Positions 1-64,000 of a stretch of 64,000 nucleotides of DNA are shown piece after piece; position 1 is the stretch's first letter; every line of letters begins with the position of its first letter. The notes beneath the pieces were generated by a model that was given only the letters and a program-made list of their open reading frames with translations, was not told the origin of the DNA and did not search any database. Position numbers and translations under genes: made by a program. This stretch comes from Photobacterium sp. GJ3. Its GTDB lineage: Bacteria > Pseudomonadota > Gammaproteobacteria > Enterobacterales > Vibrionaceae. The stretch is from positions 620,001 to 684,000 of the forward strand of contig NZ_CP073579.1 in NCBI RefSeq assembly GCF_018199995.1, given 5' to 3'.

Positions 1-1445
1 ACATCGAAAGCAGGGCATTCATCAATGGTCAGTACCAAAATGCCCTGAGTGACCAAACTTTTCCGGTCATCAACCCGGCCACCGATGAACACATTACAAG
101 TGTTGCCCGGTGCGATGCAAAAGATGCCGCTGCTGCCGTTGAAATGGCCCGAAGTGCATTTGAACGGGGTGACTGGCAGCATCAAAGCCCGGCACAGCGC
201 AAAGCAGTCCTGATGGCATTCGCCGATCGGATTGATCAGGAACGTGAAACACTGGCTTTACTGGAAACACTGGATACCGGGAAACCGATCAGCCACAGTT
301 ACAGCACGGACATTCCCGGCGCGGCCGCTGCCATCCGCTGGTACGCTGAAGCCATTGATAAAACCTACGGCGAAGTAGCAACCACGGAAGTGAATGTCCA
401 TGCCTATATCACGCATCAGCCGATTGGCGTTGTCGCCGCAATTGTTCCCTGGAATTTTCCGCTCTGGCTGGCCTGCTGGAAATTAGGCCCGGCGCTTGCG
501 GCCGGGAACAGTGTCATTCTGAAACCTTCTGAAAAATCTCCGCTGACCGCGATTCATCTGGGCAAGCTGGCGCAGCAGGCCGGGATTCCTGACGGTGTTT
601 TTCAGGTGTTACCCGGCTTCGGGCATGAAGTGGGGGATGCGCTGGCCCGTCATCCTGATGTCGACTGTATTACTTTTACCGGATCAACCCGTGTTGCCCG
701 TCAGCTGATGATTTGCGCTGGTGAATCGAACATGAAGCGTGTCTGGGCTGAAGCGGGCGGCAAAAATGCCAACATCGTGTTCGCGGATTACAAAAATCTG
801 GACAAGGCGGCAGCCGAAACCGCTGCAGGATGTTTTTACAATCAGGGGGAAGTCTGCGTCGCTGCAACCCGTCTGTTGGTTCACGCGAGCATTCATGACG
901 CCTTTGTCGAGAAAGTGATCGCAGCGTCAGCAGCGTTTACGCCCAAAGATCCGCTGGATCCGGCTTCATCTATGGGTGCGCTGATTGATCAGGCGCATAA
1001 AGCCAAAGTACTCGATTATGTTGCTCAGGGGGAAGCGGCAGGAGCCAGCGTGCTGTGCGGCGGTGATGTTGCCGGTCAGGGGGCGTTTGTTTCCCCGGTG
1101 GTTCTGGGAAATGTGACGAATGAGATGTCGGTCGCCCGGGAAGAAATCTTTGGCCCTGTTCTCTGTGTGATTCCATTCGAAACGGAAGAAGAGGCCATTG
1201 CCATTGCCAATGATTCCCCTTACGGCCTGGGCGCGGCCCTCTGGACATCGGATCTGGACCGCGCACACCGGGTTGCCAGACAGCTTCAGGCGGGATCCGT
1301 CTGGATCAACAACTACAACGAAGGTGATATGACAGTACCGTTTGGCGGCTTCAAGCAAAGCGGTAATGGTCGGGATAAATCACTGCATGCCTTAGAGAAG
1401 TTCACGGAAGTGAAAACAACCTGGCTTCGTCTTGGTTCGTATTAA
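1..1445 (+). CDS. puuC: Gamma-glutamyl-gamma-aminobutyraldehyde dehydrogenase PuuC (5' end outside window)
   Basis: NAD(P)-dependent aldehyde dehydrogenase that would oxidise gamma-glutamyl-gamma-aminobutyraldehyde in putrescine breakdown. The reading frame is open from base 3 with no start codon before the first family block (FINGQYQ), so about 20 N-terminal residues lie left of the window; the first internal ATG (144) is not the start. Seen: the substrate-channel motif IVPWNFPLWL, the cofactor motif FTGSTR, the glutamate region AEAGGKNANIVFAD, and the catalytic cysteine in YNQGEVCVAATR. The stretch DIPGAAAAIRWYAEAID and the C-terminal GDMTVPFGGFKQSGNGRDKS match E. coli PuuC as I remember it. 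First visible gene of a six-gene operon; puuB starts 13 bases after its stop. Assigning the substrate rests on the neighbours; a broader omega-aminoaldehyde dehydrogenase is the alternative. Confidence 0.88.
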   Translation, partial: IESRAFINGQYQNALSDQTFPVINPATDEHITSVARCDAKDAAAAVEMARSAFERGDWQHQSPAQRKAVLMAFADRIDQERETLALLETLDTGKPISHSYSTDIPGAAAAIRWYAEAIDKTYGEVATTEVNVHAYITHQPIGVVAAIVPWNFPLWLACWKLGPALAAGNSVILKPSEKSPLTAIHLGKLAQQAGIPDGVFQVLPGFGHEVGDALARHPDVDCITFTGSTRVARQLMICAGESNMKRVWAEAGGKNANIVFADYKNLDKAAAETAAGCFYNQGEVCVAATRLLVHASIHDAFVEKVIAASAAFTPKDPLDPASSMGALIDQAHKAKVLDYVAQGEAAGASVLCGGDVAGQGAFVSPVVLGNVTNEMSVAREEIFGPVLCVIPFETEEEAIAIANDSPYGLGAALWTSDLDRAHRVARQLQAGSVWINNYNEGDMTVPFGGFKQSGNGRDKSLHALEKFTEVKTTWLRLGSY

Positions 1446-1458
1446 AAGGAGTTTTACT

Positions 1459-2736
1459 GTGATTGATCATACCGGTTCTTACTACGCCTCAACGGCGAAC
1501 TTTACCCGCGAATTTCCAACGCTGACAGACAACATTGAGTGTGACATCTGTATTGTCGGGGCGGGATTCAGCGGACTGTCATCCGCGCTGCATCTGGCTC
1601 AGAAGGGCTTCAAAGTGGTTGTACTGGAAAGTGCAAAAGTCGGATTTGGCGCAACGGGCCGAAATGGCGGCCAGATTGTGAACAGTTACAGCCGAGACGT
1701 GGATGTGATTGAAAAGCGCTACGACAAAAAAACAGCGGATGCGCTGTGTAACATGATTTTTGAAGGCGGCGATATTATCCGTGGCCTGATTCAGGACCAC
1801 AATATCGACTGTGATTACAAGCAGGGCGGATTGTTTACCGCGCTGAACCAGAAACAACTTGATGGCCTGAAACACCATAAAACCAACTGGGAACGATACG
1901 GCAATGAAGACCTGCGCATGCTCGACAAAACCGAGCTGCAAACCATGGTCGGTACTGATGTCTATGAAGGTGGTTTGCTGGACATGCGTGGCGGCCATAT
2001 TCATCCGCTGAAACTGGCTCTGGGTGAAGCTGAAGTCATTCTGGGTCTGGGCGGACAAATCTTTGAGCAGTCTGCAGTGACCCGGATTGAGAAAGGTGCG
2101 AAGCCTGTCGCGCATACGGCACAGGGCTCAGTGAAAGCGCAATATCTGGTGCTGGCGGGCAATGCTTATCTGGGGGGACTGGCACCGAACATCAGCAATA
2201 AAGCCATTCCTTGTGGTACTCAGGTGGTGACCACAGAACAGCTGTCTGACGCCATGTGTGATGAGCTCCTGCCTCAGCGTTACTGTGTGGAAGATTGCAA
2301 TTACCTGTTGGATTATTTCCGCATCACAGCAGACAACCGCATGCTCTTTGGCGGTGGGGTTGTGTATGGCGCCCGTGATCCGGAAGACGTCGAAAAGCTG
2401 ATTCGACCGAAGATGGAGAAAGTCTTCCCGCAGTTGAAAGGCGTGAAGCTGGATTATGCCTGGACGGGTAATTTCCTGCTGACTTACTCCCGCATGCCAC
2501 AGTTTGGCAGTTTTGCCGACAATATTTATTACCTGCAAGGATACAGCGGCCATGGTGTGACCTGTACACATCTTGCCGGCAAATTGCTGGCAGAAGCACT
2601 GACCGGCCATGCAGAGCGTTTTGATGCATTTGCGTCTCTACGTCATTACGCTTTCCCGGGCGGACGCCATTTCCAGGTGCCGTTTACCGCGCTTGGAGCC
2701 GCTTACTATAACCTCCGCGATAAGCTCGCGATCTAA
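1459..2736 (+). CDS. puuB: Gamma-glutamylputrescine oxidase PuuB
   Basis: FAD-dependent amine oxidase of the DAO/GlcD-type fold, expected to oxidise gamma-glutamylputrescine to the aldehyde used by PuuC. The N-terminal dinucleotide-binding motif is CDICIVGAGFSGLSSALHLA with an acidic residue (VVVLESA) at the end of the second strand. 425 residues, the usual PuuB length. I place the start at a GTG at 1459, because AAAAGGAG (1444-1451) sits at ideal spacing; a longer reading from TTG 1432 would overlap puuC and has no ribosome site. The C-terminal YLQGYSGHGVTCTHLAGKLL is the typical second FAD-contact segment. It is followed by aguB after 22 bases with its own ribosome site. The FAD-oxidase fold is certain; the exact substrate is inferred from context. 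Confidence 0.88.
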   Translation: MIDHTGSYYASTANFTREFPTLTDNIECDICIVGAGFSGLSSALHLAQKGFKVVVLESAKVGFGATGRNGGQIVNSYSRDVDVIEKRYDKKTADALCNMIFEGGDIIRGLIQDHNIDCDYKQGGLFTALNQKQLDGLKHHKTNWERYGNEDLRMLDKTELQTMVGTDVYEGGLLDMRGGHIHPLKLALGEAEVILGLGGQIFEQSAVTRIEKGAKPVAHTAQGSVKAQYLVLAGNAYLGGLAPNISNKAIPCGTQVVTTEQLSDAMCDELLPQRYCVEDCNYLLDYFRITADNRMLFGGGVVYGARDPEDVEKLIRPKMEKVFPQLKGVKLDYAWTGNFLLTYSRMPQFGSFADNIYYLQGYSGHGVTCTHLAGKLLAEALTGHAERFDAFASLRHYAFPGGRHFQVPFTALGAAYYNLRDKLAI

Positions 2737-2758
2737 GGAACGGAAGAGGAAAAGAACC

Positions 2759-3628
2759 ATGTCGAAGACAGTGACTTTTGCGTCTGTGCAGCTTGCGATG
2801 TCATGGGATATCGAAAACAACCTGAAGAAAATTGGTGATGCCGTGAAAGAAGCGGCATCAAATGGCGCTAACGTGGTGGTTTTGCAGGAACTGTTTGCCG
2901 CCCCTTATTTCTGTAAAAAGCAGGTCGCTCAGTATTTTGATCTGGCGGAAGCAACCGACAGCAGCCCGCTGATTCGCCAGATGAGTCAGCTGGCTCGCGA
3001 GTATAACGTTGTCATTCCTGTCAGTTATTTTGAAAAAGCCGGGAACAGCTTTTTTAATTCGCTGGTGATGATCGATGCCGATGGCACGGTTCTGGATAAT
3101 TACCGTAAATCTCATATCCCGGATGGCCCGGGTTACAGCGAGAAGTTTTACTTCAGCCCTGGTGATACTGGCTTCAAGGTGTGGGAAACCCAATTTGGGA
3201 CGTTTGGTGTCGGGATCTGCTGGGATCAATGGTTTCCTGAGCTGGCTCGTTGTCTGGCACTGGCCGGTGCGGAAGCGATTTTCTATCCGACAGCGATTGG
3301 CTCGGAACCACAGGATCCGACGCTGGATTCACGGGATCACTGGCAGCGGACGATGCAGGGGCATTCCGCAGCGAATCTGGTCCCCGTGATTGCCGCCAAC
3401 AGGACGGGTGTTGAAACCGACGACGGCATTGAAACGACGTTCTATGGTTCGTCATTCATCACGGATCACACCGGGAAGAAGCTGGCGGAAGCGGATCGTC
3501 ATGAAGAAACGATTATTTACGCCACCATTGATCTGGCAGCGACTGCAAAAGCACGTTACAGCTGGGGGTTGTTCCGGGATCGTCGTCCGGATCTTTATGG
3601 CCGAATCAACTCACTGACCGGTCAGTAA
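2759..3628 (+). CDS. aguB: N-carbamoylputrescine amidase AguB
   Basis: Nitrilase-superfamily amidase that hydrolyses N-carbamoylputrescine to putrescine, CO2 and ammonia in the cytoplasm. The catalytic triad is visible: glutamate in VLQELFAAPYF (about residue 44), lysine in NYRKSHIPDG, cysteine in VGICWDQWFPE. The 289-residue length from the ATG at 2759 is standard, and GGAACGGAAGAGGAAAAG precedes it; readings that begin further upstream lie inside puuB. It works immediately after AguA (next gene), so the pair converts agmatine to putrescine. Clustering with puuB and puuC feeds that putrescine straight into gamma-glutamylation and oxidation. Confidence 0.95.
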   Translation: MSKTVTFASVQLAMSWDIENNLKKIGDAVKEAASNGANVVVLQELFAAPYFCKKQVAQYFDLAEATDSSPLIRQMSQLAREYNVVIPVSYFEKAGNSFFNSLVMIDADGTVLDNYRKSHIPDGPGYSEKFYFSPGDTGFKVWETQFGTFGVGICWDQWFPELARCLALAGAEAIFYPTAIGSEPQDPTLDSRDHWQRTMQGHSAANLVPVIAANRTGVETDDGIETTFYGSSFITDHTGKKLAEADRHEETIIYATIDLAATAKARYSWGLFRDRRPDLYGRINSLTGQ

Positions 3629-3658
3629 TTCTGACAAGCACAGGAAAGGAAGTTGGCC

Positions 3659-4762
3659 ATGGAATTACAGGGCACCCCATCACAACACGGTTTTTATTTC
3701 CCTGCGGAGTTCGCCCCGCAGGAACAGGTTTGGCTGGCATGGCCGGATCGACCCGATAACTGGCGAGAGAATGCGAAGCCAGCGCAGCTCGCTTTTGTTG
3801 AAGTCGCGAAGGCCATCAGCCAACATACCCTTGTGTCCGTTGCCGCAAGTCCGAATCAGTTTCTCAATGCGACTCTGATGTTGCCTGAGCACATCAACGT
3901 TGTTGAGATGCCTCTGAACGATGCCTGGATGCGGGACATTGGTCCGACGATTGTGATCAATGATGCGGGTGAGCGCCGTGGGATCAGCTGGCAGTTTAAT
4001 GCCTGGGGGGGCGATGTTGATGGACTCTATGCGCCATGGGATGACGACGACCGGGTCGCTGCACAGGTCTGTGAGCTATTGACGTTGGATCATTACCGGG
4101 CACCTTTTGTGCTGGAAGGGGGCGCGATTCATACCGACGGGGAGGGCACCCTGTATACCACAAAAGAATGCCTGTTATCTGCCGGACGAAATCCGCATCT
4201 GACCCAGGCTCAGATCGAAGCTTATCTGGCGGAATATCTCTCGGTTCAAAAGATCATCTGGTTGCCGGATGGATTGTTTAATGATGAAACAAACGGCCAT
4301 GTCGATAATCTGTTACACGTGATTGCCCCGGCCGAAGTGGTGCTGAGCTGGTGTGACGATCCGGATGATCCGCAATACGAGATTTCACGACGGGCACTGG
4401 CGGTACTCGAAAATTCAACCGATGCTCAAGGACGAGTGATCAAAGTACACAAAATTCTGATCCCCGGACCCTTATTTCTGAGTGAGTCTGAAGCGGCAGG
4501 CATTGATGCTTCCGAAGGGATGAAGCGAGAAGCCGGGGAACGTTTAGGGGGCTCGTATGCCAACTTCCTGATGTGTAATCAAAAAGTGTTTCTGCCTTTA
4601 CTTGATTCAGCGCGTGACCAGCAGGCCATTGATATCCTGAAAGCGGCGTTACCGGACTACGAGATTATTGGTATTCCCGCCAGAGAAATTCTGCTGGGTG
4701 GTGGCAATATTCACTGTATTACACAACAAATCCCTCAAGCACTTGCCAGCAAGACATGCTGA
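3659..4762 (+). CDS. aguA: Agmatine deiminase AguA
   Basis: Porphyromonas-type peptidyl-arginine-deiminase fold enzyme converting agmatine to N-carbamoylputrescine and ammonia. 367 residues. Family blocks seen: MPLNDAWMRDIGPTIV (substrate Asp/Arg region), FVLEGGAIHTDGEGTLYTT, HVDNLLHVIAPAEV and the nucleophilic cysteine in GGGNIHCITQQIP near the C terminus. Start taken at ATG 3659 after AGGAAAGG (3642-3649); a TTG six bases earlier is in frame but worse placed. It lies 30 bases downstream of aguB and 28 bases before gabD, consistent with one transcript. Confidence 0.95.
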   Translation: MELQGTPSQHGFYFPAEFAPQEQVWLAWPDRPDNWRENAKPAQLAFVEVAKAISQHTLVSVAASPNQFLNATLMLPEHINVVEMPLNDAWMRDIGPTIVINDAGERRGISWQFNAWGGDVDGLYAPWDDDDRVAAQVCELLTLDHYRAPFVLEGGAIHTDGEGTLYTTKECLLSAGRNPHLTQAQIEAYLAEYLSVQKIIWLPDGLFNDETNGHVDNLLHVIAPAEVVLSWCDDPDDPQYEISRRALAVLENSTDAQGRVIKVHKILIPGPLFLSESEAAGIDASEGMKREAGERLGGSYANFLMCNQKVFLPLLDSARDQQAIDILKAALPDYEIIGIPAREILLGGGNIHCITQQIPQALASKTC

Positions 4763-4790
4763 CAAACCAGAGAAAACACAAGGTTTACTT

Positions 4791-6224
4791 ATGCAGCAAA
4801 TTCAAAATCCAAAATTGCTCACTTTTATATGCGAGCCGTCTGACACTTCGCTGGCCGTGACCAACCCTGCGACCGGTGCTGTGCTGTGCCATATTCCAAC
4901 CCAGAATGAGGCTGAGATTGTTGCGGCCATTGAGCGCGCCAATATCGCGCAGAAATCCTGGGCAAAAGCCAGTGCGAAAGCACGCGCGGCGATTCTTCGT
5001 CGCTGGTATGCGCTGGTGATGGAGAATCAGGACGATCTTGGCCGACTGATGACGCTGGAGCAGGGCAAGCCGCTGGCAGAAGCCAAAGGTGAAGTGGCTT
5101 ACGGGGCCAGTTTTATTGACTGGTTTGCGGAAGAAGCCAAACGCACTTATGGCGACAGTATTCCGGGACCAACAGCGGATAAACGGATCGTGACGGTGAA
5201 GCAGCCTATTGGTGTGACCTGTGCAATTACGCCATGGAACTTCCCGATTGCCATGATCACCCGGAAAGCGGCCCCGGCACTGGCCGCTGGCTGTAGTTTT
5301 ATCTGTAAACCCGCAAATCAGACACCACTTTGTGCGTATGCAGTTGCCGAGCTGGCTTACGAGGCTGGCGTACCACGCGATTTGCTGCAGGTCGTTGTGA
5401 ATGAATCATCAAGCTTGGTAGGCAAGGTGTTTACCGATAGTCCGGTGATTCGCAAGCTATCTTTTACCGGCTCAACCCGGGTCGGCAGCCTGCTGATGAA
5501 ACAGTGTGCGGACAGTATCAAACGGACCTCAATGGAACTTGGCGGCAATGCGCCATTTATTGTGTTTGATGATGCGGATATCGAGCTGGCCGTGAAAGGT
5601 GCCGTGGCATCGAAATTCCGGAATGCGGGCCAGACCTGTGTCTGTGCAAATCGTTTCTACGTTCATGATGGCGTGTATGACCTGTTCATCGAGAAATTTA
5701 AAGCGGCTGTTGAAGCGCTCAAAGTGGGAGATGGACTGGAAGACGGGGTCACCATTGGCCCGGTGATTGATGAATCCGCCAAAGAGAAAATCATGCATCT
5801 GGCGGATCATACCGTGGCGCAGGGCGCAACTCTGGTGACGGGCGGCAACCCGCTCGCGGGGCTGTTCGTTCAGCCGACCATTTTAGCCAATGTTACCCAT
5901 GACATGGATATCGTACAGGAAGAAATTTTCGGTCCGATCGCGCCTGTGATTCGCTTCAGCAGTGACGACGAACTGATTCAGATGGCGAACGATACCATCT
6001 ACGGTCTTGCGTCTTACTTCTACAGCCAGAACATCAACCGGATCTGGAAAGTTGCGGAAGCACTGGAATACGGCATGGTTGGAATCAACGAAGGCATGAT
6101 TTCAACGGAAGTTGCGCCGTTTGGCGGCGTGAAACAATCCGGGATCGGACGTGAAGGTGCCAAGCAAGGCATCGATGAATACATGGACATTAAATATCTC
6201 TGCTTCGGCGGCATTCAGGCATAA
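4791..6224 (+). CDS. gabD: Succinate-semialdehyde dehydrogenase GabD
   Basis: NAD(P)-linked aldehyde dehydrogenase that oxidises succinate semialdehyde to succinate, the last step of GABA use. 477 residues from ATG 4791. Motifs: ITPWNFPIAMITRK, the cofactor loop KLSFTGSTRVG, MELGGNAPFIVFDDAD with the general-base glutamate, and catalytic cysteine in NAGQTCVCANRFYV, where a second cysteine two residues on is the pair linked to redox control in E. coli GabD. The C-terminal GGVKQSGIGREGAKQGIDEYMD is typical of GabD. Upstream in-frame sequence overlaps aguA and is not used. gabT follows after 9 bases. Confidence 0.93.
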   Translation: MQQIQNPKLLTFICEPSDTSLAVTNPATGAVLCHIPTQNEAEIVAAIERANIAQKSWAKASAKARAAILRRWYALVMENQDDLGRLMTLEQGKPLAEAKGEVAYGASFIDWFAEEAKRTYGDSIPGPTADKRIVTVKQPIGVTCAITPWNFPIAMITRKAAPALAAGCSFICKPANQTPLCAYAVAELAYEAGVPRDLLQVVVNESSSLVGKVFTDSPVIRKLSFTGSTRVGSLLMKQCADSIKRTSMELGGNAPFIVFDDADIELAVKGAVASKFRNAGQTCVCANRFYVHDGVYDLFIEKFKAAVEALKVGDGLEDGVTIGPVIDESAKEKIMHLADHTVAQGATLVTGGNPLAGLFVQPTILANVTHDMDIVQEEIFGPIAPVIRFSSDDELIQMANDTIYGLASYFYSQNINRIWKVAEALEYGMVGINEGMISTEVAPFGGVKQSGIGREGAKQGIDEYMDIKYLCFGGIQA

Positions 6225-6233
6225 GGAAGGTGA

Positions 6234-7508
6234 ATGATGAGTAATCAAACATGGCAAACGCGTAAACAGCAGGTGATTGCACAAGGCATGGGGAATCTGA
6301 GTCCTGTCTATGTTGAAAAAGCAAAGAACGCTGAAATCTGGGACATCGAAGGCAATCGGTATATCGATTTTGGCTCGGGGATTGCGGTGAACAATACCGG
6401 TCACTCGCACCCGCGGATTGTTGAAGCGGTCAAATCGCAACTGGAGAATTTTTCCCATACGTGTGCGATGGTCACGCCTTATACCTCGTTTGTTGAACTG
6501 GCAGAGCAACTGACCGAACGTGCGCCGGGCCCAAGCGCGAAAAAAGCGGTCTTTCTGACCACTGGTGCTGAAGCGGTTGAAAACGCGATGAAAGTTGCGC
6601 GTGCCCACACCAAACGTACCGGTGTGATTGCGTTCAAAGGCGGCTTCCATGGCCGGACAAATCTGACCATGGGGTTAACCGGGAAGGTCGCGCCTTATAA
6701 AGCCGGGTTCGGTCCTTTCCCGGGGGAGATTTACCACGCGCCTTATCCGAATGCATTCCACGGGATCAGTATTGAAGACAGCCTGCAGGCCATTGAAGAC
6801 TTGTTTGCCTGTGATATCGAGCCTTCCCGTGTTGCCGCAATCATCTTTGAGCCCGTACAGGGAGAGGGAGGCTTTTACCAGGCGCCACCAGCTTTTGCGC
6901 AGGCATTACGTGCCCTGTGTGATCAACACGGCATTTTGCTGATTGCGGATGAAATTCAAACTGGTTTTGCACGGACAGGTAAACTCTTTGCGACTGAGCA
7001 TCTGGGCATTGAGCCGGATCTGATGACCATGGCCAAAGGGATTGCTGGCGGGTTCCCGATTTCCGCTGTCGTTGGTAAGGCGGACATCATGGATGCTGCG
7101 GGTCCGGGTGGCCTGGGCGGAACCTATGCCGGTTCGCCTTTGGGCTGTGTGGCTGGTCTGGAAGTGCTGAGCATTATCGACGAAGAGCAACTGTGTGAGA
7201 AAGCACAAAAGATTGGTGAAGTGATGACCCGACATTTCCGGGCACTTCAGTCTGACTTTCCAGTGATTGGTGATGTCCGGAATCTGGGCGCAATGATTGC
7301 TGTCGAGTTCGTGGATCCGCAAACTGGTGCGCCACTGGCTGATTTGACCAAATCTCTGGTTGCTCAGGCCCGTGAAGAAGGCGTAATCCTGCTGTCTTGT
7401 GGTGTCAAAGGGAATGTGATTCGTTTTCTGCCTGCACTGACCATTGAAGACAGTATTCTGGAAGAAGGGATTGAGAAAGTGAGCAAAGCATTGGCCGCTT
7501 TGGTCTGA
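6234..7508 (+). CDS. gabT: 4-aminobutyrate aminotransferase GabT
   Basis: Class-III PLP aminotransferase that transfers the amino group of GABA to 2-oxoglutarate, giving succinate semialdehyde for GabD. 424 residues (423 if the second of two adjacent ATGs, 6237, is used; AAGGAAGG at 6223-6230 suits either). Motifs: FLTTGAEAVENAMKVAR (phosphate pocket), FHGRTNLTMGLTGK, LLIADEIQTGFARTG with the PLP-ring aspartate, and the Schiff-base lysine in TMAKGIAGGFPISAVVG. Last gene of the operon; a strong intrinsic terminator follows 40 bases downstream. Ornithine or putrescine aminotransferase is less likely because it pairs with gabD. Confidence 0.93.
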   Translation: MMSNQTWQTRKQQVIAQGMGNLSPVYVEKAKNAEIWDIEGNRYIDFGSGIAVNNTGHSHPRIVEAVKSQLENFSHTCAMVTPYTSFVELAEQLTERAPGPSAKKAVFLTTGAEAVENAMKVARAHTKRTGVIAFKGGFHGRTNLTMGLTGKVAPYKAGFGPFPGEIYHAPYPNAFHGISIEDSLQAIEDLFACDIEPSRVAAIIFEPVQGEGGFYQAPPAFAQALRALCDQHGILLIADEIQTGFARTGKLFATEHLGIEPDLMTMAKGIAGGFPISAVVGKADIMDAAGPGGLGGTYAGSPLGCVAGLEVLSIIDEEQLCEKAQKIGEVMTRHFRALQSDFPVIGDVRNLGAMIAVEFVDPQTGAPLADLTKSLVAQAREEGVILLSCGVKGNVIRFLPALTIEDSILEEGIEKVSKALAALV

Positions 7509-7547
7509 TTGCCTCAGCGATTCTGACCATTTTTCAGGCCATCACAG

Positions 7548-7579
7548 AAACCGCTCGGAGATTTTCGGGCGGTTTTTTT
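7548..7579 (+). terminator. Intrinsic terminator of the puu/agu/gab operon
   Basis: A 9-bp stem (AACCGCTCG with CGGGCGGTT, one G-U pair) and 8-base loop is followed by a run of seven T. It sits 40 bases after the gabT stop. Confidence 0.88.
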
Positions 7580-7733
7580 GTGCAATCAGACTAAATCACT
7601 GCTTTTTATACGATTTTCATCGTTCATACATATTAGCTTCATCAAAGTGTCACCGGATGAAATTATGCTCCCGCCTCATTCAATCCATCTGTCAATACAC
7701 AGACAGCAATGAACAATAAGAAAGGAGCATACA

Positions 7734-9605
7734 ATGTGGAAGCGTGATGAGCAGGATTCGCAACTGACTCAAATGATTGAGGGGAAACTGTCGCGCCGTT
7801 GTTTTCTGACCGGAACGGCTGCCGCTGGTGCCGGTGCATTTCTTGCGGTCAATCCGGTTGCAAAAGCAGTCGCAGCAACCCCAACGTCGTCTTTGCTGAA
7901 TTTTGAAGCCGTGCCGGCTTCCACCGCCGACACAGTGACGGTTCCGAAAGGCTATAAAGCAACGCCACTGATGTCCTGGGGCGACCCGATTTTTACAGGT
8001 GCTCCCGAATTTGATCAGCGTGGCAAGCAAGACTCTAAAGCGCAGGAACGCCAGTTTGGAGATAACACAGATGGCATGAGTTTCTTCCCGATCAGCGAAG
8101 ATCGCGGTGTTCTGGCCATCAATAATGAGTACACCAATTACGAGTATCTGTTTGATCATCAGGGCGAGAAGATGACTGCGGACGATGTACGTAAAGCGCA
8201 GGCTGCTGTGGGGATCACCATTGTTGAAGTGGTTCGCAAAAACGGGCAGTGGGCGATTGATCGCAGTGGACAACGGAACCGCCGTATTACGGCCAATACG
8301 CCAATGATGCTGACCGGGCCTGCTGCCGGTCATGATCTGATGAAAACAAAAGCGGATCCTGCCGGGATCAAGCCGTTAGGAACCTTTAACAACTGCGCCA
8401 ACGGCCAGACGCCGTGGGGAACCTATCTGACCTGCGAAGAAAACTTTGATGATTTCTTCGGCAGCAACCAGAAGGGCGACGTCACGGCTGATCAGGCACG
8501 TTATGGCATTTCTGCTTCACCGAGTGATTACAAGTGGCATCAGCACGATGATCGTTTTGATGTTCTGAAAAACCCCAATGAAGCCAACCGCTTTGGCTGG
8601 ATCGTGGAGATCGACCCGCACGATCCGTCGTCTACACCGATGAAGCGAACCGCTTTAGGCCGGTTCAAGCACGAGAATGCGGCACTGACACTGAACGGTG
8701 ATGGTCATGCCGTGGTGTATCTGGGTGACGATGAGCGGGGAGAGCACTTGTATAAGTTCGTTTCCAAACATCGGTATGAAAAAGGCAACGACGCCTCTAA
8801 CCGGAAACTGCTGGAAGAAGGCACGCTGTATGTTGCAAAGTTCGACATGACGGGCGACCTGAAAGGGCGGGGTCAGTGGCTTGAACTGACATTCGGGAAA
8901 AATGGCCTGACGCCGGACAATGGCTTCAACGATCAGGCAGAAGTGGTCATCTTTGCCCGTCGTGCAGCAACTCAGGTGGGGGCAACAACCATGGATCGCC
9001 CGGAGTGGGTTGCGGTGCATCCGGATAACAAACATGTATTCTGTACGCTGACCAACAACAAAAACCGAGGCAAAGAAGGCCAGCCGGTTGGTGGTCCGAA
9101 CCCGCGTCAGAAAAACCATTACGGCCAGATTCTGCGTTGGATGCCGCTGAATGGTGACCACACCAGCACAAGCTTTGTCTGGGATCTGTATCTGGTTGCG
9201 GGCAACCCGACGGTGCATCAGGGCGATTTGTATGCAGGCAGTGACAACATCAACGCTCAGAATATGTTTAACAGCCCGGACGGGATCGGGTTCGATACCG
9301 CAGGACGTTTGTGGATTCAGACAGACGGCAACTACTCGAATCAGGGGGATTTTGCCGGACAAGGGAATAATCAGATGCTGTGTGGCGATCCGATGACAGG
9401 CGAGATTCGCCGTTTCCTGACAGGCCCGGTGGCGTGTGAAATTACCGGACTTGCGTTTTCACCTGATCATAAAACCATGTTTGTTGGTGTTCAGCATCCG
9501 GGTGAAGAAGGCGCACCGTCACACTTCCCATATGGTGGCACAACCAAACCCCGTTCTACGATCATGATGATTACCCGTGAAGATGGTGGCGTCATCGGCG
9601 CTTGA
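7734..9605 (+). CDS. phoX: PhoX-family (DUF839) alkaline phosphatase, Tat-exported
   Basis: Large periplasmic phosphatase of the PhoX/DUF839 family, whose studied members use calcium and iron and release phosphate from esters. The N terminus carries a twin-arginine signal, LSRRCFLTGTAAAGAGAF, then an alanine-rich stretch ending at AKAVAA, so export in folded form with metals is expected. 623 residues. Family features: GDPIFTGAPEFD near residue 80, NNEYTNYEYLF, WGTYLTCEENFDDFFG, GRFKHENAALTLNGDGHAVVYLGDDERGEHLYKFV, and a C-terminal DGIGFDTAGRLWIQTDG. ATG 7734 follows AAAGGAG (7721-7727). It is a single-gene unit with terminators on both sides. I see no convincing Pho box upstream, so phosphate control is not demonstrated. 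Confidence 0.85.
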   Translation: MWKRDEQDSQLTQMIEGKLSRRCFLTGTAAAGAGAFLAVNPVAKAVAATPTSSLLNFEAVPASTADTVTVPKGYKATPLMSWGDPIFTGAPEFDQRGKQDSKAQERQFGDNTDGMSFFPISEDRGVLAINNEYTNYEYLFDHQGEKMTADDVRKAQAAVGITIVEVVRKNGQWAIDRSGQRNRRITANTPMMLTGPAAGHDLMKTKADPAGIKPLGTFNNCANGQTPWGTYLTCEENFDDFFGSNQKGDVTADQARYGISASPSDYKWHQHDDRFDVLKNPNEANRFGWIVEIDPHDPSSTPMKRTALGRFKHENAALTLNGDGHAVVYLGDDERGEHLYKFVSKHRYEKGNDASNRKLLEEGTLYVAKFDMTGDLKGRGQWLELTFGKNGLTPDNGFNDQAEVVIFARRAATQVGATTMDRPEWVAVHPDNKHVFCTLTNNKNRGKEGQPVGGPNPRQKNHYGQILRWMPLNGDHTSTSFVWDLYLVAGNPTVHQGDLYAGSDNINAQNMFNSPDGIGFDTAGRLWIQTDGNYSNQGDFAGQGNNQMLCGDPMTGEIRRFLTGPVACEITGLAFSPDHKTMFVGVQHPGEEGAPSHFPYGGTTKPRSTIMMITREDGGVIGA

Positions 9606-9636
9606 TGTCTAAACGACATTCTTCCGTCTTTTCTGT

Positions 9637-9666
9637 AAAACCCCTTGGTCAGCCAAGGGGTTTTTA
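9637..9666 (+). terminator. Intrinsic terminator after phoX
   Basis: Perfect 8-bp stem CCCCTTGG/CCAAGGGG (9641-9648 and 9653-9660), four-base loop, A-run on the 5' side and T-run on the 3' side, so it could also serve the converging irgB transcript. Confidence 0.9.
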
Positions 9667-9692
9667 TATGAAGCGAATTCACTCGCGCCTTA

Positions 9693-10595
9693 TCAATCAG
9701 CGGTTGTCTGCCATTGGGGCGGGCGATGTGCCCTGAGTTTTTCAAGCAATGCCTGAAGCTTGGCTGGTGGCCTGCCGGAGGGATAATAACAAGCCACACA
9801 GGCGGGTTCTGCCCGCCATTGTGGCAAGCAGGGCACCAGATTTCCCGGATGGGCTTGATTGTAGCGAGACACAAACCAGGTAGGCAGCAAACCAATGCCA
9901 TGCCCCTTTACGATGGTATCAGACTGCAACACGACACTGTCACTGATGAGCCGGGACGATGCCGCGGGTAAAGTCACGACCTGATTCCCGTTGGTCAGGG
10001 ACAGGCCGCCTTCATGTACCAGATTCAGATTCACCCACTCATGGGATAACAGATCATTGGGGTGTTCAGGCTGTCCGGCAAGCTCAAGATAAGCCGGTGA
10101 TGCAAACAGTCCATATTGCCAGTATCCGAGCACTTCGCGTCGGAAGTTATTTTTTGGCGGCTTTCCGACCCAAACGATCAGATCGACCTGATTTTCCAGA
10201 TCAGGCAAATATTGATCATGTAACCGGATATGAATATCGGGGTAGCAATGGAGAAAATCATCCAGGACTTCACTCATCCATCCACGAACCAGGCTGGTAT
10301 GAACGGCAATGTTGAGTCGTCCGTGAATATTCTCATTGAATGCCTGTAATGCTTCTTTGCTTTGTGTGGCCAGTGCCAGCATTCGTTCACTGAAATCAAA
10401 AAAGATTTTTCCGGCAGCGGTGGGTTGTAAACGATTGCCCTGACGCGCAATTAGCGTTTGTCCGAGCTCAGCTTCCAACTGGCTGATGCGACGGCTGAAG
10501 GTGGATTTAGGTTGATTCAGTGCTTCTGCGGCAGCCGTCAGGCTTCGGTGCTGGCACAAGGCATGAAACGCTTTAATGGTGGCCAAATCTTGCAT
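9693..10595 (-). CDS. irgB: LysR-family transcriptional activator, IrgB-like
   Basis: DNA-binding regulator with an N-terminal winged helix-turn-helix (residues about 3-62: AFHALCQHRSLTAAAEALNQ, then STFSRRISQLEAELGQTLI) and a C-terminal effector-binding domain. 300 residues, normal for LysR. It is divergently transcribed from a TonB-dependent receptor that I recognise as IrgA; in Vibrio cholerae the LysR protein IrgB sits in exactly this arrangement and activates irgA under low iron. The identification therefore rests on family plus arrangement. The 131-base space between the two starts holds a perfect 10-bp dyad and a Fur-like site, listed separately. Start at the ATG whose complement is 10593-10595. 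Confidence 0.82.
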   Translation of the reverse strand: MQDLATIKAFHALCQHRSLTAAAEALNQPKSTFSRRISQLEAELGQTLIARQGNRLQPTAAGKIFFDFSERMLALATQSKEALQAFNENIHGRLNIAVHTSLVRGWMSEVLDDFLHCYPDIHIRLHDQYLPDLENQVDLIVWVGKPPKNNFRREVLGYWQYGLFASPAYLELAGQPEHPNDLLSHEWVNLNLVHEGGLSLTNGNQVVTLPAASSRLISDSVVLQSDTIVKGHGIGLLPTWFVSRYNQAHPGNLVPCLPQWRAEPACVACYYPSGRPPAKLQALLEKLRAHRPPQWQTTAD

Positions 10596-10614
10596 GGCTT
10601 CTGATTCCTCTGGC

Positions 10615-10642
10615 TCATTCGTTCAGGAAATGGAACGAATGA
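10615..10642. promoter_or_regulatory. Perfect 10-bp inverted repeat, candidate IrgB operator
   Basis: TCATTCGTTC (10615-10624) and GAACGAATGA (10633-10642) are exact reverse complements separated by 8 bases, between the divergent irgB and irgA starts and only 20 bases from the irgB start codon. LysR activators usually bind such dyads near their own gene, so binding by IrgB is a fair inference. Confidence 0.6.
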
Positions 10643-10696
10643 TTCACTCTTTGGTGCTTATATTCTCCACCCTAATCAATAGAATGCAGATGATTT

Positions 10697-10711
10697 TGAG
10701 ATTTATTATCA
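10697..10711. promoter_or_regulatory. Fur-box-like site upstream of irgA
   Basis: The 7-1-7 site TGAGATT-T-ATTATCA matches the Fur consensus TGATAAT-N-ATTATCA at 12 of 14 positions, with the right half perfect. It ends 15 bases before the proposed irgA start, where Fur would block initiation or early elongation. Iron repression of irgA is established in V. cholerae. Confidence 0.62.
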
Positions 10712-10726
10712 TTTAGGAGAATGTTG

Positions 10727-12685
10727 ATGTCCAGCCGTATCCCTGTGTTTCTGCCTGTTAGTCTGGCTGTTGCGGCAGCAATCAGTGCTTCAGCGCAGGC
10801 CCAAGCGCAGAATCAGTACACAGAAACCATGGTGGTCACCGCGTCGGGTTTTGAGCAGGTTCAAACCGATGCGCCAGCCAGTATCAGTGTGATTACCCGT
10901 GACGATCTCGAAAAGCGCTATTACCGGGATCTGACCGATGCACTGCGTGATGTACCAGGGGTTGTTGTCACGGGTGGGGGCGATAAAACGGATATCAGTA
11001 TTCGTGGCATGGGTGCGAACTATACGCTGATTCTGGTCGACGGTAAGCGTCAGACATCTCGCCAAACGCGCCCGAACAGTGATAGTTCCGGCATTGAACA
11101 GGGTTGGGTGCCGCCATTGCAGGCGATTGAGCGGATTGAGGTGATTCGTGGTCCGATGTCAACGCTTTATGGCTCAGATGCCATCGGTGGTGTGATCAAC
11201 ATCATTACCCGAAAATTCGATCAAACCTGGTCTGGTAATGTTCAGCTCGACACAATCTATCAGGAAAACCGCAAGTCCGGCGACCAGAACAGTGCCAACT
11301 TCTTTTTGAATGGTCCGCTGGGCAGCGACAAGCTGGGGATGCAATTGTATGGTCAGGTCACGCAGCGTGATGAAGATGAGATCCCTCACGGATTCGAAGA
11401 TAAAGATCTGCGCAGTGTGACGTCTAAACTGCTGTACAGCCTGACGGATAATCATGATCTGACGCTGGAACTGGGTGCTTCTGAGCAAAACCGTATCGGT
11501 ACCGTGGGCAAATCAGTGCCGACTGAAGGTTGCCGTGGCGGTTGTGAAGATTCGGAAGATGAATACCGCCGGACATATGCAGCGCTGACGCATCAGGGCA
11601 ACTGGGGGTTTGCGACATCCACGACGGACATCCAGCGGGAGGTCAATAAAAACTACAGCCGCCAGATTGAGGAAGTGAATACGCTGGCGAAAACCAGCTG
11701 GGTTGTGCCGGTCAGCAATCACCTGCTGGTGACCGGGGCAGAATTCAACTATGCAGAGCTGGATGATCAAACCACCAACCAGGTGTCTGACCGGACTCAC
11801 ATTAATAATCAGCAATGGGCAGTGTTCCTGGAAGATGAATGGCGCTTGACCGACAGCTTCTCGCTGACTCTGGGCGGACGGATTGACGATGATGAAAACT
11901 TCGGGAGTCATTTCAGCCCGAGAGCCTATGGTGTCTGGCGTGCAACCGACGACTGGACCTTTAAAGGCGGTGTATCTACGGGCTATCGTTCTCCGACACT
12001 GCGTGATATTACCCCGGACTGGGGCCGGGTCAGCCGGGGCGGAAACATTTACGGTAACCCGGATCTGAAGCCGGAAACGTCCGTGAATACCGAACTTGCG
12101 ATGATTTATTCATCTCTGGAGAACACGGTGTTCAGTCTGACGGTGTTCTACAACCAGTTTGAAGACAAAATTACCCGGGTGACTTGTCCTGCATCAATTT
12201 GTACGGACGGGCCGAACCAGTTTGGTGCGGATCCGACCTATCAGGTCAATATCAATGAAGCAACAACCCAGGGTGTAGAGCTGAGTTATGCGACTTATCT
12301 GACCGAAAGTCTGCAGGCCAATGCAAGCTATACCTACACCGACTCAGAGCAGAAATCCGGTGAGTATCAGGGGCGTCCGCTGAACCAGTTGCCGGTGCAT
12401 GTTGCGACACTGGGCACAGACTGGCAGGCGACCGAAAAGCTGAATCAATGGTTGAAAGTGACGTACCGTGGCAAAGAAAATGATCCGGTGACCACACCGT
12501 CCAGCTCAACCATTGTTGAACCCGCCTATACCTTTGTGGATCTCGGAATCGGTTATCAACTCACAGATCAGGCCAAACTCAAGGCTGCGGTCTACAACGT
12601 TCTCGACAAAGAAGTGGCCTATGAGGACCACGAATACATTGAAGACGGACGTCGTTACTGGCTGGGGCTGGATATTGCTTTCTGA
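10727..12685 (+). CDS. irgA: TonB-dependent siderophore receptor IrgA
   Basis: Outer-membrane ferric-siderophore receptor (catecholate type; V. cholerae IrgA takes up enterobactin-class compounds) driven by TonB/ExbBD. Order: signal peptide to about residue 25 (ending AQAQAQ), TonB box around ETMVVTAS, plug domain (ISVITRDDLEKRYYRDLTDA to YGSDAIGGVINIITRK), then a beta barrel ending in phenylalanine (YWLGLDIAF). The length, 652 residues from ATG 10727, and many blocks (VDGKRQTSRQTRPNSD, GWVPPLQAIERIEVIRGPMS, WGRVSRGGNIYGNPDL) match V. cholerae IrgA as I remember it. ATG 10727 is preferred to ATG 10721 because AGGAG (10715-10719) is 7 bases before it and touches the other. Divergent irgB and a Fur-like box support iron control. 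Confidence 0.93.
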   Translation: MSSRIPVFLPVSLAVAAAISASAQAQAQNQYTETMVVTASGFEQVQTDAPASISVITRDDLEKRYYRDLTDALRDVPGVVVTGGGDKTDISIRGMGANYTLILVDGKRQTSRQTRPNSDSSGIEQGWVPPLQAIERIEVIRGPMSTLYGSDAIGGVINIITRKFDQTWSGNVQLDTIYQENRKSGDQNSANFFLNGPLGSDKLGMQLYGQVTQRDEDEIPHGFEDKDLRSVTSKLLYSLTDNHDLTLELGASEQNRIGTVGKSVPTEGCRGGCEDSEDEYRRTYAALTHQGNWGFATSTTDIQREVNKNYSRQIEEVNTLAKTSWVVPVSNHLLVTGAEFNYAELDDQTTNQVSDRTHINNQQWAVFLEDEWRLTDSFSLTLGGRIDDDENFGSHFSPRAYGVWRATDDWTFKGGVSTGYRSPTLRDITPDWGRVSRGGNIYGNPDLKPETSVNTELAMIYSSLENTVFSLTVFYNQFEDKITRVTCPASICTDGPNQFGADPTYQVNINEATTQGVELSYATYLTESLQANASYTYTDSEQKSGEYQGRPLNQLPVHVATLGTDWQATEKLNQWLKVTYRGKENDPVTTPSSSTIVEPAYTFVDLGIGYQLTDQAKLKAAVYNVLDKEVAYEDHEYIEDGRRYWLGLDIAF

Positions 12686-12741
12686 GGCCTTTGGCCGGGT
12701 GTAATCCCTTGAAATCAAGTCGTGGTCAAGCCTGAGAAGTA

Positions 12742-12750
12742 TGGTATAAT
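12742..12750 (+). promoter_or_regulatory. Extended -10 promoter for the DEAD-box gene
   Basis: TG-G-TATAAT, a perfect extended -10, with no good -35 at the right distance. Transcription would start near 12757, placing the hairpin and CRP palindrome in the 5' leader. Confidence 0.6.
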
Positions 12751-12765
12751 CCGCCGCTAAATTTC

Positions 12766-12809
12766 ATCCCCGTTGTGAGCCATATCACAGGTATGCAGCG
12801 GGGATTTTC
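12766..12809 (+). promoter_or_regulatory. Leader hairpin enclosing a consensus CRP palindrome
   Basis: ATCCCCG (12766-12772) pairs with CGGGGAT (12799-12805), followed by TTTTCTTTG, which resembles an attenuator-type terminator. Inside the loop, 12774-12789 reads TGTGA-GCCATA-TCACA, a perfect CRP half-site pair at the consensus 6-base spacing. Both lie between the extended -10 and the TTG start. Either a roadblock by CRP downstream of the promoter or RNA-level attenuation is possible; neither is proven. Confidence 0.5.
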
Positions 12810-12841
12810 TTTGTGTTAGAGCGTTTTACCGGAGCAATACT

Positions 12842-14182
12842 TTGCACTTTAAAGATCTTGGTCTTGACCAGCGACTGTTGAAAAAATTGAATCACATGGC
12901 CTTTGAGCAGGCGACAGAGATCCAGCAGCAAGCGATCCCTGTGGCGATTGCTGGAAAGGATTTGCTGGCATCCTCGAAAACCGGTTCCGGTAAAACACTG
13001 GCGTTTCTGCTGCCTGCCATGCAACGCATGTATCGCGGTAAGCCATTTACAAAGCGTGATCCACGCGTGGTCATCCTGACGCCAACCCGCGAACTGGCAA
13101 AACAAGTTTATGCACATCTGCGGATGCTCAATGCAGGTACACCCTATGACAGCGCCTTGATTGTCGGGGGAGAAAACTTCAACGATCAGGTGAAAGCATT
13201 CCGTAAAGACCCGATGTTTGTAGTGGCGACGCCGGGCCGTCTGGCGGATCATCTGGAGCACCGCAGTACGCATCTCAATGGCCTTGAAATGCTGATTCTG
13301 GATGAAGCTGACCGCATGCTGGATTTGGGCTTTGCACCACAGCTGCGTAAAATTCATCAGGCCGCCGATCACCGTCGTCGCCAGACGCTGATGTTCTCAG
13401 CCACACTGGATGATGCCGAAGTGCTGGATATTGCTTCGGAAATGCTGATTGATCCAAAGCGGATTGCGGTGGGACATGCGGCACAGGATCATGGTGATAT
13501 TGAGCAGCGCTTTGTGCTTTGTGATCATCTGGACCATAAACAGGCAATTTTGGATCGTCTGCTGGCGCAGGAAGATTACGATCAGGTGATTATCTTTACT
13601 GCGACCCGTGAGGATACTGACCGTCTGACAGCTTTACTGAATGAGCGGAAGCTCAAAGCCATTGCACTGAGCGGAAATCTGACCCAACCGCAGCGCAGCA
13701 GCATTATGAGCCAGTTTGAACGGAATGTTCATAAAATTCTGGTGACAACAGATGTTGCCTCACGCGGCCTGGACATCAGTAAAGTGTCCCACGTGATTAA
13801 CTTCGACATGCCAAAGCATGCGGAAGAATATGTTCACCGGATTGGCCGGACAGGTCGTGCCGGAAACAAAGGTGACGCAGTGTCGCTGGTGGGTCCGAAA
13901 GACTGGAAAAGCTTTAAAAATGTTGAAGCATTCCTGCAAAAACGAATCACTTTCACAGCACTGGAAGGACTGGAAGGGAAATTTAAAGGCCTGAAACCAG
14001 CGCCGAAGAAGAAATTCACGCCAAAGAAAAATGCGACGGTGAAACCGAAGCAAGATTCGCAAAAAGCGGCGCCAAAAGCGAAGAAGAAAATGGATAAACG
14101 CTTTTATGAAAATATGGCTGTGGGAGACAATGTCTTCATCCCAAAGAAGAAAAAACCTGCCGCATCCTCTTCAGACGAATAA
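12842..14182 (+). CDS. DEAD-box ATP-dependent RNA helicase
   Basis: ATP-driven RNA unwinding enzyme of the DEAD family, cytosolic, likely in ribosome assembly or RNA turnover. Motifs in order: Q-motif region FEQATEIQQQAIP (about 21-33), motif I SSKTGSGKT, Ia PTRELAKQ, Ib TPGRL, II DEAD, III SAT, then in domain 2 TDVASRGLD and HRIGRTGRAG. A lysine-rich basic tail (about 385-446) ends in DNVFIPKKKKP. I start it at TTG 12842 because GGAG (12831-12834) is 7 bases upstream, the protein then begins at the conserved HFKDLGLDQ, and no ATG fits. It resembles SrmB/RhlE-group Vibrio proteins; I do not commit to a symbol. Confidence 0.9.
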   Translation: MHFKDLGLDQRLLKKLNHMAFEQATEIQQQAIPVAIAGKDLLASSKTGSGKTLAFLLPAMQRMYRGKPFTKRDPRVVILTPTRELAKQVYAHLRMLNAGTPYDSALIVGGENFNDQVKAFRKDPMFVVATPGRLADHLEHRSTHLNGLEMLILDEADRMLDLGFAPQLRKIHQAADHRRRQTLMFSATLDDAEVLDIASEMLIDPKRIAVGHAAQDHGDIEQRFVLCDHLDHKQAILDRLLAQEDYDQVIIFTATREDTDRLTALLNERKLKAIALSGNLTQPQRSSIMSQFERNVHKILVTTDVASRGLDISKVSHVINFDMPKHAEEYVHRIGRTGRAGNKGDAVSLVGPKDWKSFKNVEAFLQKRITFTALEGLEGKFKGLKPAPKKKFTPKKNATVKPKQDSQKAAPKAKKKMDKRFYENMAVGDNVFIPKKKKPAASSSDE

Positions 14183-14204
14183 ATCATCAGCAGTCATCTA
14201 AAAA

Positions 14205-14236
14205 ATCAGGCCAGCACTTTGCTGGCCTGATTTCAT
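14205..14236. terminator. Bidirectional terminator between helicase and bkd E2
   Basis: Perfect 11-bp stem ATCAGGCCAGC/GCTGGCCTGAT (14205-14215, 14221-14231), 5-base loop, T-rich on the plus side and A-run on the other, placed between converging genes. Confidence 0.85.
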
Positions 14237-14268
14237 TCTGCGATTCCCCGAAAATTCTGGGCGTGACT

Positions 14269-15422
14269 TTAGCCGTGCGGTTTCGATAAATGCTGCACCA
14301 GCGCTTTCACAAACCTTGCCGCTTCACCCCCGGTACAGGCTCTGTGGTCAAAGGTAACGGAGAGTGGCATTGCTTTGACCATCACAGGTTTGTGGTGTTG
14401 CAGAATCAGTTTATCGACCAAACGACCTGCACCGACAATTGCCACTTGAGGCGGTGTCACGACCGGTGTTGCGTAAAGTCCGGCAATGGCACCGAAGTTC
14501 GAAAGCGTAATCGTTGCATGCTGAAATTCTTCCCGGCCAATTTTTCTGGCCCGAATCCCTTCCGCGGTTTCATTGATCCAGCGCCGAATGCCTTTGGGAT
14601 TTAAACTTGCAGCATCTCTCAGGACCGGGACATATAAACCATGCGGGCTGTCGACCGCGATACCGATATTGACCTTGTGGTGAACACAGCGGGTCATGGT
14701 TTCCGCATCAAACCAGGCATTCAGGGCTGGCTCTTGTTCACAGGCACTGACGACCGCCTGAATCAGACGGGAAGTGATATCTTCATCTTTTGCCCATTTG
14801 TCGAGCAATGCTTCTTCGGTTATCGTGACAGCAGCCACCTGCTGATGGGATTCCGTCATACTGCCGACCATGGTGCGACGGGCACCTTTCAGCACTTCCG
14901 TGCCCGGCAATTGCTGATCGCAGGCGCGATATACATCTGCTTCGATAATGATGCCGCTCGGACCAGAGCCTGTGATTTTTTTCAGGTTGACCCCCAGCTT
15001 TTGGGCCAGCATGCGCGCTGCCGGCAAAGCACTGATTTGTTCAGCGGACGGTTTTACCTGACTGCCAATCCAGAATTCATCCGCACTGACTTGCTGTGCG
15101 TGAGAAACATTGCCCACGACTGTCGCAGCATCGGCACGTTGTTTATTTTTCTCTTTTTCGACGTTTTCATCCGGACCGTCTGTTGCGTTGGTTTCATCGA
15201 TTTCAAGTAACAGACTGCCGATGGAAATCACATCACCCGCTTCACCATGGCGACTTTTAATGGTACCGCTATAGGGGCGGGTACTTCCACAGTCGCTTTG
15301 GCCGTTTCCACGGTCAGCACAACCTGATCGACTTCGACGGTATCACCCACCTGAACGTGCCATTCGATAATTTCTGATTCTGCGAGTCCTTCGCCGAGAT
15401 CAGGCAAGGTAAAAGGTTTCAT
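14269..15422 (-). pseudogene. bkdB: 2-oxo acid dehydrogenase E2 (lipoamide acyltransferase, Bkd-type), frameshifted
   Basis: E2 core of a branched-chain-type 2-oxo acid dehydrogenase. The lipoyl domain (PDLGEGLAESEIIEWHVQVG, lipoylated lysine in ETAKATVE) is encoded from ATG 15422, but the frame breaks near 15274-15277. The next frame resumes at once with the rest of the lipoyl domain (YSGTIKSRHGEAGDVISIG), a peripheral-subunit-binding domain (SALPAARMLAQKLGVNL) and the catalytic domain to 14269. The break coincides with GGGG on the plus strand where five G would restore one protein of about 385 residues. The active-site segment reads FDHRACTGGEAARF, so the usual aspartate of HxxxDG is threonine. 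ATG overlaps the E1beta stop (ATGA). Either a true frameshift or a base-call loss. Confidence 0.85.
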
Positions 15423-16402
15423 TTCCACCCCTCCACTAGTTGTTTAGCCGCAATGACAATGTCGTCTTTTTGAATCATGAAATAGTCTTCATTGCGGTAA
15501 TAAGGCATCACCGTGTCGTAACCCGTTACGCGGATTGGTGGTGCTTTCAGTAAACACATCGCTTTTTCAGACACCTGAGCCAGCAGTTCGGCGCCAACAC
15601 CGCAGGTTTTACTGGCTTCATGGACAACCAGCAACCGGCCGGTTTTTTCCAGTGAGGCAATAATCGTGCTCATATCAATTGGCTTGATCGAGGCCAGATC
15701 AATCACTTCGGCTTCGATTCCCATTTTGGACAGTTCATTCACAGCCTGAAGGGACTCAACGACACAGGCGCCCCAGGTGACCAAAGTCAGATCGCGACCT
15801 TTACGCAAGGTAAAGCAGGTATCCAGAGGCAGGGCTTCACCATTATCAATCACATCTGATTTTACGGTCCGGTAGATACGCTTTGGCTCGAAGAACATGA
15901 CGGGATCATTACTGCGGATGGCCGCCAGTAATAATCCATAAGCGCGTTTGGGAGAAGACGGGATCACCACTTTCAGACCAGCCGTGTGGGCAAACATCGC
16001 CTCAATGCTTTCTGAGTGGTGCTCCGGCGCATGAATTCCACCACCAAAAGGCGCACGAAACACAGCAGGGCAGGTGAGGCGTCCCCGGGTTCTGTTTCGC
16101 CAGCGTGCGGCATGGCAGATCAAATGTTCCATCGCCGGGAAGACAAAGCCCTGAAACTGAAACTCAGCGACAGGGCGTAATCCCTGGCTGGCCATTCCGA
16201 CAGTGACCCCGCCGATGAGCGCTTCTGCCAGTGGTGTATCTATGACGCGTTTCAGCCCAAATTTTTGTTTCAGGCCAACCGTTGCCCGGAAAACCCCGCC
16301 ATTATCACCGACATCTTCGCCCAGAACGACCACATTGGGATCGCTTTCCATTTCATGATGCAGGGCCAGATTTACGGCTTCCAGCATTGTCATCTCAGCC
16401 AT
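15419..16402 (-). CDS. bkdA2: 2-oxo acid dehydrogenase E1 component, beta subunit (Bkd-type)
   Basis: Beta subunit of the thiamine-diphosphate E1, forming an alpha2-beta2 enzyme that decarboxylates branched-chain 2-oxo acids and reductively acylates E2. 327 residues from the ATG complementary to 16400-16402, preceded by GGAGG. Longer in-frame readings overlap E1alpha. Seen: MTMLEAVNLALHHEMESDPN, GEDVGDNGGVF, the DTPLAEALIGGVTVGMA block, FMFEPK-like segment MFFEPKRIYR and the C-terminal transketolase domain (LVTWGACVVES, VHEASKTCGVGAEL). It overlaps E1alpha by 8 bases and E2 by 4, so the three are translationally coupled. Acetoin or pyruvate dehydrogenase are alternatives, but E1alpha/beta/E2 without E3 fits Bkd of marine gammaproteobacteria. 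Confidence 0.85.
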   Translation of the reverse strand: MAEMTMLEAVNLALHHEMESDPNVVVLGEDVGDNGGVFRATVGLKQKFGLKRVIDTPLAEALIGGVTVGMASQGLRPVAEFQFQGFVFPAMEHLICHAARWRNRTRGRLTCPAVFRAPFGGGIHAPEHHSESIEAMFAHTAGLKVVIPSSPKRAYGLLLAAIRSNDPVMFFEPKRIYRTVKSDVIDNGEALPLDTCFTLRKGRDLTLVTWGACVVESLQAVNELSKMGIEAEVIDLASIKPIDMSTIIASLEKTGRLLVVHEASKTCGVGAELLAQVSEKAMCLLKAPPIRVTGYDTVMPYYRNEDYFMIQKDDIVIAAKQLVEGWK

Positions 16403-17483
16403 GGTGGCCTCCTTGCATCCGCATTGCTTTTTCAATGAGTGCATCCCGTTGCGCCCGAACCTCTTCCGTAGGTTGTTCATACAGATAGTCGAATGCGGTT
16501 TCCGGTGGTTGTGGTGCAATGTCCAGATAGCGTTTCACCGCCTGTTCGACCGTTTCACGGCATTGCGCCAGCCAGGCTTTCTCTTCTTCATCTGACCAGG
16601 CATTTTGTGACATCAGATAAGCTTTCAAGCGTTTTACCGGCTCGTATTGCCAGGCTTGCTGGAGTTCATCTTCGCTCCGGTAACGGCTGGCGTCATCCGC
16701 TGTAGTGTGATCGCCCAAGCGGTAGCTGATGGCTTCAATTAAGGTTGCGCCTTTGCCTTTCCGGGCACGATCCAGACTTTTCATCAGGACGTCATACATG
16801 GCAATAATGTCGTTTCCATCCACAGCAATACCGGGAATACCGGCACCTTTGGCTTTCTCCGACAAATATTCAGCACCACATTGCAATTTCCGGGGAACAG
16901 AGATTGCCCATTGGTTATTGTTGATAACAAAGACCAGCGGAATATTCCACGCACCGGCGCAGTTAATGGATTCGAGAAAATCACCTTTCGAGGTTGCACC
17001 GTCGCCACAGGTCACCAGTGCAGCATGATGTCCACCCTGAATTTTCAGTGCAGCGGCGACACCGACAGCATGCGTGCATTGGGTTGCAATCGGCACACAG
17101 AAGGGCAGATCGTGGCAGTGCTGATCATCCAGTGTAAAATCACTGCCGCGTTCATCACCTCCCCAGTACTGAAGATTCTTTTCCATCGCGATCCCGCGTG
17201 CCCACATCGCTGGCATATCCCGGTAGTAAGGGATAAAGACGTCGTCTTTGCGAAGCGAACGGCCGACGGCAATCCCAATGGCTTCTGACCCCAGATGAGA
17301 AGGGTAAGTCCCCAGTTTCCCTGTGCGCTGGAGTGCGACCGCTTTGTTATCGTAAACCCTTGTCAGCACCATATCCCGGTAAAATCCTTGCAGGGTTTCC
17401 AGGGTTGCCCATTCTGGCAGGGACGCAACAGCTTGTCCCTGATAGTCCAGAAAGCGGTGCATGCTTAAGGCTTGAACATTCAT
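16395..17483 (-). CDS. bkdA1: 2-oxo acid dehydrogenase E1 component, alpha subunit (Bkd-type)
   Basis: Alpha subunit of E1; binds thiamine diphosphate. The TPP motif GDGATSKGDFLESINCAGAW...VINNNQWAIS (GDG to NN) is complete. Upstream it has GTYPSHLGSEAIGIAVG and PYYRDMPAMWARG, which contact substrate and cofactor in this family, and the phosphorylation-loop-like YRLGDHTTADDASRY. 362 residues from ATG at 17483, chosen because AAGGAGC lies 7 bases upstream; a longer reading has no ribosome site. First gene of the minus-strand bkd operon; E3 (lipoamide dehydrogenase) is not here and is presumably shared. A 13-bp dyad at 17556-17568 lies in its upstream region. Confidence 0.87.
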   Translation of the reverse strand: MNVQALSMHRFLDYQGQAVASLPEWATLETLQGFYRDMVLTRVYDNKAVALQRTGKLGTYPSHLGSEAIGIAVGRSLRKDDVFIPYYRDMPAMWARGIAMEKNLQYWGGDERGSDFTLDDQHCHDLPFCVPIATQCTHAVGVAAALKIQGGHHAALVTCGDGATSKGDFLESINCAGAWNIPLVFVINNNQWAISVPRKLQCGAEYLSEKAKGAGIPGIAVDGNDIIAMYDVLMKSLDRARKGKGATLIEAISYRLGDHTTADDASRYRSEDELQQAWQYEPVKRLKAYLMSQNAWSDEEEKAWLAQCRETVEQAVKRYLDIAPQPPETAFDYLYEQPTEEVRAQRDALIEKAMRMQGGHHG

Positions 17484-17555
17484 ATCAAGCTCCTTCTGAG
17501 CTGCTTGAATTGTTGAGCAGCAAATGAACAATGGTTGATAGCATCATGCCAACGT

Positions 17556-17568
17556 TGCATAGTATGCA
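17556..17568. promoter_or_regulatory. Small dyad between bkd operon and MOSC gene
   Basis: TGCATA-G-TATGCA is a perfect 6-1-6 inverted repeat 73 bases upstream of bkdA1 in the divergent intergenic region. It may be an operator; no protein can be named. Confidence 0.3.
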
Positions 17569-17724
17569 TTTGTAAATTCTTGGTTTGGTGAACACCTCTA
17601 ATTGTAATCAAAGTGTTAAAACTTGCTTTGGCGAAAGGCGGTGAACTGAGTAAAGAATTCGGTACAGTGGCAAATTAACCAGTGAGTTATGCTGGTTTTT
17701 AAATAGCTTAAGGGAGATATTTGG

Positions 17725-18180
17725 ATGAAGCTGATGGGAATAGCAAGACGAAAAGCGTCACGTGCTGTTATGGAAGAATTGCAATTTGTGAATGTTTCGC
17801 CAGAAAAAGGTGTGGAAGGTGATTTTCGGGGCAAACCGGGCAAACGCCAGGTGACTGTGCTGAGTCTGGATGCCTGGACAGATGCCTGTCAGGAAGTCGG
17901 TGAATCTTTACCCTGGACAATTCGCCGCGCTAACCTGCTGGTTGAAGGAACGCGTTTTTCACAAGCCAATGTGGGGGATGTGATTCAGATTGGTCAGCTC
18001 CGATTAAAGGTGACGCGAGAAACCGATCCTTGCCCCAGAATGGATGAGCAGTTCCAAGGGATGACGCAGGCACTCAAACCCGACTGGCGGGGAGGCGTTT
18101 GCTGTACTGTTCTGTCCGGAGGAACGATCCAAGTGGGGGATACGGTCCGTATCGAATCCGGAAATGCCGTTCAGGAATAA
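17725..18180 (+). CDS. MOSC-domain protein
   Basis: Single MOSC domain (molybdenum-cofactor sulfurase C-terminal type), a fold that binds sulfur or moco-bound ligands and occurs in enzymes handling N-hydroxylated substrates or sulfur transfer. 151 residues. Family signals: GVEGDFRGKPGKRQVTVLS near the start, RRANLLVEGTRF, VGDVIQIGQLRLKVTRETDPCPRMDE with the conserved cysteine, and WRGGVCCTVLSGGTIQVGDTV. Start ATG 17725 after AGGGAG (17711-17716). It stands alone, divergent from the bkd operon. The substrate is not deducible. Confidence 0.82.
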   Translation: MKLMGIARRKASRAVMEELQFVNVSPEKGVEGDFRGKPGKRQVTVLSLDAWTDACQEVGESLPWTIRRANLLVEGTRFSQANVGDVIQIGQLRLKVTRETDPCPRMDEQFQGMTQALKPDWRGGVCCTVLSGGTIQVGDTVRIESGNAVQE

Positions 18181-18338
18181 CCGCTGGCGACTCGTCTCAG
18201 TGCTAAGAAATTCCAGACATTGAATCAGAGCTGCCCAAACATTTCACTCATACTCATATAGTCGTACGGGAAGCTGAGTCAGGCCTAGTTTCGCCTCTGG
18301 CTGGGTGACCCGTGTTTTACAGCTGGAAGTGAGTGAAA

Positions 18339-18797
18339 ATGAAGTTATCACTGATTGTCTTTATTGCCTGTTTTGCAGGCGCTGCCTGCTCTTCTCAGAG
18401 TCCTGGGTTGTATGCACAGCAAGAGCGATATGTGCAGCAAAGTTGTTATGATCACACGATTGCTGATAACTACGCCGATAGTTTTGATGTGTTTTTGTCG
18501 GAGCGGAAGCAAGAGTTGAGCGTCCTGAAACCCGAATTGACCTCAGAGAACTACCAGCAGTTACATACGGCTTTAAACCATTTCGCAGACTACTGGCAAA
18601 CCCTGAATCAAGAGCGGGACATCGCTTGTGAACGCCAGGCAGCTTGTGAGTTCATGCAATTAAAGTCGCCTGAGATTAAAAGTGCAGATGCACACCTGTG
18701 TGATGGTTCAGAATTTATGTACAGTGTGAGCCGGGCGAAAATCATTTCCTTTTTCAGCGATATTGAAAGGTTGCAATTACAGCGGACTGACTTTTAA
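18339..18797 (+). CDS. Putative lipoprotein, unknown function
   Basis: I do not recognise this protein. It has a lysine start, a hydrophobic segment and a lipobox-like AGAAC followed by serines (about residues 15-20), suggesting export and lipid attachment; a second cysteine upstream makes the exact site uncertain. The mature part (about 130 residues) is helical, polar and has paired cysteines (SCYDHT, IACERQAACEF, AHLCDG), perhaps disulfides. ATG 18339 is preferred; an in-frame GTG lies six bases upstream. It sits alone between the MOSC gene and the thioredoxin-like gene, with no terminator obvious. Confidence 0.6.
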   Translation: MKLSLIVFIACFAGAACSSQSPGLYAQQERYVQQSCYDHTIADNYADSFDVFLSERKQELSVLKPELTSENYQQLHTALNHFADYWQTLNQERDIACERQAACEFMQLKSPEIKSADAHLCDGSEFMYSVSRAKIISFFSDIERLQLQRTDF

Positions 18798-18943
18798 TGT
18801 GACGCTGTCACAACTCTGAGTAGGTTCACGGGTCGGCAGAGGGGCTTTACCTGTGTTTCCATAAGTTGTGGTATCATGGTCAAAAAATATTTTCCGGGAA
18901 GCCTTCCTGCAGTCCGGAAAGCTGGTTTAGAATTAGGAAAAAC

Positions 18944-19372
18944 ATGCCGAGTTTTACTGTAAGCTGCCCGCACTGCCAAGAGGCAGTGACCTTGCAGCCC
19001 GCTTCTTTGTCAAATACTGTGTCTTGCCCGCATTGTTCCAAAGCAGTTTTAGATGGCAGACCCGTAGAAGGTGACAGTCACAACTTTGCAGCACTGATTC
19101 AAGGCCCCAAACCTGTTGTTGCAATTTTTTGGGGGAACAACTGTGCGCCCTGTCAGGCATTTAAACCTGTGGTTGATCAAGTCGCCCAACAAAAGAAGCA
19201 ATATCGGTTTGTCAGAGTGAATGTGAAACAGCATCCGGCTCTGGCAAAGCGGTATCAGGTGAGAGGGGTGCCAACCGTTCTGATTTTCCGGAAAGGGCGG
19301 CAACAAGCGGCTTTGAATACAGCTTTACGTAAACCTGCATTTTTGAAGTGGCTGGCAGAAGTGCTTGAATAA
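18944..19372 (+). CDS. Thioredoxin-2-like protein (TrxC type) with atypical active site
   Basis: 142-residue protein with the TrxC layout: an N-terminal zinc-ribbon-like segment with two CPHC motifs (VSCPHCQEAV and VSCPHCSKAV), then a thioredoxin fold. The redox motif is NNCAPC within FWGNNCAPCQAFKP rather than the WCGPC of ordinary thioredoxins, and the cis-proline loop is RGVPTVLIF. The fold is clear; the changed CxxC dipeptide suggests different redox potential or partners. Start ATG 18944 with AGGA 6 bases before it; upstream in-frame sequence is unlike the family. It precedes a CDF transporter but has its own ribosome site and is 110 bases away. Confidence 0.82.
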   Translation: MPSFTVSCPHCQEAVTLQPASLSNTVSCPHCSKAVLDGRPVEGDSHNFAALIQGPKPVVAIFWGNNCAPCQAFKPVVDQVAQQKKQYRFVRVNVKQHPALAKRYQVRGVPTVLIFRKGRQQAALNTALRKPAFLKWLAEVLE

Positions 19373-19482
19373 GCGCAGAAGCGCAGCGGCTGAACAGATT
19401 CATCAAACCGTCATGCTGACATGATTGACTCATGATTCGCAGACATCACTATCAACACAATGAAGAAAATGAGGAGGAATTT

Positions 19483-20397
19483 ATGGCGACTTGCCGTAAA
19501 GTTAGTAAGGAACGTCTGGCACTGAAAATGTCTCTTGCCGGTACAGTTGTCCTTGCCACCCTGGGTATTGGTTACGGACTGTATGTTGGATCGAGCGCGA
19601 TCCTGCTCGACGGTATGTTCTCATTCCTGAGTATGGGTATGACAGGCTTAAGTCTGTATACCGCCTACCTGGTCTCAAGACCGGATGATAACCAATTCCA
19701 ATTTGGTTATGCCCACATCGAACCTTTGATCAATGTCGTCAATGGCTTGCTCATCTTGGTAACCTGTTTGTTTGCACTGGCGAGTGGTGTGCAAACCATT
19801 GTCAACGGTGGCCATGAAGTTGTGCTGGAACATGCGATGGTTTATGCAGTTTTGTCGACTGTTTGCTGTTTTGGTATCTATTTCACGGAAACCCACATTG
19901 CCCGGAAGGAAGACTCCGAACTTGTTCGGGTTGACTCTCAGGAATGGTTGGTCGATGGCATCTTGAGTGCTGCAATTTTAGTTGGCTTTATGCTGGTGAT
20001 GGTGTTCGACGCATTCGGTTATTCACACTGGAATGCTTATGTCGACCCGATTCTGGTTTCAGCGATGGCCATTGCAGCGTCGGTCTTACCGATTAAGGTA
20101 CTCCGTCGTAATTTGCGAGAGGTGCTGCTGGTTGCACCGCAGGATAAAGTTCAGTCACGCGTAGACAGCGTGATCGAAGAACTATCCAAGCAATACCGTT
20201 TTGATGATTACACGCATCATTTTGCAAAGACGGGGCGTCAGTATGACCTGGAAGTTAATATTCTGGTGAAAGATGACCGGTACTGGACAACGAAACGCCA
20301 GGATAAAATCCGTCAGCTTTTATGGGATAGACTCCAGGGAGAGCTGGGGGATACCTGGTTGTCAGTGACATTCACTGGTCAAAAACGCTGGTTGTAA
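19483..20397 (+). CDS. Cation-efflux (CDF) family transporter
   Basis: Inner-membrane divalent-cation/proton antiporter of the cation diffusion facilitator family. 304 residues from ATG 19483, which has a strong GAGGAGGAA site (19471-19479). About six membrane segments in the first 210 residues; the metal-site positions are LLDGMFSFLS in segment 2 and the segment-5 region VDSQEWLVDGILSA, where the family usually has HxxxD and here the first position is glutamate. A cytoplasmic C-terminal domain follows (VAPQDKVQSRVDSVIEEL). The metal cannot be assigned. A good terminator follows. Confidence 0.83.
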   Translation: MATCRKVSKERLALKMSLAGTVVLATLGIGYGLYVGSSAILLDGMFSFLSMGMTGLSLYTAYLVSRPDDNQFQFGYAHIEPLINVVNGLLILVTCLFALASGVQTIVNGGHEVVLEHAMVYAVLSTVCCFGIYFTETHIARKEDSELVRVDSQEWLVDGILSAAILVGFMLVMVFDAFGYSHWNAYVDPILVSAMAIAASVLPIKVLRRNLREVLLVAPQDKVQSRVDSVIEELSKQYRFDDYTHHFAKTGRQYDLEVNILVKDDRYWTTKRQDKIRQLLWDRLQGELGDTWLSVTFTGQKRWL

Positions 20398-20424
20398 TCC
20401 AGATCCGGCTTAGTTCCTAGAAGA

Positions 20425-20453
20425 AAATACGGCCATTCCGGCCGTATTTTTTA
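20425..20453 (+). terminator. Intrinsic terminator after CDF gene
   Basis: Perfect 10-bp stem AAATACGGCC/GGCCGTATTT with 5-base loop and T-run. Confidence 0.9.
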
Positions 20454-20764
20454 TTAGTTTTTTTTATGTTGCTTTCAAAGAATCATAAGGCAAATAGTGC
20501 TGGTACTTTGTTGAAAAAAAGAGCAAAATACGCAGGTCTAAAGTAAGCCAACGGTTAATCATTGGTAGAAGTCGAGTTAAAAACCTGATTCCTGCATTTT
20601 ACTGAGTAACTTTCTGATACTGAGCACCTTTTCGCAGTATGTTTTTAACTGAACTTCACCCGACCGGGGGTTGGACAGCACTGTTTGCTGTCGATTTTAG
20701 CTGTAACTGACGCTGAATGAACCGGCCAGTTGGCCTGAATGATAATCCGGATTGGGGAAAAGTG
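20454..20764. other. Gene-poor stretch before the small ORF
   Basis: No credible coding region. It contains a perfect 7-bp hairpin GACAGCA/TGCTGTC (20674-20680 and 20686-20692) followed by a weak T-rich tail, and a small GGCC-AGTT-GGCC hairpin (20722-20733). These could be leader or small-RNA structure, but nothing identifies a known family. Confidence 0.3.
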
Positions 20765-20872
20765 ATGTTTGAGACACTATTGGTCATGGCATTTATTGTC
20801 GGCGGGCTTGTGACTGTTTTGAAGGAAAAGAAAACCTGCAAAAATATCAACTACTCAAGTAAATCACTGTAA
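20765..20872 (+). CDS. Possible 35-residue single-span membrane protein
   Basis: ATG 20765 opens a short frame with GGGG (20754-20757) at fair spacing. It encodes a short N terminus (MFETLL), one hydrophobic span (VMAFIVGGLVTVL), then a basic polar tail (KEKKTCKNINYSSKSL). A terminator hairpin with T-run lies 66 bases after its stop, giving it the shape of a short independent transcript. No family is recognised; a chance ORF is possible at this length. Confidence 0.4.
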   Translation: MFETLLVMAFIVGGLVTVLKEKKTCKNINYSSKSL

Positions 20873-20938
20873 GCTGAATAAACCCCATTCGGGAGTTGGC
20901 GAACAGCCCAAGATTGATTGTGTGAGATTTCACGAGAA

Positions 20939-20963
20939 AAGGTACCTGAGGGTGCCTTTTTTG
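20939..20963 (+). terminator. Terminator after the small ORF
   Basis: AAGGTACC pairs with GGTGCCTT (one mismatch), tetraloop TGAG, then a T-run. Confidence 0.75.
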
Positions 20964-20988
20964 TTGCATGGTTTTCGGAAATATCATC

Positions 20989-21149
20989 ATACCAATCGCA
21001 GTCAATCACTGGTCATCCTCGCTTGTTCAAATGCTTGATCACTGCGTTAGATTTTTTGATTATACAATCACGAATTATCTAAAAACCGGTCTGGTTCTCA
21101 AACATTTTTCCTGCGCTATTTCTAATCACTTGCTTACTTTGATTGGTAT
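20989..21149. repeat. MITE-like element with terminal inverted repeats
   Basis: 161 bases bounded by ATACCAATC (20989-20997) and its exact complement GATTGGTAT (21141-21149); weaker similarity continues inward (CGCAGTCAATCA against AAAGTAAGCAAG). The middle contains a further imperfect dyad, TTAGAT to ATCTAA (21048-21082). It has no transposase. An 81-residue frame can be read across it, but it simply spans the element and flank and has no family. Resemblance to short repeats of Vibrionaceae genomes is from memory and uncertain. Confidence 0.5.
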
Positions 21150-21279
21150 CAGGTATTGTGGACATCTTCCGAGTGCAACACCTTTCTTATTCGAGACTTT
21201 AGCGCTTCAATAGCTCATCCTGCTAAGCGTTCCGTTCTGATCGACTGAACTATAGTGTTAGAGATGTAATCGTAAGACA

Positions 21280-21300
21280 TTTATATCGAACAAATATAAA
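21280..21300. promoter_or_regulatory. Dyad upstream of the TetR-family gene
   Basis: TTTATAT (21280-21286) and ATATAAA (21294-21300) are exact complements with a 7-base spacer, about 105 bases before the regulator start. A TetR operator near its own gene is plausible, but the repeat is A+T only. Confidence 0.3.
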
Positions 21301-21404
21301 TCTTAATGATAAATGGCTTGTGTTGTTTATGTAACGAGACGTTTTCGATATTATTGTCATGAATGCAAACATTTACTTTCTATACACATAAAGGATAAGT
21401 CGAG

Positions 21405-22081
21405 ATGGCAGCTAGTTCTCGAAAAACAACAAAGGGAGAACTGACCCGACAAAAAATCATCGACGCGACACTCGCGTTGATTGCGAGCACTGGATTGAAT
21501 AGTTTGTCACACCGCAGCATTGCGAATGCTGCCCAGGTGCGGTTATCACTGACCAGTTACTATTTTGAAAGCATGGATCACTTGATTCTGTGTGCTTTTG
21601 AAGAATTTGCTCGTCGTGAATTGAAGCAGATTCAATGGATTCGGGAACAGGTCGATGACATTCTTCAGCCTATCGTGACTCTTGGGGAAGGCAGCGATAG
21701 AGGGCCTGCGTTCAGCAACTGACTGATTTACTGACGCAATATATTCTGACTGAGTTAACAGATGAAAGCCGGCGGAAGCAACTGATTATCCGCTGTCACT
21801 TTTTGTTTTCGCTTGGTCAGTCAGAAGCCTTGATTCAGCGGATTAGTGACTATAAAGCAGAGGTGTTAAGCCTGATCAAAGCCACTGCGGAAATGATTGG
21901 CAGCCCTTCGCCTGAAGTGGATGCGAATTTAGTCGTTTTCACGTTCAGAGAATTTGAATTTTCGTTGGTAAGCGGGGATAAAAACTTCAATCAGGAGATT
22001 GTTTCTCAAACACTCAACCGTTTATTGTCGACGTTGATTGTAACCAATTCCGGTGAAAGCATTGAACACACTGATGTTTGA
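21405..22081 (+). pseudogene. TetR-family transcriptional regulator, frameshifted
   Basis: The first frame gives a normal TetR DNA-binding domain: TRQKIIDATLALIASTG, the helix-turn-helix LSHRSIANAAQVRLSLTSYYF, then helix 4. It stops at 21720-21722. From about 21701 another frame carries on as ACVQQLTDLLTQYILTELTD through ISDYKAEVLSLIKATAEM to 22081, giving about 225 residues, the usual TetR size. The join lies at GAGGGCC near 21699-21706; one extra G restores the frame. So the gene either recently broke or carries a base-call loss. ATG 21405 follows AAGGA (21391-21395). Ligand and targets unknown. Confidence 0.8.
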
Positions 22082-22102
22082 TGCTTAAGTCGATGCTCAG
22101 AT

Positions 22103-22129
22103 CAATTGCCCGGTGATGCCGGGCAATTG
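22103..22129. terminator. Hairpin between converging tetR and nagZ
   Basis: Perfect 11-bp stem CAATTGCCCGG/CCGGGCAATTG, 5-base loop. Only a weak T-rich tail (CTTCTCT), so termination is probable but not strong. Confidence 0.6.
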
Positions 22130-22149
22130 CTTCTCTGGGAAACCTGAAA

Positions 22150-23157
22150 TCAGGCCTGTGATTTTTCTTGCCATTCATCGCGTAACTGGCGAATCGCTGC
22201 CGAACACGCTTTCCAGGCTGAAGTCTGCGTGAGGGACTGATCCGGTGATGCGGGTGACTTGAGCAGTGCATTTAAGACAGGCACCTGCGTTTGTGGCAAC
22301 GCCTCCAGCGCTTCAATAGCACCAGCACGGTTGTTACACAGCATGACCATATCGCAACCAGCCTGAAGTGAGGCTTTTGCTCGCTCACCGTAACTGCCCA
22401 GTACATCTGCACCTTTCATGTTCAGGTCATCAGAAAACACAACGCCTTTGAAGTTTAACTGCTCGCGAAGCACGTTTTTTAACCAGTATTCGGAACCACT
22501 GGCTGGCTGGTTATCAAATTCAGGATAGATGACATGGGCAGGCATCATGGCATCCAGCAAATTTTGTTCAATCAGGGATTGGAACACGGTCATATCATGC
22601 GACATGACTGTCTGGCGATCATCGACCGGCGTTTCATGATGCGAATCGGCAATGACACCCCCATGGCCCGGAAAATGCTTGCCCGTGGCTGCCATGCCCG
22701 CAGATTTCATGCCCTGGATAAACTCGCCCGCATACTGAGCGATGATCTGTGGCTGGTCAGAAAAAGCGCGGTCGCCAATGGCTTTACAGTCAAAACCAAT
22801 GTCGAGGACCGGCGCCAGACTCAGATCGATATCCATCGACAGCAATTCTGCGGCCATCAGCCATCCACCATCTTTGGCAAGCTGCAATCCGTTGTGGGTT
22901 TGTGCGAATGCTTTCGCTGGTGGGAGCAAGGTAAATCCGTCGCGGAAACGCTGTACACGACCGCCTTCCTGATCAACTGCAATCAAAATGGGACGTTTTG
23001 CTGCCTGACGAATGGATTGGGTCAGGGCGAAGAGTTGCTCTTTGTCGTGATAGTTGCGGGCGAAGAAAATGATTCCGCCGACTGTCGGGTGTTGCAGAAT
23101 TTCGCGTTCTTCTGCATCAAGCTCGTAGCCTGATACATCAAGCATTAATGGGCCCAT
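22150..23157 (-). CDS. nagZ: Beta-N-acetylhexosaminidase NagZ (GH3)
   Basis: Cytoplasmic glycosidase of family GH3 that removes N-acetylglucosamine from anhydromuropeptides in peptidoglycan recycling, and so influences AmpC induction where present. 335 residues from the ATG at 23157, with GGAG 7 bases upstream; the longer reading lacks a site. Diagnostic motifs: [31 protein letters not shown], the KHFPGHG signature followed by DSHHETP that supplies the catalytic histidine/aspartate loop, and [10 protein letters not shown] with the nucleophilic aspartate. Single gene converging on the broken tetR. Confidence 0.95.
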
Positions 23158-23420
23158 TTGGCACTCCAATACAACCGCTGGATTAGTCCGTTGATGAAGC
23201 TGATAAATTATCACAACAAGTCAGCAGTCAAAACCGTGTTGGGCAAGACTTCGCAGGAAGATGACAATATTTGAAGTGATCTTGTTCACTCATGAAAACA
23301 CTATGTTTCATTTATTGCATTAGAAGTGTGATCAGTGTCGGTGAAATGTTCAGAGACAATCTTTACACTGCTTTTTTGCGGGTGTAGCGCACCCGAGCTG
23401 AAAAACACTGAGGACGCATC

Positions 23421-23927
23421 ATGTCAGTATTGATTGCTATTGCCATTACCACCGGTATTCTTTCAGGGCTTTGGGGGTGGATCGCTGTCTCACTGGGTCT
23501 GTTGAGTTGGGCTGGGTTTCTGGGATGTACGACCTACTTTGCTTCGCCGCAAGACGGCCTGAAAGGGGTCGGACTCAGCCTTGCAACAAATTTAAGCGGC
23601 GTGGCCTGGGCGATGATGATCATCCATGGTTCTGAATGGATCGGGATTGAAGTGTTCGGCTATGTGATTACAGCGCTGGTTTCTTTTTTGATGTGTGTGC
23701 AGGCGAAGCGTCAGTGGCTGAGCTTTATTCCGGGAACTTTTATTGGCTGTTGCGCCACTTTCGCAGCAAATGGTCACTGGCAACTTGTGATTCCATCATT
23801 GATTTTGGGCGTTTGTTTTGGCTATGCCATGAAAACTTCAGGACTTTGGCTGCAAGCAAAATTCCAGAAAACAACAGCATCTGTCGTACACTCAGCCGCT
23901 GCTGTTTCCGGCAAATCCACTTCATAA
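23421..23927 (+). CDS. DUF1097 family membrane protein
   Basis: 168 residues, with five to six hydrophobic segments covering most of the length (ILSGLWGWIAVSLGLLSWAG, LATNLSGVAWAMMII, YVITALVSFLMCV, SFIPGTFIGCCATFA, LVIPSLILGVCFGYAM). The pattern, including GCTTYFASP and FIPGTFIGC, matches DUF1097 proteins such as E. coli YcdZ. Inner-membrane protein of unknown function. ATG 23421 with GAGG about 8 bases upstream. Stands alone. Confidence 0.75.
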   Translation: MSVLIAIAITTGILSGLWGWIAVSLGLLSWAGFLGCTTYFASPQDGLKGVGLSLATNLSGVAWAMMIIHGSEWIGIEVFGYVITALVSFLMCVQAKRQWLSFIPGTFIGCCATFAANGHWQLVIPSLILGVCFGYAMKTSGLWLQAKFQKTTASVVHSAAAVSGKSTS

Positions 23928-23963
23928 AAGGTTCTGAATCAAAGCATTCGGGTATACGTCGCT

Positions 23964-24902
23964 TTAGAAAGCTGGAACCAGCTCGCCTTCATGTTGCCTG
24001 CAAAGCTGAATCAGCGACTCAGGGACCATCCCTTTTTCAATCAGCACACACACTCGGACAGACTGGTCTAACAGCTGTCCGGCCTTTTCTGCTAACAGTT
24101 CAGTGGTGACATGGGCTCTGTCGGCATCCCGTCTGCAAAGATCAATGAATACTGCCTGACTGTGTTCGTTTGTATACAGCACCATTTCTGCCTGTTGCAT
24201 CAAGCGCAACGCTTTTAAGGGCAGCATCTCCACATCATCGCCGGTTTCAATCACGCAGATACTGCCGAAATGTTGCACTTTCTGATCGAGTAGCTGCGTA
24301 AAAGCAGCTTCAAGCGTGGCTTCTGACTGGGCATTTTCGACCTGAGGCAAGCGGAAGAATTGTTCCCAGAAATGTCGTCGTTCATCAACCGTTTGATAAT
24401 AGGATTTCAGTCGCTCTCTTTGTTTTCCGGCGTAGTCTGCCAGCAGGGAGAGGTTCTGGGCGAGTTGTGTTTCGAGTTTTTCCCGAAGGTAGCGCACTAA
24501 TACCGGAGACGCGCCACCACTGGAAATCGCAACCTGGATTGGAGAGCGATCAATGATTGAAGGCGTGATAAAGTCGCAGTGTGCCGGATCATCGACGGCA
24601 TTCACCCATAGCTTTTTTTGCTGTGCATCGTGAAATATTCGTGTGTTCAGTTCACGGTCATCGGTTGTCGTCCAGACTTGGTAAAATCCGTTCAGAATCG
24701 ATGGCTGATAGGACTCAGCACGCCAGTTGATTTGTTCCTGGCTCGCCAGTTTTTGCAATGCAGGGTGAATGCGTGGCGAAACCAGGGTGACTTCTGCGCC
24801 GGCGCGCAACAGTAAGTCCACTTTACGGCAGGCAACATCGCCGCCGCCGATCACCAGAACGGGTTTATGTGCCAATCGGGTAAAAACAGGAAAGTAATCC
24901 AT
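23964..24902 (-). CDS. Precorrin-2 dehydrogenase / sirohydrochlorin ferrochelatase-like siroheme enzyme
   Basis: 312 residues. The N-terminal Rossmann domain (LVIGGGDVACRKVDLLLRAGA) and the following segment (TTTDDRELNTRIFHDAQ, VNAVDDPAHCDFITPSIIDRSPIQVAISSGGASPVLVRYLREKLE) are those of the SirC/CysG N-terminal module, which makes siroheme from precorrin-2. The C-terminal 110 residues resemble a worn-down methyltransferase start: ETGDDVEMLPLKALRLMQQAEMVLY followed by a RRDADR-like stretch, but far too short for a SUMT domain and lacking its GPGDP motif. The precorrin-2-forming methylase must therefore be elsewhere. Next to the sulfurtransferase gene, divergent from it. Confidence 0.8.
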   Translation of the reverse strand: MDYFPVFTRLAHKPVLVIGGGDVACRKVDLLLRAGAEVTLVSPRIHPALQKLASQEQINWRAESYQPSILNGFYQVWTTTDDRELNTRIFHDAQQKKLWVNAVDDPAHCDFITPSIIDRSPIQVAISSGGASPVLVRYLREKLETQLAQNLSLLADYAGKQRERLKSYYQTVDERRHFWEQFFRLPQVENAQSEATLEAAFTQLLDQKVQHFGSICVIETGDDVEMLPLKALRLMQQAEMVLYTNEHSQAVFIDLCRRDADRAHVTTELLAEKAGQLLDQSVRVCVLIEKGMVPESLIQLCRQHEGELVPAF

Positions 24903-25088
24903 GAATGCATCCTTGCAGTGAATAGCCTGTCGACATTACCCTGATGGTTCTGGCGATTCAAGCCTCAGTATGTGTCTGACTGTTATCGTAAAAAAAGTGT
25001 GCGGTCTTTCGCGAATCTTTGCTATTCCTACAGCAAGTGGATCGTGAATCGGCTCGCAGAAAATTGCAATTGGTGAAGTGAGGGAATT

Positions 25089-25940
25089 ATGACAAATGAC
25101 AAGGCTCTGTCATCAGTCGTCACCGTCAAGTGGCTGCTGGAAAATTTGAATACGGAACATGTAGTGACGGTTGATGCCAGCTGGTTTATGCCGGGCAGCG
25201 GACGTGACCCCAAAGCCGAGTGGCAGGAACAACGCATTCCGGGTGCAGTGTTCTTCGATTTTGATCAGGAGATCTGTGACAAGCAGTCTCATTTACCCCA
25301 TATGCTGCCGGATGAGGCACAGTTTTCCCGTCAGGTTTCAGCGCTGGGGATCAGTAATCATCATCATGTTGTCGTTTATGACTCTCAGGGATTGTTTTCA
25401 GCGCCGCGAGTGTGGTGGATGTTTAAGGCCATGGGGCATGATGCTGTGGCGGTACTCGATGGCGGGTTACCTGCCTGGATTCAGAGCGAAGGTCCGCTGG
25501 ATACAGGCCAGCCAAAATCCAGAGATTCCGGTCAGTACCAGGCAACATTTCAATCGGAGTGGGTGACGGATGCATCATCACTGATGGGGCATTTGGAAGA
25601 TCCACAAATCGTCGTTTTAGATGCGCGCCCGGCTGCTCGTTTTTACGGCCAGCAACCCGAGCCGCGAGAAGGGATTCGCAGTGGTCATATGCCGAATGCG
25701 AAAAGTTTACCCTTTGGCCAGTTGGTGAAAAATAATCAGTTGTTGTCGCCACAATTGCTGAAACAGCGCTTTGATGCGATTTCAGATGAAGAACAGCAGT
25801 TAATCTTTAGTTGTGGTTCTGGCGTGACGGCCTGTATTTTGGCATTGGCGGCAGATGTTGCCGGACGGAAAAAGCTGACAGTTTATGATGGCTCCTGGAC
25901 GGAGTGGGGTGCGGGGATGAAATATCCTGTGGTGTCGTGA
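25089..25940 (+). CDS. sseA: 3-mercaptopyruvate / thiosulfate sulfurtransferase SseA
   Basis: Two rhodanese domains. The N-terminal domain is inactive (it has YDSQGLFSAPRVWWMF, with no cysteine loop); the C-terminal one carries the active-site loop CGSGVTAC (about residues 239-246), the CG[ST]GVT form of 3-mercaptopyruvate sulfurtransferases. Interdomain signature REGIRSGHMPNAKSLPF is present. 283 residues from ATG 25089. Transfers sulfane sulfur from mercaptopyruvate to thiol or cyanide acceptors. A strong hairpin (25978-26004) without T-run follows. Confidence 0.9.
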   Translation: MTNDKALSSVVTVKWLLENLNTEHVVTVDASWFMPGSGRDPKAEWQEQRIPGAVFFDFDQEICDKQSHLPHMLPDEAQFSRQVSALGISNHHHVVVYDSQGLFSAPRVWWMFKAMGHDAVAVLDGGLPAWIQSEGPLDTGQPKSRDSGQYQATFQSEWVTDASSLMGHLEDPQIVVLDARPAARFYGQQPEPREGIRSGHMPNAKSLPFGQLVKNNQLLSPQLLKQRFDAISDEEQQLIFSCGSGVTACILALAADVAGRKKLTVYDGSWTEWGAGMKYPVVS

Positions 25941-25977
25941 GTTGCTCAGTGATTCGGGATAGAGAAGCGCCGGATGT

Positions 25978-26004
25978 CTTGCCTGAGTGTATCTCAGGCA
26001 AGAT
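25978..26004. repeat. Perfect 11-bp hairpin between converging genes
   Basis: TCTTGCCTGAG and CTCAGGCAAGA with a 5-base loop. It sits between sseA and the PstS-like gene; neither side has a T-run, so it may protect 3' ends rather than terminate. Confidence 0.5.
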
Positions 26005-26037
26005 GATTGAACCCGTGTATGAGATGCCGGATAACGG

Positions 26038-26859
26038 TTATTGATGAACCACAGGAATATAACCGCGCTGATGGATTATAGTCTGTCCCTGCTGTGAGAT
26101 GACAAAATTCAGAAAATCACGACCTTCATCTGTCAGTTTCTTGGTTTTGTACAGCATCATGAAAGGGCGGGAGATCAGATATTCGCCAGATTCCAGATTT
26201 TCCAGTGTTGGCGGCACACCTTCAAACGCTAACGCTTTGACTGATTCATCCAGCGAACCCAGCGACAGATATCCCAATGCATGTTGGTTTCGGGCAACCA
26301 GGCTTTTTACCATCCCATTGGTATTGACGACCAGCACCTTCGCATTGATGTCGGAAACTGTTTTATCACCAATGGTGCGGGTTAAACCCATAAATTCTTC
26401 AAAAGAGAATCTGGAGCCTGATGCATTTTCACGGCTGACCACGGCAATGGGTAAATCAGCGCCACCGACTTCTTTCCAGTTGCTGATCTTGCCCTGATAA
26501 ATCGCGATGATTTGATCTCTGGTGAGTGAGTGGACCGGATTGTTTTTGTTCACAACCAGTGCAATCCCATCGTGCGCAATAATCGTGGTTGAAATGTCTG
26601 AGCCGATTTCATCTTCTTTGAGAAACCGGGAACTCATGCCCAGTTCAGAAGCATTTTGTTTTACCGCTAAAATCCCGGCGGATGAGCCGGTGCCCTGAAC
26701 GGCAACCAGAGTGCTGGGATGGTTTTGCTGATAAGTCTCAGCCATGACTTCCAGAACATGGCTGACTGAGGTTGAACCTGAGACAGTGACCGTTTTGGCA
26801 TGCGCTTGAATGGGAATAAGTGTGATGATGGCCATTAAGGTGGCCAGACGGTACAGCAT
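26038..26859 (-). CDS. Phosphate ABC transporter substrate-binding protein (PstS-like)
   Basis: Periplasmic binding protein of the PstS/PBP-like-2 type. Signal peptide MLYRLATLMAIITLIPIQAHA, then the family opening VTVSGSTSVSHVLEVMAETY, GTGSSAGILAVKQNASELGMSSR, the hinge block IIAHDGIALVVNKNNPVHSLTRDQI and RENASGSRFSFEEFM, all phosphate-contact regions. 273 residues from ATG 26859, chosen because GGAG lies 8 bases upstream; ATG 26865 is too close to it. No pst permease genes are adjacent, so it may partner a remote transporter or act in sensing. A diguanylate cyclase gene lies upstream on the same strand. Confidence 0.85.
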   Translation of the reverse strand: MLYRLATLMAIITLIPIQAHAKTVTVSGSTSVSHVLEVMAETYQQNHPSTLVAVQGTGSSAGILAVKQNASELGMSSRFLKEDEIGSDISTTIIAHDGIALVVNKNNPVHSLTRDQIIAIYQGKISNWKEVGGADLPIAVVSRENASGSRFSFEEFMGLTRTIGDKTVSDINAKVLVVNTNGMVKSLVARNQHALGYLSLGSLDESVKALAFEGVPPTLENLESGEYLISRPFMMLYKTKKLTDEGRDFLNFVISQQGQTIIHQRGYIPVVHQ

Positions 26860-26964
26860 GAACATCGCTCCATCAAAAGTGAGAAGTAAAGCGACATGAT
26901 ATGACGAAGTTATGACATTCATGTGAACGGTTTTTGTGCGACGACCGGATCGGCTCTGTTGACT

Positions 26965-27828
26965 TCAGACCCGGTATTTTTGTTCTTTCTCTTCGTACAT
27001 GGCGTTATCGGCTTTTGCCAGCAGCATGTCCGGATCGCTGAGATTTCCCGGATGGAAAGGGACGAGGCCAACACTGATTCCCAGATGGAAGGTTTCCCGG
27101 AGTTCACGCGTTTTCTCAAAAATTTGATCAAGCCACTCCTGACAAAGTGTTTGATCTTCGCTAGGAAGCAGGACGATGAATTCATCACCACCAATGCGGT
27201 AAATCTGGCTGCCGGTTGGCGAATGACGAAAAAGAATATTTGCCATTTCAATCAGGACCAGGTCACCCTGATGGTGCCCCATGCGATCATTGACCTGTTT
27301 AAAATTATCAATATCAATATAAGCCATCATGCCACGGTTCAGGTTGATCGCCATATTATCGAAACGTCTGAACAAAGAACGACGATTCTGTAGCCCGGTG
27401 AGATCGTCCTGAAGGGCTTGGCGGCTCAGTTCCAGTTCCAGCTCGCGCGATTTAGTTATCTGCACTTTCAAGCGCTCAACCAGCTCGTGGCGCTGATCTA
27501 AAATTTTGATGAAACAGAAGCAGAGCAGGAAGACCCCGATATTGGAAAATATGTTGTCAGCGCGAACCAGCAGCCAGTAAGAGGCCAGTTCAGGTATTTC
27601 ATCCAGCAAATCGGCAATCACACCCAGTCCGTAGGTTGAAGCGGCCAGGATCAGCAGAAACTTCATTTCTTTACCGGCAACCTCACGCACCAGCAAAAAA
27701 ATGAGTGCTAGTGTCAGGCTGGAGGTAATCGTTTCCAGATTCCCCTTCATTGGAATAAAGGTCGTTGCCAGAACCACAAAACAGACAAATATTGTCAATC
27801 CGGTCGGCAGTTGAGAGATTTTTTTCAT
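26965..27828 (-). CDS. Membrane-anchored diguanylate cyclase (GGDEF)
   Basis: 287 residues. The first 115 hold about four hydrophobic segments (GLTIFVCFVVLATTFIP, LTLALIFLLV, FLLILAASTYGLGVIA, NIFSNIGVFLLCFCFIK), then a coiled linker (residues 118-138) and a GGDEF domain: DDLTGLQNRR, AYIDIDNFKQVND, the active-site loop RIGGDEF, and GISVGLVPF. Intact GGDEF implies c-di-GMP synthesis; the upstream I-site (RxxD) position is not obvious, so product inhibition may be absent. The ATG at 27828 is used; a GTG seven codons upstream is the alternative. Signal sensed by the membrane part is unknown. Confidence 0.87.
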   Translation of the reverse strand: MKKISQLPTGLTIFVCFVVLATTFIPMKGNLETITSSLTLALIFLLVREVAGKEMKFLLILAASTYGLGVIADLLDEIPELASYWLLVRADNIFSNIGVFLLCFCFIKILDQRHELVERLKVQITKSRELELELSRQALQDDLTGLQNRRSLFRRFDNMAINLNRGMMAYIDIDNFKQVNDRMGHHQGDLVLIEMANILFRHSPTGSQIYRIGGDEFIVLLPSEDQTLCQEWLDQIFEKTRELRETFHLGISVGLVPFHPGNLSDPDMLLAKADNAMYEEKEQKYRV

Positions 27829-28152
27829 AATTAAGTGAAATGTTAACACGGTGAATCCGAGGGAGATAGTTCTTATCCAGCACTTCGTGAGATGGAGCCC
27901 GCAACTAAATTGACACTGAAATGGATTACATTTAACACTGTCTGTTTACTTGATTGATACCAGAAATGAAATCATTGTTTGCTGGCTACTGAGCAAGTTC
28001 ATAGTCTGATATACCTGTTTTGTAACAAAATATGTGATTTAACAAGCTTGTAACAATTATTTATTTCCGGCTATTCTGAGGTTATAGCAGGTGCAACTCA
28101 ATTGAGCACCTTCATTTCCTGCAGTGTTTTCAGCCTTGAGGAACAGAATACG
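27829..28152. other. Intergenic region between diguanylate cyclase and ravA
   Basis: No gene seen. TTGTAACAA occurs twice (28020-28028 and 28048-28056) on the same strand, 28 bases start to start, just upstream of ravA, in an A+T-rich stretch likely to contain its promoter. Whether it is a regulator site is unknown. Confidence 0.35.
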
Positions 28153-29793
28153 ATGCTATCCATGGCAGCCAATACGCCCCCCAATAAAGCGCTGCTTGCT
28201 GAGCGGGTCAATAAACTGATTCATGCACTCTCGAATGGCGTGTATGAACGGGAACACACATTGCGCTTATGTTTACTGTCTGCGCTGGCAGGTGAGAGTG
28301 TGTTTTTGCTTGGTCCCCCAGGGATTGCCAAGAGTTTGATTGCAAAACGTTTGATCGAAGCCTTTGATGGCAGCCGATTCTTTGATTATCTGATGACACG
28401 CTTTTCGACCCCGGAAGAAGTGTTCGGGCCTTTATCGATTCAGGAACTGAAAGATCACGGGAAGTACGTGCGTCTGGTTGATGGCTATCTGCCGACAGCA
28501 GAAGTTGTTTTTCTTGATGAAATCTGGAAAGCAGGTCCGGCGATTCTGAATACATTGCTGACTGTTGTGAATGAACGAACTTTCAAGAACGGTCAGGAAA
28601 CACTCCATGTGCCTATGCGCTTACTGATTACGGCATCGAACGAATTACCAGATGAAGACAGTGGCCTGGAAGCATTGTATGACCGGATGCTGGTGCGTGT
28701 GTTTGTCAACCGTATTCAGGAAAAGCAGAACTTTAAAGCGATGCTGATGGGCGAAGGGCCAGAGATGGCGCAAATTCCGGAAGCACTGAAAATCAAAGCT
28801 GATGAGTATCAGCAATGGCAGGCGTTCATTGATCATGTGGTGTTGGATGAGGCGACCTTTGAAACCATTTATCAGTTGAAATCCATGATCGAAGAGAAGG
28901 TTGAATCCGGGAAAAGTAACGAGTTGTATATCTCGGACCGCCGTTGGAAAAAGTCTTTGCGCTTGTTGAAAGCCAGTGCATTTTTTAATGGTCGGGACAG
29001 TATTAACCCATTGGATTTGCTCTTGTTACAGGAATGTCTCTGGCACAGTCCGGAATCGCGGCAGGAGATCCGTGAGATTCTGCGCGATTTTGCCTCGAAT
29101 ACCGTGTTTGGACAGCAGGCGGCAACCCAGCAGGCAGATACAGCACAACATCAGATCGAAGAAGTACACCAGGAAGTGGCCAGCAAACTGAGCATGGTCT
29201 TTGGTCACGATACCCTGATGGGGAAAGAAAGATACAAATATGATTTCACCGGCGCGAAGCGCTACACCGTCAATAACAATCCAAAGATGATCAAGCTGGT
29301 CATGTTGCAACACAACCCTTCGGTAAACGAGCAGGAAACAGGCGACAGCCGCTGGGTTTATGTCGACGGGGATGAGTTTGAGAAAAAAATCAAAACCGGG
29401 CAGTGCGATATCTATGGATTTGTAAACAAGAATACCCATCTGTGTCGGTTACATTTCGAAATCGATGCCAGTGATCGACTGGTCATCAAAGATATTGCCA
29501 GCCGGAATGTACTGGTCGGCATTGCAGGCGATTATGGTGTGAGTCAGGATCAACTCGCGGGCTGGCAGCAGAAAGTACAGCAAGCGACAGATGCCATCAG
29601 TGAAGCAGCTCATTTGCTGAAACTCGCCCGAAGCCGCTTTCATGGCGCATTGCCGCACAACTTTGTCGATCCAGAGTTTCCAGTTCTGATTGAACAAAGT
29701 CTGGCGACGGCCAGTGAAGAAATTCAGTCGATTCAACGGCATCTGGATAAAAGTGCCATGCGTTTAACCCGGCTGACAGAATACTTTGCGTAA
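28153..29793 (+). CDS. ravA: MoxR-family AAA+ ATPase RavA
   Basis: Hexameric AAA+ ATPase of the MoxR group which, with its partner ViaA, works in E. coli near respiratory complex I, fumarate reductase and phospholipid stress; it binds the inducible lysine decarboxylase there. 546 residues. Walker A GPPGIAKS, Walker B VVFLDEIWKA, sensor 1 ITASNELP, then an arginine-containing lid. After about residue 330 come the helical and LARA-type beta regions specific to RavA (ISDRRWKKSLRLLKASAFFNGRD is at the lid). Start ATG 28153 with GAGGAA 9 bases upstream; a longer TTG reading is rejected. viaA follows after 12 bases. Confidence 0.93.
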   Translation: MLSMAANTPPNKALLAERVNKLIHALSNGVYEREHTLRLCLLSALAGESVFLLGPPGIAKSLIAKRLIEAFDGSRFFDYLMTRFSTPEEVFGPLSIQELKDHGKYVRLVDGYLPTAEVVFLDEIWKAGPAILNTLLTVVNERTFKNGQETLHVPMRLLITASNELPDEDSGLEALYDRMLVRVFVNRIQEKQNFKAMLMGEGPEMAQIPEALKIKADEYQQWQAFIDHVVLDEATFETIYQLKSMIEEKVESGKSNELYISDRRWKKSLRLLKASAFFNGRDSINPLDLLLLQECLWHSPESRQEIREILRDFASNTVFGQQAATQQADTAQHQIEEVHQEVASKLSMVFGHDTLMGKERYKYDFTGAKRYTVNNNPKMIKLVMLQHNPSVNEQETGDSRWVYVDGDEFEKKIKTGQCDIYGFVNKNTHLCRLHFEIDASDRLVIKDIASRNVLVGIAGDYGVSQDQLAGWQQKVQQATDAISEAAHLLKLARSRFHGALPHNFVDPEFPVLIEQSLATASEEIQSIQRHLDKSAMRLTRLTEYFA

Positions 29794-29805
29794 GGGGGCA
29801 GGTCG

Positions 29806-31260
29806 ATGCCAGTGACGGAAGGAATTAACCTCGCGCTGATGCTCACAGAATCTGGGATCATTGAGAATGCGGTGAATGAACTCATGACGCGTCCGCAGCT
29901 GATGATGGCTGCGGAATCCAGCCCCGGGATCAAATCTTCCATGAAGCATCAGGTGCAAAAATGGCGGGGATACGTGCAGCATCGAATTGCTAAAGTGGAT
30001 GTTGCCGACAGATTCAATCAGGAGTTGACGCTGTATCAGACCGTTCGCCAATGGTCCTCCGACGAATTTATGGAGAACGCAGAACAGGTTGTCAGAGAGC
30101 TTGAATCTACATCTGGATTTTATTTTAAAGCGCGCAAACTGTTGGATCATGACCAAAAAAAACACAACCCGATGTTTCACAGTTATTTCTGTCATCAATG
30201 GTATGAGCATCTGGAGGGGGCGTTGAAAGATGCACAGAAATCTGAGCTGGAGCACCATAAAGAAGAATTGCTGAAAGATTTGTATCAGCGCATCGAAACC
30301 ATGCAGCACATGGAAAAGGTGGATGAGGCCGGGGATGAAAAGCGCGCTGGCAGGCTCTGGGACATGGCGAAAGCGAAACTCACCCGCACTGACGTTGAGC
30401 GGATGAAATCAATCGCAAAGTTTCTTCAGAAGAACAGCGATTTGCAGCAAATCGCGGATCGCTTGGGCCGAATGGCGAATGAAGTGGATGACCCGAATCA
30501 GGCCCGGGTTGAAAGTGAAGAACTGAAGATGGTCGAAGAGAAGAGTGACAGTGTCACCGATGACATCGTCGGTGTCCACCCAAGTGATGACCTGGCTCGT
30601 TTGCTTCCGAATGAAGCGATGTTTCTGGCCTACCCGGAACTCGAAGTCGTGTTTTATAAGCATCTGGTTGACAAGCGATTGATGAATTATCGGATGCAAG
30701 GCGCCAGCCGTAAGCTCCGGAAGGTCAAAGCCTATAAGACGCAGAGTAAGCAGGTTGAGCAGGATAAAGGGCCTTTCATTGTCTGTATTGATGCATCCGG
30801 TTCAATGTCAGGCTACCCCGAACAATGTGCCAAGGCATTGGCCTACGGCTTGATGCAGATTGCACTGGCTGACGAAAGAGATTGTTATGTCATGCTGTTT
30901 TCAACCCAGCATATCACCTACGAGCTGACCAAACAGGATGGCTTGAGCGAAGTGCTGAACTTTTTGTCTTACTCTTTCCATGGCGGTACGGATCTAGCAC
31001 CGGTGCTCGATCAATCTATTGAACTGATGGGGAGTGAACAATACAAAAATGCCGATCTGATCGTGCTGTCCGATTTTATTGCGCCGTCACAGACCCCAGA
31101 GATGCAAGCGAAAATTGCCACCCTCAAAGCTCAGAAAAACCGCTTCCATGCCGTCTGTCTGTCCCGCTACGGGAATCCGGCTTTAATGGATATGTTCGAC
31201 ACCTGCTGGTCGCATCATCCATCTGCACTGGGACGGCTATTGTCTCGCCGGGCTTCCTGA
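29806..31260 (+). CDS. viaA: VWA-domain protein ViaA
   Basis: Partner of RavA. 484 residues with a long helical N-terminal part (about 1-310) and a C-terminal von Willebrand factor A domain whose metal-ion site is intact: DASGSMSG, threonine in FHGGTDLAPVL, and aspartate in VLSDFIAP. Ribosome site AGGGGGCAGG precedes ATG 29806, and the 12-base gap to ravA indicates co-translation. The pair is classic for the MoxR/VWA modules thought to act as metal- or complex-assembly chaperones. Confidence 0.93.
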   Translation: MPVTEGINLALMLTESGIIENAVNELMTRPQLMMAAESSPGIKSSMKHQVQKWRGYVQHRIAKVDVADRFNQELTLYQTVRQWSSDEFMENAEQVVRELESTSGFYFKARKLLDHDQKKHNPMFHSYFCHQWYEHLEGALKDAQKSELEHHKEELLKDLYQRIETMQHMEKVDEAGDEKRAGRLWDMAKAKLTRTDVERMKSIAKFLQKNSDLQQIADRLGRMANEVDDPNQARVESEELKMVEEKSDSVTDDIVGVHPSDDLARLLPNEAMFLAYPELEVVFYKHLVDKRLMNYRMQGASRKLRKVKAYKTQSKQVEQDKGPFIVCIDASGSMSGYPEQCAKALAYGLMQIALADERDCYVMLFSTQHITYELTKQDGLSEVLNFLSYSFHGGTDLAPVLDQSIELMGSEQYKNADLIVLSDFIAPSQTPEMQAKIATLKAQKNRFHAVCLSRYGNPALMDMFDTCWSHHPSALGRLLSRRAS

Positions 31261-31413
31261 ATGAGTGAAACGGGGCAAATGATTGCGCCGTTCCTCCTTC
31301 ACATACAGCAGTAATTTTTTGTGCGCTATGCTTAAGGAGAACAAACTCTAATCAGTCGAAGCTGATGATTTTCCTGTCGGCTTTGGCAACTCTGCCTCTG
31401 GGGAGCAAGCGTA

Positions 31414-32802
31414 ATGAAGCTGTTTTCCTTTTTGATCCTTTTGCTGACGTCACTCGTACCGCTGAAGACCTATGCTGATGATGTCTGGGTCGTGGCTGTT
31501 CAGGGTGGGATCGGTCCTGCGGTCAGCGATTTTGTTTCCCGTGAAATTGAAGGTGCTCAGGAAGCACAGGCAAAACTGGTTGTTCTGAAAATGGACACAC
31601 CGGGAGGGCTGGATACCTCCATGCGGGAAATCATCCGGGCAATCACAACCTCTTCTATTCCCATCGCAACCTGGGTTGGTCCTGCGGGATCCCGGGCTGC
31701 CAGTGCAGGCACTTATATTCTATATGCCAGCCATATTGCCGCCATGGCACCCGGTACGAATCTGGGCGCTGCAACCCCTGTCTCGTTGACGGGCTCCGGT
31801 GGTGGCAAGCCGGATAATCCATTTGAGCAGGAAAAGGAACAACCGGGTAAAGACGAATCTGCTGCACAAGATGAAGATCGTGATACAGGTGCTCAGGATG
31901 CCGTGAAAGCAGAAACAGCGATGGAAAAGAAAGTGATTAACGATGCAGCAGCATATATCGTCAGTTTGGCAAAGCTGCATGGACGGAACGAAGTCTGGGC
32001 CGAACGTGCCGTGCGGGAAGCGGCCAGCCTGGATGCCGAAGAAGCCAGCACAGAAAACGTGATCGATTTTCTTGCAACGGACATTGATGATCTTATCCGG
32101 CAAGCCGATGGCAGGACTGTGCTGATCAATGGTCTTGAGCAGACCTTGACGCTGCAAAATGTCGCCTACGTTGAACGCGAACAGGACTGGCGTTTCAAGC
32201 TATTGGCAGTGATCACTAACCCCAACGTTGCCTATATTCTGATGCTGATTGGGATCTATGGGCTATTGCTGGAATTTTATAATCCGGGCGTCGGTCTGCC
32301 GGGTGTGCTGGGCGGTATTTGTCTGTTGCTGGCCATGTATTCCCTGCAATTGCTGCCTGTCAGTTATGCCGGACTGGGCCTGATTATTTTGGGGATCATC
32401 CTGATGGTCGCAGAAGCTTTCAGCCCGAGCTTCGGCATCCTGGGTTTCGGCGGCATTGTGGCTTTCGTGATCGGTTCTGTCATGCTGATGGATACGGAAG
32501 TCCCCGGTTATCAGATTGCGCTGCCACTGATTATTGGACTGACCGTGACCTCGGCGCTGTTCACTTTTGTCATTCTGAGTCTGCTGTTGAAATCCCGGCG
32601 AAAACCCGTGACGACAGGCGTCGAGATGCTTGCCCACGATGAAGGACGCGTGGTGAGTGGCTTTCCCGGTGAGGGGCGGGTGCTGGTCGAAGGGGAAATC
32701 TGGCAGGCCAGATGCGATGCACCGTTGGGAATTGGTCAGACGGTGGTGATCAAGCGGGTCGATGGACTCTGTTTATATGTTGAAGCCAAAGAGAAGGAAT
32801 AA
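31414..32802 (+). CDS. NfeD-family membrane serine protease
   Basis: NfeD1b-type protein: signal peptide (LFSFLILLLTSLVPLKTYA), a ClpP-like periplasmic protease domain with VLKMDTPGGLDTSMREII, the nucleophile region GSRAASAGTYILYASHIAAMAPGTNLGAA and the lysine-containing helix KKVINDAAAYIVSLAKLHGRN, a charged insertion (about residues 130-170), four to five membrane spans (YILMLIGIYGLLLEFY to LFTFVILSLLL) and a C-terminal NfeD OB-like domain (GEGRVLVEGEIWQARC). 462 residues. The slipin gene follows after 3 bases; archaeal homologues cleave the C terminus of the linked stomatin, so functional pairing is likely. Confidence 0.9.
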   Translation: MKLFSFLILLLTSLVPLKTYADDVWVVAVQGGIGPAVSDFVSREIEGAQEAQAKLVVLKMDTPGGLDTSMREIIRAITTSSIPIATWVGPAGSRAASAGTYILYASHIAAMAPGTNLGAATPVSLTGSGGGKPDNPFEQEKEQPGKDESAAQDEDRDTGAQDAVKAETAMEKKVINDAAAYIVSLAKLHGRNEVWAERAVREAASLDAEEASTENVIDFLATDIDDLIRQADGRTVLINGLEQTLTLQNVAYVEREQDWRFKLLAVITNPNVAYILMLIGIYGLLLEFYNPGVGLPGVLGGICLLLAMYSLQLLPVSYAGLGLIILGIILMVAEAFSPSFGILGFGGIVAFVIGSVMLMDTEVPGYQIALPLIIGLTVTSALFTFVILSLLLKSRRKPVTTGVEMLAHDEGRVVSGFPGEGRVLVEGEIWQARCDAPLGIGQTVVIKRVDGLCLYVEAKEKE

Positions 32803-32805
32803 CCT

Positions 32806-33588
32806 ATGCTGACTTACTCCCTGGCCACCATTATTGTGCTGGTGATCGCACTGATCATCAGCATGTTCCGAGTGTTGCGTGAATATGAACGTGCTGTGGT
32901 ATTTTTATTGGGGCGTTTTTATGAGGTCAAAGGACCGGGCCTGATCATTATTATTCCGATTGTTCAGCAAATGGTTCGGGTTGATTTACGAACTATTGTT
33001 CTGGATGTCCCGACCCAGGACTTAATCACCCGGGATAATGTTTCTGTCAAAGTAAATGCTGTGGTTTATTTTCGGGTCCTTGATCCCAAAATGGCGATTA
33101 ATAATGTCGAAAATTATCTTGAAGCAACCAGTCAGCTATCCCAAACCACGTTGCGCTCAGTGCTCGGGCAGCATGAGCTGGATGAGTTACTCTCTGCACG
33201 GGAGGAATTAAATCAAGACTTGCAGTCGATTCTCGACATGCATACGGATAACTGGGGCATAAAAATAGCCAATGTCGAGATCAAGCATGTGGATCTGGAC
33301 GATAGTATGGTGCGTGCGCTGGCCCGTCAGGCAGAGGCAGAGCGTGCCAGACGGGCAAAAGTGATTCATGCGACAGGTGAGCTGGAAGCCTCGAAAAAGC
33401 TGATGGAAGCAGCAGAAGTGTTGAACAAAGCCCCGAATGCAGTCCAGCTTCGTTATTTACAAACCCTCACTGAAATCGCCAATGACAGAACCAGCACGAT
33501 TGTATTTCCGCTGCCAATTGACTTAATTGACAAGGTTAAAAGTATTTCAACGCCGCTCACAAAAGAGCCAAATGGCGGCGATAAATAA
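32806..33588 (+). CDS. Slipin/stomatin-like SPFH-domain membrane protein
   Basis: 260 residues: one N-terminal membrane span ([17 protein letters not shown]), then an SPFH domain ([60 protein letters not shown]) and a coiled segment rich in A/E/R ([20 protein letters not shown]). These assemble membrane microdomain scaffolds. Directly after the NfeD protease (start 3 bases past its stop), the arrangement typical for this pair. Confidence 0.93.
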
Positions 33589-33801
33589 GCAGGATATATG
33601 CCATGAGTCTGAATATGGTGAAAAGGAATTCAATTTTTTCCGCCTGAATGAAGAAAAATCAGGGATTGAGCGAAGAACTGCTTTTTTAAGTTATTCATTA
33701 CAAATGAATGATTGAAATTAGACTTCAGATTGTTATGATTTCCGACGCATAGAGTTGATGAGACTATTATGTATTCAAATAAAAACGAGTAAGGAATAAC
33801 A

Positions 33802-34284
33802 ATGAAGAAAGTAATCGCAGCAGCAGTATTCGCAGGTATGATGCCATTCTCCCAAGCGATGGCTGATGAAGACATCGGTTGTGGTCTGGGTTCTATGGTT
33901 TTTGCGGGCCAGGAAGGTAAAGTATTTAAAGTTCTGGGCGCGACAACAAACGGCACCTCTGGTAACCAAACTTTTGGTATTACCTTCGGTACGCTGGGTT
34001 GTGATGGCGACAGCGAAATCTCTTCTAAAGAGAAACTGGCCATGTTCATCGACGGCAACATGGACAACCTGGCTCGCGACATGGCACGCGGCGAAGGTGA
34101 AACGCTGGCAACTCTGACTGACGTTTGGGGCATGAGCGACGAAGCGAAAGCTGAGTTCAACACACTGGCTCGTGACAACTATGCGTCAATCTTCGCTTCT
34201 GAGAACGTGACTTCTTCAAACGTTCTGGCGAACCTGAACACTATGGTTGCTGAGCAAAACAAGCTGGCAGCATACTCACTGTAA
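33802..34284 (+). CDS. DUF3015 family exported protein
   Basis: 160 residues: signal peptide MKKVIAAAVFAGMMPFSQAMA, then the DUF3015 core IGCGLGSMVFAGQEGKVFKVLGATTNGTSGNQTFGITFGTLGC, which has two conserved cysteines likely to be disulfide bonded. ATG 33802 has AAGGAA 7 bases upstream. A strong hairpin follows. Codon choice is unusually regular (CTG, GGT, AAC, TCT), hinting at high expression. The next gene is a DUF4105 protein, a neighbour I recall from other Vibrionaceae. No function is known. Confidence 0.82.
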   Translation: MKKVIAAAVFAGMMPFSQAMADEDIGCGLGSMVFAGQEGKVFKVLGATTNGTSGNQTFGITFGTLGCDGDSEISSKEKLAMFIDGNMDNLARDMARGEGETLATLTDVWGMSDEAKAEFNTLARDNYASIFASENVTSSNVLANLNTMVAEQNKLAAYSL

Positions 34285-34306
34285 TTTGAACACAGTGATT
34301 TGCCTG

Positions 34307-34332
34307 GATACAGCGCCTGATGGCGCTGTATC
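34307..34332 (+). terminator. Hairpin after the DUF3015 gene
   Basis: Perfect 11-bp stem GATACAGCGCC/GGCGCTGTATC with a tetraloop, tail TGTTTAG. It may reduce read-through into the DUF4105 gene. Confidence 0.65.
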
Positions 34333-34391
34333 TGTTTAGAGGGCATGGTAAACATGCCTCCAAATATTGAATTGAAGTCCCGTTATCTTCC

Positions 34392-36238
34392 ATGAAGTTC
34401 TGGTATACGCTGTTTCCTCTCACTGTCTTCAGTCACGCTGCATTCGCTTATTCGCAGCAAGACATTCAGCACCTGTCCGAATCTGATTACTGGCACACTC
34501 TGGGCCATTACCAGCAAGGCATGACAGGCTCATATCAGAGTCTGGTCGACTCTGAAGCATTCTTTATCAGTGAGCAGGGAAAAAATGATCCGTTTGCTGA
34601 ACTCACAGCAACCGTGGCAGGCTTTGAACAAGAAGCTGAAACTTTGAATGGTCAGCCGGCTGATGACAGTCTGAGCTGTCGCTATCCGGCCCGTTTTCAC
34701 TGGCTCAATGACAAATTACAAGCAAACTGGCCTCAGCCGGTTTGTCCACAGCAAACGGTTTGGAAACAGGCACTCAATCCAAAAGGGTTAACGCTGGTTT
34801 TTCCGACTGCCTTTATGAACAGTCCTTCATCGATGTTCGGCCATACATTGCTGCGTGTCGATGCCAAAGATCAGACGCGCCATCGCGAGCTGGTGGCTTT
34901 TGCGATCAATTTTGCCGCGACACCAGAGGCGGATGACAACGCCTTTTTGTATGCTGCGAAAGGCATGTTTGGACAGTATCCGGGAACGTTTACCGTGATG
35001 CCGTACTATCGGAAAGTTCGCGAGTATAACGATCTGGAATCCAGAGATATCTGGGAATATGCGATTGATCTGAAAGAAGATGAAGTTCAGCAGGTTCTGC
35101 GGCATCTGTGGGAAATGAATGGGGTCGAATTCGATTACTATTTCATTGATGAAAACTGTTCCTATCAGCTGCTGGCTTTGCTCGAAGCGGGTCGGGAAGG
35201 GCTGGATTTAACCTCTGGGTTTGATCTGCAGGCGATTCCCTCTGAAACGGTTAAAGTTCTGAAAGAACAAGGGTTAATCAAAACCCCGGAGTATCGCGCA
35301 TCTTTCGGAACACGGTTGATGCATTACGCTGCTCAGCTAGATGATCAGCAATTGAAGGCTGCTCGTGATGCAATGGCGGGCCAGTATCCGGAGACGGGAA
35401 CACTGGCCGAACGCGCCGCTACACTCGAAATGGCTTATGAATGGATGAACTTTGAGTTCTACGATCAAGCCTTACCCCGTGAAGAATATGCGCCGAAGCT
35501 GCAACAACTGTTGCTGGCGAGAAGTCAGTTAAAAACGTCTTCGCCTTTTTCTGAGCCGGTGAGACCGTCGAAATCACCGGAAGAAGGGCATGGCTCGTCT
35601 CGTTTTGGTCTGGGATATCGCTACAGCAATCATGATGAAGATCAGGCCTTGCTTGACTATCGCATTGCGTATCATGATTTACTCGACAATGCCGGCGGCT
35701 ATATTCCGGGTGCTCAGATCAGCTTTTTTGATCTGCAGTTGGGCATTGACCAATCGGGAGATGTCGATCTGAATCAATTTTATTTCATTGATGCGATGTC
35801 ACTGGCGCCAGATTACCGTGTCTTTGATTCGCTTTCCTGGAATATCCGTGCGGGTTATGACAGGCTGCCGGGTCGGACTGAACTGAACGGTCGGTATTTT
35901 GTGCAGGGCGGTTATGGTAAATCCTGGGGTGATGCCAACCGTCTCCATGCTTATTCCCTGGTGTCGACTGAGCTGAATTATTTTGACGCTCAGGGAGAAA
36001 ATCTGAATCTGGGGATGGGGCTTGAATCCGGCGTGGTCTGGCAGGCAAGTGATGTACATAAACTGGCTTTGTCCGGGCAGGGTTATATCAATGGGATCAA
36101 ATGCGCTGGCGGACTGAAGCCAAAGCCAGCTGGCATTGGGCGCTGAGTCCACAGTTCGGACTCAGAACTGAGGCTGGGTATCATCAGTGGCAGAAGGATG
36201 AATTTTCATCCATGTTGCGATTGTTTATGTACCTGTAA
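34392..36238 (+). pseudogene. DUF4105 family outer-membrane-associated protein, frameshifted near the 3' end
   Basis: Signal peptide (FWYTLFPLTVFSHAAFAYS), then a large DUF4105 domain with the conserved FPTAFMNSPSSMFGHTLLRV, PYYRKVREYNDLESRDIWEY and FIDENCSYQLLALLEA blocks (a papain-like NlpC-type His/Cys arrangement has been proposed for such proteins), followed by C-terminal beta-strand repeats. The first frame stops at 36146, but from ATG 36101 a second frame gives MRWRTEAKASWHWALSPQFG and a barrel-like end FSSMLRLFMYL stopping at 36238. One extra A in the CAAATG run near 36099 joins the two into about 615 residues. Either a recent lesion or a base-call loss. Confidence 0.78.
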
Positions 36239-36486
36239 TGCTCTGATTGAATGAATTCCTGCGCGGGTTTACAAGGGCTGGCGCGGGGATTGAATTCGTT
36301 ATAGTGAAGGTCATGCCAGTATTGATCTCTTTATCATGACGAGAGAATTTTTTTGCTACCATGAATGCAAGAATATCTATATCCTTGGCGCCGGATCTTT
36401 TCTGAACCCTGTTTAACATACGTTCTGCACTTTTGAACAACACCGTTTTAGAACGTTTTTTCGTTAAATATTGGGAACTAACACTT

Positions 36487-37458
36487 ATGCTCATTGCATC
36501 ACTTGCCATCTTGTTTGGGTTTGCACTCTTAGTCTGGAGTGCGGATCGGTTTGTCGACGGCGCAGCAGCCAGTGCGGGTCATTTTGGGATGCCTCCCTTA
36601 TTGATCGGTATGGTGGTTGTCGGGTTTGGTACTTCAGCACCAGAAATGGTCGTTTCGGCCATGGCGTCTCTGGATGGCAATCCGGAATTGGCGTTGGGAA
36701 ATGCACTGGGTTCAAACATCGTTAATATTGGCCTGATCCTAGGCATCACGGCGGTCATCGCCCCAATTGCAGTGCAGTCCAAAATCATCCGGAAGGAATT
36801 GCCTTTGCTGATCCTCATCAGCCTGTTTGCCGGGCTGTTATTGTGGGATGGGCAATTAACCCGCATCGAAGCGCTGGTCTTGCTGGCAGGCTTTTTCGGG
36901 TTGATTGGATGGTCGATTTACTCAGGCCTGAAAGGGAAAGGAGATGCCCTGGAAGCTGAAACAGAGTCTGAATTGCAAGCGAACGACATGCCGCTGAAAA
37001 ACGCATTGATGTGGTTGATTGTTGGCTTGGTGCTGCTGGTCGTCAGTTCCCGTATTCTGGTTTGGGGTGCTGTTACCATTGCGCAATCACTGGGCGTCAG
37101 CGACCTGATTATCGGTCTGACCATTGTCGCTCTTGGAACATCATTGCCTGAACTGGCTGCATCTGTTGCGGCGGCACGTAAAGGTGAACACGATATTGCT
37201 ATTGGTAACGTGGTGGGCTCGAATATGTTCAATATTCTGGCCGTGATTGGTATTGCCGGCACAATTTCACCGATGAGCAGTATCGGGATGGAAGTGATTT
37301 ACCGTGACTGGCTGGTAATGATGGGTCTGACGGTCGCACTCGTCGTGATGTGTCTTGGATTCAGAGGTCCGGGTCGAATCAATCGGTTTGAAGGTGGATT
37401 ACTCCTGCTGGCGATCTCTGCATATAACTTATTTTTAATCAGCACGATTACCGGCTGA
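36487..37458 (+). CDS. Calcium/sodium antiporter, YrbG-like (CaCA family)
   Basis: Inner-membrane cation exchanger with two inverted alpha repeats. The repeat signatures are both present: GFGTSAPEMVVSAMASLDGNPELALGNALGSNIVNIGLILG and ALGTSLPELAASVAAARKGEHDIAIGNVVGSNMFNILAVIG, with the paired acidic residues that bind Ca/Na. About ten spans; 323 residues from ATG 36487, which follows GGGAA at 9 bases. A TTG 18 codons upstream gives an extended reading without support. Monocistronic. Confidence 0.92.
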   Translation: MLIASLAILFGFALLVWSADRFVDGAAASAGHFGMPPLLIGMVVVGFGTSAPEMVVSAMASLDGNPELALGNALGSNIVNIGLILGITAVIAPIAVQSKIIRKELPLLILISLFAGLLLWDGQLTRIEALVLLAGFFGLIGWSIYSGLKGKGDALEAETESELQANDMPLKNALMWLIVGLVLLVVSSRILVWGAVTIAQSLGVSDLIIGLTIVALGTSLPELAASVAAARKGEHDIAIGNVVGSNMFNILAVIGIAGTISPMSSIGMEVIYRDWLVMMGLTVALVVMCLGFRGPGRINRFEGGLLLLAISAYNLFLISTITG

Positions 37459-37752
37459 TTATTTCAAGCGACAAAATGGGAATGGCTGCACTGGCCATTC
37501 CCGTACAATCCCCGCATAGAACGCCCTTCATTAAAAAGTGATCTTACTTCTGATTGTTTGTCATTTTTTGCGCATGATTACCTCAAATTGAGAGCCCGCT
37601 GAGGTATACACAATTTATTCATCATCTTAATTATCATCATTTATAAAGTCGTCCATTATGTCTACGGATAATTTGCGAATTGAATAAAGCAAATATCTCT
37701 TTTGCGAATCATTTTTGAAAACAATCCGTTTGAGAGAAAAGGACGTAATTCT

Positions 37753-40296
37753 ATGCGTAAAACCCTGATCCATACCGCGGTTGTCCTCGGGCTCGGAAGC
37801 CCGGTGACTGCATTTGCGGTTGATTGTACAACACTACCTAACTGGAACACTGAGTCGGCTTATCCAGGTGGCACTCAGATCCAACATCTCAATATTGCTT
37901 ATCAATCGAACTGGTGGAATCAGGGGAAAAACCCGGTCCAGTATTCTGATCCCTATGAAGAATGGTCCTCACTGGGTGCGTGCGATTCGCATGGTGGAAA
38001 TCAGCCCCCGTCTGTGTCGCTGACGTCTCCTTTAAATCAGTCACAGTTTGGGACCAATGAAGTCATTACTCTGGCGGCGAATGCTTCCGACAGTGACGGC
38101 CAAATTGTGGATGTGACTTTCCAGATCGATGGTGGTGTTGTCGGTGTTGATGAAACTGCACCCTATGAAATCAGCTGGACGACCCTTGCTGGGGCGCATA
38201 CGGTGACTGCGATAGCAACCGATAATCAGGGGGCTAGTCAGTCACAATCGGTCTCGATTACGGTGACCGCTGACGGCAATAATCAACCACCATCCGTGAG
38301 TCTGACTTACCCGACGGCCAGCACACAACTTTCTGAAGGTGACGCTGTCACGCTGATGGCCGATGCCTCGGATCAGGATGGTACGGTGACTTCAGTCGAA
38401 TTCTACGTGGATGATCTGCTGGTTGGTACAGCAAACGCTGCGCCTTTCGATACGGCGTGGTCAGCCACCGCAGGAACGCATACCTTTCAATCCAAAGCGA
38501 TCGACGATGCGGGGGCAGTGACCTGGAGTTCTGCTCTGACGCTGGCTGTTGCCGGGAGCGGTGCAGGCGGTGGTTGCGCTGGCGTCCCTGTGTATCAGGC
38601 AGGTACGGTATATCAGGTGGGTGATCAGGTTCAGAACGCAAATCAGAAATATCGGTGTGATGTCGCGGGCTGGTGTTCGTCAGATTCAGCCTGGGCGTAT
38701 GAGCCGGGAACCGGATTGTACTGGACGGATGCATGGACGGATCAGGGCGTGTGCGCCGTTGTGCCAACCGTGAACTTTACTGCTCCGGCAGACCATGCTG
38801 TCGTACTGTCCGGTGACACCGTCACTTTGGCCGTTGATGCAACTGATGCGGATGGCAGCGTGACACAAGTTGAGTTCTTTGCGGCGGGCCAGAGTCTGGG
38901 GACAGACACGGCTGCACCATACACTGCAAGCTGGACTGCAGCGGGTGTGGGTGATGTCAGTCTGACTGCGGTTGCGACAGATAATGAAGGTAACACAGGG
39001 CAGGCCGGTGTGCTGGTGAGTGTCAGTGATCAGCCGCTGGTCGTGACGCTGACGTCACCAACATCAGGGACCACAGTCGGTTTAGGGAAATCTGTTTCTG
39101 TTTCGGCAGATGCGGCATCGCTGAATAGCACGGTCAGCCAGGTGGCGTTCCTGGTCAATGGGGCGGTCATGGCGACAGACACCACAGCACCTTACAGTGT
39201 GGACTGGACACCGGGCGCGGTCGGCAATTATACCGTGTCTGCACAAGTGACGGATGCCACCGGACTCAGTGCGAATTCTTCTGCTGCCACGGTCAAAGTG
39301 CTGGCACAATCTGTAAAGCGCCACCAACTGATCGGTTACTGGCATAACTTCGTGAATGGCGCAGGTTGTCCGATAAACCTCAGTGAGATGTCTGATGCCT
39401 GGGATGTCATCGACATTGCTTTTGCTGAAAATGACCGCAGCAGTAATGGTACCGTGCATTTCAATCTCTACAGTGGCGACATTCACAGTTCTTGTCCGGC
39501 ATTGGACCCGCAAAAGTTCAAGCAGGACATGGCCGCACTTCAGGCACAGGGCAAGAAGTTTGTGCTGTCGCTGGGCGGTGCTGAAGGAACCATCACACTC
39601 AATACAGATACAGATGAAGCAAACTTCGTCAGCAGTCTGACCAGCATCGTGCAGGAATGGGGGTTTGACGGATTGGATATCGATCTCGAAAGTGGCTCGA
39701 ATCTGGTTCACGGATCCCAGATTCAGGCACGTTTACCGCGCGCGCTGAAACAGATTGAAGCCAATATGGGCGGCGATATGTACCTGACCATGGCACCGGA
39801 ACATCCTTATGTTCAGGGCGGTATGGTGGCTTATTCCGGTATCTGGGGTGCATACGTTCCACTGATCGACCAACTGCGCGATACACTGGATTTGCTGCAT
39901 GTTCAGTTGTACAACAATGGCGGTTTGCCAAACCCGTACACAACGGGAGCAGCGCCGGAAGGATCGGTCGACATGATGGTGGCTCAATCGAAGATGCTGA
40001 TTGAAGGCTTTACGTTGGCCAACGGTCAACAGTTTGCACCACTGCGTGATGATCAGGTTGCCATTGGGTTACCTTCGGGCCCGAGTTCTGCAAACTCTGG
40101 TCAGGCACCGACTCAGAATATTCTGGATGCGCTGGACTGTCTGACTCAGGGAACTCACTGTGGCAGTGTCGTCCCGGCATTCAACTATCCGAATTATGGC
40201 GGTGTGATGACCTGGTCCATCAACTGGGATAAACATGACGGCTATAACTTCTCGGGTCCGGTTGGCGCGAAGCTGGATGCAATGAACGCGCAATAA
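37753..40296 (+). CDS. Secreted multidomain GH18 chitinase
   Basis: 847 residues from ATG 37753. Order: signal peptide (1-22); a chitin-binding CBM5/12-like module (about 25-76: WNTESAYPGGTQIQHLNIAYQSNWW); two Ig-like/PKD-like modules starting NQPPSVSLT (about 84 and 177); a second aromatic CBM5/12-like module (about 273-335: YQAGTVYQVGDQVQN and a WCSSDSAW segment); two more Ig-like modules (337-426, 429-517); and a C-terminal GH18 domain (519-847) with LSLGGAEG and the catalytic DGLDIDLE, all acidic residues present. It should degrade chitin outside the cell. The first long in-frame ATG-less extension to 37702 is not used. A terminator follows. Confidence 0.92.
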   Translation: MRKTLIHTAVVLGLGSPVTAFAVDCTTLPNWNTESAYPGGTQIQHLNIAYQSNWWNQGKNPVQYSDPYEEWSSLGACDSHGGNQPPSVSLTSPLNQSQFGTNEVITLAANASDSDGQIVDVTFQIDGGVVGVDETAPYEISWTTLAGAHTVTAIATDNQGASQSQSVSITVTADGNNQPPSVSLTYPTASTQLSEGDAVTLMADASDQDGTVTSVEFYVDDLLVGTANAAPFDTAWSATAGTHTFQSKAIDDAGAVTWSSALTLAVAGSGAGGGCAGVPVYQAGTVYQVGDQVQNANQKYRCDVAGWCSSDSAWAYEPGTGLYWTDAWTDQGVCAVVPTVNFTAPADHAVVLSGDTVTLAVDATDADGSVTQVEFFAAGQSLGTDTAAPYTASWTAAGVGDVSLTAVATDNEGNTGQAGVLVSVSDQPLVVTLTSPTSGTTVGLGKSVSVSADAASLNSTVSQVAFLVNGAVMATDTTAPYSVDWTPGAVGNYTVSAQVTDATGLSANSSAATVKVLAQSVKRHQLIGYWHNFVNGAGCPINLSEMSDAWDVIDIAFAENDRSSNGTVHFNLYSGDIHSSCPALDPQKFKQDMAALQAQGKKFVLSLGGAEGTITLNTDTDEANFVSSLTSIVQEWGFDGLDIDLESGSNLVHGSQIQARLPRALKQIEANMGGDMYLTMAPEHPYVQGGMVAYSGIWGAYVPLIDQLRDTLDLLHVQLYNNGGLPNPYTTGAAPEGSVDMMVAQSKMLIEGFTLANGQQFAPLRDDQVAIGLPSGPSSANSGQAPTQNILDALDCLTQGTHCGSVVPAFNYPNYGGVMTWSINWDKHDGYNFSGPVGAKLDAMNAQ

Positions 40297-40320
40297 CTCT
40301 GAAAAATAGTCAAAGTGACA

Positions 40321-40350
40321 AAACGGGCTGTTTTCACAGCCCGTTTCTTC
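40321..40350 (+). terminator. Intrinsic terminator after the chitinase gene
   Basis: Perfect 10-bp stem AAACGGGCTG/CAGCCCGTTT, 6-base loop, T-rich tail (TTTCTTC); A-rich on the other side for the converging uspE. Confidence 0.85.
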
Positions 40351-40373
40351 AGGTTGGTATCACGGTTCATGCT

Positions 40374-41309
40374 TCAATAGGGTTTGATGTCACTGACGAA
40401 CCCTTTTGGTTTGAGGGCCAGAATAGAACACTGCGTGTTCTGAACAATATCCTCTGCTGTGTTTCCCATAATAAAACCGGGGATGCCCGTTCGGGCGACG
40501 GTGCCCATCACCAGCAATTCAACCCCTTCCTGAGCGATCGTTGCCGGAATGCATTGCTCTGGCAGTCCTTTCGGATGACACGCTTTGATCTCACCCTGAA
40601 TCCCCGACTGTGCCACGAGTGCCTGGAACCGCTCGATATGGCGGGCTTCAGTTGCTTGAATCGATGCCTCGAGCTCAGCATCAGGGACATGGATGAACGG
40701 GTTGCTGGCGATTTCATCATAAGGGAAATCCCAACTGGAAATCACAATCAGCTTTTGATCACACGCGTTGGATAACTGGCGTGCGGTCTGAAGTAATTCA
40801 ATATCCAGATCTGTCTCGGATTGGGTGTCGTTTTCAGCATCGATGGCGACAGCAACATGCACCTTATTCTGAGCATGAGTCATCGGTCGGCACAACCAGA
40901 CCGGGCACGGACACTGGCGCAGCAGCTCCATATCGAGAGCTTTCAGCCCACTGCCGGGCTGGGCCAGTTCTGCATGCTTGATCACCAGATCATAGCTTTC
41001 ACGAATCACGTGCTGTATGACCAGCGTTGATGGCATAGGGCTGCTTGCGGTTCGAATGCTCGGAACCACAAGGTTTGTATTGGCGGGTAACAGAGCTTTA
41101 GCCTCGGTCATCGCTTCATTGATTTTATGAACTAACGCCTGTTCCCAACTGGATTGATACCCCCCAAGCGTTTCGGGCAGCGCAGGGTAAACAATCAGAA
41201 CGGTCAATGGACTCTGATAAGCGTCTGCGAGACTGAGCGCCTGTTGCAGTCCTTGTGTTTCATCCTGAATTCCGTCGCTGATATAAAGCATATTCCTGAA
41301 GTTGTGCAT
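40374..41309 (-). CDS. uspE: Tandem universal stress protein UspE
   Basis: 311 residues with two UspA-type alpha/beta domains (about 1-150 and 155-305). The second carries the nucleotide-loop pattern GTVARTGIPGFIMGNTAEDIV ending in CSILALKPKGF, as in E. coli UspE (316 residues). Cytoplasmic; linked to stress survival, motility and adhesion in E. coli. The ATG at 41309 follows GGGGAG at 8 bases; the extension of 12 codons upstream contains that site and is not coding. Confidence 0.9.
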   Translation of the reverse strand: MHNFRNMLYISDGIQDETQGLQQALSLADAYQSPLTVLIVYPALPETLGGYQSSWEQALVHKINEAMTEAKALLPANTNLVVPSIRTASSPMPSTLVIQHVIRESYDLVIKHAELAQPGSGLKALDMELLRQCPCPVWLCRPMTHAQNKVHVAVAIDAENDTQSETDLDIELLQTARQLSNACDQKLIVISSWDFPYDEIASNPFIHVPDAELEASIQATEARHIERFQALVAQSGIQGEIKACHPKGLPEQCIPATIAQEGVELLVMGTVARTGIPGFIMGNTAEDIVQNTQCSILALKPKGFVSDIKPY

Positions 41310-41534
41310 GCTGAACACTCCCCGTTGAATCCTGCATTGATTCAATCCTAGACGAGAATCTGGCGGACAGTTTTGTCTTCGGATACTGACTGTTTTTCAT
41401 CAGACATAAAAAATGAAAACTAACTACTTCTGGTTATAACGAATCCTGCTTTCTTAGTGAGAAAGGGTATTTTTAACTTGGCCGCGTCATCACAATAATA
41501 ACGACTGTGTCAGAAAAACTGAGAAGTAAATGAA

Positions 41535-41732
41535 ATGGAAAACAAAGTTGTGTGGGTGGGAATCGTGATGGCATTGACACTCAGTTCGCTGCTGACGACT
41601 GGCGTTGTCAGTGCAGGGTTGAGCTTGCTGGCATTCTCACTGTTGTTTACATTGATCGCCCGAAAAGCATGGGGCAAAAACGCACAAACCGAGACGGAGC
41701 AGACTTCCTCTTCAGATCAGTCGCATTACTGA
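41535..41732 (+). CDS. Small two-span membrane protein, hypothetical
   Basis: 65 residues: [20 protein letters not shown] and a second hydrophobic stretch ([19 protein letters not shown]), then a polar tail rich in T, E and S ([16 protein letters not shown]). Composition and codon use are coding-like. The ribosome site is weak (GAGAAG about 9 bases upstream). Its last codons overlap the 3' end of the converging YeiH gene by 7 bases. No family recognised. Confidence 0.55.
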
Positions 41733-42685
41733 ACACCCGTCCCGCTGAGGATCGCCAGCAGCGATCCGGCACTGATCACTGCCCATAGAATCCCCCCTAA
41801 AATGAGCGGCTTTGCGCCCGCAGCGCGGAGTTTCTGAACCGTAATCCCCGCCCCGATCAAAAACAGGCAGACAACCAGCACACGCTTGGAAAATGCAAAG
41901 ATTTCCTGATAAATCAAATTGAACTGTGGCAGCCAGTGGGCGGTTAATATCGCGACACAGTAAAACACGATAAATAGCGGGATTGTGATTTTTTTCTCTT
42001 TTCCACTGAAGATCAACGCACTGAGAAAAGCCAGCGGAATAATCCATAATGCACGTGCCAGTTTGAGCGTTGTTGCTGTTTTCAGTGCCTCATCACCATA
42101 AGCGCCGGCAGCCCCGACAACGGAAGAGGTGTCATGAATGGCGATCGCCGCCCACAGACCGAATTCATGCTGCGATAAGTCCAGCAAATGACCGATGGTC
42201 GGAAATAGAAACAGGGCGATCGCATTGAGAATGAACACGGTCGCTAAAGCCAGTGATGTTTGATGGCTGTTCGCCTGAATGGCCGGGGATACCGCTGCAA
42301 TGGCGCTCCCCCCACAGATGGCTGTGCCTGACGCAATCAGGTGTCCTGTTTTCGGATCCAGACTGAACAATCGGGTCAGCAAGGTGCCCATCAGTAAGGT
42401 GACGACAATGGATGCGATAATCAGCCCGAGTCCGGACTGGCTGGCCTCGATGGCGACATCGAGCTGGATACCGAATCCTAACCCGACAATGGCTGTTGAA
42501 AGCAGTTTTTTCGTCAGGGCCGCCACCGGAAAGTCGGTTGGCACCAGCCCGAGTGTCGCCAGTGAAAAGCCCAGAATTAAAGCCACGGGGGAATTCACCA
42601 CAGGCAACAGGCAAGCCGCAGCACAGAGCCAGAATAGTGGATAACGAATCAACTGATGTTTGATGGCAGCAGGTTGGAACGACAT
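41726..42685 (-). CDS. YeiH/UPF0324 family membrane protein (putative sulfate exporter)
   Basis: 319 residues, about ten membrane spans, matching UPF0324: [67 protein letters not shown] and [17 protein letters not shown] are the conserved blocks. Some family members are annotated as sulfate exporters on limited evidence. Start taken at the ATG at 42685; a 19-codon extension lacks a ribosome site. E. coli yeiH is regulated by the LysR protein YeiE, but no regulator gene adjoins here. Confidence 0.85.
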
Positions 42686-42808
42686 TCTTTGAAAACAGGC
42701 AGAAAATGATGGCAGCAGTATACCTGTTTCAGTCCAAATCACTGACTGAAAAATTAGCGGGCTGATACCAGAAGTTGAGCAGGATCGGGTTTGCCGGATG
42801 ATGGTGCG

Positions 42809-43132
42809 TTATTTTTTCACCCAGAGCCCGCTGGGGTTCTGGTAGAAATGCCCCGACTCTGTTTTTTCAACCGCTTTTTGATACGCCAGGCGAGCCACTT
42901 CCGCAAGGGTCAGGCCGTTTGACACCGCAATACGCTGATAGCTTTCTTTACGGTCGTTGTTGACCTGCTGAATCAACTGGCGAACATCGGTAGAGGGTGA
43001 CAAGGTGACTGGCGCGAGATAGCCATTATTGGCCTCGCCAACGAGCCCCTGCGCTTTGGCTTGCTGAAGATCAATGGCAAGCACATTTGCACAGAATAAA
43101 AAGATGGCAATGTAGGTCAGCAAACGTTTCAT
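42809..43132 (-). CDS. ydbL: YdbL family (DUF1318) periplasmic protein
   Basis: 107 residues with signal peptide (LLTYIAIFLFCANVLA) and the DUF1318 core: LQQAKAQGLVGEANNGYLAPV, VRQLIQQVNNDRKESYQRIA, LTLAEVARLAYQKAVEKTESGHFYQNPSGLWVKK. Third gene of ydbH-ynbE-ydbL; E. coli YdbL is thought to modulate the YdbH-YnbE bridge between inner and outer membranes. GGGGAG lies 10 bases upstream of the start; 18 bases separate it from ynbE. Confidence 0.9.
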   Translation of the reverse strand: MKRLLTYIAIFLFCANVLAIDLQQAKAQGLVGEANNGYLAPVTLSPSTDVRQLIQQVNNDRKESYQRIAVSNGLTLAEVARLAYQKAVEKTESGHFYQNPSGLWVKK

Positions 43133-43150
43133 GACTGGCTCCCCGCCGGG

Positions 43151-43366
43151 TCAGAAGACATCGTCATCACTAAAAAGATCATCAATTTCCTTATCAACTT
43201 TAATTCGAATCTCGTGTTCAATTTTAACGTTCAGATTGACTTCAATCGGTTTATCCGACGCCGCAACCTGAACTGTGGGTGTACAGCCAGTCAACCCGGA
43301 AACGGTGATGAATAGTATTGCTGCGAAACAGCCTGTCATGCAGTAATACTTTAACTGAATATCCAT
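43151..43366 (-). CDS. ynbE: YnbE-like outer-membrane lipoprotein
   Basis: 71 residues from the ATG at 43366 (AAGG 9 bases upstream). Lipobox SGLTGC after a hydrophobic signal, then TPTVQVAASDKPIEVNLNVK, the YnbE signature, here followed by a longer acidic tail ending FSDDDVF. In E. coli the lipoprotein stacks as a beta bridge on the C terminus of YdbH to carry phospholipids across the periplasm. Lies between ydbH and ydbL. The TTG reading six codons earlier is rejected. Confidence 0.88.
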   Translation of the reverse strand: MDIQLKYYCMTGCFAAILFITVSGLTGCTPTVQVAASDKPIEVNLNVKIEHEIRIKVDKEIDDLFSDDDVF

Positions 43367-43413
43367 GGGCTTCGACCTTTTCAAGTCATTTGCATCAAAT
43401 TTCAGCGCAAAAT

Positions 43414-46400
43414 CTACTTTTCCAGACCAAGCTGCTTCAGGAACATGCGCTCAAACTGAGACGCATTGATCGTGTTCAGCGTTTTGATCAGAGCCGGGAT
43501 GTCATCTTCTAGGTTCAGGTTTATGTGAACCGGCCGACCATTTTGAAAATCAGGGTTTCGGCCTTTAAACCTCGAACTTGCATTTAATTGACCATCCTTT
43601 GAATAGTCTATATCAACGGCAAGTGAGTCGTATTGATAATTTTTGAGAATCCGCGCGAGCACTTTAAGACTATTTTGCGATCCGGATTCGATGTTTTCAT
43701 CAATCGAAGAACCTTCTTTATATCGCAATACGCCACCGGGACTTCTTGAAAATAAAGCGCCTTTTTTGATCACTGGAAATCCATCCTGAATGCTGATGGG
43801 GAGAACGCCGTCCATCAGTCCGGTTAATTCGATATCTTTTGGCTTCGATAAATCTATCAGTTTCTTAAGATTGAGACTCTGGATACGCAAAGGAATCCTG
43901 TCAATATTTCGCAAAGAGGGGGTCACCACTTCCCGGGTACTGAGATAACCGCCCAGCGCTTTCGCACTCGCACGGTGTAAAACATAGCGCGGGGTTTGTG
44001 TGTCAAACTCTCCGGACAATGTGATGTCCTGAAAGAGGGTGCCGAAGAACAGCCAACCGGCATGGATGCTCATGGGTGTTCTGCTGCGGAGGGTGTTCTG
44101 CTGAAGCTGACCAGAGAAAGCGAGATTGACGTCGGCAAAGTGAATATCGCGGATATTGCCGTTCAGATGTTCCGTAAATACATCGAAGGCGCCAGACCAA
44201 TGCGCTTTGTCGTACTTTAAATCAGCGGCAAGGGTCAGACTGCCGTTATTGAGGTCAATATTGAATGGCAGTTGTGCCAGATACATTTTCTTCAGGCTGT
44301 GATCACCAGAAAAGTCCAGACGCCGGGGCTGAATCTGAATCCGGGTGGACGCCGTGGACGGTTGGGTGCTGACAGCATATTCAAGCCAGGGAGGACTTTG
44401 CGCGGTGCGAACCAAGCCTGTCAATCCAATCAGATGAGGGCGGGCATTGATGTGGCCCTGCTGATGGAGGGCAGGGAATCGCTGCTCATTCAGGGTCAGG
44501 TGCAGGCTGTGTTGATAGTCGCTTGTCAGGTGCCAATCGCCTTCAGAAAAATCTCCCGTGACGGTATTCAGCCGAAGGGAGGTTTCCGCACTGATCTTCT
44601 GAACGGGTTGCGGATGACGCTGAGGTGAATTTTGTTCGGTGACCGGGCGTATACCACTGTAATCTGCCTCAAACAGCACCGCAGGCGTTTGATGGCTCGA
44701 GATGTGCCATTGCGTGAAAGGCTTTGAAGCGTTCCGTTCGGATTCCAGGCTGAATTGCGGTGCTTTCAGCTCAATCTGCCGCAGTGCCTGTTGTGTCTGG
44801 CCACCCATGTCGGGGAATTGCAGGACTGCGGCGCTGAGTCGCGTTTCTGACAGACGGACCTGAAGCTGCGCCGGATCAAGCCGGATGCTGAACTGCTGCG
44901 ACAGATCAATCTGCCTGGCCTGCAGCGTTGTTGTCGCCAGTGTTTCTGCATTGAATGTCATTGCTGCGGCAGCCTGACACCCTGTGGGAGTCTCAGATTC
45001 TGCTGTTTCCGGATGAAGCGGAAACTGGCACTGAAGTTGTTGCAGCGTGACTTGCCCCCGGGTCTGTGGTGCGGTCAGGCTGACTTGGACAGCTTCAGGC
45101 CGCTGTAAAGAGAATTGCGCTCGATGCGGACTCAGGGAGAAGTCCCACAGCCAGTGGCCGTCTTGTGTCAGGTCCAGCGCTGCTGTGTCCGATTCAGATT
45201 TCAGCCAGTCTGGCAGCGTTATTGAAACTTGGGCGTGCTTCGGGAATTGTGTCTGAATCCGGTATTGCCAGTGTTGTAAAGGATTGGAGGCAGACGGCTG
45301 GTTTTGCGAGTCTGTACCGAGCCGTGTCGCCCGGATACGGACCACTTGAGATGCGAGTCTCGGCCAGGCTTTCGGCTTGAGACCCAATCGAGTGGAAAGT
45401 TTAGTGACGTTGTCACTATTGCAGGTGATCTCCTCCGGAACCTCAGATGTGAATTGCCAGTCAGCGGTACAAGTCAGTAGCGGTAATTGATGTTGGTCGG
45501 CGGCCATCAGGTGAAAGGAAGCTGATTGTGCGTCCGATGTTTTCAGGCGAGCGTCAAATGACAGCGGGTCTTCTGAGACAAGGGACAGGTTTCCTTTCAG
45601 TTCGAACTGAGTCTGCTCAGGGGCTTTGCTGAAATGGAGTGATGCATGAGAAAGCCAGCCTGTCAGCACGAGATCTGTCACGTGTATTGCCTGTACGGGG
45701 AGTTGAAAAAGAGATGCGCTGAGCTGTCCCAAACGCGGCCAGTTTGATGTGTCGGGCTCGCTTGATGTACCAATCAGCGGGGCCGGGTTCCAGTGTAGTT
45801 GATGGGCCATCAGGGTGAGGCTATCGCCAGGCTGGCTCAAATCCAGTTTGATGCTGAGATTTTCGATGGCGTCTGTCGGTTGAGATAATGTTGCTGACGC
45901 CTCTGACGATACCTGCTTCAGCGTGATGTGCAGTGGTCGCTTGGGTGTTTCATTCTGGTAAGAAAAAGCCAGTTGTTGAATATGGATTGGATAGGATTCA
46001 GCAGAAGGCATTATATGAGCAGGGAGTACAATCCGGCCATGACCAACCGTGCCTTGAAGTGAGAAAGAAGGTGACATTGTCACCTTTAGAGTGATGTCAC
46101 GAATATTCTGTTCAGGCGCCAGAGACTCACCACTTTCCGAAAGGTGTGTTGTCGCCTGAGCGGCGGTCAGGGCAAAGCGACCTTCGGCTAAGGCCCTTGT
46201 GTCGTGAGCTGCGCCTGCTGCAGGATGACAGGTTCTGTAGACAGCTGAAGCTCTGCCATTTGTGCCTTGATGGGGACGCTTAGTGACAATGTCACCTTTT
46301 CGGCGTCAATTTGCCAGCCATTTTTCTGGCGGGCAAGTTGGGCTTCCTGAAGATCAACAGTCGTGCCTTTGATACCCAGTGTCAGCCGTTGTATTTGGAT

Positions 46401-46598
46401 CGTCTGCTCCGTCAGGCTGATGCCGGAAAGAGCATGTAACTGAATCCCCTGAGCGGCAAGCCACAAGGTCACCAGCAGGGCGGATAAGGTCATCCCACAT
46501 GCCAGAACGGCCAGACTGATCAGGCTGGTGCGCCGTAACCGGCGTAATGCCCGACGAGTGATGCTCAGCTTGCCATCATCTTGGTTGTCAGAAGACAT
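43414..46598 (-). pseudogene. ydbH: YdbH, AsmA-like intermembrane phospholipid transport protein, frameshifted
   Basis: Long periplasmic groove protein of the AsmA-like group, partner of YnbE/YdbL in phospholipid transport. The N-terminal frame (start 46598) has a basic cytoplasmic end and one membrane span (LISLAVLACGMTLSALLVTLWLA with LAAQG) and then beta-type sequence, and stops at about 46188. The rest runs in another frame: AEGRFALTAAQATTHLSESG leads into SPSFSLQGTVG and on to 43414, ending in the DUF3971/YdbH C-terminal region (IDRIPLRIQSLNLKKL to LNLEDDIPALIKTLNTI). One missing base at CCC (46194-46196 on the plus strand) explains the break. Repaired length is about 1060 residues. Confidence 0.8.
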
Positions 46599-46957
46599 AG
46601 ACTCCAACGGATCAACGAATGCATGGAACTTTCTTTATAAGCATAATCTTAAGCGTCAGTGCAGGAGAGAAATTTGCCCTGTGGTGTCACTATTTTTACA
46701 GTGAGCGATGACGGTTTACGTCTGAAAAGCAGAAGAATTGAAGAGCTCATCCTTCTTGGGAATATTTTTTATCGTTTTTTTGGCAACATCTATACGATTT
46801 ATTGATGCCTCTGTCACTGAATGCAGTGCAATGTGCTTTATCGGTATTTGAAGCAGTGAAATCGACTGAATGGCGGATATTGAGGGGATTGCATAAATAA
46901 TTTAAACCTGAGACAAAGAAGCGCATTACTATAAGAAACAATACAGGACGTATTCGA
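46599..46957. other. Intergenic region between ydbH and the NRAMP gene
   Basis: No gene or terminator recognised. Divergent starts at both ends imply that promoters for both operons lie here. A+T-rich near 46770-46940. No regulatory motif that I can name. Confidence 0.4.
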
Positions 46958-48235
46958 ATGTCAGATACAGCATCTCTCTCGCCACAGTCTCAGCAGCAAA
47001 GTGGTTTCAAACAACTGATCAAATCTCTGGGGCCTGGCATCATGATGGCTTCTGCCGCGGTTGGTGGGTCGCATCTGGTCGCCTCAACGAAAGCCGGGGC
47101 CATTTACGGATGGCAACTTGCAGCCATCATCCTGCTGGTGAACCTCTTTAAATATCCATTCTTCCGTGCAGGCATCCAGTTCACCATGGGAACCGGGAAA
47201 AGCTTAGTCGAAGGCTATGATGACATGGGCCGCGGTTACCTTTGGGTGTTTGCCGCATTGAACATGATTTCAGCGGTTGTGAATACAGCGGCACTGCTGC
47301 TGTTCAGTGCCAGCCTGCTGGGTTACTTCATGCCGGGGAATCTGCCACTTTCCGTCTTGTCTGCGATTGTGCTGGCAGCGTGCCTGATCATTCTGATGGC
47401 TGGTCATTACAAAGCGCTGGATGGGCTATCGAAAATCATCATGTCGGTTCTGGTGATAGCCACAATTTCTGCTGTGGTGATTGCAGCAGGAAATGGCAGT
47501 GCCGCCCCGGCGGATTATGAAGGTCCGTCGGCCTGGACCCTGGCATCATTTGGTTTCATTGTGGTGATGATGGGTTGGATGCCGGCACCGATTGAAATTT
47601 CTTGCCTGACATCGCTCTGGCTGAAAAGTCAGCGGAAACAGCAGACAGTCACGACACGCTCGGCGATTTTCGATTTTAATGTCGGTTATATTGGTACTGC
47701 GGTGCTGGCGGTCGTCTTCCTGTCACTGGGTGCTCTGGTGCTGTATGGCACTGGGACAGAACTGAAAGCGTCTGGAATTGGTTTCTCACATCAACTGGTC
47801 AGTATGTATGCCTCCACAATCGGGGAGTGGTCTCGCTACCTGATCGCAGTGATCGCATTTTTCTGTATTTTTGGCAGTACGATTACGGTGATCGACGGTT
47901 ATTCCCGCGCACTGGCTGAAACACAGCTGCTGATTCAGAAAAAAACACTGGGTCAGACAAGTTATGTCAATGGCTGGATGATTCTGGTCAGTCTTTGTGC
48001 CATGGGGATTATTCTGTTCTTCACTTCAGCGCTGATGCCGATGATGGATTTTGCCATGGTGCTGGCATTCATGACGACCCCAATTTTTGCCTATCTGAAT
48101 TACCGGTTGGTTACGCGGACTGAACTGCCGGACGATCTACAGTTCTCCAGTGGCATGAAATGGCTGTCATGGGCGGGATTGATTTATTTGTATGGCTTTC
48201 TTGTCGCATTTATCTGGTGGAAATGGTTGATGTAA
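46958..48235 (+). CDS. NRAMP-superfamily metal transporter, divergent type
   Basis: 425 residues, about eleven spans. The fold is recognisable: SLGPGIMMASAAVGGSHLV where ordinary NRAMPs have the span-1 metal motif DPGN, and GWMPAPIEISCLTSLW at span 6 where they have an MPH motif. Both metal-site motifs are replaced, so the substrate is unlikely to be simply Mn or Fe; some NRAMP relatives with altered motifs carry Mg or Al. The span-10 region IFGSTITVIDGYSRALAE is conserved. Monocistronic with a strong terminator. Proton coupling unknown. Confidence 0.83.
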   Translation: MSDTASLSPQSQQQSGFKQLIKSLGPGIMMASAAVGGSHLVASTKAGAIYGWQLAAIILLVNLFKYPFFRAGIQFTMGTGKSLVEGYDDMGRGYLWVFAALNMISAVVNTAALLLFSASLLGYFMPGNLPLSVLSAIVLAACLIILMAGHYKALDGLSKIIMSVLVIATISAVVIAAGNGSAAPADYEGPSAWTLASFGFIVVMMGWMPAPIEISCLTSLWLKSQRKQQTVTTRSAIFDFNVGYIGTAVLAVVFLSLGALVLYGTGTELKASGIGFSHQLVSMYASTIGEWSRYLIAVIAFFCIFGSTITVIDGYSRALAETQLLIQKKTLGQTSYVNGWMILVSLCAMGIILFFTSALMPMMDFAMVLAFMTTPIFAYLNYRLVTRTELPDDLQFSSGMKWLSWAGLIYLYGFLVAFIWWKWLM

Positions 48236-48261
48236 TCTCCAAAAAAAACACGAAAACATCG

Positions 48262-48293
48262 AAGCCCTCAACTTGAACTGAGGGCTTTTTTCT
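48262..48293 (+). terminator. Intrinsic terminator after the NRAMP gene
   Basis: 9-bp perfect stem AAGCCCTCA/TGAGGGCTT, 8-base loop, T-run. Confidence 0.9.
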
Positions 48294-48362
48294 TTGTGAT
48301 GCTTTTAAAACAACCGCTTGATATCAATATTTTCAGAAAGAATACGAAGAAAGCTTGCGGTA

Positions 48363-48378
48363 TAGAGTAATTACTCTA
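48363..48378. promoter_or_regulatory. 16-bp perfect palindrome upstream of the export operon
   Basis: TAGAGTAATTACTCTA is self-complementary over its full length and ends 40 bases before the TolC-like gene start. It overlaps an A+T-rich stretch suited to a promoter. It is a likely operator for a regulator of the export operon. Confidence 0.55.
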
Positions 48379-48418
48379 AAATGATTGCAGCCGATTTTGA
48401 GGTCACAAGGACAAAACA

Positions 48419-49849
48419 ATGATCATCAGGCCATCCATGGCTAAACCGCTCTCTCTGGCATTTTTCATCAGCACCATTGGTTTTCAGGCCCAGGCGGCAA
48501 CGGTCAGCTTTGACGATGCCTGGCAGATGGTGCGAAATCATAACGATGAACTTGCCGCAGAAAAAAGCAACCTGGACAGGGCTGCTCATCTTCAGCAGGC
48601 TTCGCGCGCCATGTCGCTGCCCAGAGTTTCAGTTTCCGCAAACTATACCTATCTGGACGATCCGATTGAAATCGCGCCATCAGACATCATTGCCAGCACA
48701 CCGGCCGGAAAAAATCAGTCGGCTCAGCTGGCTGGTCTGGCTCAGACGATTGGTGTGAATCCAGCGCAGCTCGACAAAATGTTCACCTCCCGATTAACCG
48801 ATCGCGATATTTTAACCAGTTCAGTTCGGGCCGTCTGGCCAATCTTCATGGGCGGACGGATTATGACCGCGCAGGATATTGCCAAAGGGAAAACACAGGA
48901 AGCAAAGTACATGCTCGAAATGAAAGAGCATGCCAAATTTGAAGATTTATCGACTTACTACTTTGGTGTTGTGCTGGCCGAGCAGGTCCTGAAAACCCGA
49001 CAGGACGCCGAGAAAGGGCTGGAAAAGCATTATCAGAATGCGCTCAAGATGGAAGCGCAGGGCCAGATCGCCAAGGTTGAGCGGCTTCAGGCCCAGTCTT
49101 CTTACGACAAAGCACGCGTCGAACGTCTGAAAGCACAGCGGGATCTGGAAATTGCACAGGTCGCACTGACCCGGCTGCTGAAACTACAAACCCCTGCTTT
49201 GCCTTCCACGGGCTTGTTTGTGAATGAAGACCTGCCTCCGATGTCGAGCTTCCTGAACAAGACACTGACAGATTATCCGGGCTTACACATTTTGGATGCC
49301 AAACAAACGCAGGCAAGCGGCTTGTTGGATGCGGAGAAAGGGAAGTACTACCCGGAAGTTTTCCTGTACGGCAATTACAACCTTTATGAGCAGGATACAT
49401 TGGCGGCCAAAACCGCGCCGGATTGGGCCGTTGGTGTGGGTGTCAGTATTCCATTATTCGACAGCTCAGGTCGTTCCGACAAAGTGAAAGCTGCGCACAG
49501 TGCGATGACTCAGGTGAATTATCTGCGGGCTCAGGCTGAACAGGATCTGAGTGTATTGGTTGAGAAAACCTACCGCGAGGCCTCTCAGGCACTGGAAGAG
49601 TATGAAGGTTTGGCTTCCAGTATTACGCTGGCGGAAGAAAGCGTTGCCTTGCGTGAAAAAGCATTCAGTCAGGGGCTTTCAACATCTCTGGATGTGGTGG
49701 ATGCGGAGCTCTATCTGGCCAGTGTGAGAACGCAGCGTGTGGCTGCGTCCTATCACTATGTTATCGCTTTATCCAAGTTACTGGCCGTCAGTGGCGACAT
49801 TAACGCTTTTGACAATTATGAAAATTACAAAGGACTTAAGGTTAACTGA
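48419..49849 (+). CDS. TolC-family outer-membrane efflux channel
   Basis: 476 residues: signal peptide (PLSLAFFISTIGFQAQA), then the two coiled OEP repeats of TolC channels (FDDAWQMVRNHNDELAAEKSNLDRAAHLQQASRAMSLPRVSVSANYTYL and LLDAEKGKYYPEVFLYGNYNLYEQD; ends GLSTSLDVVDAELYLASVRTQRVAASY). The outer-membrane exit duct for the exporter encoded by the next three genes. ATG 48419 follows AAGG at 8 bases. It is separated from hlyD by a single base and thus translationally linked. Confidence 0.9.
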   Translation: MIIRPSMAKPLSLAFFISTIGFQAQAATVSFDDAWQMVRNHNDELAAEKSNLDRAAHLQQASRAMSLPRVSVSANYTYLDDPIEIAPSDIIASTPAGKNQSAQLAGLAQTIGVNPAQLDKMFTSRLTDRDILTSSVRAVWPIFMGGRIMTAQDIAKGKTQEAKYMLEMKEHAKFEDLSTYYFGVVLAEQVLKTRQDAEKGLEKHYQNALKMEAQGQIAKVERLQAQSSYDKARVERLKAQRDLEIAQVALTRLLKLQTPALPSTGLFVNEDLPPMSSFLNKTLTDYPGLHILDAKQTQASGLLDAEKGKYYPEVFLYGNYNLYEQDTLAAKTAPDWAVGVGVSIPLFDSSGRSDKVKAAHSAMTQVNYLRAQAEQDLSVLVEKTYREASQALEEYEGLASSITLAEESVALREKAFSQGLSTSLDVVDAELYLASVRTQRVAASYHYVIALSKLLAVSGDINAFDNYENYKGLKVN

Positions 49850-49850
49850 A

Positions 49851-50825
49851 ATGAGTAAGTTGAAAACGCTGGCAGTGATTGTGCCTGCCATTGCACTGAC
49901 AGGCTGGCTGGGTTATCGGTTTTGGGCGGCTTATCAGCCTCAGCCTGAACGTTTGCAAGGGCAGATTGAGGCGCAACAATATAATATCTCGTCGAAAGTT
50001 GCCGGGCGGATTGATCAGGTTCTGGTTCGCAAAGGCGATAAAGTGAGTGAAGGTCAGTTGATCTTCACGCTCCTCAGCCCGGAAATTGACGCCAAACTGG
50101 AACAGGCAAAAGCCAGTCAGCAGGCCGCCGGTGCTTTGGCGGATGAAGCGTCCAATGGTGCGCGTGCGCAGGAAATAGCCGCCGCGCAGGATCAGTGGCA
50201 GAAAGCCAAGGCAGCATCGACCCTGAGCGAAAAAACTTATCGTCGTATCAACAACCTTTACCGCGAGGGTGTGGTTGCCGAGCAGAAACGTGATGAAGCC
50301 TACACACAATGGCAGGCATCCCGCTATACAGAACAGGCCGCTTACCAGATGTATGAAATGGCCAAAGAAGGGGCGCGGGAAGAAACCAAACGCGCTGCAC
50401 TGGAAAAAGAACGGATGGCCGCGGGTGCGGTTGCCGAAGTGGAAGCCTATGCTGCGGATACCAAAATTTCCAGCTGGCATAACGGTGAAGTCAGTCAGAT
50501 TCTCCTGCATGATGGTGAACTGGCGCCACAGGGGTTTCCCGTGGTGAGTATTGTGGATATGGATGATGCCTGGTCGGTGTTTCATGTTCGTGAAGACAGG
50601 CTGAAAGATTTCGCCAAAGGCAGCCAGTTTGAAGCAAGGATCCCTGCATTGGGTGAGACGCAATACAAGTTTCAGGTGACGCATCTCTCTGTGATGGGGG
50701 ACTTTGCAACCTGGCGGACCACCGACGCACAGCAAGGATTCGATATGCGGACGTTTGAGGTGGAAGCCCGGCCAATACAGCCCATTGATGGCTTACGTGT
50801 GGGCATGAGTGTGCTGGTGGAGTGA
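49851..50825 (+). CDS. HlyD-family periplasmic adaptor (membrane fusion) protein
   Basis: 324 residues from ATG 49851. One N-terminal membrane anchor (AVIVPAIALTGWLGYRFWAAY), biotinyl-lipoyl halves (EAQQYNISSKVAGRIDQVLVRKGDKVSEGQLIFTL and SWHNGEVSQILLHDGELAPQGFPVV), a central hairpin (about 75-205) and a beta-barrel with VREDRLKDFAKGSQFEARIPALG. Bridges the TolC-like channel with the inner-membrane permeases. AAGG lies 9 bases upstream; an earlier in-frame extension overlaps the tolC gene and is not used. Confidence 0.9.
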   Translation: MSKLKTLAVIVPAIALTGWLGYRFWAAYQPQPERLQGQIEAQQYNISSKVAGRIDQVLVRKGDKVSEGQLIFTLLSPEIDAKLEQAKASQQAAGALADEASNGARAQEIAAAQDQWQKAKAASTLSEKTYRRINNLYREGVVAEQKRDEAYTQWQASRYTEQAAYQMYEMAKEGAREETKRAALEKERMAAGAVAEVEAYAADTKISSWHNGEVSQILLHDGELAPQGFPVVSIVDMDDAWSVFHVREDRLKDFAKGSQFEARIPALGETQYKFQVTHLSVMGDFATWRTTDAQQGFDMRTFEVEARPIQPIDGLRVGMSVLVE

Positions 50826-50826
50826 T

Positions 50827-51978
50827 ATGTGGCTGACCGCAATAAAACGTGAATGCAACATCATCAGGCAGGAGCCCTGGCTGAAAGCCATGCTGTTTTT
50901 CTTACCGGCTGCATTGTTTGTGCTGATGTGGTGGATTTTTTCTTACGGGATCGCCCGGGATCTTCCTGTCGGCGTGGTCGATCTGGATCAAAGCCGCTTA
51001 TCCAGAGGATTAGTCCGGTACTACGATGCCAGTCCGACCCTGTCTGTTGCCCGGCAACTGAACAGTGTGGAAGAAGGATCGGCTTTACTGCGTCATGGCG
51101 AGATCTATGCGCTGGCCATTATCCCTGAATCCATGGAAGCCGAGACATTTCGGGGGCAGTCGCCAACCGTGGCTGTGTTTTATAACACGCAATTTATCCT
51201 GATCGCTAAACTGGTCAACAGTGCTTTTGTCTCAGCTCAGACAACCTATACCGCAGGTATTGATGCTCTGAAACACATGGCCAGCGGCACCGCTGTCCCG
51301 ATTCAGGCACTCGGACAGGCGTTGCCGATTCGAAATCAGATTACGCCATTATTCAACAGTAACGCTCATTATGGTCAGTTTCTGGTTTCCGCAGCGATCC
51401 CGGCGATGTGGCAGATTTTTATGATCGCAACCACGGTTCTAGCACTGGCGGCTGAACAGCGCCGGCAGGGGTTGCTCGTCTGGCTGAATCAACAACCCAT
51501 ACAGCAGTTATGCGCCAAACTGGCGGTGTATGGCGTGCTCTACCTGATTCAGGGCATCCTGTTCTTGTGGGGGCTGTATGGTCTGCTTGGCTGGCCGATG
51601 CATGGCAGCTGGGGCATCTTGCTGCTTGCTCAGATCCTGATGGTGTTTGCCTGCCTCAGCATGGGGACAATGCTGTTTTTCCTGACACTGGATGCAACCC
51701 GTACCATGAGTCTGGTCGCCGGATTTACGGCACCTGCATTTGCCTTTATGGGGATTACATTTCCAGCGACGGATATGCCGGTTCTTGCGGCAGTATGGCG
51801 TGCGTTGCTACCCGTGACGCATTACATTGAGATTCAGGTGCAGCAGGTCGATTATGGCAATCATCTGCAACAGGCCATGCCCCAGATGTTTGCCTTAATG
51901 TGTTTTGTTGTGGCTTTTGCGCTTGGGATTCTGCGGATGCTGTCCTGGCGGCGGAAGCAACAGGAGGTTCTGGGATGA
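50827..51978 (+). CDS. ABC-2 type membrane permease (YhhJ/YbhS-like), first of two
   Basis: 383 residues from ATG 50827, one base after the hlyD stop and preceded by GGAG. N-terminal span (AMLFFLPAALFVLMWWIFSY), a large periplasmic domain with GVVDLDQSRLSRGLVRYYDASPTL, then about five spans near the C terminus (MWQIFMIATTVLALAAEQRRQGLLVWL to LMCFVVAFALGILRML). The EQRRQG segment resembles the cytoplasmic coupling element of ABC-2 permeases. Overlaps the next permease by 4 bases. No ATPase gene is found in the operon. Confidence 0.85.
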   Translation: MWLTAIKRECNIIRQEPWLKAMLFFLPAALFVLMWWIFSYGIARDLPVGVVDLDQSRLSRGLVRYYDASPTLSVARQLNSVEEGSALLRHGEIYALAIIPESMEAETFRGQSPTVAVFYNTQFILIAKLVNSAFVSAQTTYTAGIDALKHMASGTAVPIQALGQALPIRNQITPLFNSNAHYGQFLVSAAIPAMWQIFMIATTVLALAAEQRRQGLLVWLNQQPIQQLCAKLAVYGVLYLIQGILFLWGLYGLLGWPMHGSWGILLLAQILMVFACLSMGTMLFFLTLDATRTMSLVAGFTAPAFAFMGITFPATDMPVLAAVWRALLPVTHYIEIQVQQVDYGNHLQQAMPQMFALMCFVVAFALGILRMLSWRRKQQEVLG

Positions 51979-53162
51979 GCTGGCGTGAATTAGTACTCCA
52001 CGAATTCAAAGCGATTTTTACCAATCCGGCGATTCTCTTTACGGTTTTTGGCGGCGTGTTGATTTACTCGTTGATTTATCCGTTGCCTTACGCGAATCAG
52101 TTACCCCGTGAACAGCACATTGCTGTTGTGAACTTAGATCACAGCGCCATAAGCCGCGAATTGGTGCGGATGGTGGATGCAACCCCTCAGGTTCAGGTGA
52201 TGCGAACGGCATCCAGCCTGGATGAAGCGAAACAATGGCTGCTCAATCAGGATGTGCAGGGGATGCTGGTTATTCCGGAGCATTTCTACCGTGATCTGTT
52301 ACTGGGCACGAGTCCAACGGTGGCTTTTGCCGGAGATGCTGCTTTGTTTCTGGTCTATGGTACGGTTGTGGAAGGGCTGGCGACAGCAACAGGCACGCTC
52401 AGTGCCAAAGCGAAAGTTGTCCGTATGGTTGCAGCAGGGAACAATCTGACCCTTGCAAGCGAGCAGTATGCGCCCCTCAAACTGAATATGTTGCCGGTGT
52501 TCAATCCGACCATGGGGTATATCAATTACATCGTTCCTGCGGTCTTTGTTCTGATCCTGCATCAGACTTTGCTGATCGGTTCAGCATTGGTTGGAGCCGC
52601 CCATCAGGAATCACGCCAGCGTGGAGAGATCCCGTACACCATGGCTTATGCGCCCTGGAAAATGATCATGGTCCGGGTGTCATTGTTTACGTTGATCTAC
52701 CTCCCCCTGACAGCATATTACTTTGGTCTGAGTTTCGAATCCTATGGCATCAGTCGTCTGGCACAGATCGGTGATTTGATTGCCATGACGCTTCCTTTCC
52801 TTGTGTCGGTGACATTGCTGGGGATTGTGCTTGGCGAATTGGTTCCCCGAAAAGAACTGGTGACTGTGATTGTGTTGCTGAGTTCTTTGCCTTTGGTATT
52901 TTCTGCCGGATTTGTCTGGCCGGTTTCTGCGTTACCTGAGCCTGTTGACTGGCTGGCACAGTGGTTTCCTTCGACACCAGCGATCAATGGTTTCCTGAGG
53001 CTCAATCAAATGGGCGCAAGTTTTGCGCAGGTCGGTCATTGGTGGATACATCTCTGGGGCCTTGCCGGACTTTATCTCTGTATCGCGCTGGGCCTGATGC
53101 TGAGAAAGCAAACAATGCAGCGAATGCATTCCGTCAGTGCAATGGATAACAGAGTTGAATAG
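51975..53162 (+). CDS. ABC-2 type membrane permease, second of two
   Basis: 395 residues from ATG 51975, sharing ATGA with the previous stop and with AGGAGG 8 bases before it. Same layout as its neighbour: span 1 (FTVFGGVLIYSLIYPLPYA), periplasmic domain (IAVVNLDHSAISRELVRMVDATPQV) and a cluster of C-terminal spans with the coupling segment AAHQESRQRGEIPY. The pair presumably forms the heterodimeric transmembrane part of an exporter. The substrate is unknown. Confidence 0.85.
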   Translation: MSWRELVLHEFKAIFTNPAILFTVFGGVLIYSLIYPLPYANQLPREQHIAVVNLDHSAISRELVRMVDATPQVQVMRTASSLDEAKQWLLNQDVQGMLVIPEHFYRDLLLGTSPTVAFAGDAALFLVYGTVVEGLATATGTLSAKAKVVRMVAAGNNLTLASEQYAPLKLNMLPVFNPTMGYINYIVPAVFVLILHQTLLIGSALVGAAHQESRQRGEIPYTMAYAPWKMIMVRVSLFTLIYLPLTAYYFGLSFESYGISRLAQIGDLIAMTLPFLVSVTLLGIVLGELVPRKELVTVIVLLSSLPLVFSAGFVWPVSALPEPVDWLAQWFPSTPAINGFLRLNQMGASFAQVGHWWIHLWGLAGLYLCIALGLMLRKQTMQRMHSVSAMDNRVE

Positions 53163-53201
53163 GCAATAGGCAGGGACTGTGTTAAAACAACACCTTCATT
53201 T

Positions 53202-54122
53202 ATGCTGAATGTCAGGGAAAGAAATTTGAACCGGTTATTATCCTTTGAAGCACTGATGGTCCTGGATGCGATTGAACGCCGGGGGAGTTTTGCTGCTGCC
53301 TCTGAGGAGCTAGGGCGTGCACCTTCTTCCCTGAGTTATCAGGTGCAAAAGCTGGAGCAGGATTTAGATCTGGTGATCTTTGACCGATCCGGACATAAGG
53401 CTGTATTTACCAAAGCAGGCCGGTTACTGCTGGAACGAGGGCGGCTGTTGTTAACTGCTGCGGATGAAATGGTTTCGGATGCAACCGCACTGGCCCACGG
53501 GTGGGAGCTGGAACTGACCATCGCCTATGACGGCTTAGTACGGCTGGATTGGATGTTCCCCATTGTTGAAGCGCTGGGTCAGAAAAGCAAAACCCGCTTG
53601 AAATTCAGTGAAGAAATTCTGGCGGGGTGCTGGGAAGCACTGGCACAGGACAGGGCGGATATTTTGATCGCTCCGGCACCCAGTGTGGCACCACCGGAAG
53701 TGAAAATTCAGCCGTTGGGTAAAATGGATATTGTCTGGGTCGCGCATCCGGATCATCCAATTCACCGCCATAAAGATCCGCTCGCTCCGGCTGTTCGCCA
53801 GCAATATCGGGGAATCGCGGTGGCCGATACGGCGAGAAATCTACCTCCGATTACGCGTAATATTCTTGAAGAGCAGCCGTTATTAACGGTTTCCAGTATG
53901 CATGACAAGTTGATTGCGTTGCGTGCTGGATTGGGCATTGCAACCATTCCGAGTGATCTGATTCAGGACGATCTGGCAAAGGGGACACTGGTCATGATTG
54001 GAGATGATCCGGTTCATGAGTTTGAACTGGTGCTGGCCTGGAACCGAAGCCGTATGGGTAAAGCTAAATCCTGGGCCATTCAGCAGTTGGAGCAGCTTTG
54101 GAAAAAGCACCTTCATCAGTGA
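53202..54122 (+). CDS. LysR-family regulator, YhaJ-like
   Basis: Helix-turn-helix region FEALMVLDAIERRGSFAAASEELGRAPSSLSYQVQKLEQDL followed by a LysR effector domain (RADILIAPAPS, YRGIAVADTARN, ALRAGLGIATIPSDL). The domain order and several blocks resemble E. coli YhaJ from memory. The start is ambiguous: ATG 53202 has no ribosome site, whereas TTG 53226 has AGGGA 7 bases upstream and starts the conserved NRLLSFEAL, so 298 residues may be correct. It is co-directional with the export operon, 39 bases after it, and may control it through the 48363-48378 palindrome. Confidence 0.85.
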   Translation: MLNVRERNLNRLLSFEALMVLDAIERRGSFAAASEELGRAPSSLSYQVQKLEQDLDLVIFDRSGHKAVFTKAGRLLLERGRLLLTAADEMVSDATALAHGWELELTIAYDGLVRLDWMFPIVEALGQKSKTRLKFSEEILAGCWEALAQDRADILIAPAPSVAPPEVKIQPLGKMDIVWVAHPDHPIHRHKDPLAPAVRQQYRGIAVADTARNLPPITRNILEEQPLLTVSSMHDKLIALRAGLGIATIPSDLIQDDLAKGTLVMIGDDPVHEFELVLAWNRSRMGKAKSWAIQQLEQLWKKHLHQ

Positions 54123-54130
54123 TTTCGCCA

Positions 54131-54166
54131 AGCACGCAGGTTCTTGCTGAGCCTGCGTGCTGATTT
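54131..54166. terminator. Terminator between converging lysR and patZ-like genes
   Basis: Perfect 10-bp stem AGCACGCAGG/CCTGCGTGCT, 11-base loop, tail GATTTTC. Confidence 0.75.
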
Positions 54167-54180
54167 TCAACACCAATCGG

Positions 54181-56895
54181 CTAGATTTGTTCAGCCTCCG
54201 TCTGCAGTGGTAACAAAAGCTCTGCGGTCTGATCTTCAAAATGAATGGCCACCTGAAAACCACTTTTTCTGGCCAGTGCCAGCATTCCCTGATTGGTGGG
54301 CATGGTGATTCCGGTTAAGCGCTGGATGCCACGATGCCTGCAATACTGAATGATGGTATTGAGCAGCATACTTCCCAAGCCTTGCCCCTTTAGATCAGAA
54401 CGGACTAACACGGCGAACTCGGCTTCTTCATTTGTCGGGTCTGAAACTGCACGGCTGACGCCAAGAATGTCGCTTTCTTCATGGGTATCCGGGTCCAGTT
54501 GTACCGCGATATAAGCCATTTCCCGGTCGTAATCGATCTGAGTCAGATTGGCTAATGCTTCGTGATTGAATTCTCCGACTTCAGAAAAGAATCGGTTGTA
54601 CAAATCATCGTGGGATACCCGGGCGATAAAGGCTTTGTGCTTTGGTTCATCCTCCGGTCGAATGGGGCGGAGTAATACAGGCGTCCGGTCTTTGAGGGCG
54701 GTCAGTAACTCCAGCTCTTTCGGATAAGGGCGAATGGCGAGGCGTTGTTGTGTGTCTCCGGAAAATGGGCGGATCGCCATTGACGCATCAATCACCGTCA
54801 TTTCTTCGCCTGCGGCCAGCAGTGGGTGAATATCAAGCTCGGTGATTTCAGGGCAATCAATGATGAGCTGAGATAGCTTAACCAGCAGCTTACACAACGC
54901 GGGAATGTCCAATCGATCCGGCAAACTTCGTTGCTTGATTTTACCGGTTTTCAAAGCATTGATGACCAGGTATCGGGCCAGGGCCATGTTCAGCGGCGGG
55001 ATTGCGACCGCGGCATCACGGTGAATGTCCCATTCCGCGGCTTCGTCTCCAATCAGGATCACAGGCCCAAATACGGGGTCGGTATGAACGGCAATCCGTA
55101 ATTCCTGAGCACCTGCGCGGTTTGCCATGCGTTGTACCAGAAGTCCTTCGATGCGTGCTTTCGGGTAATTGAGTGAGACCCGATCCAGAATCGCCTGAGA
55201 TGCATTGGCAACTTCCGCCGCCGTTCTCAGGTGCAGCATCACCCCATGTACTTCAGACTTGTGGCGAATATCCGGCGAACGCAGCTTGACTGCAACCGGA
55301 TAGCCGATTTGTTCAGCAATATGTGCCGCTTCAGCCGGGTCGGAAGCGATCCAGGTGGGCAGCGTCTGAAAACCATAGTTTTCCAGTAACGGACGCACTT
55401 CATGGGTTTCCAGATGATCAATCTGCTGTGCCAGCAGTTGATCAAGTAATTGATGGACGTGCTCCGGATGGCTTTGTGTTTCACCGAAAGAAGAGGGCGT
55501 TTCCATCAGCTGTTTCTGGTTGCGGCGGTATTCCACCAAATGCATGAATGCAGTGACCGCGCTTTCCGGAGTCCGGTATGCCGGAAATCCAGCCTGTGTA
55601 AAAACTTGCCGGGCTTTTTGTGCCTGATTCTCGCCCGCCCAGTTACTCAGAATATTGAAGTGGATTGTTCTCGGGTGTTGTTTCAGAACCTGCACCAGGT
55701 GCTCTGCCGTTTCTTTACTCGGCGCGATAGCGGAAGGAGAATGCATGATCAGCAGGGCATCAAAGTCATCACTGTCGAGCAGGATTTTTGTGGCAGCTTC
55801 ATAGCGAGAGATGTCCGCATCACCGACGATATCAATCGGGTTGGAAGGTGCCCAGCTGGCCGGTAAAACACGGGACAATTTGTCGACTGTCTCCTGATTT
55901 AAGGTCGCCAGTTTTCCGCCACGTTCTGTTAAGGCATCGACCGCCATAATTGCCGGTCCGCCGCCATTCGTCAGAATCGCAAGCCGTTCACCGCGAAGCG
56001 GGACAGCATGCGCCAGTGTTTCTACGGCCGCGAACAAATCATGGGTGTTATGGACACGCAGCATCCCCGAGCGCCGGATCGCTGCGTCATAAACTGCATC
56101 TAACCCAATTTCTCCCCCGGTATGCAGATGTGCAGCCGCACTGCCGATTTTGGTACGGCCACTTTTGAGCACCAGAATCCGGCGATTGCGTGCCGCCGCA
56201 CGGGCCGCCGACATAAAGCGTCTGGCATCCCGGATGGAGTCGATATAAAGCAGAATTGCCTGTGTTTTACTGTCGCGGCTCAGGGTATCGAGCAACTCAT
56301 CAAAACTGATATCACAGGTATCTCCGAGTGAGATAAAGGTCGAGAATCCGATCCCTTTATTTTTGGCCCAATCAAGAATGGTGGTGCAAACCGCCGCAGA
56401 CTGAGACACAAAGGCAATATTGCCTTTGTTGGCTGAAATAGGAGAAAACGAGGCGTTCAGGTGATGCCAGGGAAGAATCATGCCCATGCTGTTTGGACCA
56501 ATAAGCCGCATCCCGTATTGTTTCGCAACCTCATGCATGCGGATATCTTCCGTGACACCGTCACCATCCAGATCCACATTCATGCCGGCGGCCAGAACAA
56601 TCGCCAGTTTGACGCCTTTACGGCCTAACTGATCAATGAGGGTGACATTGCGGTGGCCTTGCGTACATAAAATCGCGAGATCCGGAATCCGCGGAAGACT
56701 ATTGATATCGGGATAAGCCAGCACACCTGCGACCGCATCATACTTTGGGGTCACAGGCATGATCGGACCGTTAAAATTACCGGAAAGCAGGTTTTTCATC
56801 ACCACGTAGCCAGCCCGTTTCGGGTTATCAGAGGCACCAATGACGGCCACGGAGCGTGGTTTTAGCAGTGATTCAAGTCCTTTCATTGCGTTCAT
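54181..56895 (-). CDS. Bifunctional acyl-CoA-synthetase-like / GNAT protein acyltransferase (PatZ/YfiQ/Pka type)
   Basis: 904 residues. Order: CoA-binding domain (RSVAVIGASDNPKRAGYVVMKN), succinyl-CoA-ligase-like domains (GPNSMGMILP, FVSQSAAVCTTILDWA, AILTNGGGPAIMAVDAL), an ATP-grasp-like portion (YGFQTLPTWIASDPAEAAHIAEQIGYPVAVKLRSPDIRHKSEVHGV) and a C-terminal GNAT domain (TPVLLRPIRPEDEPKHKAFIARVS, acetyl-CoA loop VRSDLKGQGLGSMLL). This is the architecture of the lysine acetyltransferase that down-regulates acetyl-CoA synthetase. E. coli protein is 886 residues. An ATG three codons downstream (MKGLESLL) is an equally good start. Confidence 0.9.
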   Translation of the reverse strand: MNAMKGLESLLKPRSVAVIGASDNPKRAGYVVMKNLLSGNFNGPIMPVTPKYDAVAGVLAYPDINSLPRIPDLAILCTQGHRNVTLIDQLGRKGVKLAIVLAAGMNVDLDGDGVTEDIRMHEVAKQYGMRLIGPNSMGMILPWHHLNASFSPISANKGNIAFVSQSAAVCTTILDWAKNKGIGFSTFISLGDTCDISFDELLDTLSRDSKTQAILLYIDSIRDARRFMSAARAAARNRRILVLKSGRTKIGSAAAHLHTGGEIGLDAVYDAAIRRSGMLRVHNTHDLFAAVETLAHAVPLRGERLAILTNGGGPAIMAVDALTERGGKLATLNQETVDKLSRVLPASWAPSNPIDIVGDADISRYEAATKILLDSDDFDALLIMHSPSAIAPSKETAEHLVQVLKQHPRTIHFNILSNWAGENQAQKARQVFTQAGFPAYRTPESAVTAFMHLVEYRRNQKQLMETPSSFGETQSHPEHVHQLLDQLLAQQIDHLETHEVRPLLENYGFQTLPTWIASDPAEAAHIAEQIGYPVAVKLRSPDIRHKSEVHGVMLHLRTAAEVANASQAILDRVSLNYPKARIEGLLVQRMANRAGAQELRIAVHTDPVFGPVILIGDEAAEWDIHRDAAVAIPPLNMALARYLVINALKTGKIKQRSLPDRLDIPALCKLLVKLSQLIIDCPEITELDIHPLLAAGEEMTVIDASMAIRPFSGDTQQRLAIRPYPKELELLTALKDRTPVLLRPIRPEDEPKHKAFIARVSHDDLYNRFFSEVGEFNHEALANLTQIDYDREMAYIAVQLDPDTHEESDILGVSRAVSDPTNEEAEFAVLVRSDLKGQGLGSMLLNTIIQYCRHRGIQRLTGITMPTNQGMLALARKSGFQVAIHFEDQTAELLLPLQTEAEQI

Positions 56896-57210
56896 TCTCT
56901 CAGCGTTCTGTAGGCGATTGGTGGTCTTATTGCAGGCAAATGTACTTCAGTTTTGTGCTTTGCTGCTGTGAGTGTACTGGAAAACATTAGGAATTGTTTG
57001 TTTCCGTCAGCAGGTTCAGACCTGCATCATTGTATTTTTTTGTTGGCACAAATGGATTAAAAACTGGAATTCGTAACAAAAATCAACCTATTATTGAGGT
57101 AACTTTGATCCTGTGACATAACGCCAATATTAGCGCTCATTCAGAGACACAGGCTTGATTGGCGTCAGGTCGGGGTGCAGAATCTTTTCAAGACAAATAA
57201 ATCAGGCACG
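56896..57210. other. Intergenic region upstream of the SPOR lipoprotein
   Basis: No gene seen. ACGCCAAT (57121-57128) and ATTGGCGT (57158-57165) are exact complements 29 bases apart, which could form a leader hairpin for the following gene. Divergent starts imply promoters for both. Confidence 0.35.
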
Positions 57211-57861
57211 ATGAGAATGAAAAAACTTGCCTTAATGGTTGCAATTACTTCAGCTTTAGCAGGCTGTGCACTGGATAACGAACGTCAAACAATCAACGGC
57301 GCCGTTGTTCCTTCACTGGAAGATCAGGAGCAGGCTGCCCTGGCACAGCAGCAAATCGAACCGGAACCCATGTCGGTTGAGTATGCCGAAGAACCCATTG
57401 AACCACTACGCTCAGGTGATATTGCGGTCACCGATGAAGTGGTGCCGCCTGAGCAGGAAATTGCCCCGGTAGACACACCGGCAATGGCTCAGGAAAAACA
57501 GGTTGAAGTTCAGCAGAAAGCCATGCCTGAAATGGCGCCGGCAGCACCTCAGAAGCCAACTTACGAATATGCGTCAGAGCCGGTAACTGGTTTTACCGTT
57601 CAGGTGCTTGGTCTGAGTAAAAACAATGGCTTTGCGCCTTATGTTGCCAAACTACCCGGAGAACAACCGGTTTGGGTGAACCAGAAAACTTATCAGGAAA
57701 AGCCATGGTATACCTTGCTCTATGGTCATTTCGACACAGTTCAGGAAGCCCAGGCCGCGATAAAAGCCTTGCCTAGTGATATCCAGTCTTTCGGCCCCTT
57801 TGTTCGCAGCATGGCAAAAATCCATCAGTCCGCAGAACCGAAGCTGACAAAAGTTCACTAA
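57211..57861 (+). CDS. SPOR-domain lipoprotein
   Basis: 216 residues. Lipobox ALAGC after LALMVAITS puts the cysteine at about residue 20, so it is probably outer-membrane anchored. A long low-complexity P/E/Q-rich linker (about 40-130) and a C-terminal SPOR domain (GFTVQVLGLSKNNGFAPYV to FGPFVRSMAKIHQ), which binds denuded septal glycan. A cell-division or cell-envelope role is expected from the family. Start at ATG 57211; ATG 57217 is an equal alternative. Confidence 0.82.
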   Translation: MRMKKLALMVAITSALAGCALDNERQTINGAVVPSLEDQEQAALAQQQIEPEPMSVEYAEEPIEPLRSGDIAVTDEVVPPEQEIAPVDTPAMAQEKQVEVQQKAMPEMAPAAPQKPTYEYASEPVTGFTVQVLGLSKNNGFAPYVAKLPGEQPVWVNQKTYQEKPWYTLLYGHFDTVQEAQAAIKALPSDIQSFGPFVRSMAKIHQSAEPKLTKVH

Positions 57862-57876
57862 AAATTGACAAAATAC

Positions 57877-57905
57877 AGCTCTCCTGACCGGGGAGCTTAT
57901 TTTTT
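57877..57905 (+). terminator. Terminator after the SPOR lipoprotein gene
   Basis: AGCTCTCC/GGGGAGCT stem with one G-U pair, 5-base loop, tail TATTTTTT. Confidence 0.8.
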
Positions 57906-58101
57906 GTATCTTTAGCCGATTTCAGCCCTGTGAATCCGGCGTACCGCTTGATGCCAGATTGATAAGATGCAATAGTTGATGCCTTCAGGCCTGCCGACGC
58001 TTTCTGTAGATTTCTGATGACGTTTGGTTCATCTCGGCAGTGCAAACAAGTTTTCGATCTGATGGCCTGATGCCGGCAGACAGTGTTTACAAGGGATCAA
58101 G

Positions 58102-59100
58102 ATGAATCCAATCCAAGTATTACTTCTTTGTGGTGGCGGTGGTGCTGAACACGAAGTGTCTTTAGTGTCCGCGAACTTTGTTGAGCAAAACCTGCAATCG
58201 CTTGATGGGATTGAGTACATTCGTATTGAAATGAAGCAGAACGGCTGGTTTGATAACGATCAACAACGCTGGCAACTGAATCTTGACCGAACCCTTCAAT
58301 CCGAAAGTGGCCAGAAGTTGTCGGTAGATTATGTTATTCCTTGCGTACACGGCTATCCGGGTGAAACCGGCGACTTACAGTCATTGTTAGAACTGGCGGG
58401 TTTACCTTATTTTGGTTGTGGTCCGCAAGCCAGTACCAACTGTTTCAATAAAATCACCTCCAAACTCTGGTTTGACGCACTGGGCATTCCCAATACGCCA
58501 TATGTGTTTTTAAGCGAACAGAGTGAGGCGTCGCTGGCAAGTGCACAGGATGCGCTGAATCGCTGGGGAAGTGTGTTTGTAAAAGCTGCTTGTCAGGGCT
58601 CTTCTGTGGGATGTTACCGCGCAACGGACGAAGCCAGCCTGAAAACTGCGATTGAGCAAGCCTTCACCTTCTCGGATCAAGTCTTGGTTGAAAAAACGAT
58701 CAAGCCTCGCGAACTGGAAGTCGCCGCATATCAATACGGTGATGCGTTAGTCATTACCAAGCCTGGCGAAGTCACATGTCCGGAAGGTAAATTCTATTCA
58801 TACGAAGAGAAATACAGTACGGAGAGCCATTCGACCACGCAGGTTGAAGCGTTGAATCTTTCTGAAGAGCAAGTGAAGCAAATCCGAACTTATGCTGAAA
58901 AAGCTTTTGTGCATCTGAAACTGAAAGATTTATCCCGGATTGATTTTTTCCTGAGTGAAGATGGCGACATTCTGCTGAATGAAATCAATACTTTCCCTGG
59001 CATGACGCCCATCTCCATGTTCCCGCAAATGCTGGCACATTACGGCCACACTTTTTCTGATTATCTTGAAAAAGCAATTCGGAAAGCCGTTCAAGCTTAA
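58102..59100 (+). CDS. ddl: D-alanine--D-alanine ligase
   Basis: ATP-grasp ligase forming D-Ala-D-Ala for peptidoglycan. 332 residues. Motifs: LLCGGGGAEHEVSLVSA with the catalytic glutamate/serine, PCVHGYPGETGDLQSLLELAGLPYFGCG, KAACQGSSVGC, EKTIKPRELEVA, and the metal-binding LSRIDFFLSEDGDILLNEINTFPGMT. Start ATG 58102 with AAGGGA at 7 bases. Stands alone, not in a mur cluster, so it may be the second Ddl; terminators on both sides. Confidence 0.94.
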   Translation: MNPIQVLLLCGGGGAEHEVSLVSANFVEQNLQSLDGIEYIRIEMKQNGWFDNDQQRWQLNLDRTLQSESGQKLSVDYVIPCVHGYPGETGDLQSLLELAGLPYFGCGPQASTNCFNKITSKLWFDALGIPNTPYVFLSEQSEASLASAQDALNRWGSVFVKAACQGSSVGCYRATDEASLKTAIEQAFTFSDQVLVEKTIKPRELEVAAYQYGDALVITKPGEVTCPEGKFYSYEEKYSTESHSTTQVEALNLSEEQVKQIRTYAEKAFVHLKLKDLSRIDFFLSEDGDILLNEINTFPGMTPISMFPQMLAHYGHTFSDYLEKAIRKAVQA

Positions 59101-59115
59101 TGGGATGTCTCCATG

Positions 59116-59145
59116 AAAACGCCAGCCTGACTGGCGTTTTTCTTT
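59116..59145 (+). terminator. Terminator after ddl
   Basis: Perfect 10-bp stem AAAACGCCAG/CTGGCGTTTT, 5-base loop, T-rich tail. Confidence 0.9.
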
Positions 59146-59184
59146 TCGGCTGCAATACTCACTGAGAGCAATGATTAGAACCTT

Positions 59185-59364
59185 ATGTCCACGAACAAAG
59201 AAAAATTGAATCGCTTCATTGCAATGCGACAACGTAACTATCGGGCGAGCCTGAAACTTGAAGGCTTTGAAGTGGATGCTCTGGACGAGACGGGCAACGA
59301 TGAGGCAGCACATAAGTCAGAGGAAGCGCTGATCATACAGCTGAAAAAGGTCTATGCGAGATAA
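59185..59364 (+). CDS. YhfG-like antitoxin of the Fic module
   Basis: 59-residue protein (ATG 59185) in the frame before fic, overlapping its start by 11 bases. It begins NKEKLNRFIAMRQRNYRASLKLEGFEV; the SLKLEG segment fits the class I Fic-inhibitory motif S/T-x-x-x-E-G (Ser22, Glu26, Gly27), whose glutamate blocks ATP binding in the toxin. The same arrangement occurs in E. coli yhfG-fic, and the RNYRASLKLEG segment resembles YhfG from memory. It should neutralise the Fic protein. Below common ORF size cut-offs, so easily missed. Confidence 0.78.
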   Translation: MSTNKEKLNRFIAMRQRNYRASLKLEGFEVDALDETGNDEAAHKSEEALIIQLKKVYAR

Positions 59365-59983
59365 ATATGGCGTTCAGCAGGACCCGGACTGCTACCCGGA
59401 TTCTGCAGTACTGATTAATTTATTAAATATTGAGGATGAAGATGAACTGGCTTTGGCTGAACGTGATTTTACGCGTGTCAGAGCAGAGCATTTTGAACCG
59501 CAATTTGACCAATTTCATCTTACTTATCTGAAAACCATTCATTTTACCCTGTTCCAGGACATCTACCCATGGGCCGGGCACATTCGCCGCGTAGACATCA
59601 CCAAAGGGCAAACGCGTTTCTGCCATGCTGGCAATATCGAACGTGAAGCAGAACGGCTGTTTGCGGCTTTAGAAGCAGATGCTTTTCTGTGTGGGTTGAA
59701 CTTTGATACATTCATTCAACGGGTTGCGCATTATTATTGTGAATTGAATGTCATTCATCCCTTCAGAGAAGGGAACGGTAGAGTACAACGCATCTTCTTT
59801 GAAATTCTGGCCCTGAATGCCGGTTACGAAATCTGCTGGGAAGGGATCAACCTGAAAGAGTGGGTTGCTGCGAATCAAGCCGGCTATTTCGGTGAACTCA
59901 AGCCTCTTGAACGGTTATTTGAGAGAATCACTCAGCCGATGCAGGACACACACTCGCCACAATGGGCATCCAGTCCAGGCTGA
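59354..59983 (+). CDS. fic: Fic-domain AMP-transferase toxin
   Basis: 209 residues. Complete Fic active-site loop HPFREGNGR (catalytic histidine at about residue 135), preceded by the flap region TKGQTRFCHAGNIEREAERLF and by DIYPWAGHIRRVDITKG typical of stand-alone bacterial Fic. No inhibitory helix is encoded in the protein itself; the partner upstream supplies it (class I). It should adenylylate a target such as a topoisomerase, as known members do. Located at the start of the accessory region, next to an integrase on the opposite strand. Confidence 0.93.
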   Translation: MRDKYGVQQDPDCYPDSAVLINLLNIEDEDELALAERDFTRVRAEHFEPQFDQFHLTYLKTIHFTLFQDIYPWAGHIRRVDITKGQTRFCHAGNIEREAERLFAALEADAFLCGLNFDTFIQRVAHYYCELNVIHPFREGNGRVQRIFFEILALNAGYEICWEGINLKEWVAANQAGYFGELKPLERLFERITQPMQDTHSPQWASSPG

Positions 59984-60006
59984 TTGACTGCTTCCTCTTC
60001 GCTGAC

Positions 60007-60975
60007 TTACCTTTCCCAGGGTTTCTTTTTTACATACCGGGCAATTTCAGTATCATGCTTATCTTTGTGACCCGCATACTGAGCGGGCATGGCAGGGCTT
60101 TTCCAGCGCCCCTGAGATTGAATCTCGTGGATGGTCACCCCTGCATCTGAGAGATCTTTCACTGCGCCAACCCGAGGGGATTGTCCGGAAAATATCGTCT
60201 CGTGACTGATGCCAAGCTCGTCGCCAGCACGGCGGAAGACACGATAGATTGATGAATGGTCTAATGCCTGATCGCCAATATTTCCATGGCGGTCGATGCG
60301 TCGGAACAATATGCCGCTATCAAGGCTACCTATGATTAGCCAGCGTTGTAGTGCTTGCGATGCCAGGCTGCTCAATTCAATGCGGTGTTCTTTGACGAAC
60401 AAAGAAATTAATCCGGAAGGGGCGATTTCCAAGTCTTCGACTGTTAATGCTGCGAGCTCACTACGTTTCAGCATGGCTTCGAACATCACCGACCATATGG
60501 CCATATCACGGACATCTTTGGGCTTGGTTGCGAGCGCAAAAACATCCAGCAATTGCTGAAGATGGTCATCCCGAAAGGCGGCAGCATTTTTATAATCATC
60601 CTGCTTTTCTATTCGATACTTGTTCAGCACGAGCCTGACTTCTGTATGCCGACAGGGGTCGGGGAGTGCATGACAGCGGTGCACTAATCCAATGGTGACA
60701 ATGTAACGCTTCAGGCTGGCGAGTTTCCTTTTCTGTGCCATCCGATCAATAAATTCGTGCACAGTTTTCACTGCAGCGGGCAGCGGCTCCATTTTTGTTT
60801 CCAGGCAAAACTCAAGAAAATGGTTCCAGTCATTTTTAAAGGCAAGTAGTGTATTGGCAGAGTACTGTTGATGCGTCAATATACGCCACGCTTCGACATC
60901 CTCGATTGGCACAGAGAATTTTTGGACACTTGCTCGTTGCTTTGATTCGTCTTGAATCGCAGGGATATTTTTCAT
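60007..60975 (-). CDS. Tyrosine recombinase (site-specific integrase), altered active site
   Basis: 322 residues: an N-terminal core-binding domain (about 35-110: SANTLLAFKNDWNHFLEFCLE) and a C-terminal catalytic domain. Catalytic positions: where XerD has GLRVSEL this reads MLKRSEL (Arg to Lys at the first arginine position), SGQSPRVGAVKDL (usual histidine is glutamine, arginine kept), GRWKSPAMPAQY (Trp and nucleophile Tyr kept). Two replaced positions may mean low or no activity, or my alignment is shifted by one residue. No attachment site was identified. Converging with fic. Confidence 0.82.
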   Translation of the reverse strand: MKNIPAIQDESKQRASVQKFSVPIEDVEAWRILTHQQYSANTLLAFKNDWNHFLEFCLETKMEPLPAAVKTVHEFIDRMAQKRKLASLKRYIVTIGLVHRCHALPDPCRHTEVRLVLNKYRIEKQDDYKNAAAFRDDHLQQLLDVFALATKPKDVRDMAIWSVMFEAMLKRSELAALTVEDLEIAPSGLISLFVKEHRIELSSLASQALQRWLIIGSLDSGILFRRIDRHGNIGDQALDHSSIYRVFRRAGDELGISHETIFSGQSPRVGAVKDLSDAGVTIHEIQSQGRWKSPAMPAQYAGHKDKHDTEIARYVKKKPWER

Positions 60976-61021
60976 ACTAACGCACTATAACTTGAAATAT
61001 TGAACACTAATACTATAGATA

Positions 61022-61049
61022 ATACCGACTGAATCAATCAAGTCGGTAT
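61022..61049 (-). terminator. Hairpin between the retropepsin-like gene and the integrase
   Basis: ATACCGACT/AGTCGGTAT, a perfect 9-bp stem with 10-base loop. Reading the minus strand, the tail is TATCTATAG. Likely a weak terminator for the upstream gene. Confidence 0.5.
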
Positions 61050-61084
61050 CTCATTTCGATAAAGACGCTTTACAATCAGACAGG

Positions 61085-61603
61085 TTAATCGTCGTCGTCT
61101 GATTTCTCGACATCGACCAGATAATCGCCCATCAACCAGTTACGGCCAACCAGCAGCTTATATTCTAGCTTGCTGCGGTTTCTCAGGTTCACCGTGATGC
61201 GTTTATGCTCACCATTCCAGCTCAGGTCCATTTTCACCCCATAGCGACGCTCAACACCCTGTGCATTTCGAATTTTGCTGACCTTTACAATTTTTGCTTT
61301 ATAGGTCGCTTTTTCACCTTTCTCATTTTCAGTCGTAAACTCAACCATATTGCCCAGATTTTCACGCATATCGTCGCTTTTATCACCCAAGACACGGATA
61401 TCATAAGCATTGATTGACGTCGTGTTCGCCCCAGTATCAATTCTGGCCAGATACTGCATTTCAAGATCTGAGATTTGAATTGTTTCGACTTGCCCAACAA
61501 TCGACTTCTTTTCCTGAGGCCGGCTTTTTCCTTCTTCAGCTGTCGTGAAAGGGCTGTTCAAAGCGCAGACGACAAACATAAATGGAATCAATACTTTCTT
61601 CAC
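61085..61603 (-). CDS. Retropepsin-like / ATP-dependent zinc protease (RimB-like) family exported protein
   Basis: 172 residues. Signal peptide (VLIPFMFVVCALNSPFTTA), then a small aspartic-protease-like domain: the DTGA motif in ARIDTGANTTSINA, YGVKMDLSWNGEHKRITVNLRNR and the second strand KLLVGRNWLMGDYLVDV, typical of the family formerly called putative ATP-dependent zinc proteases. Start at GTG 61603 with GGAGG 4 bases before it. Acidic tail (KSDDDD). Catalysis is not proven for most members. Confidence 0.8.
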   Translation of the reverse strand: MKKVLIPFMFVVCALNSPFTTAEEGKSRPQEKKSIVGQVETIQISDLEMQYLARIDTGANTTSINAYDIRVLGDKSDDMRENLGNMVEFTTENEKGEKATYKAKIVKVSKIRNAQGVERRYGVKMDLSWNGEHKRITVNLRNRSKLEYKLLVGRNWLMGDYLVDVEKSDDDD

Positions 61604-61710
61604 AAAACCTCCAAGAAAAACCACTTGTCTAAAGTGGCCACTTTATCTATCTAAAATTCATTGTTGTTCAGAGAATTGTCAAAGCCATCACCTGGTAAGC
61701 ATAGATTCAG

Positions 61711-62322
61711 CTAATTGTGCGTCAGTCTCAAAATTGAGCGGATGTCACGATAGCAATCCTCAGTAGCGGTAAAGTGAAATGCCGCCATACCAAGCTGTCT
61801 GGCCGTTTCAACATTCGGCGTATTATCATCAATGAAGAAACAGCTTTCAGGCTGTAGCCCATACTTTTCCATAAATCGTTGGAATATAGCAGGTTCCGGT
61901 TTCAACAGCAGTTCTCTGGCAGAAACCAAGCCACCATGAAAGTCATCAATAAAATCATGCTTGTCGTAAAGCGTATCAAAGAAGGCGCTACTCATGTTCG
62001 TAAGATAGTAGACATGAAAGCCTTTCGCGATGAGCTCATCCAACAACGCTTTTGTCTCTTCGATGAGGTGCAAACTGTTTTGGATATGATGAATAAAGTC
62101 TTCCATACGAGCTTCAGGAAAACCGGTTCGGGCAGCAAACTTAGGGATGACTTCCGCCATGAACATCGTGCCACGATCCAGATCGAGCCAGTCGGTATGC
62201 TTTAACACATTGTTTAGCAACAGATCTTGCTCGTAGCTGGATTGAGTGAATGTCTCCGCAATCTTTCGCGGGTTCCACTCGAACAGCACACCACCAAAGT
62301 CAAAAATTACGTTACGAATCAT
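61711..62322 (-). CDS. HAD-superfamily hydrolase
   Basis: 203 residues. Motif I FDFGGVLFEW, motif II LTNMS, motif III lysine in LLLKPEPAIF, motif IV FFIDDNTPNVETARQLGM, with an alpha-helical cap (about 17-90), so a subclass IA enzyme of the YihX type. The second aspartate position of motif I is glycine-substituted, as in YihX-like sugar-phosphate phosphatases (FDxGN/GV). Small phosphomonoester substrate is unknown. Divergent from the SUI1-type gene. Confidence 0.82.
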   Translation of the reverse strand: MIRNVIFDFGGVLFEWNPRKIAETFTQSSYEQDLLLNNVLKHTDWLDLDRGTMFMAEVIPKFAARTGFPEARMEDFIHHIQNSLHLIEETKALLDELIAKGFHVYYLTNMSSAFFDTLYDKHDFIDDFHGGLVSARELLLKPEPAIFQRFMEKYGLQPESCFFIDDNTPNVETARQLGMAAFHFTATEDCYRDIRSILRLTHN

Positions 62323-62441
62323 ATGCGTTTCCGTTAGGTACCTATTTATTGATATTATTCTGGCTCAGCCTGGTCGCAAACATCTATATTCATCCTGAAG
62401 ACCAGGTCACATTTTTTATCAGGCCAGTAGGACATTTTGCA

Positions 62442-62765
62442 ATGAGTGATAGCAGCCGTTTAGTTTTTTCCACAGAAACGGGTCGAATCAAAGAAGAGAA
62501 AGCAGCACCAGAGCGCCCCAAAGGAGATGGTGTCGTTCGTATCCAGCGACAGACGAAAGGCCGTAAAGGGAAGGGCGTGTGTATTGTCACCGGGCTTGAT
62601 ATGAATGATACCGAACTCAAACTTTTGGCCGCAGAACTCAAAAAGGTTTGTGGTTGCGGTGGTTCCGTGAAAGACGGAAGCATTGAGATTCAGGGCGACA
62701 AGCGCGACCTGCTGAAAACGACACTTGAGAAAAAAGGCCATACCGTAAAACTCGCAGGCGGTTAA
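62442..62765 (+). CDS. SUI1/YciH-family translation factor
   Basis: 107 residues from ATG 62442 (AGGA 9 bases upstream). Polar N terminus, then the SUI1/eIF1 domain: RIQRQTKGRKGKGVCIVTGLDMND, KVCGCGGSVKDGSIEIQGDKRDLL and the C-terminal GHTVKLAGG. Binds the ribosomal P site in E. coli YciH and represses stress translation initiation. Upstream in-frame sequence overlaps the neighbouring divergent gene and is not used. Terminator hairpin follows. Confidence 0.92.
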   Translation: MSDSSRLVFSTETGRIKEEKAAPERPKGDGVVRIQRQTKGRKGKGVCIVTGLDMNDTELKLLAAELKKVCGCGGSVKDGSIEIQGDKRDLLKTTLEKKGHTVKLAGG

Positions 62766-62795
62766 CTCACGCTCCAATCTGACGCGACAAGTGAT

Positions 62796-62817
62796 GCCCC
62801 ATATGATGGGGCTTTAA
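62796..62817 (+). terminator. Terminator after the SUI1-type gene
   Basis: GCCCCAT/ATGGGGC 7-bp stem, 3-base loop, short T tail. Confidence 0.65.
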
Positions 62818-62905
62818 AACACAGGTTTAGTTTGTTACATCAAGCGCTGCTGTTGATGGATTCTGCGAAATCCATCGGTCATACAATGGAATACTTCAGG
62901 ACTGA

Positions 62906-63145
62906 TGGACCATCAATGCTGATGGTTCATTCACGATTAACGGTATTTGTACTATTTTAGGTAACTTGATCAGGCAAAACAGTTATTATTCTGTGGTTTC
63001 AGCGGAAGCAGTTCAGTACTCAGACCAAGCTTTGAATGGCACGCATCTTATGAACGGTTCGCCTGCTGGCCAGACCTATAATGCTAGCATCATCGGGCTG
63101 TACACCAATTACCTAAACCAATACAGCCTGAAATTTACATTGTGA
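62906..63145 (+). pseudogene. Orphan open frame without start, possible C-terminal remnant
   Basis: 79 codons open from just after a stop (62903-62905) to TGA at 63143, reading WTINADGSFTINGICTILGN and ending TNYLNQYSLKFTL. No ATG near the beginning and no ribosome site, but the sequence is protein-like and Ser/Asn/Gly rich. It may be the tail of a surface or secreted protein cut off by an insertion or deletion. No family recognised. The stretch is A+T-richer than the neighbouring genes. Confidence 0.4.
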
Positions 63146-63162
63146 ACGAATAAAATATGAAG

Positions 63163-63190
63163 ACAAACGAACATTTTGCCGTTCGTTTGT
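63163..63190 (+). terminator. Perfect 10-bp hairpin after the orphan frame
   Basis: ACAAACGAAC/GTTCGTTTGT, 8-base loop, 17 bases after the TGA of the orphan frame, as expected of its original terminator, though the tail TCC is not T-rich. Confidence 0.5.
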
Positions 63191-63385
63191 TCCAGGTAAT
63201 TACACTGTCTTTGAAGAACAAGGCAAACTGACCATTTGCAGCAGAACTTCAATAAAGTGTTAATTACCTATTTTATGGTAAATCAGCGTTATGGTTAAAT
63301 GGCTCGTTTTTCAACGACGTCATGCTTAAAAAGAGCAAGTGCGGGGTTCCCAAAGACGGTTGATAATGGAGCTACCGGACACTAC

Positions 63386-63413
63386 ATTTAACATAATCTA
63401 TGTTATGCGTACT
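63386..63413 (-). promoter_or_regulatory. dif-like XerC/XerD recombination site
   Basis: On the minus strand the 28 bases read as a XerC arm AGTACGCATAA, a 6-base centre CATAGA and a XerD arm TTATGTTAAAT. The XerD arm is identical to that of E. coli dif; the XerC arm differs from E. coli (GGTGCGCATAA) at two of eleven positions. Spacing is exact. It lies between the orphan frame and an insertion sequence. It could be the chromosomal dif, or a site left by an element that integrates through XerCD; the sequence alone does not tell. Confidence 0.7.
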
Positions 63414-63429
63414 GAATCTGTAAGATCTA

Positions 63430-64000
63430 GTTAGAAATGTCAGGTTTGAGCCAGATTGAAATGTCATGTTGTTCTAGCTTCAAAACACGCTTTCTTTAAC
63501 AGTGTTTGGAGCCCGTGGATGCTATTAACCATGACTGACAGTGAATTACTGAGAATCAAGCTCATCCAAGACATCTGTGACAAACGGCTCACCGGTGTTG
63601 AGGCTGCCCGCTTACTTAAACTGAGCCCGCGCCAAGTTTATCGTTTGGTCAAACGCTTCATTGAATTAGGCGCTGCTGGTTTGGTTTCATTAAAATGTGG
63701 CCAACCAGGCAATCATCGCCATGATGATAAATTAAAATTACAGACATTGGCTTTGCTCCATCAGCGATACAGCGACTTCGGTCCGACATTGGCTCATGAA
63801 AAACTCTCCGAGGATCATGACATCCATGTTTCCGTTGAAACCCTGCGCCAATGGATGATCGCTGACGGTCTTTGGGTTCCCCATGCCAAACGCAAGCCAC
63901 GCGTCTACCAGCCTCGTCATCGTCGTGATTGCCTGGGTGAATTGGTTCAAATTGACGGCTCCCACCATGACTGGTTCGAAGGCCGCAGCCCTAAATGTTG
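63430..64000 (+). mobile_element. ISNCY-type insertion sequence, left part
   Basis: Contains the start of an ISNCY-type transposase and, upstream, two direct copies of GAAATGTCA (63434-63442, 63458-63466) 24 bases apart, which may be transposase-binding sites at the left end. Exact end not determined because the right end lies outside the window. Confidence 0.6.
63519..64000 (+). CDS. ISNCY-family transposase (3' end outside window)
   Basis: The frame is open from ATG 63519 (GGAG 7 bases upstream) to the end of the window, about 160 residues. N-terminal helix-turn-helix (LTGVEAARLLKLSPRQVYRLVKRF), middle block FGPTLAHEKLSEDHDIHVSVETLRQWM, and the opening of the DDE integrase core LGELVQIDGSHHDWFEGRSP, with the first catalytic aspartate. 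These blocks match ISNCY transposases (IS1202-like group) as remembered. A shorter start at ATG 63531 is possible. Intact as far as seen. Confidence 0.82.
   Translation, partial: MLLTMTDSELLRIKLIQDICDKRLTGVEAARLLKLSPRQVYRLVKRFIELGAAGLVSLKCGQPGNHRHDDKLKLQTLALLHQRYSDFGPTLAHEKLSEDHDIHVSVETLRQWMIADGLWVPHAKRKPRVYQPRHRRDCLGELVQIDGSHHDWFEGRSPKC

Follow-up and report, generated by a model that had tools for sequence, protein, structure and literature searches.

A companion element on the XerD side of dif2 in a Photobacterium second chromosome, recurrent beside dif in the Vibrio family and possibly an accessory Xer module

What is the dif-like site carried on the minus strand of this stretch, and does the DNA beside it belong to it? 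The window, by which we mean the whole 64-kb stretch of DNA analysed, contained a single match to the dif pattern at up to three mismatches, and 100 shuffles of the window gave 0 matches. The match reads as follows.

63386..63413, minus strand: dif2, 28 bp, with XerC arm AGTACGCATAA, centre CATAGA and XerD arm TTATGTTAAAT

Re-reading of the sequence bore out the minus-strand site that an initial annotation had placed here, together with its perfect XerD arm (TTATGTTAAAT) and an XerC arm matching at 9/11 positions, the other 2/11 differing from the E. coli arm GGTGCGCATAA. The same annotation called the six-base centre exact, and this was wrong; the site has CATAGA, and the canonical beta/gamma-proteobacterial centre is TGTATA (PMC2533119, excerpt). 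A scan of the genome (5,310,201 bases in contigs of 3,603,274, 1,690,710 and 16,217) at up to three mismatches found two dif sites, namely dif2 at C2:683386 and dif1 at C1:1568463, the latter reading AGTACGTATTA TGTACA TTATGTTAAAT. With one site on each chromosome, the expectation that such sites are rare held. A canonical dif elsewhere, which had been named as counting against the site, exists only insofar as chromosome 1 owns dif1, and none further was found on chromosome 2. The suggestion that an integrated mobile element using XerCD (IMEX) ended here gained no support and was rejected, since a directly repeated partner site is absent from chromosome 2 at up to three mismatches.

The alternative suggestion, that the site marks the terminus, proved right, as both GC skew and KOPS polarity switch at the site. 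In the 8-20-kb samples of C2 from which skew and GGGNAGGG counts were taken, GC skew lay between +0.007 and +0.107 in all blocks as far as 676 kb, starting at position 1, was about zero (−0.0008) in the block straddling dif2, ranged from −0.018 to −0.087 between 684 kb and 1.51 Mb, and was positive again from 1.56 Mb. The sign change between 1.51 and 1.56 Mb therefore places the skew minimum there, about 0.81-0.86 Mb from dif2 one way and 0.83-0.88 Mb the other way. KOPS GGGNAGGG occurred 18 times forward and 3 times reverse in the samples left of dif2, and 2 and 12 times, respectively, in those to the right up to 1.51 Mb, a tally that leaves out the 7/7 block at 1.56 Mb. This block (C2:1560001-1570000), near the skew minimum, holds GGGNAGGG seven times on each strand within 10 kb and is probably a repeat. 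The cumulative skew peaked at window position 59925, 3.5 kb off dif2, within the surrounding 144 kb, and 3.6 kb from dif1 within 80 kb of C1. The site at 63386-63413 is almost certainly dif2 of the 1.69-Mb second chromosome, the predicted XerC/XerD crossover point for resolving chromosome 2 dimers.

Similar pairs of sites were found across the genus. At least one dif site at up to one mismatch was present in 51/52 Photobacterium genomes, and exactly two in 36/52. In the set examined, the dif centres were unlike within the genome in all 54/54 genomes having at least two sites; divergent centres between chromosomes were stated as a rule by Val et al. 2008 (PMC2533119, excerpt). The centre CATAGA recurs at a dif of six genus relatives (G011, G019, G032, G038, G039 and G043). 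In G038, the dif types are swapped relative to the present genome, with CATAGA on the large replicon (C1:1770414) and TGTACA on the small one (C2:512457), and its C2 copy of the companion element described below is displaced about 0.9 kb from dif.

Two features of the flanks were absent from the initial annotation: the placement of the insertion sequence (IS) relative to dif and a conserved element on the other flank. The XerC side is arranged as follows.

63414..63418, no strand: interval between the XerC arm and the IS left end, 5 bp, the expected target duplication
63419..64000, plus strand: left part of an ISNCY/IS1202-family IS, whose transposase frame runs past the window to about C2:684943

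The IS that had been noted beside the site is real; its transposase matched NCBIfam NF033594 (ISNCY_2) at 506.3 bits (cut-off 250), a match at the level of the group. The left end, TGTAAGATCTAG, begins at 63419 in fixed orientation, with its TGT 5 bp from the dif2 XerC arm. A short remnant of the same IS lies 5 bp from the dif1 XerC arm, and a 290-bp block that takes in dif and the beginning of the IS shows 96% identity between the two loci. The 5-base intervals are unlike at the two sites (GAATC and TAAGG), as expected if there were two separate insertions. A DNA search of the own genome found no third IS copy, and the best candidate for the right end, at C2:684958, had 10/26 mismatches, with no clear far end or matching 5-bp duplication established. 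Among Photobacterium dif sites, TGT stood at +6 in 36/98, each of the other 13 offsets examined having 0-5, and an in-register transposase was found at 34/98 sites. In Acinetobacter, ISAjo2-type elements have been described that insert at a distance of 5 bp from the XerC arm, both at pdif and at dif (Harmer et al. 2023, PMC10132070, excerpt). The present IS is like these ISAjo2-type/IS1202-family elements in the TGT 5 bp from the XerC arm, the orientation and the ISNCY_2 transposase; however, targeting of dif is on record there for Acinetobacter, whereas here both chromosomal dif sites of a Photobacterium are concerned and the right end is ill-defined. Independently of the companion, an IS1202-family IS takes dif as a landing mark on the XerC side.

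On the XerD side, the following frames were recorded.

60007-60975, minus strand: tyrosine recombinase, 2.4 kb from dif2
62250..62765, plus strand: SUI1/YciH-like ORF (Pfam)
62966-63145, plus strand: small open frame between the SUI1 ORF and the companion

A Fic module had also been placed next to the site; Fic is real and lies about 3.4 kb away. Relatives of the tyrosine recombinase were found at 59-83% identity in 8 loci, 8/8 of them Photobacterium, and 3 also show dif in the stretch examined; its active-site box looks like that of Cre with the first His changed. In two Aliivibrio wodanis plasmids, two integrase genes adjoin the companion. Ahead of the companion, several g12 loci have DNA that resembles a SUI1 C-terminus, as judged by eye from untranslated sequence.

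Going toward dif2, the order on the XerD side is a hairpin, an inverted dif-like 21-mer, a second XerD-like arm and dif2 itself. We refer to this element as the companion.

63162..63190, plus strand: upstream hairpin GACAAACGAACATTTTGCCGTTCGTTTGT, start of the stretch common with the dif1 flank
63194..63269, plus strand: companion hairpin, outer arms AGGTAATTACAC / GTGTTAATTACC, inner arms TTTGAAG / CTTCAA, DNA fold z −3.87
63256..63283, plus strand: inverted dif-like site AGTGTTAATTA CCTATT TTATGGTAAAT, a degenerate dif with a good XerD arm
63263-63283, plus strand: 21-base anchor ATTACCTATTTTATGGTAAAT, the conserved part of the inverted dif-like site
63284..63385, no strand: anchor-to-dif2 spacer, 102 bp, including the second arm
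63289..63300, plus strand: second XerD-like arm TTATGGTTAAAT

The XerD-side flanks of dif1 and dif2 showed 95% identity over 220 bp, and the own genome held two significant companion copies, both at dif, the other matches being 19-22 bases long with E of 0.05 or worse. The companion was found again in 47/52 genus genomes, with exactly two copies in 37. A profile search was then applied to 111 dif loci, 99 from Photobacterium and 12 from other genera (L232, a 100-base placeholder having no dif, was left out of 112). The companion lay on the XerD side in 104/111 and on the XerC side in 0/111, a profile trained on the same XerD flanks being used and 6/111 XerC flanks being shorter than 300 bases; no profile match was obtained in 7/111 dif flanks. 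A companion on the XerC side was rejected on this count. The flank set comprised mainly the best two dif sites per genome, with G005 (contig edges) and weaker extra sites left out. The anchor was exact in 74/99 Photobacterium dif flanks and within three changes in 15 more. The companion keeps ATTA and the XerD arm, the remainder of the XerC-like arm is variable, and the spacer diverges freely while the anchor stays exact. Exact KOPS GGGNAGGG was absent from the companion-dif spacers. One-mismatch KOPS-like motifs pointed toward and away from dif at 9:2 in 87 Photobacterium spacers and 10:0 in 30 g12 spacers, an orientation bias that is only a lead because the spacer sequences are related. G009, G010, G017, G028, G029 and G045 carry additional copies of the companion at 19-43 kb from dif, on the contig that holds it; these are perhaps leftovers of elements integrated at dif.

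How far does the companion extend beyond this genus? A strict pattern (TTATGGTAAAT, 61-121 bases, ATTTAACATAA) was preferred, as a looser one-mismatch pattern also matches dif1 itself. The strict pattern was found in 267/329 Vibrio-family genomes and missing from 62/329, and the reversed-pattern control gave 0; among good-quality family genomes it was found in 256/315, covering 11/13 genera. In an order-wide draw of 394 genomes, 30/34 family genomes carried it, and the 360 non-family genomes gave 10 matches, seven of them in f2 (7/11), one in f10 and two in f12. The matching loci of f2 and f10 have long hairpins. The two f12 matches fold weakly and were set aside as unconvincing companions. 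When 30 dif loci of other families were read directly, the anchor was present at one change in two, both of f2 and 100 bp from dif. At L362 (G482, family f10), a companion with a long hairpin lies 68 bp from a dif having a degenerate XerC arm; the Plesiomonas chromid dif has been described as degenerated (PMC8826520, excerpt), and our guess is that L362 is that chromid.

The companion is also carried by plasmid records, located at the following distances from a dif-like site.

Vibrio fortis plasmid, 332 kb: 100 bp
Vibrio sp. THAF190c plasmid, 1.72 Mb: 100 bp
Aliivibrio wodanis plasmids, 194 and 79 kb: 163 and 163 bp
Salinivibrio kushneri plasmids, 607 and 659 kb: 135 and 135 bp

The dif-like site of the 79-kb Aliivibrio wodanis plasmid has a degraded XerC arm. 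Furthermore, in the TLC-Kn1 phage and V. cholerae pre-CTX records the hairpin is followed by TATTTTATGGTAAAT and, after a further 69 bp, by a dif that has the dif1 centre, the V. cholerae dif1 sequence being tabulated in PMC3089051 (excerpt). Judged from the sequence of these records, the companion is also present at V. cholerae dif1. In IMG/VR contigs carrying the anchor, dif followed 60-164 bp on in 49/51, and we read these contigs as prophage ends at host dif. The Photobacterium companion query found no match among deposited phages, and the L313 companion query matched CTXphi/pre-CTX/TLC records. A phage-borne companion in those records was rejected; the matches are taken for host flank beside an integrated phage, as an integration junction is annotated at this place in the TLC-Kn1 record.

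Next, we analysed the spacing between companion and dif, which is mostly 70-165 bp. In Photobacterium, the distances cluster near 90, 100-102, 109-113, 118-123, 134 and 164. At 10.5 bp, Rayleigh R was 0.56 (phase 6.0) for 89 Photobacterium sites, the 10/99 flanks lacking an anchor at up to three mismatches being left out, and 0.58 (phase 5.5) for 76 g12 sites; these phase statistics ignore kinship, and related genomes are not independent. The observed g12 value was reached by 0/5000 jitter controls, and the Photobacterium value by 344, 5, 0 and 0 of 5000 according to clustering level, the phase test being weak under the harshest clustering (26 clusters, 344/5000). The period was not sharp in g12, where R was 0.60 at 11-12 bp, and in the clustered Photobacterium data 11.5 bp equalled 10.5 at two of three cluster levels. 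Among the matches listed, phases at 10.5 bp were 5.1 in g3, 5.8 in g9 and 5.8 in f2, and genus g10 was out of phase (R 0.35, phase 2.8) with a negative within-genome pair test (u −1.82). The V. cholerae phase was 6.0, and the six named plasmid sites gave R 0.58 and phase 6.4. For 65 within-genome spacing differences of at least 4 bp, g10 included, the best fit among 13 periods lay around 10.25-10.5, and u at 10.5 bp was 4.55; they include g3, G061 and G058 (63 differences and u 4.6 without them) and leave out G063 (difference 18). The companion-dif spacing thus favours one ~10.5-bp helical phase in most lineages tested, with g10 dissenting.

The hairpin was analysed by folding and by covariation. 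Distinct upstream regions had a median fold z of −4.4 (81 Photobacterium) and −4.1 (30 g12) against mononucleotide shuffles, computed with the DNA energy set if provided by the folding library, and z was below −2 in 70/81 and 23/30 of them. Folded as RNA, the region of the present copy gave z −3.66, and its minimum-energy fold pairs differently from the companion hairpin drawn above. Covariation was counted on the g12 counterpart only (34/51 sequences, Photobacterium-type stems and several others being left out by eye). This stem showed two-sided changes at 14/21 pairs, with 101 such cells compared to 43 in shuffles, and a covariation of 0.337 compared to 0.158 when shuffled and at most 0.103 when slid; G-U pairs are present in it. 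RNAalifold returned no consensus structure on the same 34-sequence alignment. Rfam gave no family at gathering score in 8 loci examined and, in a ninth (L001), a single chance-level match below the cut-off (E 0.75), and a known RNA was therefore rejected for the nine loci.

Several explanations of the companion must be weighed. It could have been left by an ssDNA phage that integrated long ago, as an end since domesticated or fossilised, an origin that we consider unlikely. CTX-type attP has the same geometry, a hairpin formed by two inverted dif-like sites with ~90 bp between them (PMC4246890, PMC3089051, excerpts), filamentous prophages favour dif as a hot spot (PMC11630473, excerpt), and the anchor and dif are able to pair at 16-19/21 positions in 101 sites. 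However, it is the XerC arm that attP1/attP2 preserve, their XerD arms being degenerate, whereas the companion keeps its XerD arm (PMC3089051, excerpt), and a fossil would hardly retain a near-exact sequence and a covarying stem beside the two dif sites in many members of the family. We likewise doubt that the hairpin is a transcript feature, a terminator or small RNA shielding dif from transcription, with the conserved arms part of the RNA. The strength of the hairpins, the good RNA fold of the region and the G-U pairs in the covarying stem would suit it, but the Rfam searches do not, and conservation is highest in the XerD-like motif that follows the stem. Moreover, a transcript leaves the phase-locked dif distance and the fixed side unexplained.

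That long near-perfect palindromes adjoin dif at the terminus raises the thought of a cruciform or fork-processing structure for replication termination, in which the Xer-like arms would be incidental. This is improbable, given that the companion also adjoins the dif-like sites of the 79-kb and 194-kb plasmids and that its arm sequence is better conserved than its stem. Very improbable, in our view, is a likeness of the flanks arising from shared ancestry and inter-chromosomal gene conversion only, without function. In 9/54 genomes (G000, G003, G004, G008, G011, G032, G033, G043 and G064), the two XerD-side flanks do share 92-100% identity, up to a point 1-6 bp short of dif, and such identity next to unlike dif centres suggests conversion between chromosomes. 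Nevertheless, free divergence of the spacer beside an exact anchor, and compensatory stem changes, stand against this account.

The favoured phase, the fixed side, the convergent XerD-like arms and the structure-conserving hairpin point instead to a protein-bridged Xer accessory element. Our preferred and unproven reading, to which we give about an even chance, is that dif in the Vibrio family is the core of a larger cis-acting locus and that the companion is an accessory Xer module. More tentatively, and a little short of an even chance, we propose that dimer resolution in this family, and in one or more sister families, relies on a bipartite locus of ~180-220 bp and not on a stand-alone 28-bp dif. 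This locus would consist of dif and a helix-phased companion that contributes extra inverted Xer half-sites and a hairpin; it would occur on both chromosomes and on some large plasmids, and would build a higher-order Xer complex of a kind not known from chromosomal dif. Extra Xer protomers, or another protein, would bind the companion arms; the bound protein might contact dif-bound XerD across the short loop, and this contact might regulate or direct dimer resolution together with FtsK. The companion arm TTATGGTAAAT resembles the XerD arm of VGJ-type attP, TTATGGTAAAA, a site used by Xer (PMC3089051, excerpt). In E. coli, V. cholerae dif1/dif2 placed on plasmids recombined in an FtsK-dependent manner (PMC2533119, excerpt); depending on the flanking DNA that those plasmids contained, the companion may be dispensable for dif recombination.

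The dif site is taught as a minimal site needing only FtsK. Recurrence of the companion beside most dif sites examined in the family, mostly helix-phased, suggests sites larger than the textbook 28 bases. If true, an accessory element that is both conserved and phased at the dif of a major family, V. cholerae included, would redefine the site, and earlier dif assays may have left the companion out. It may also be relevant to the sharing of one Xer system by two chromosomes and to the crowding of phages and IS at the locus, and it would serve as a marker of dif in draft genomes and on large plasmids. A description of the companion was not found in the open PMC listings on dif flanks, a scope outside which most subscription papers fall, and the anchor letters were present in the open PMC library only in an unrelated paper.

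Among known Xer systems, the plasmid sites cer and psi combine a core with accessory DNA at a constrained distance; there, the accessory DNA is located on the XerC side and is bound by PepA together with ArgR or ArcA. The companion is alike in pairing a core with DNA at a constrained distance, but it lies on the XerD side and has Xer-like arms and a hairpin. With CTXphi attP1/attP2 it shares two inverted dif-like sites ~90 bp apart; in contrast, attP is phage-borne and keeps the XerC arm with a degenerate XerD arm, and the companion shows the reverse (PMC3089051, excerpt). Conserved XerC arms in both inverted sites, by which the CTX type is recognised, are thus not seen in the companion. Finally, the present sites are like V. 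cholerae dif1/dif2 in having one dif per chromosome, divergent centres, KOPS GGGNAGGG and a skew switch (PMC2533119, excerpt). Val et al. 2008 reported the dif1/dif2 flanks across Vibrio species to be without conserved motifs (PMC2533119, excerpt); in contrast, a conserved companion was found here, also at V. cholerae dif1.
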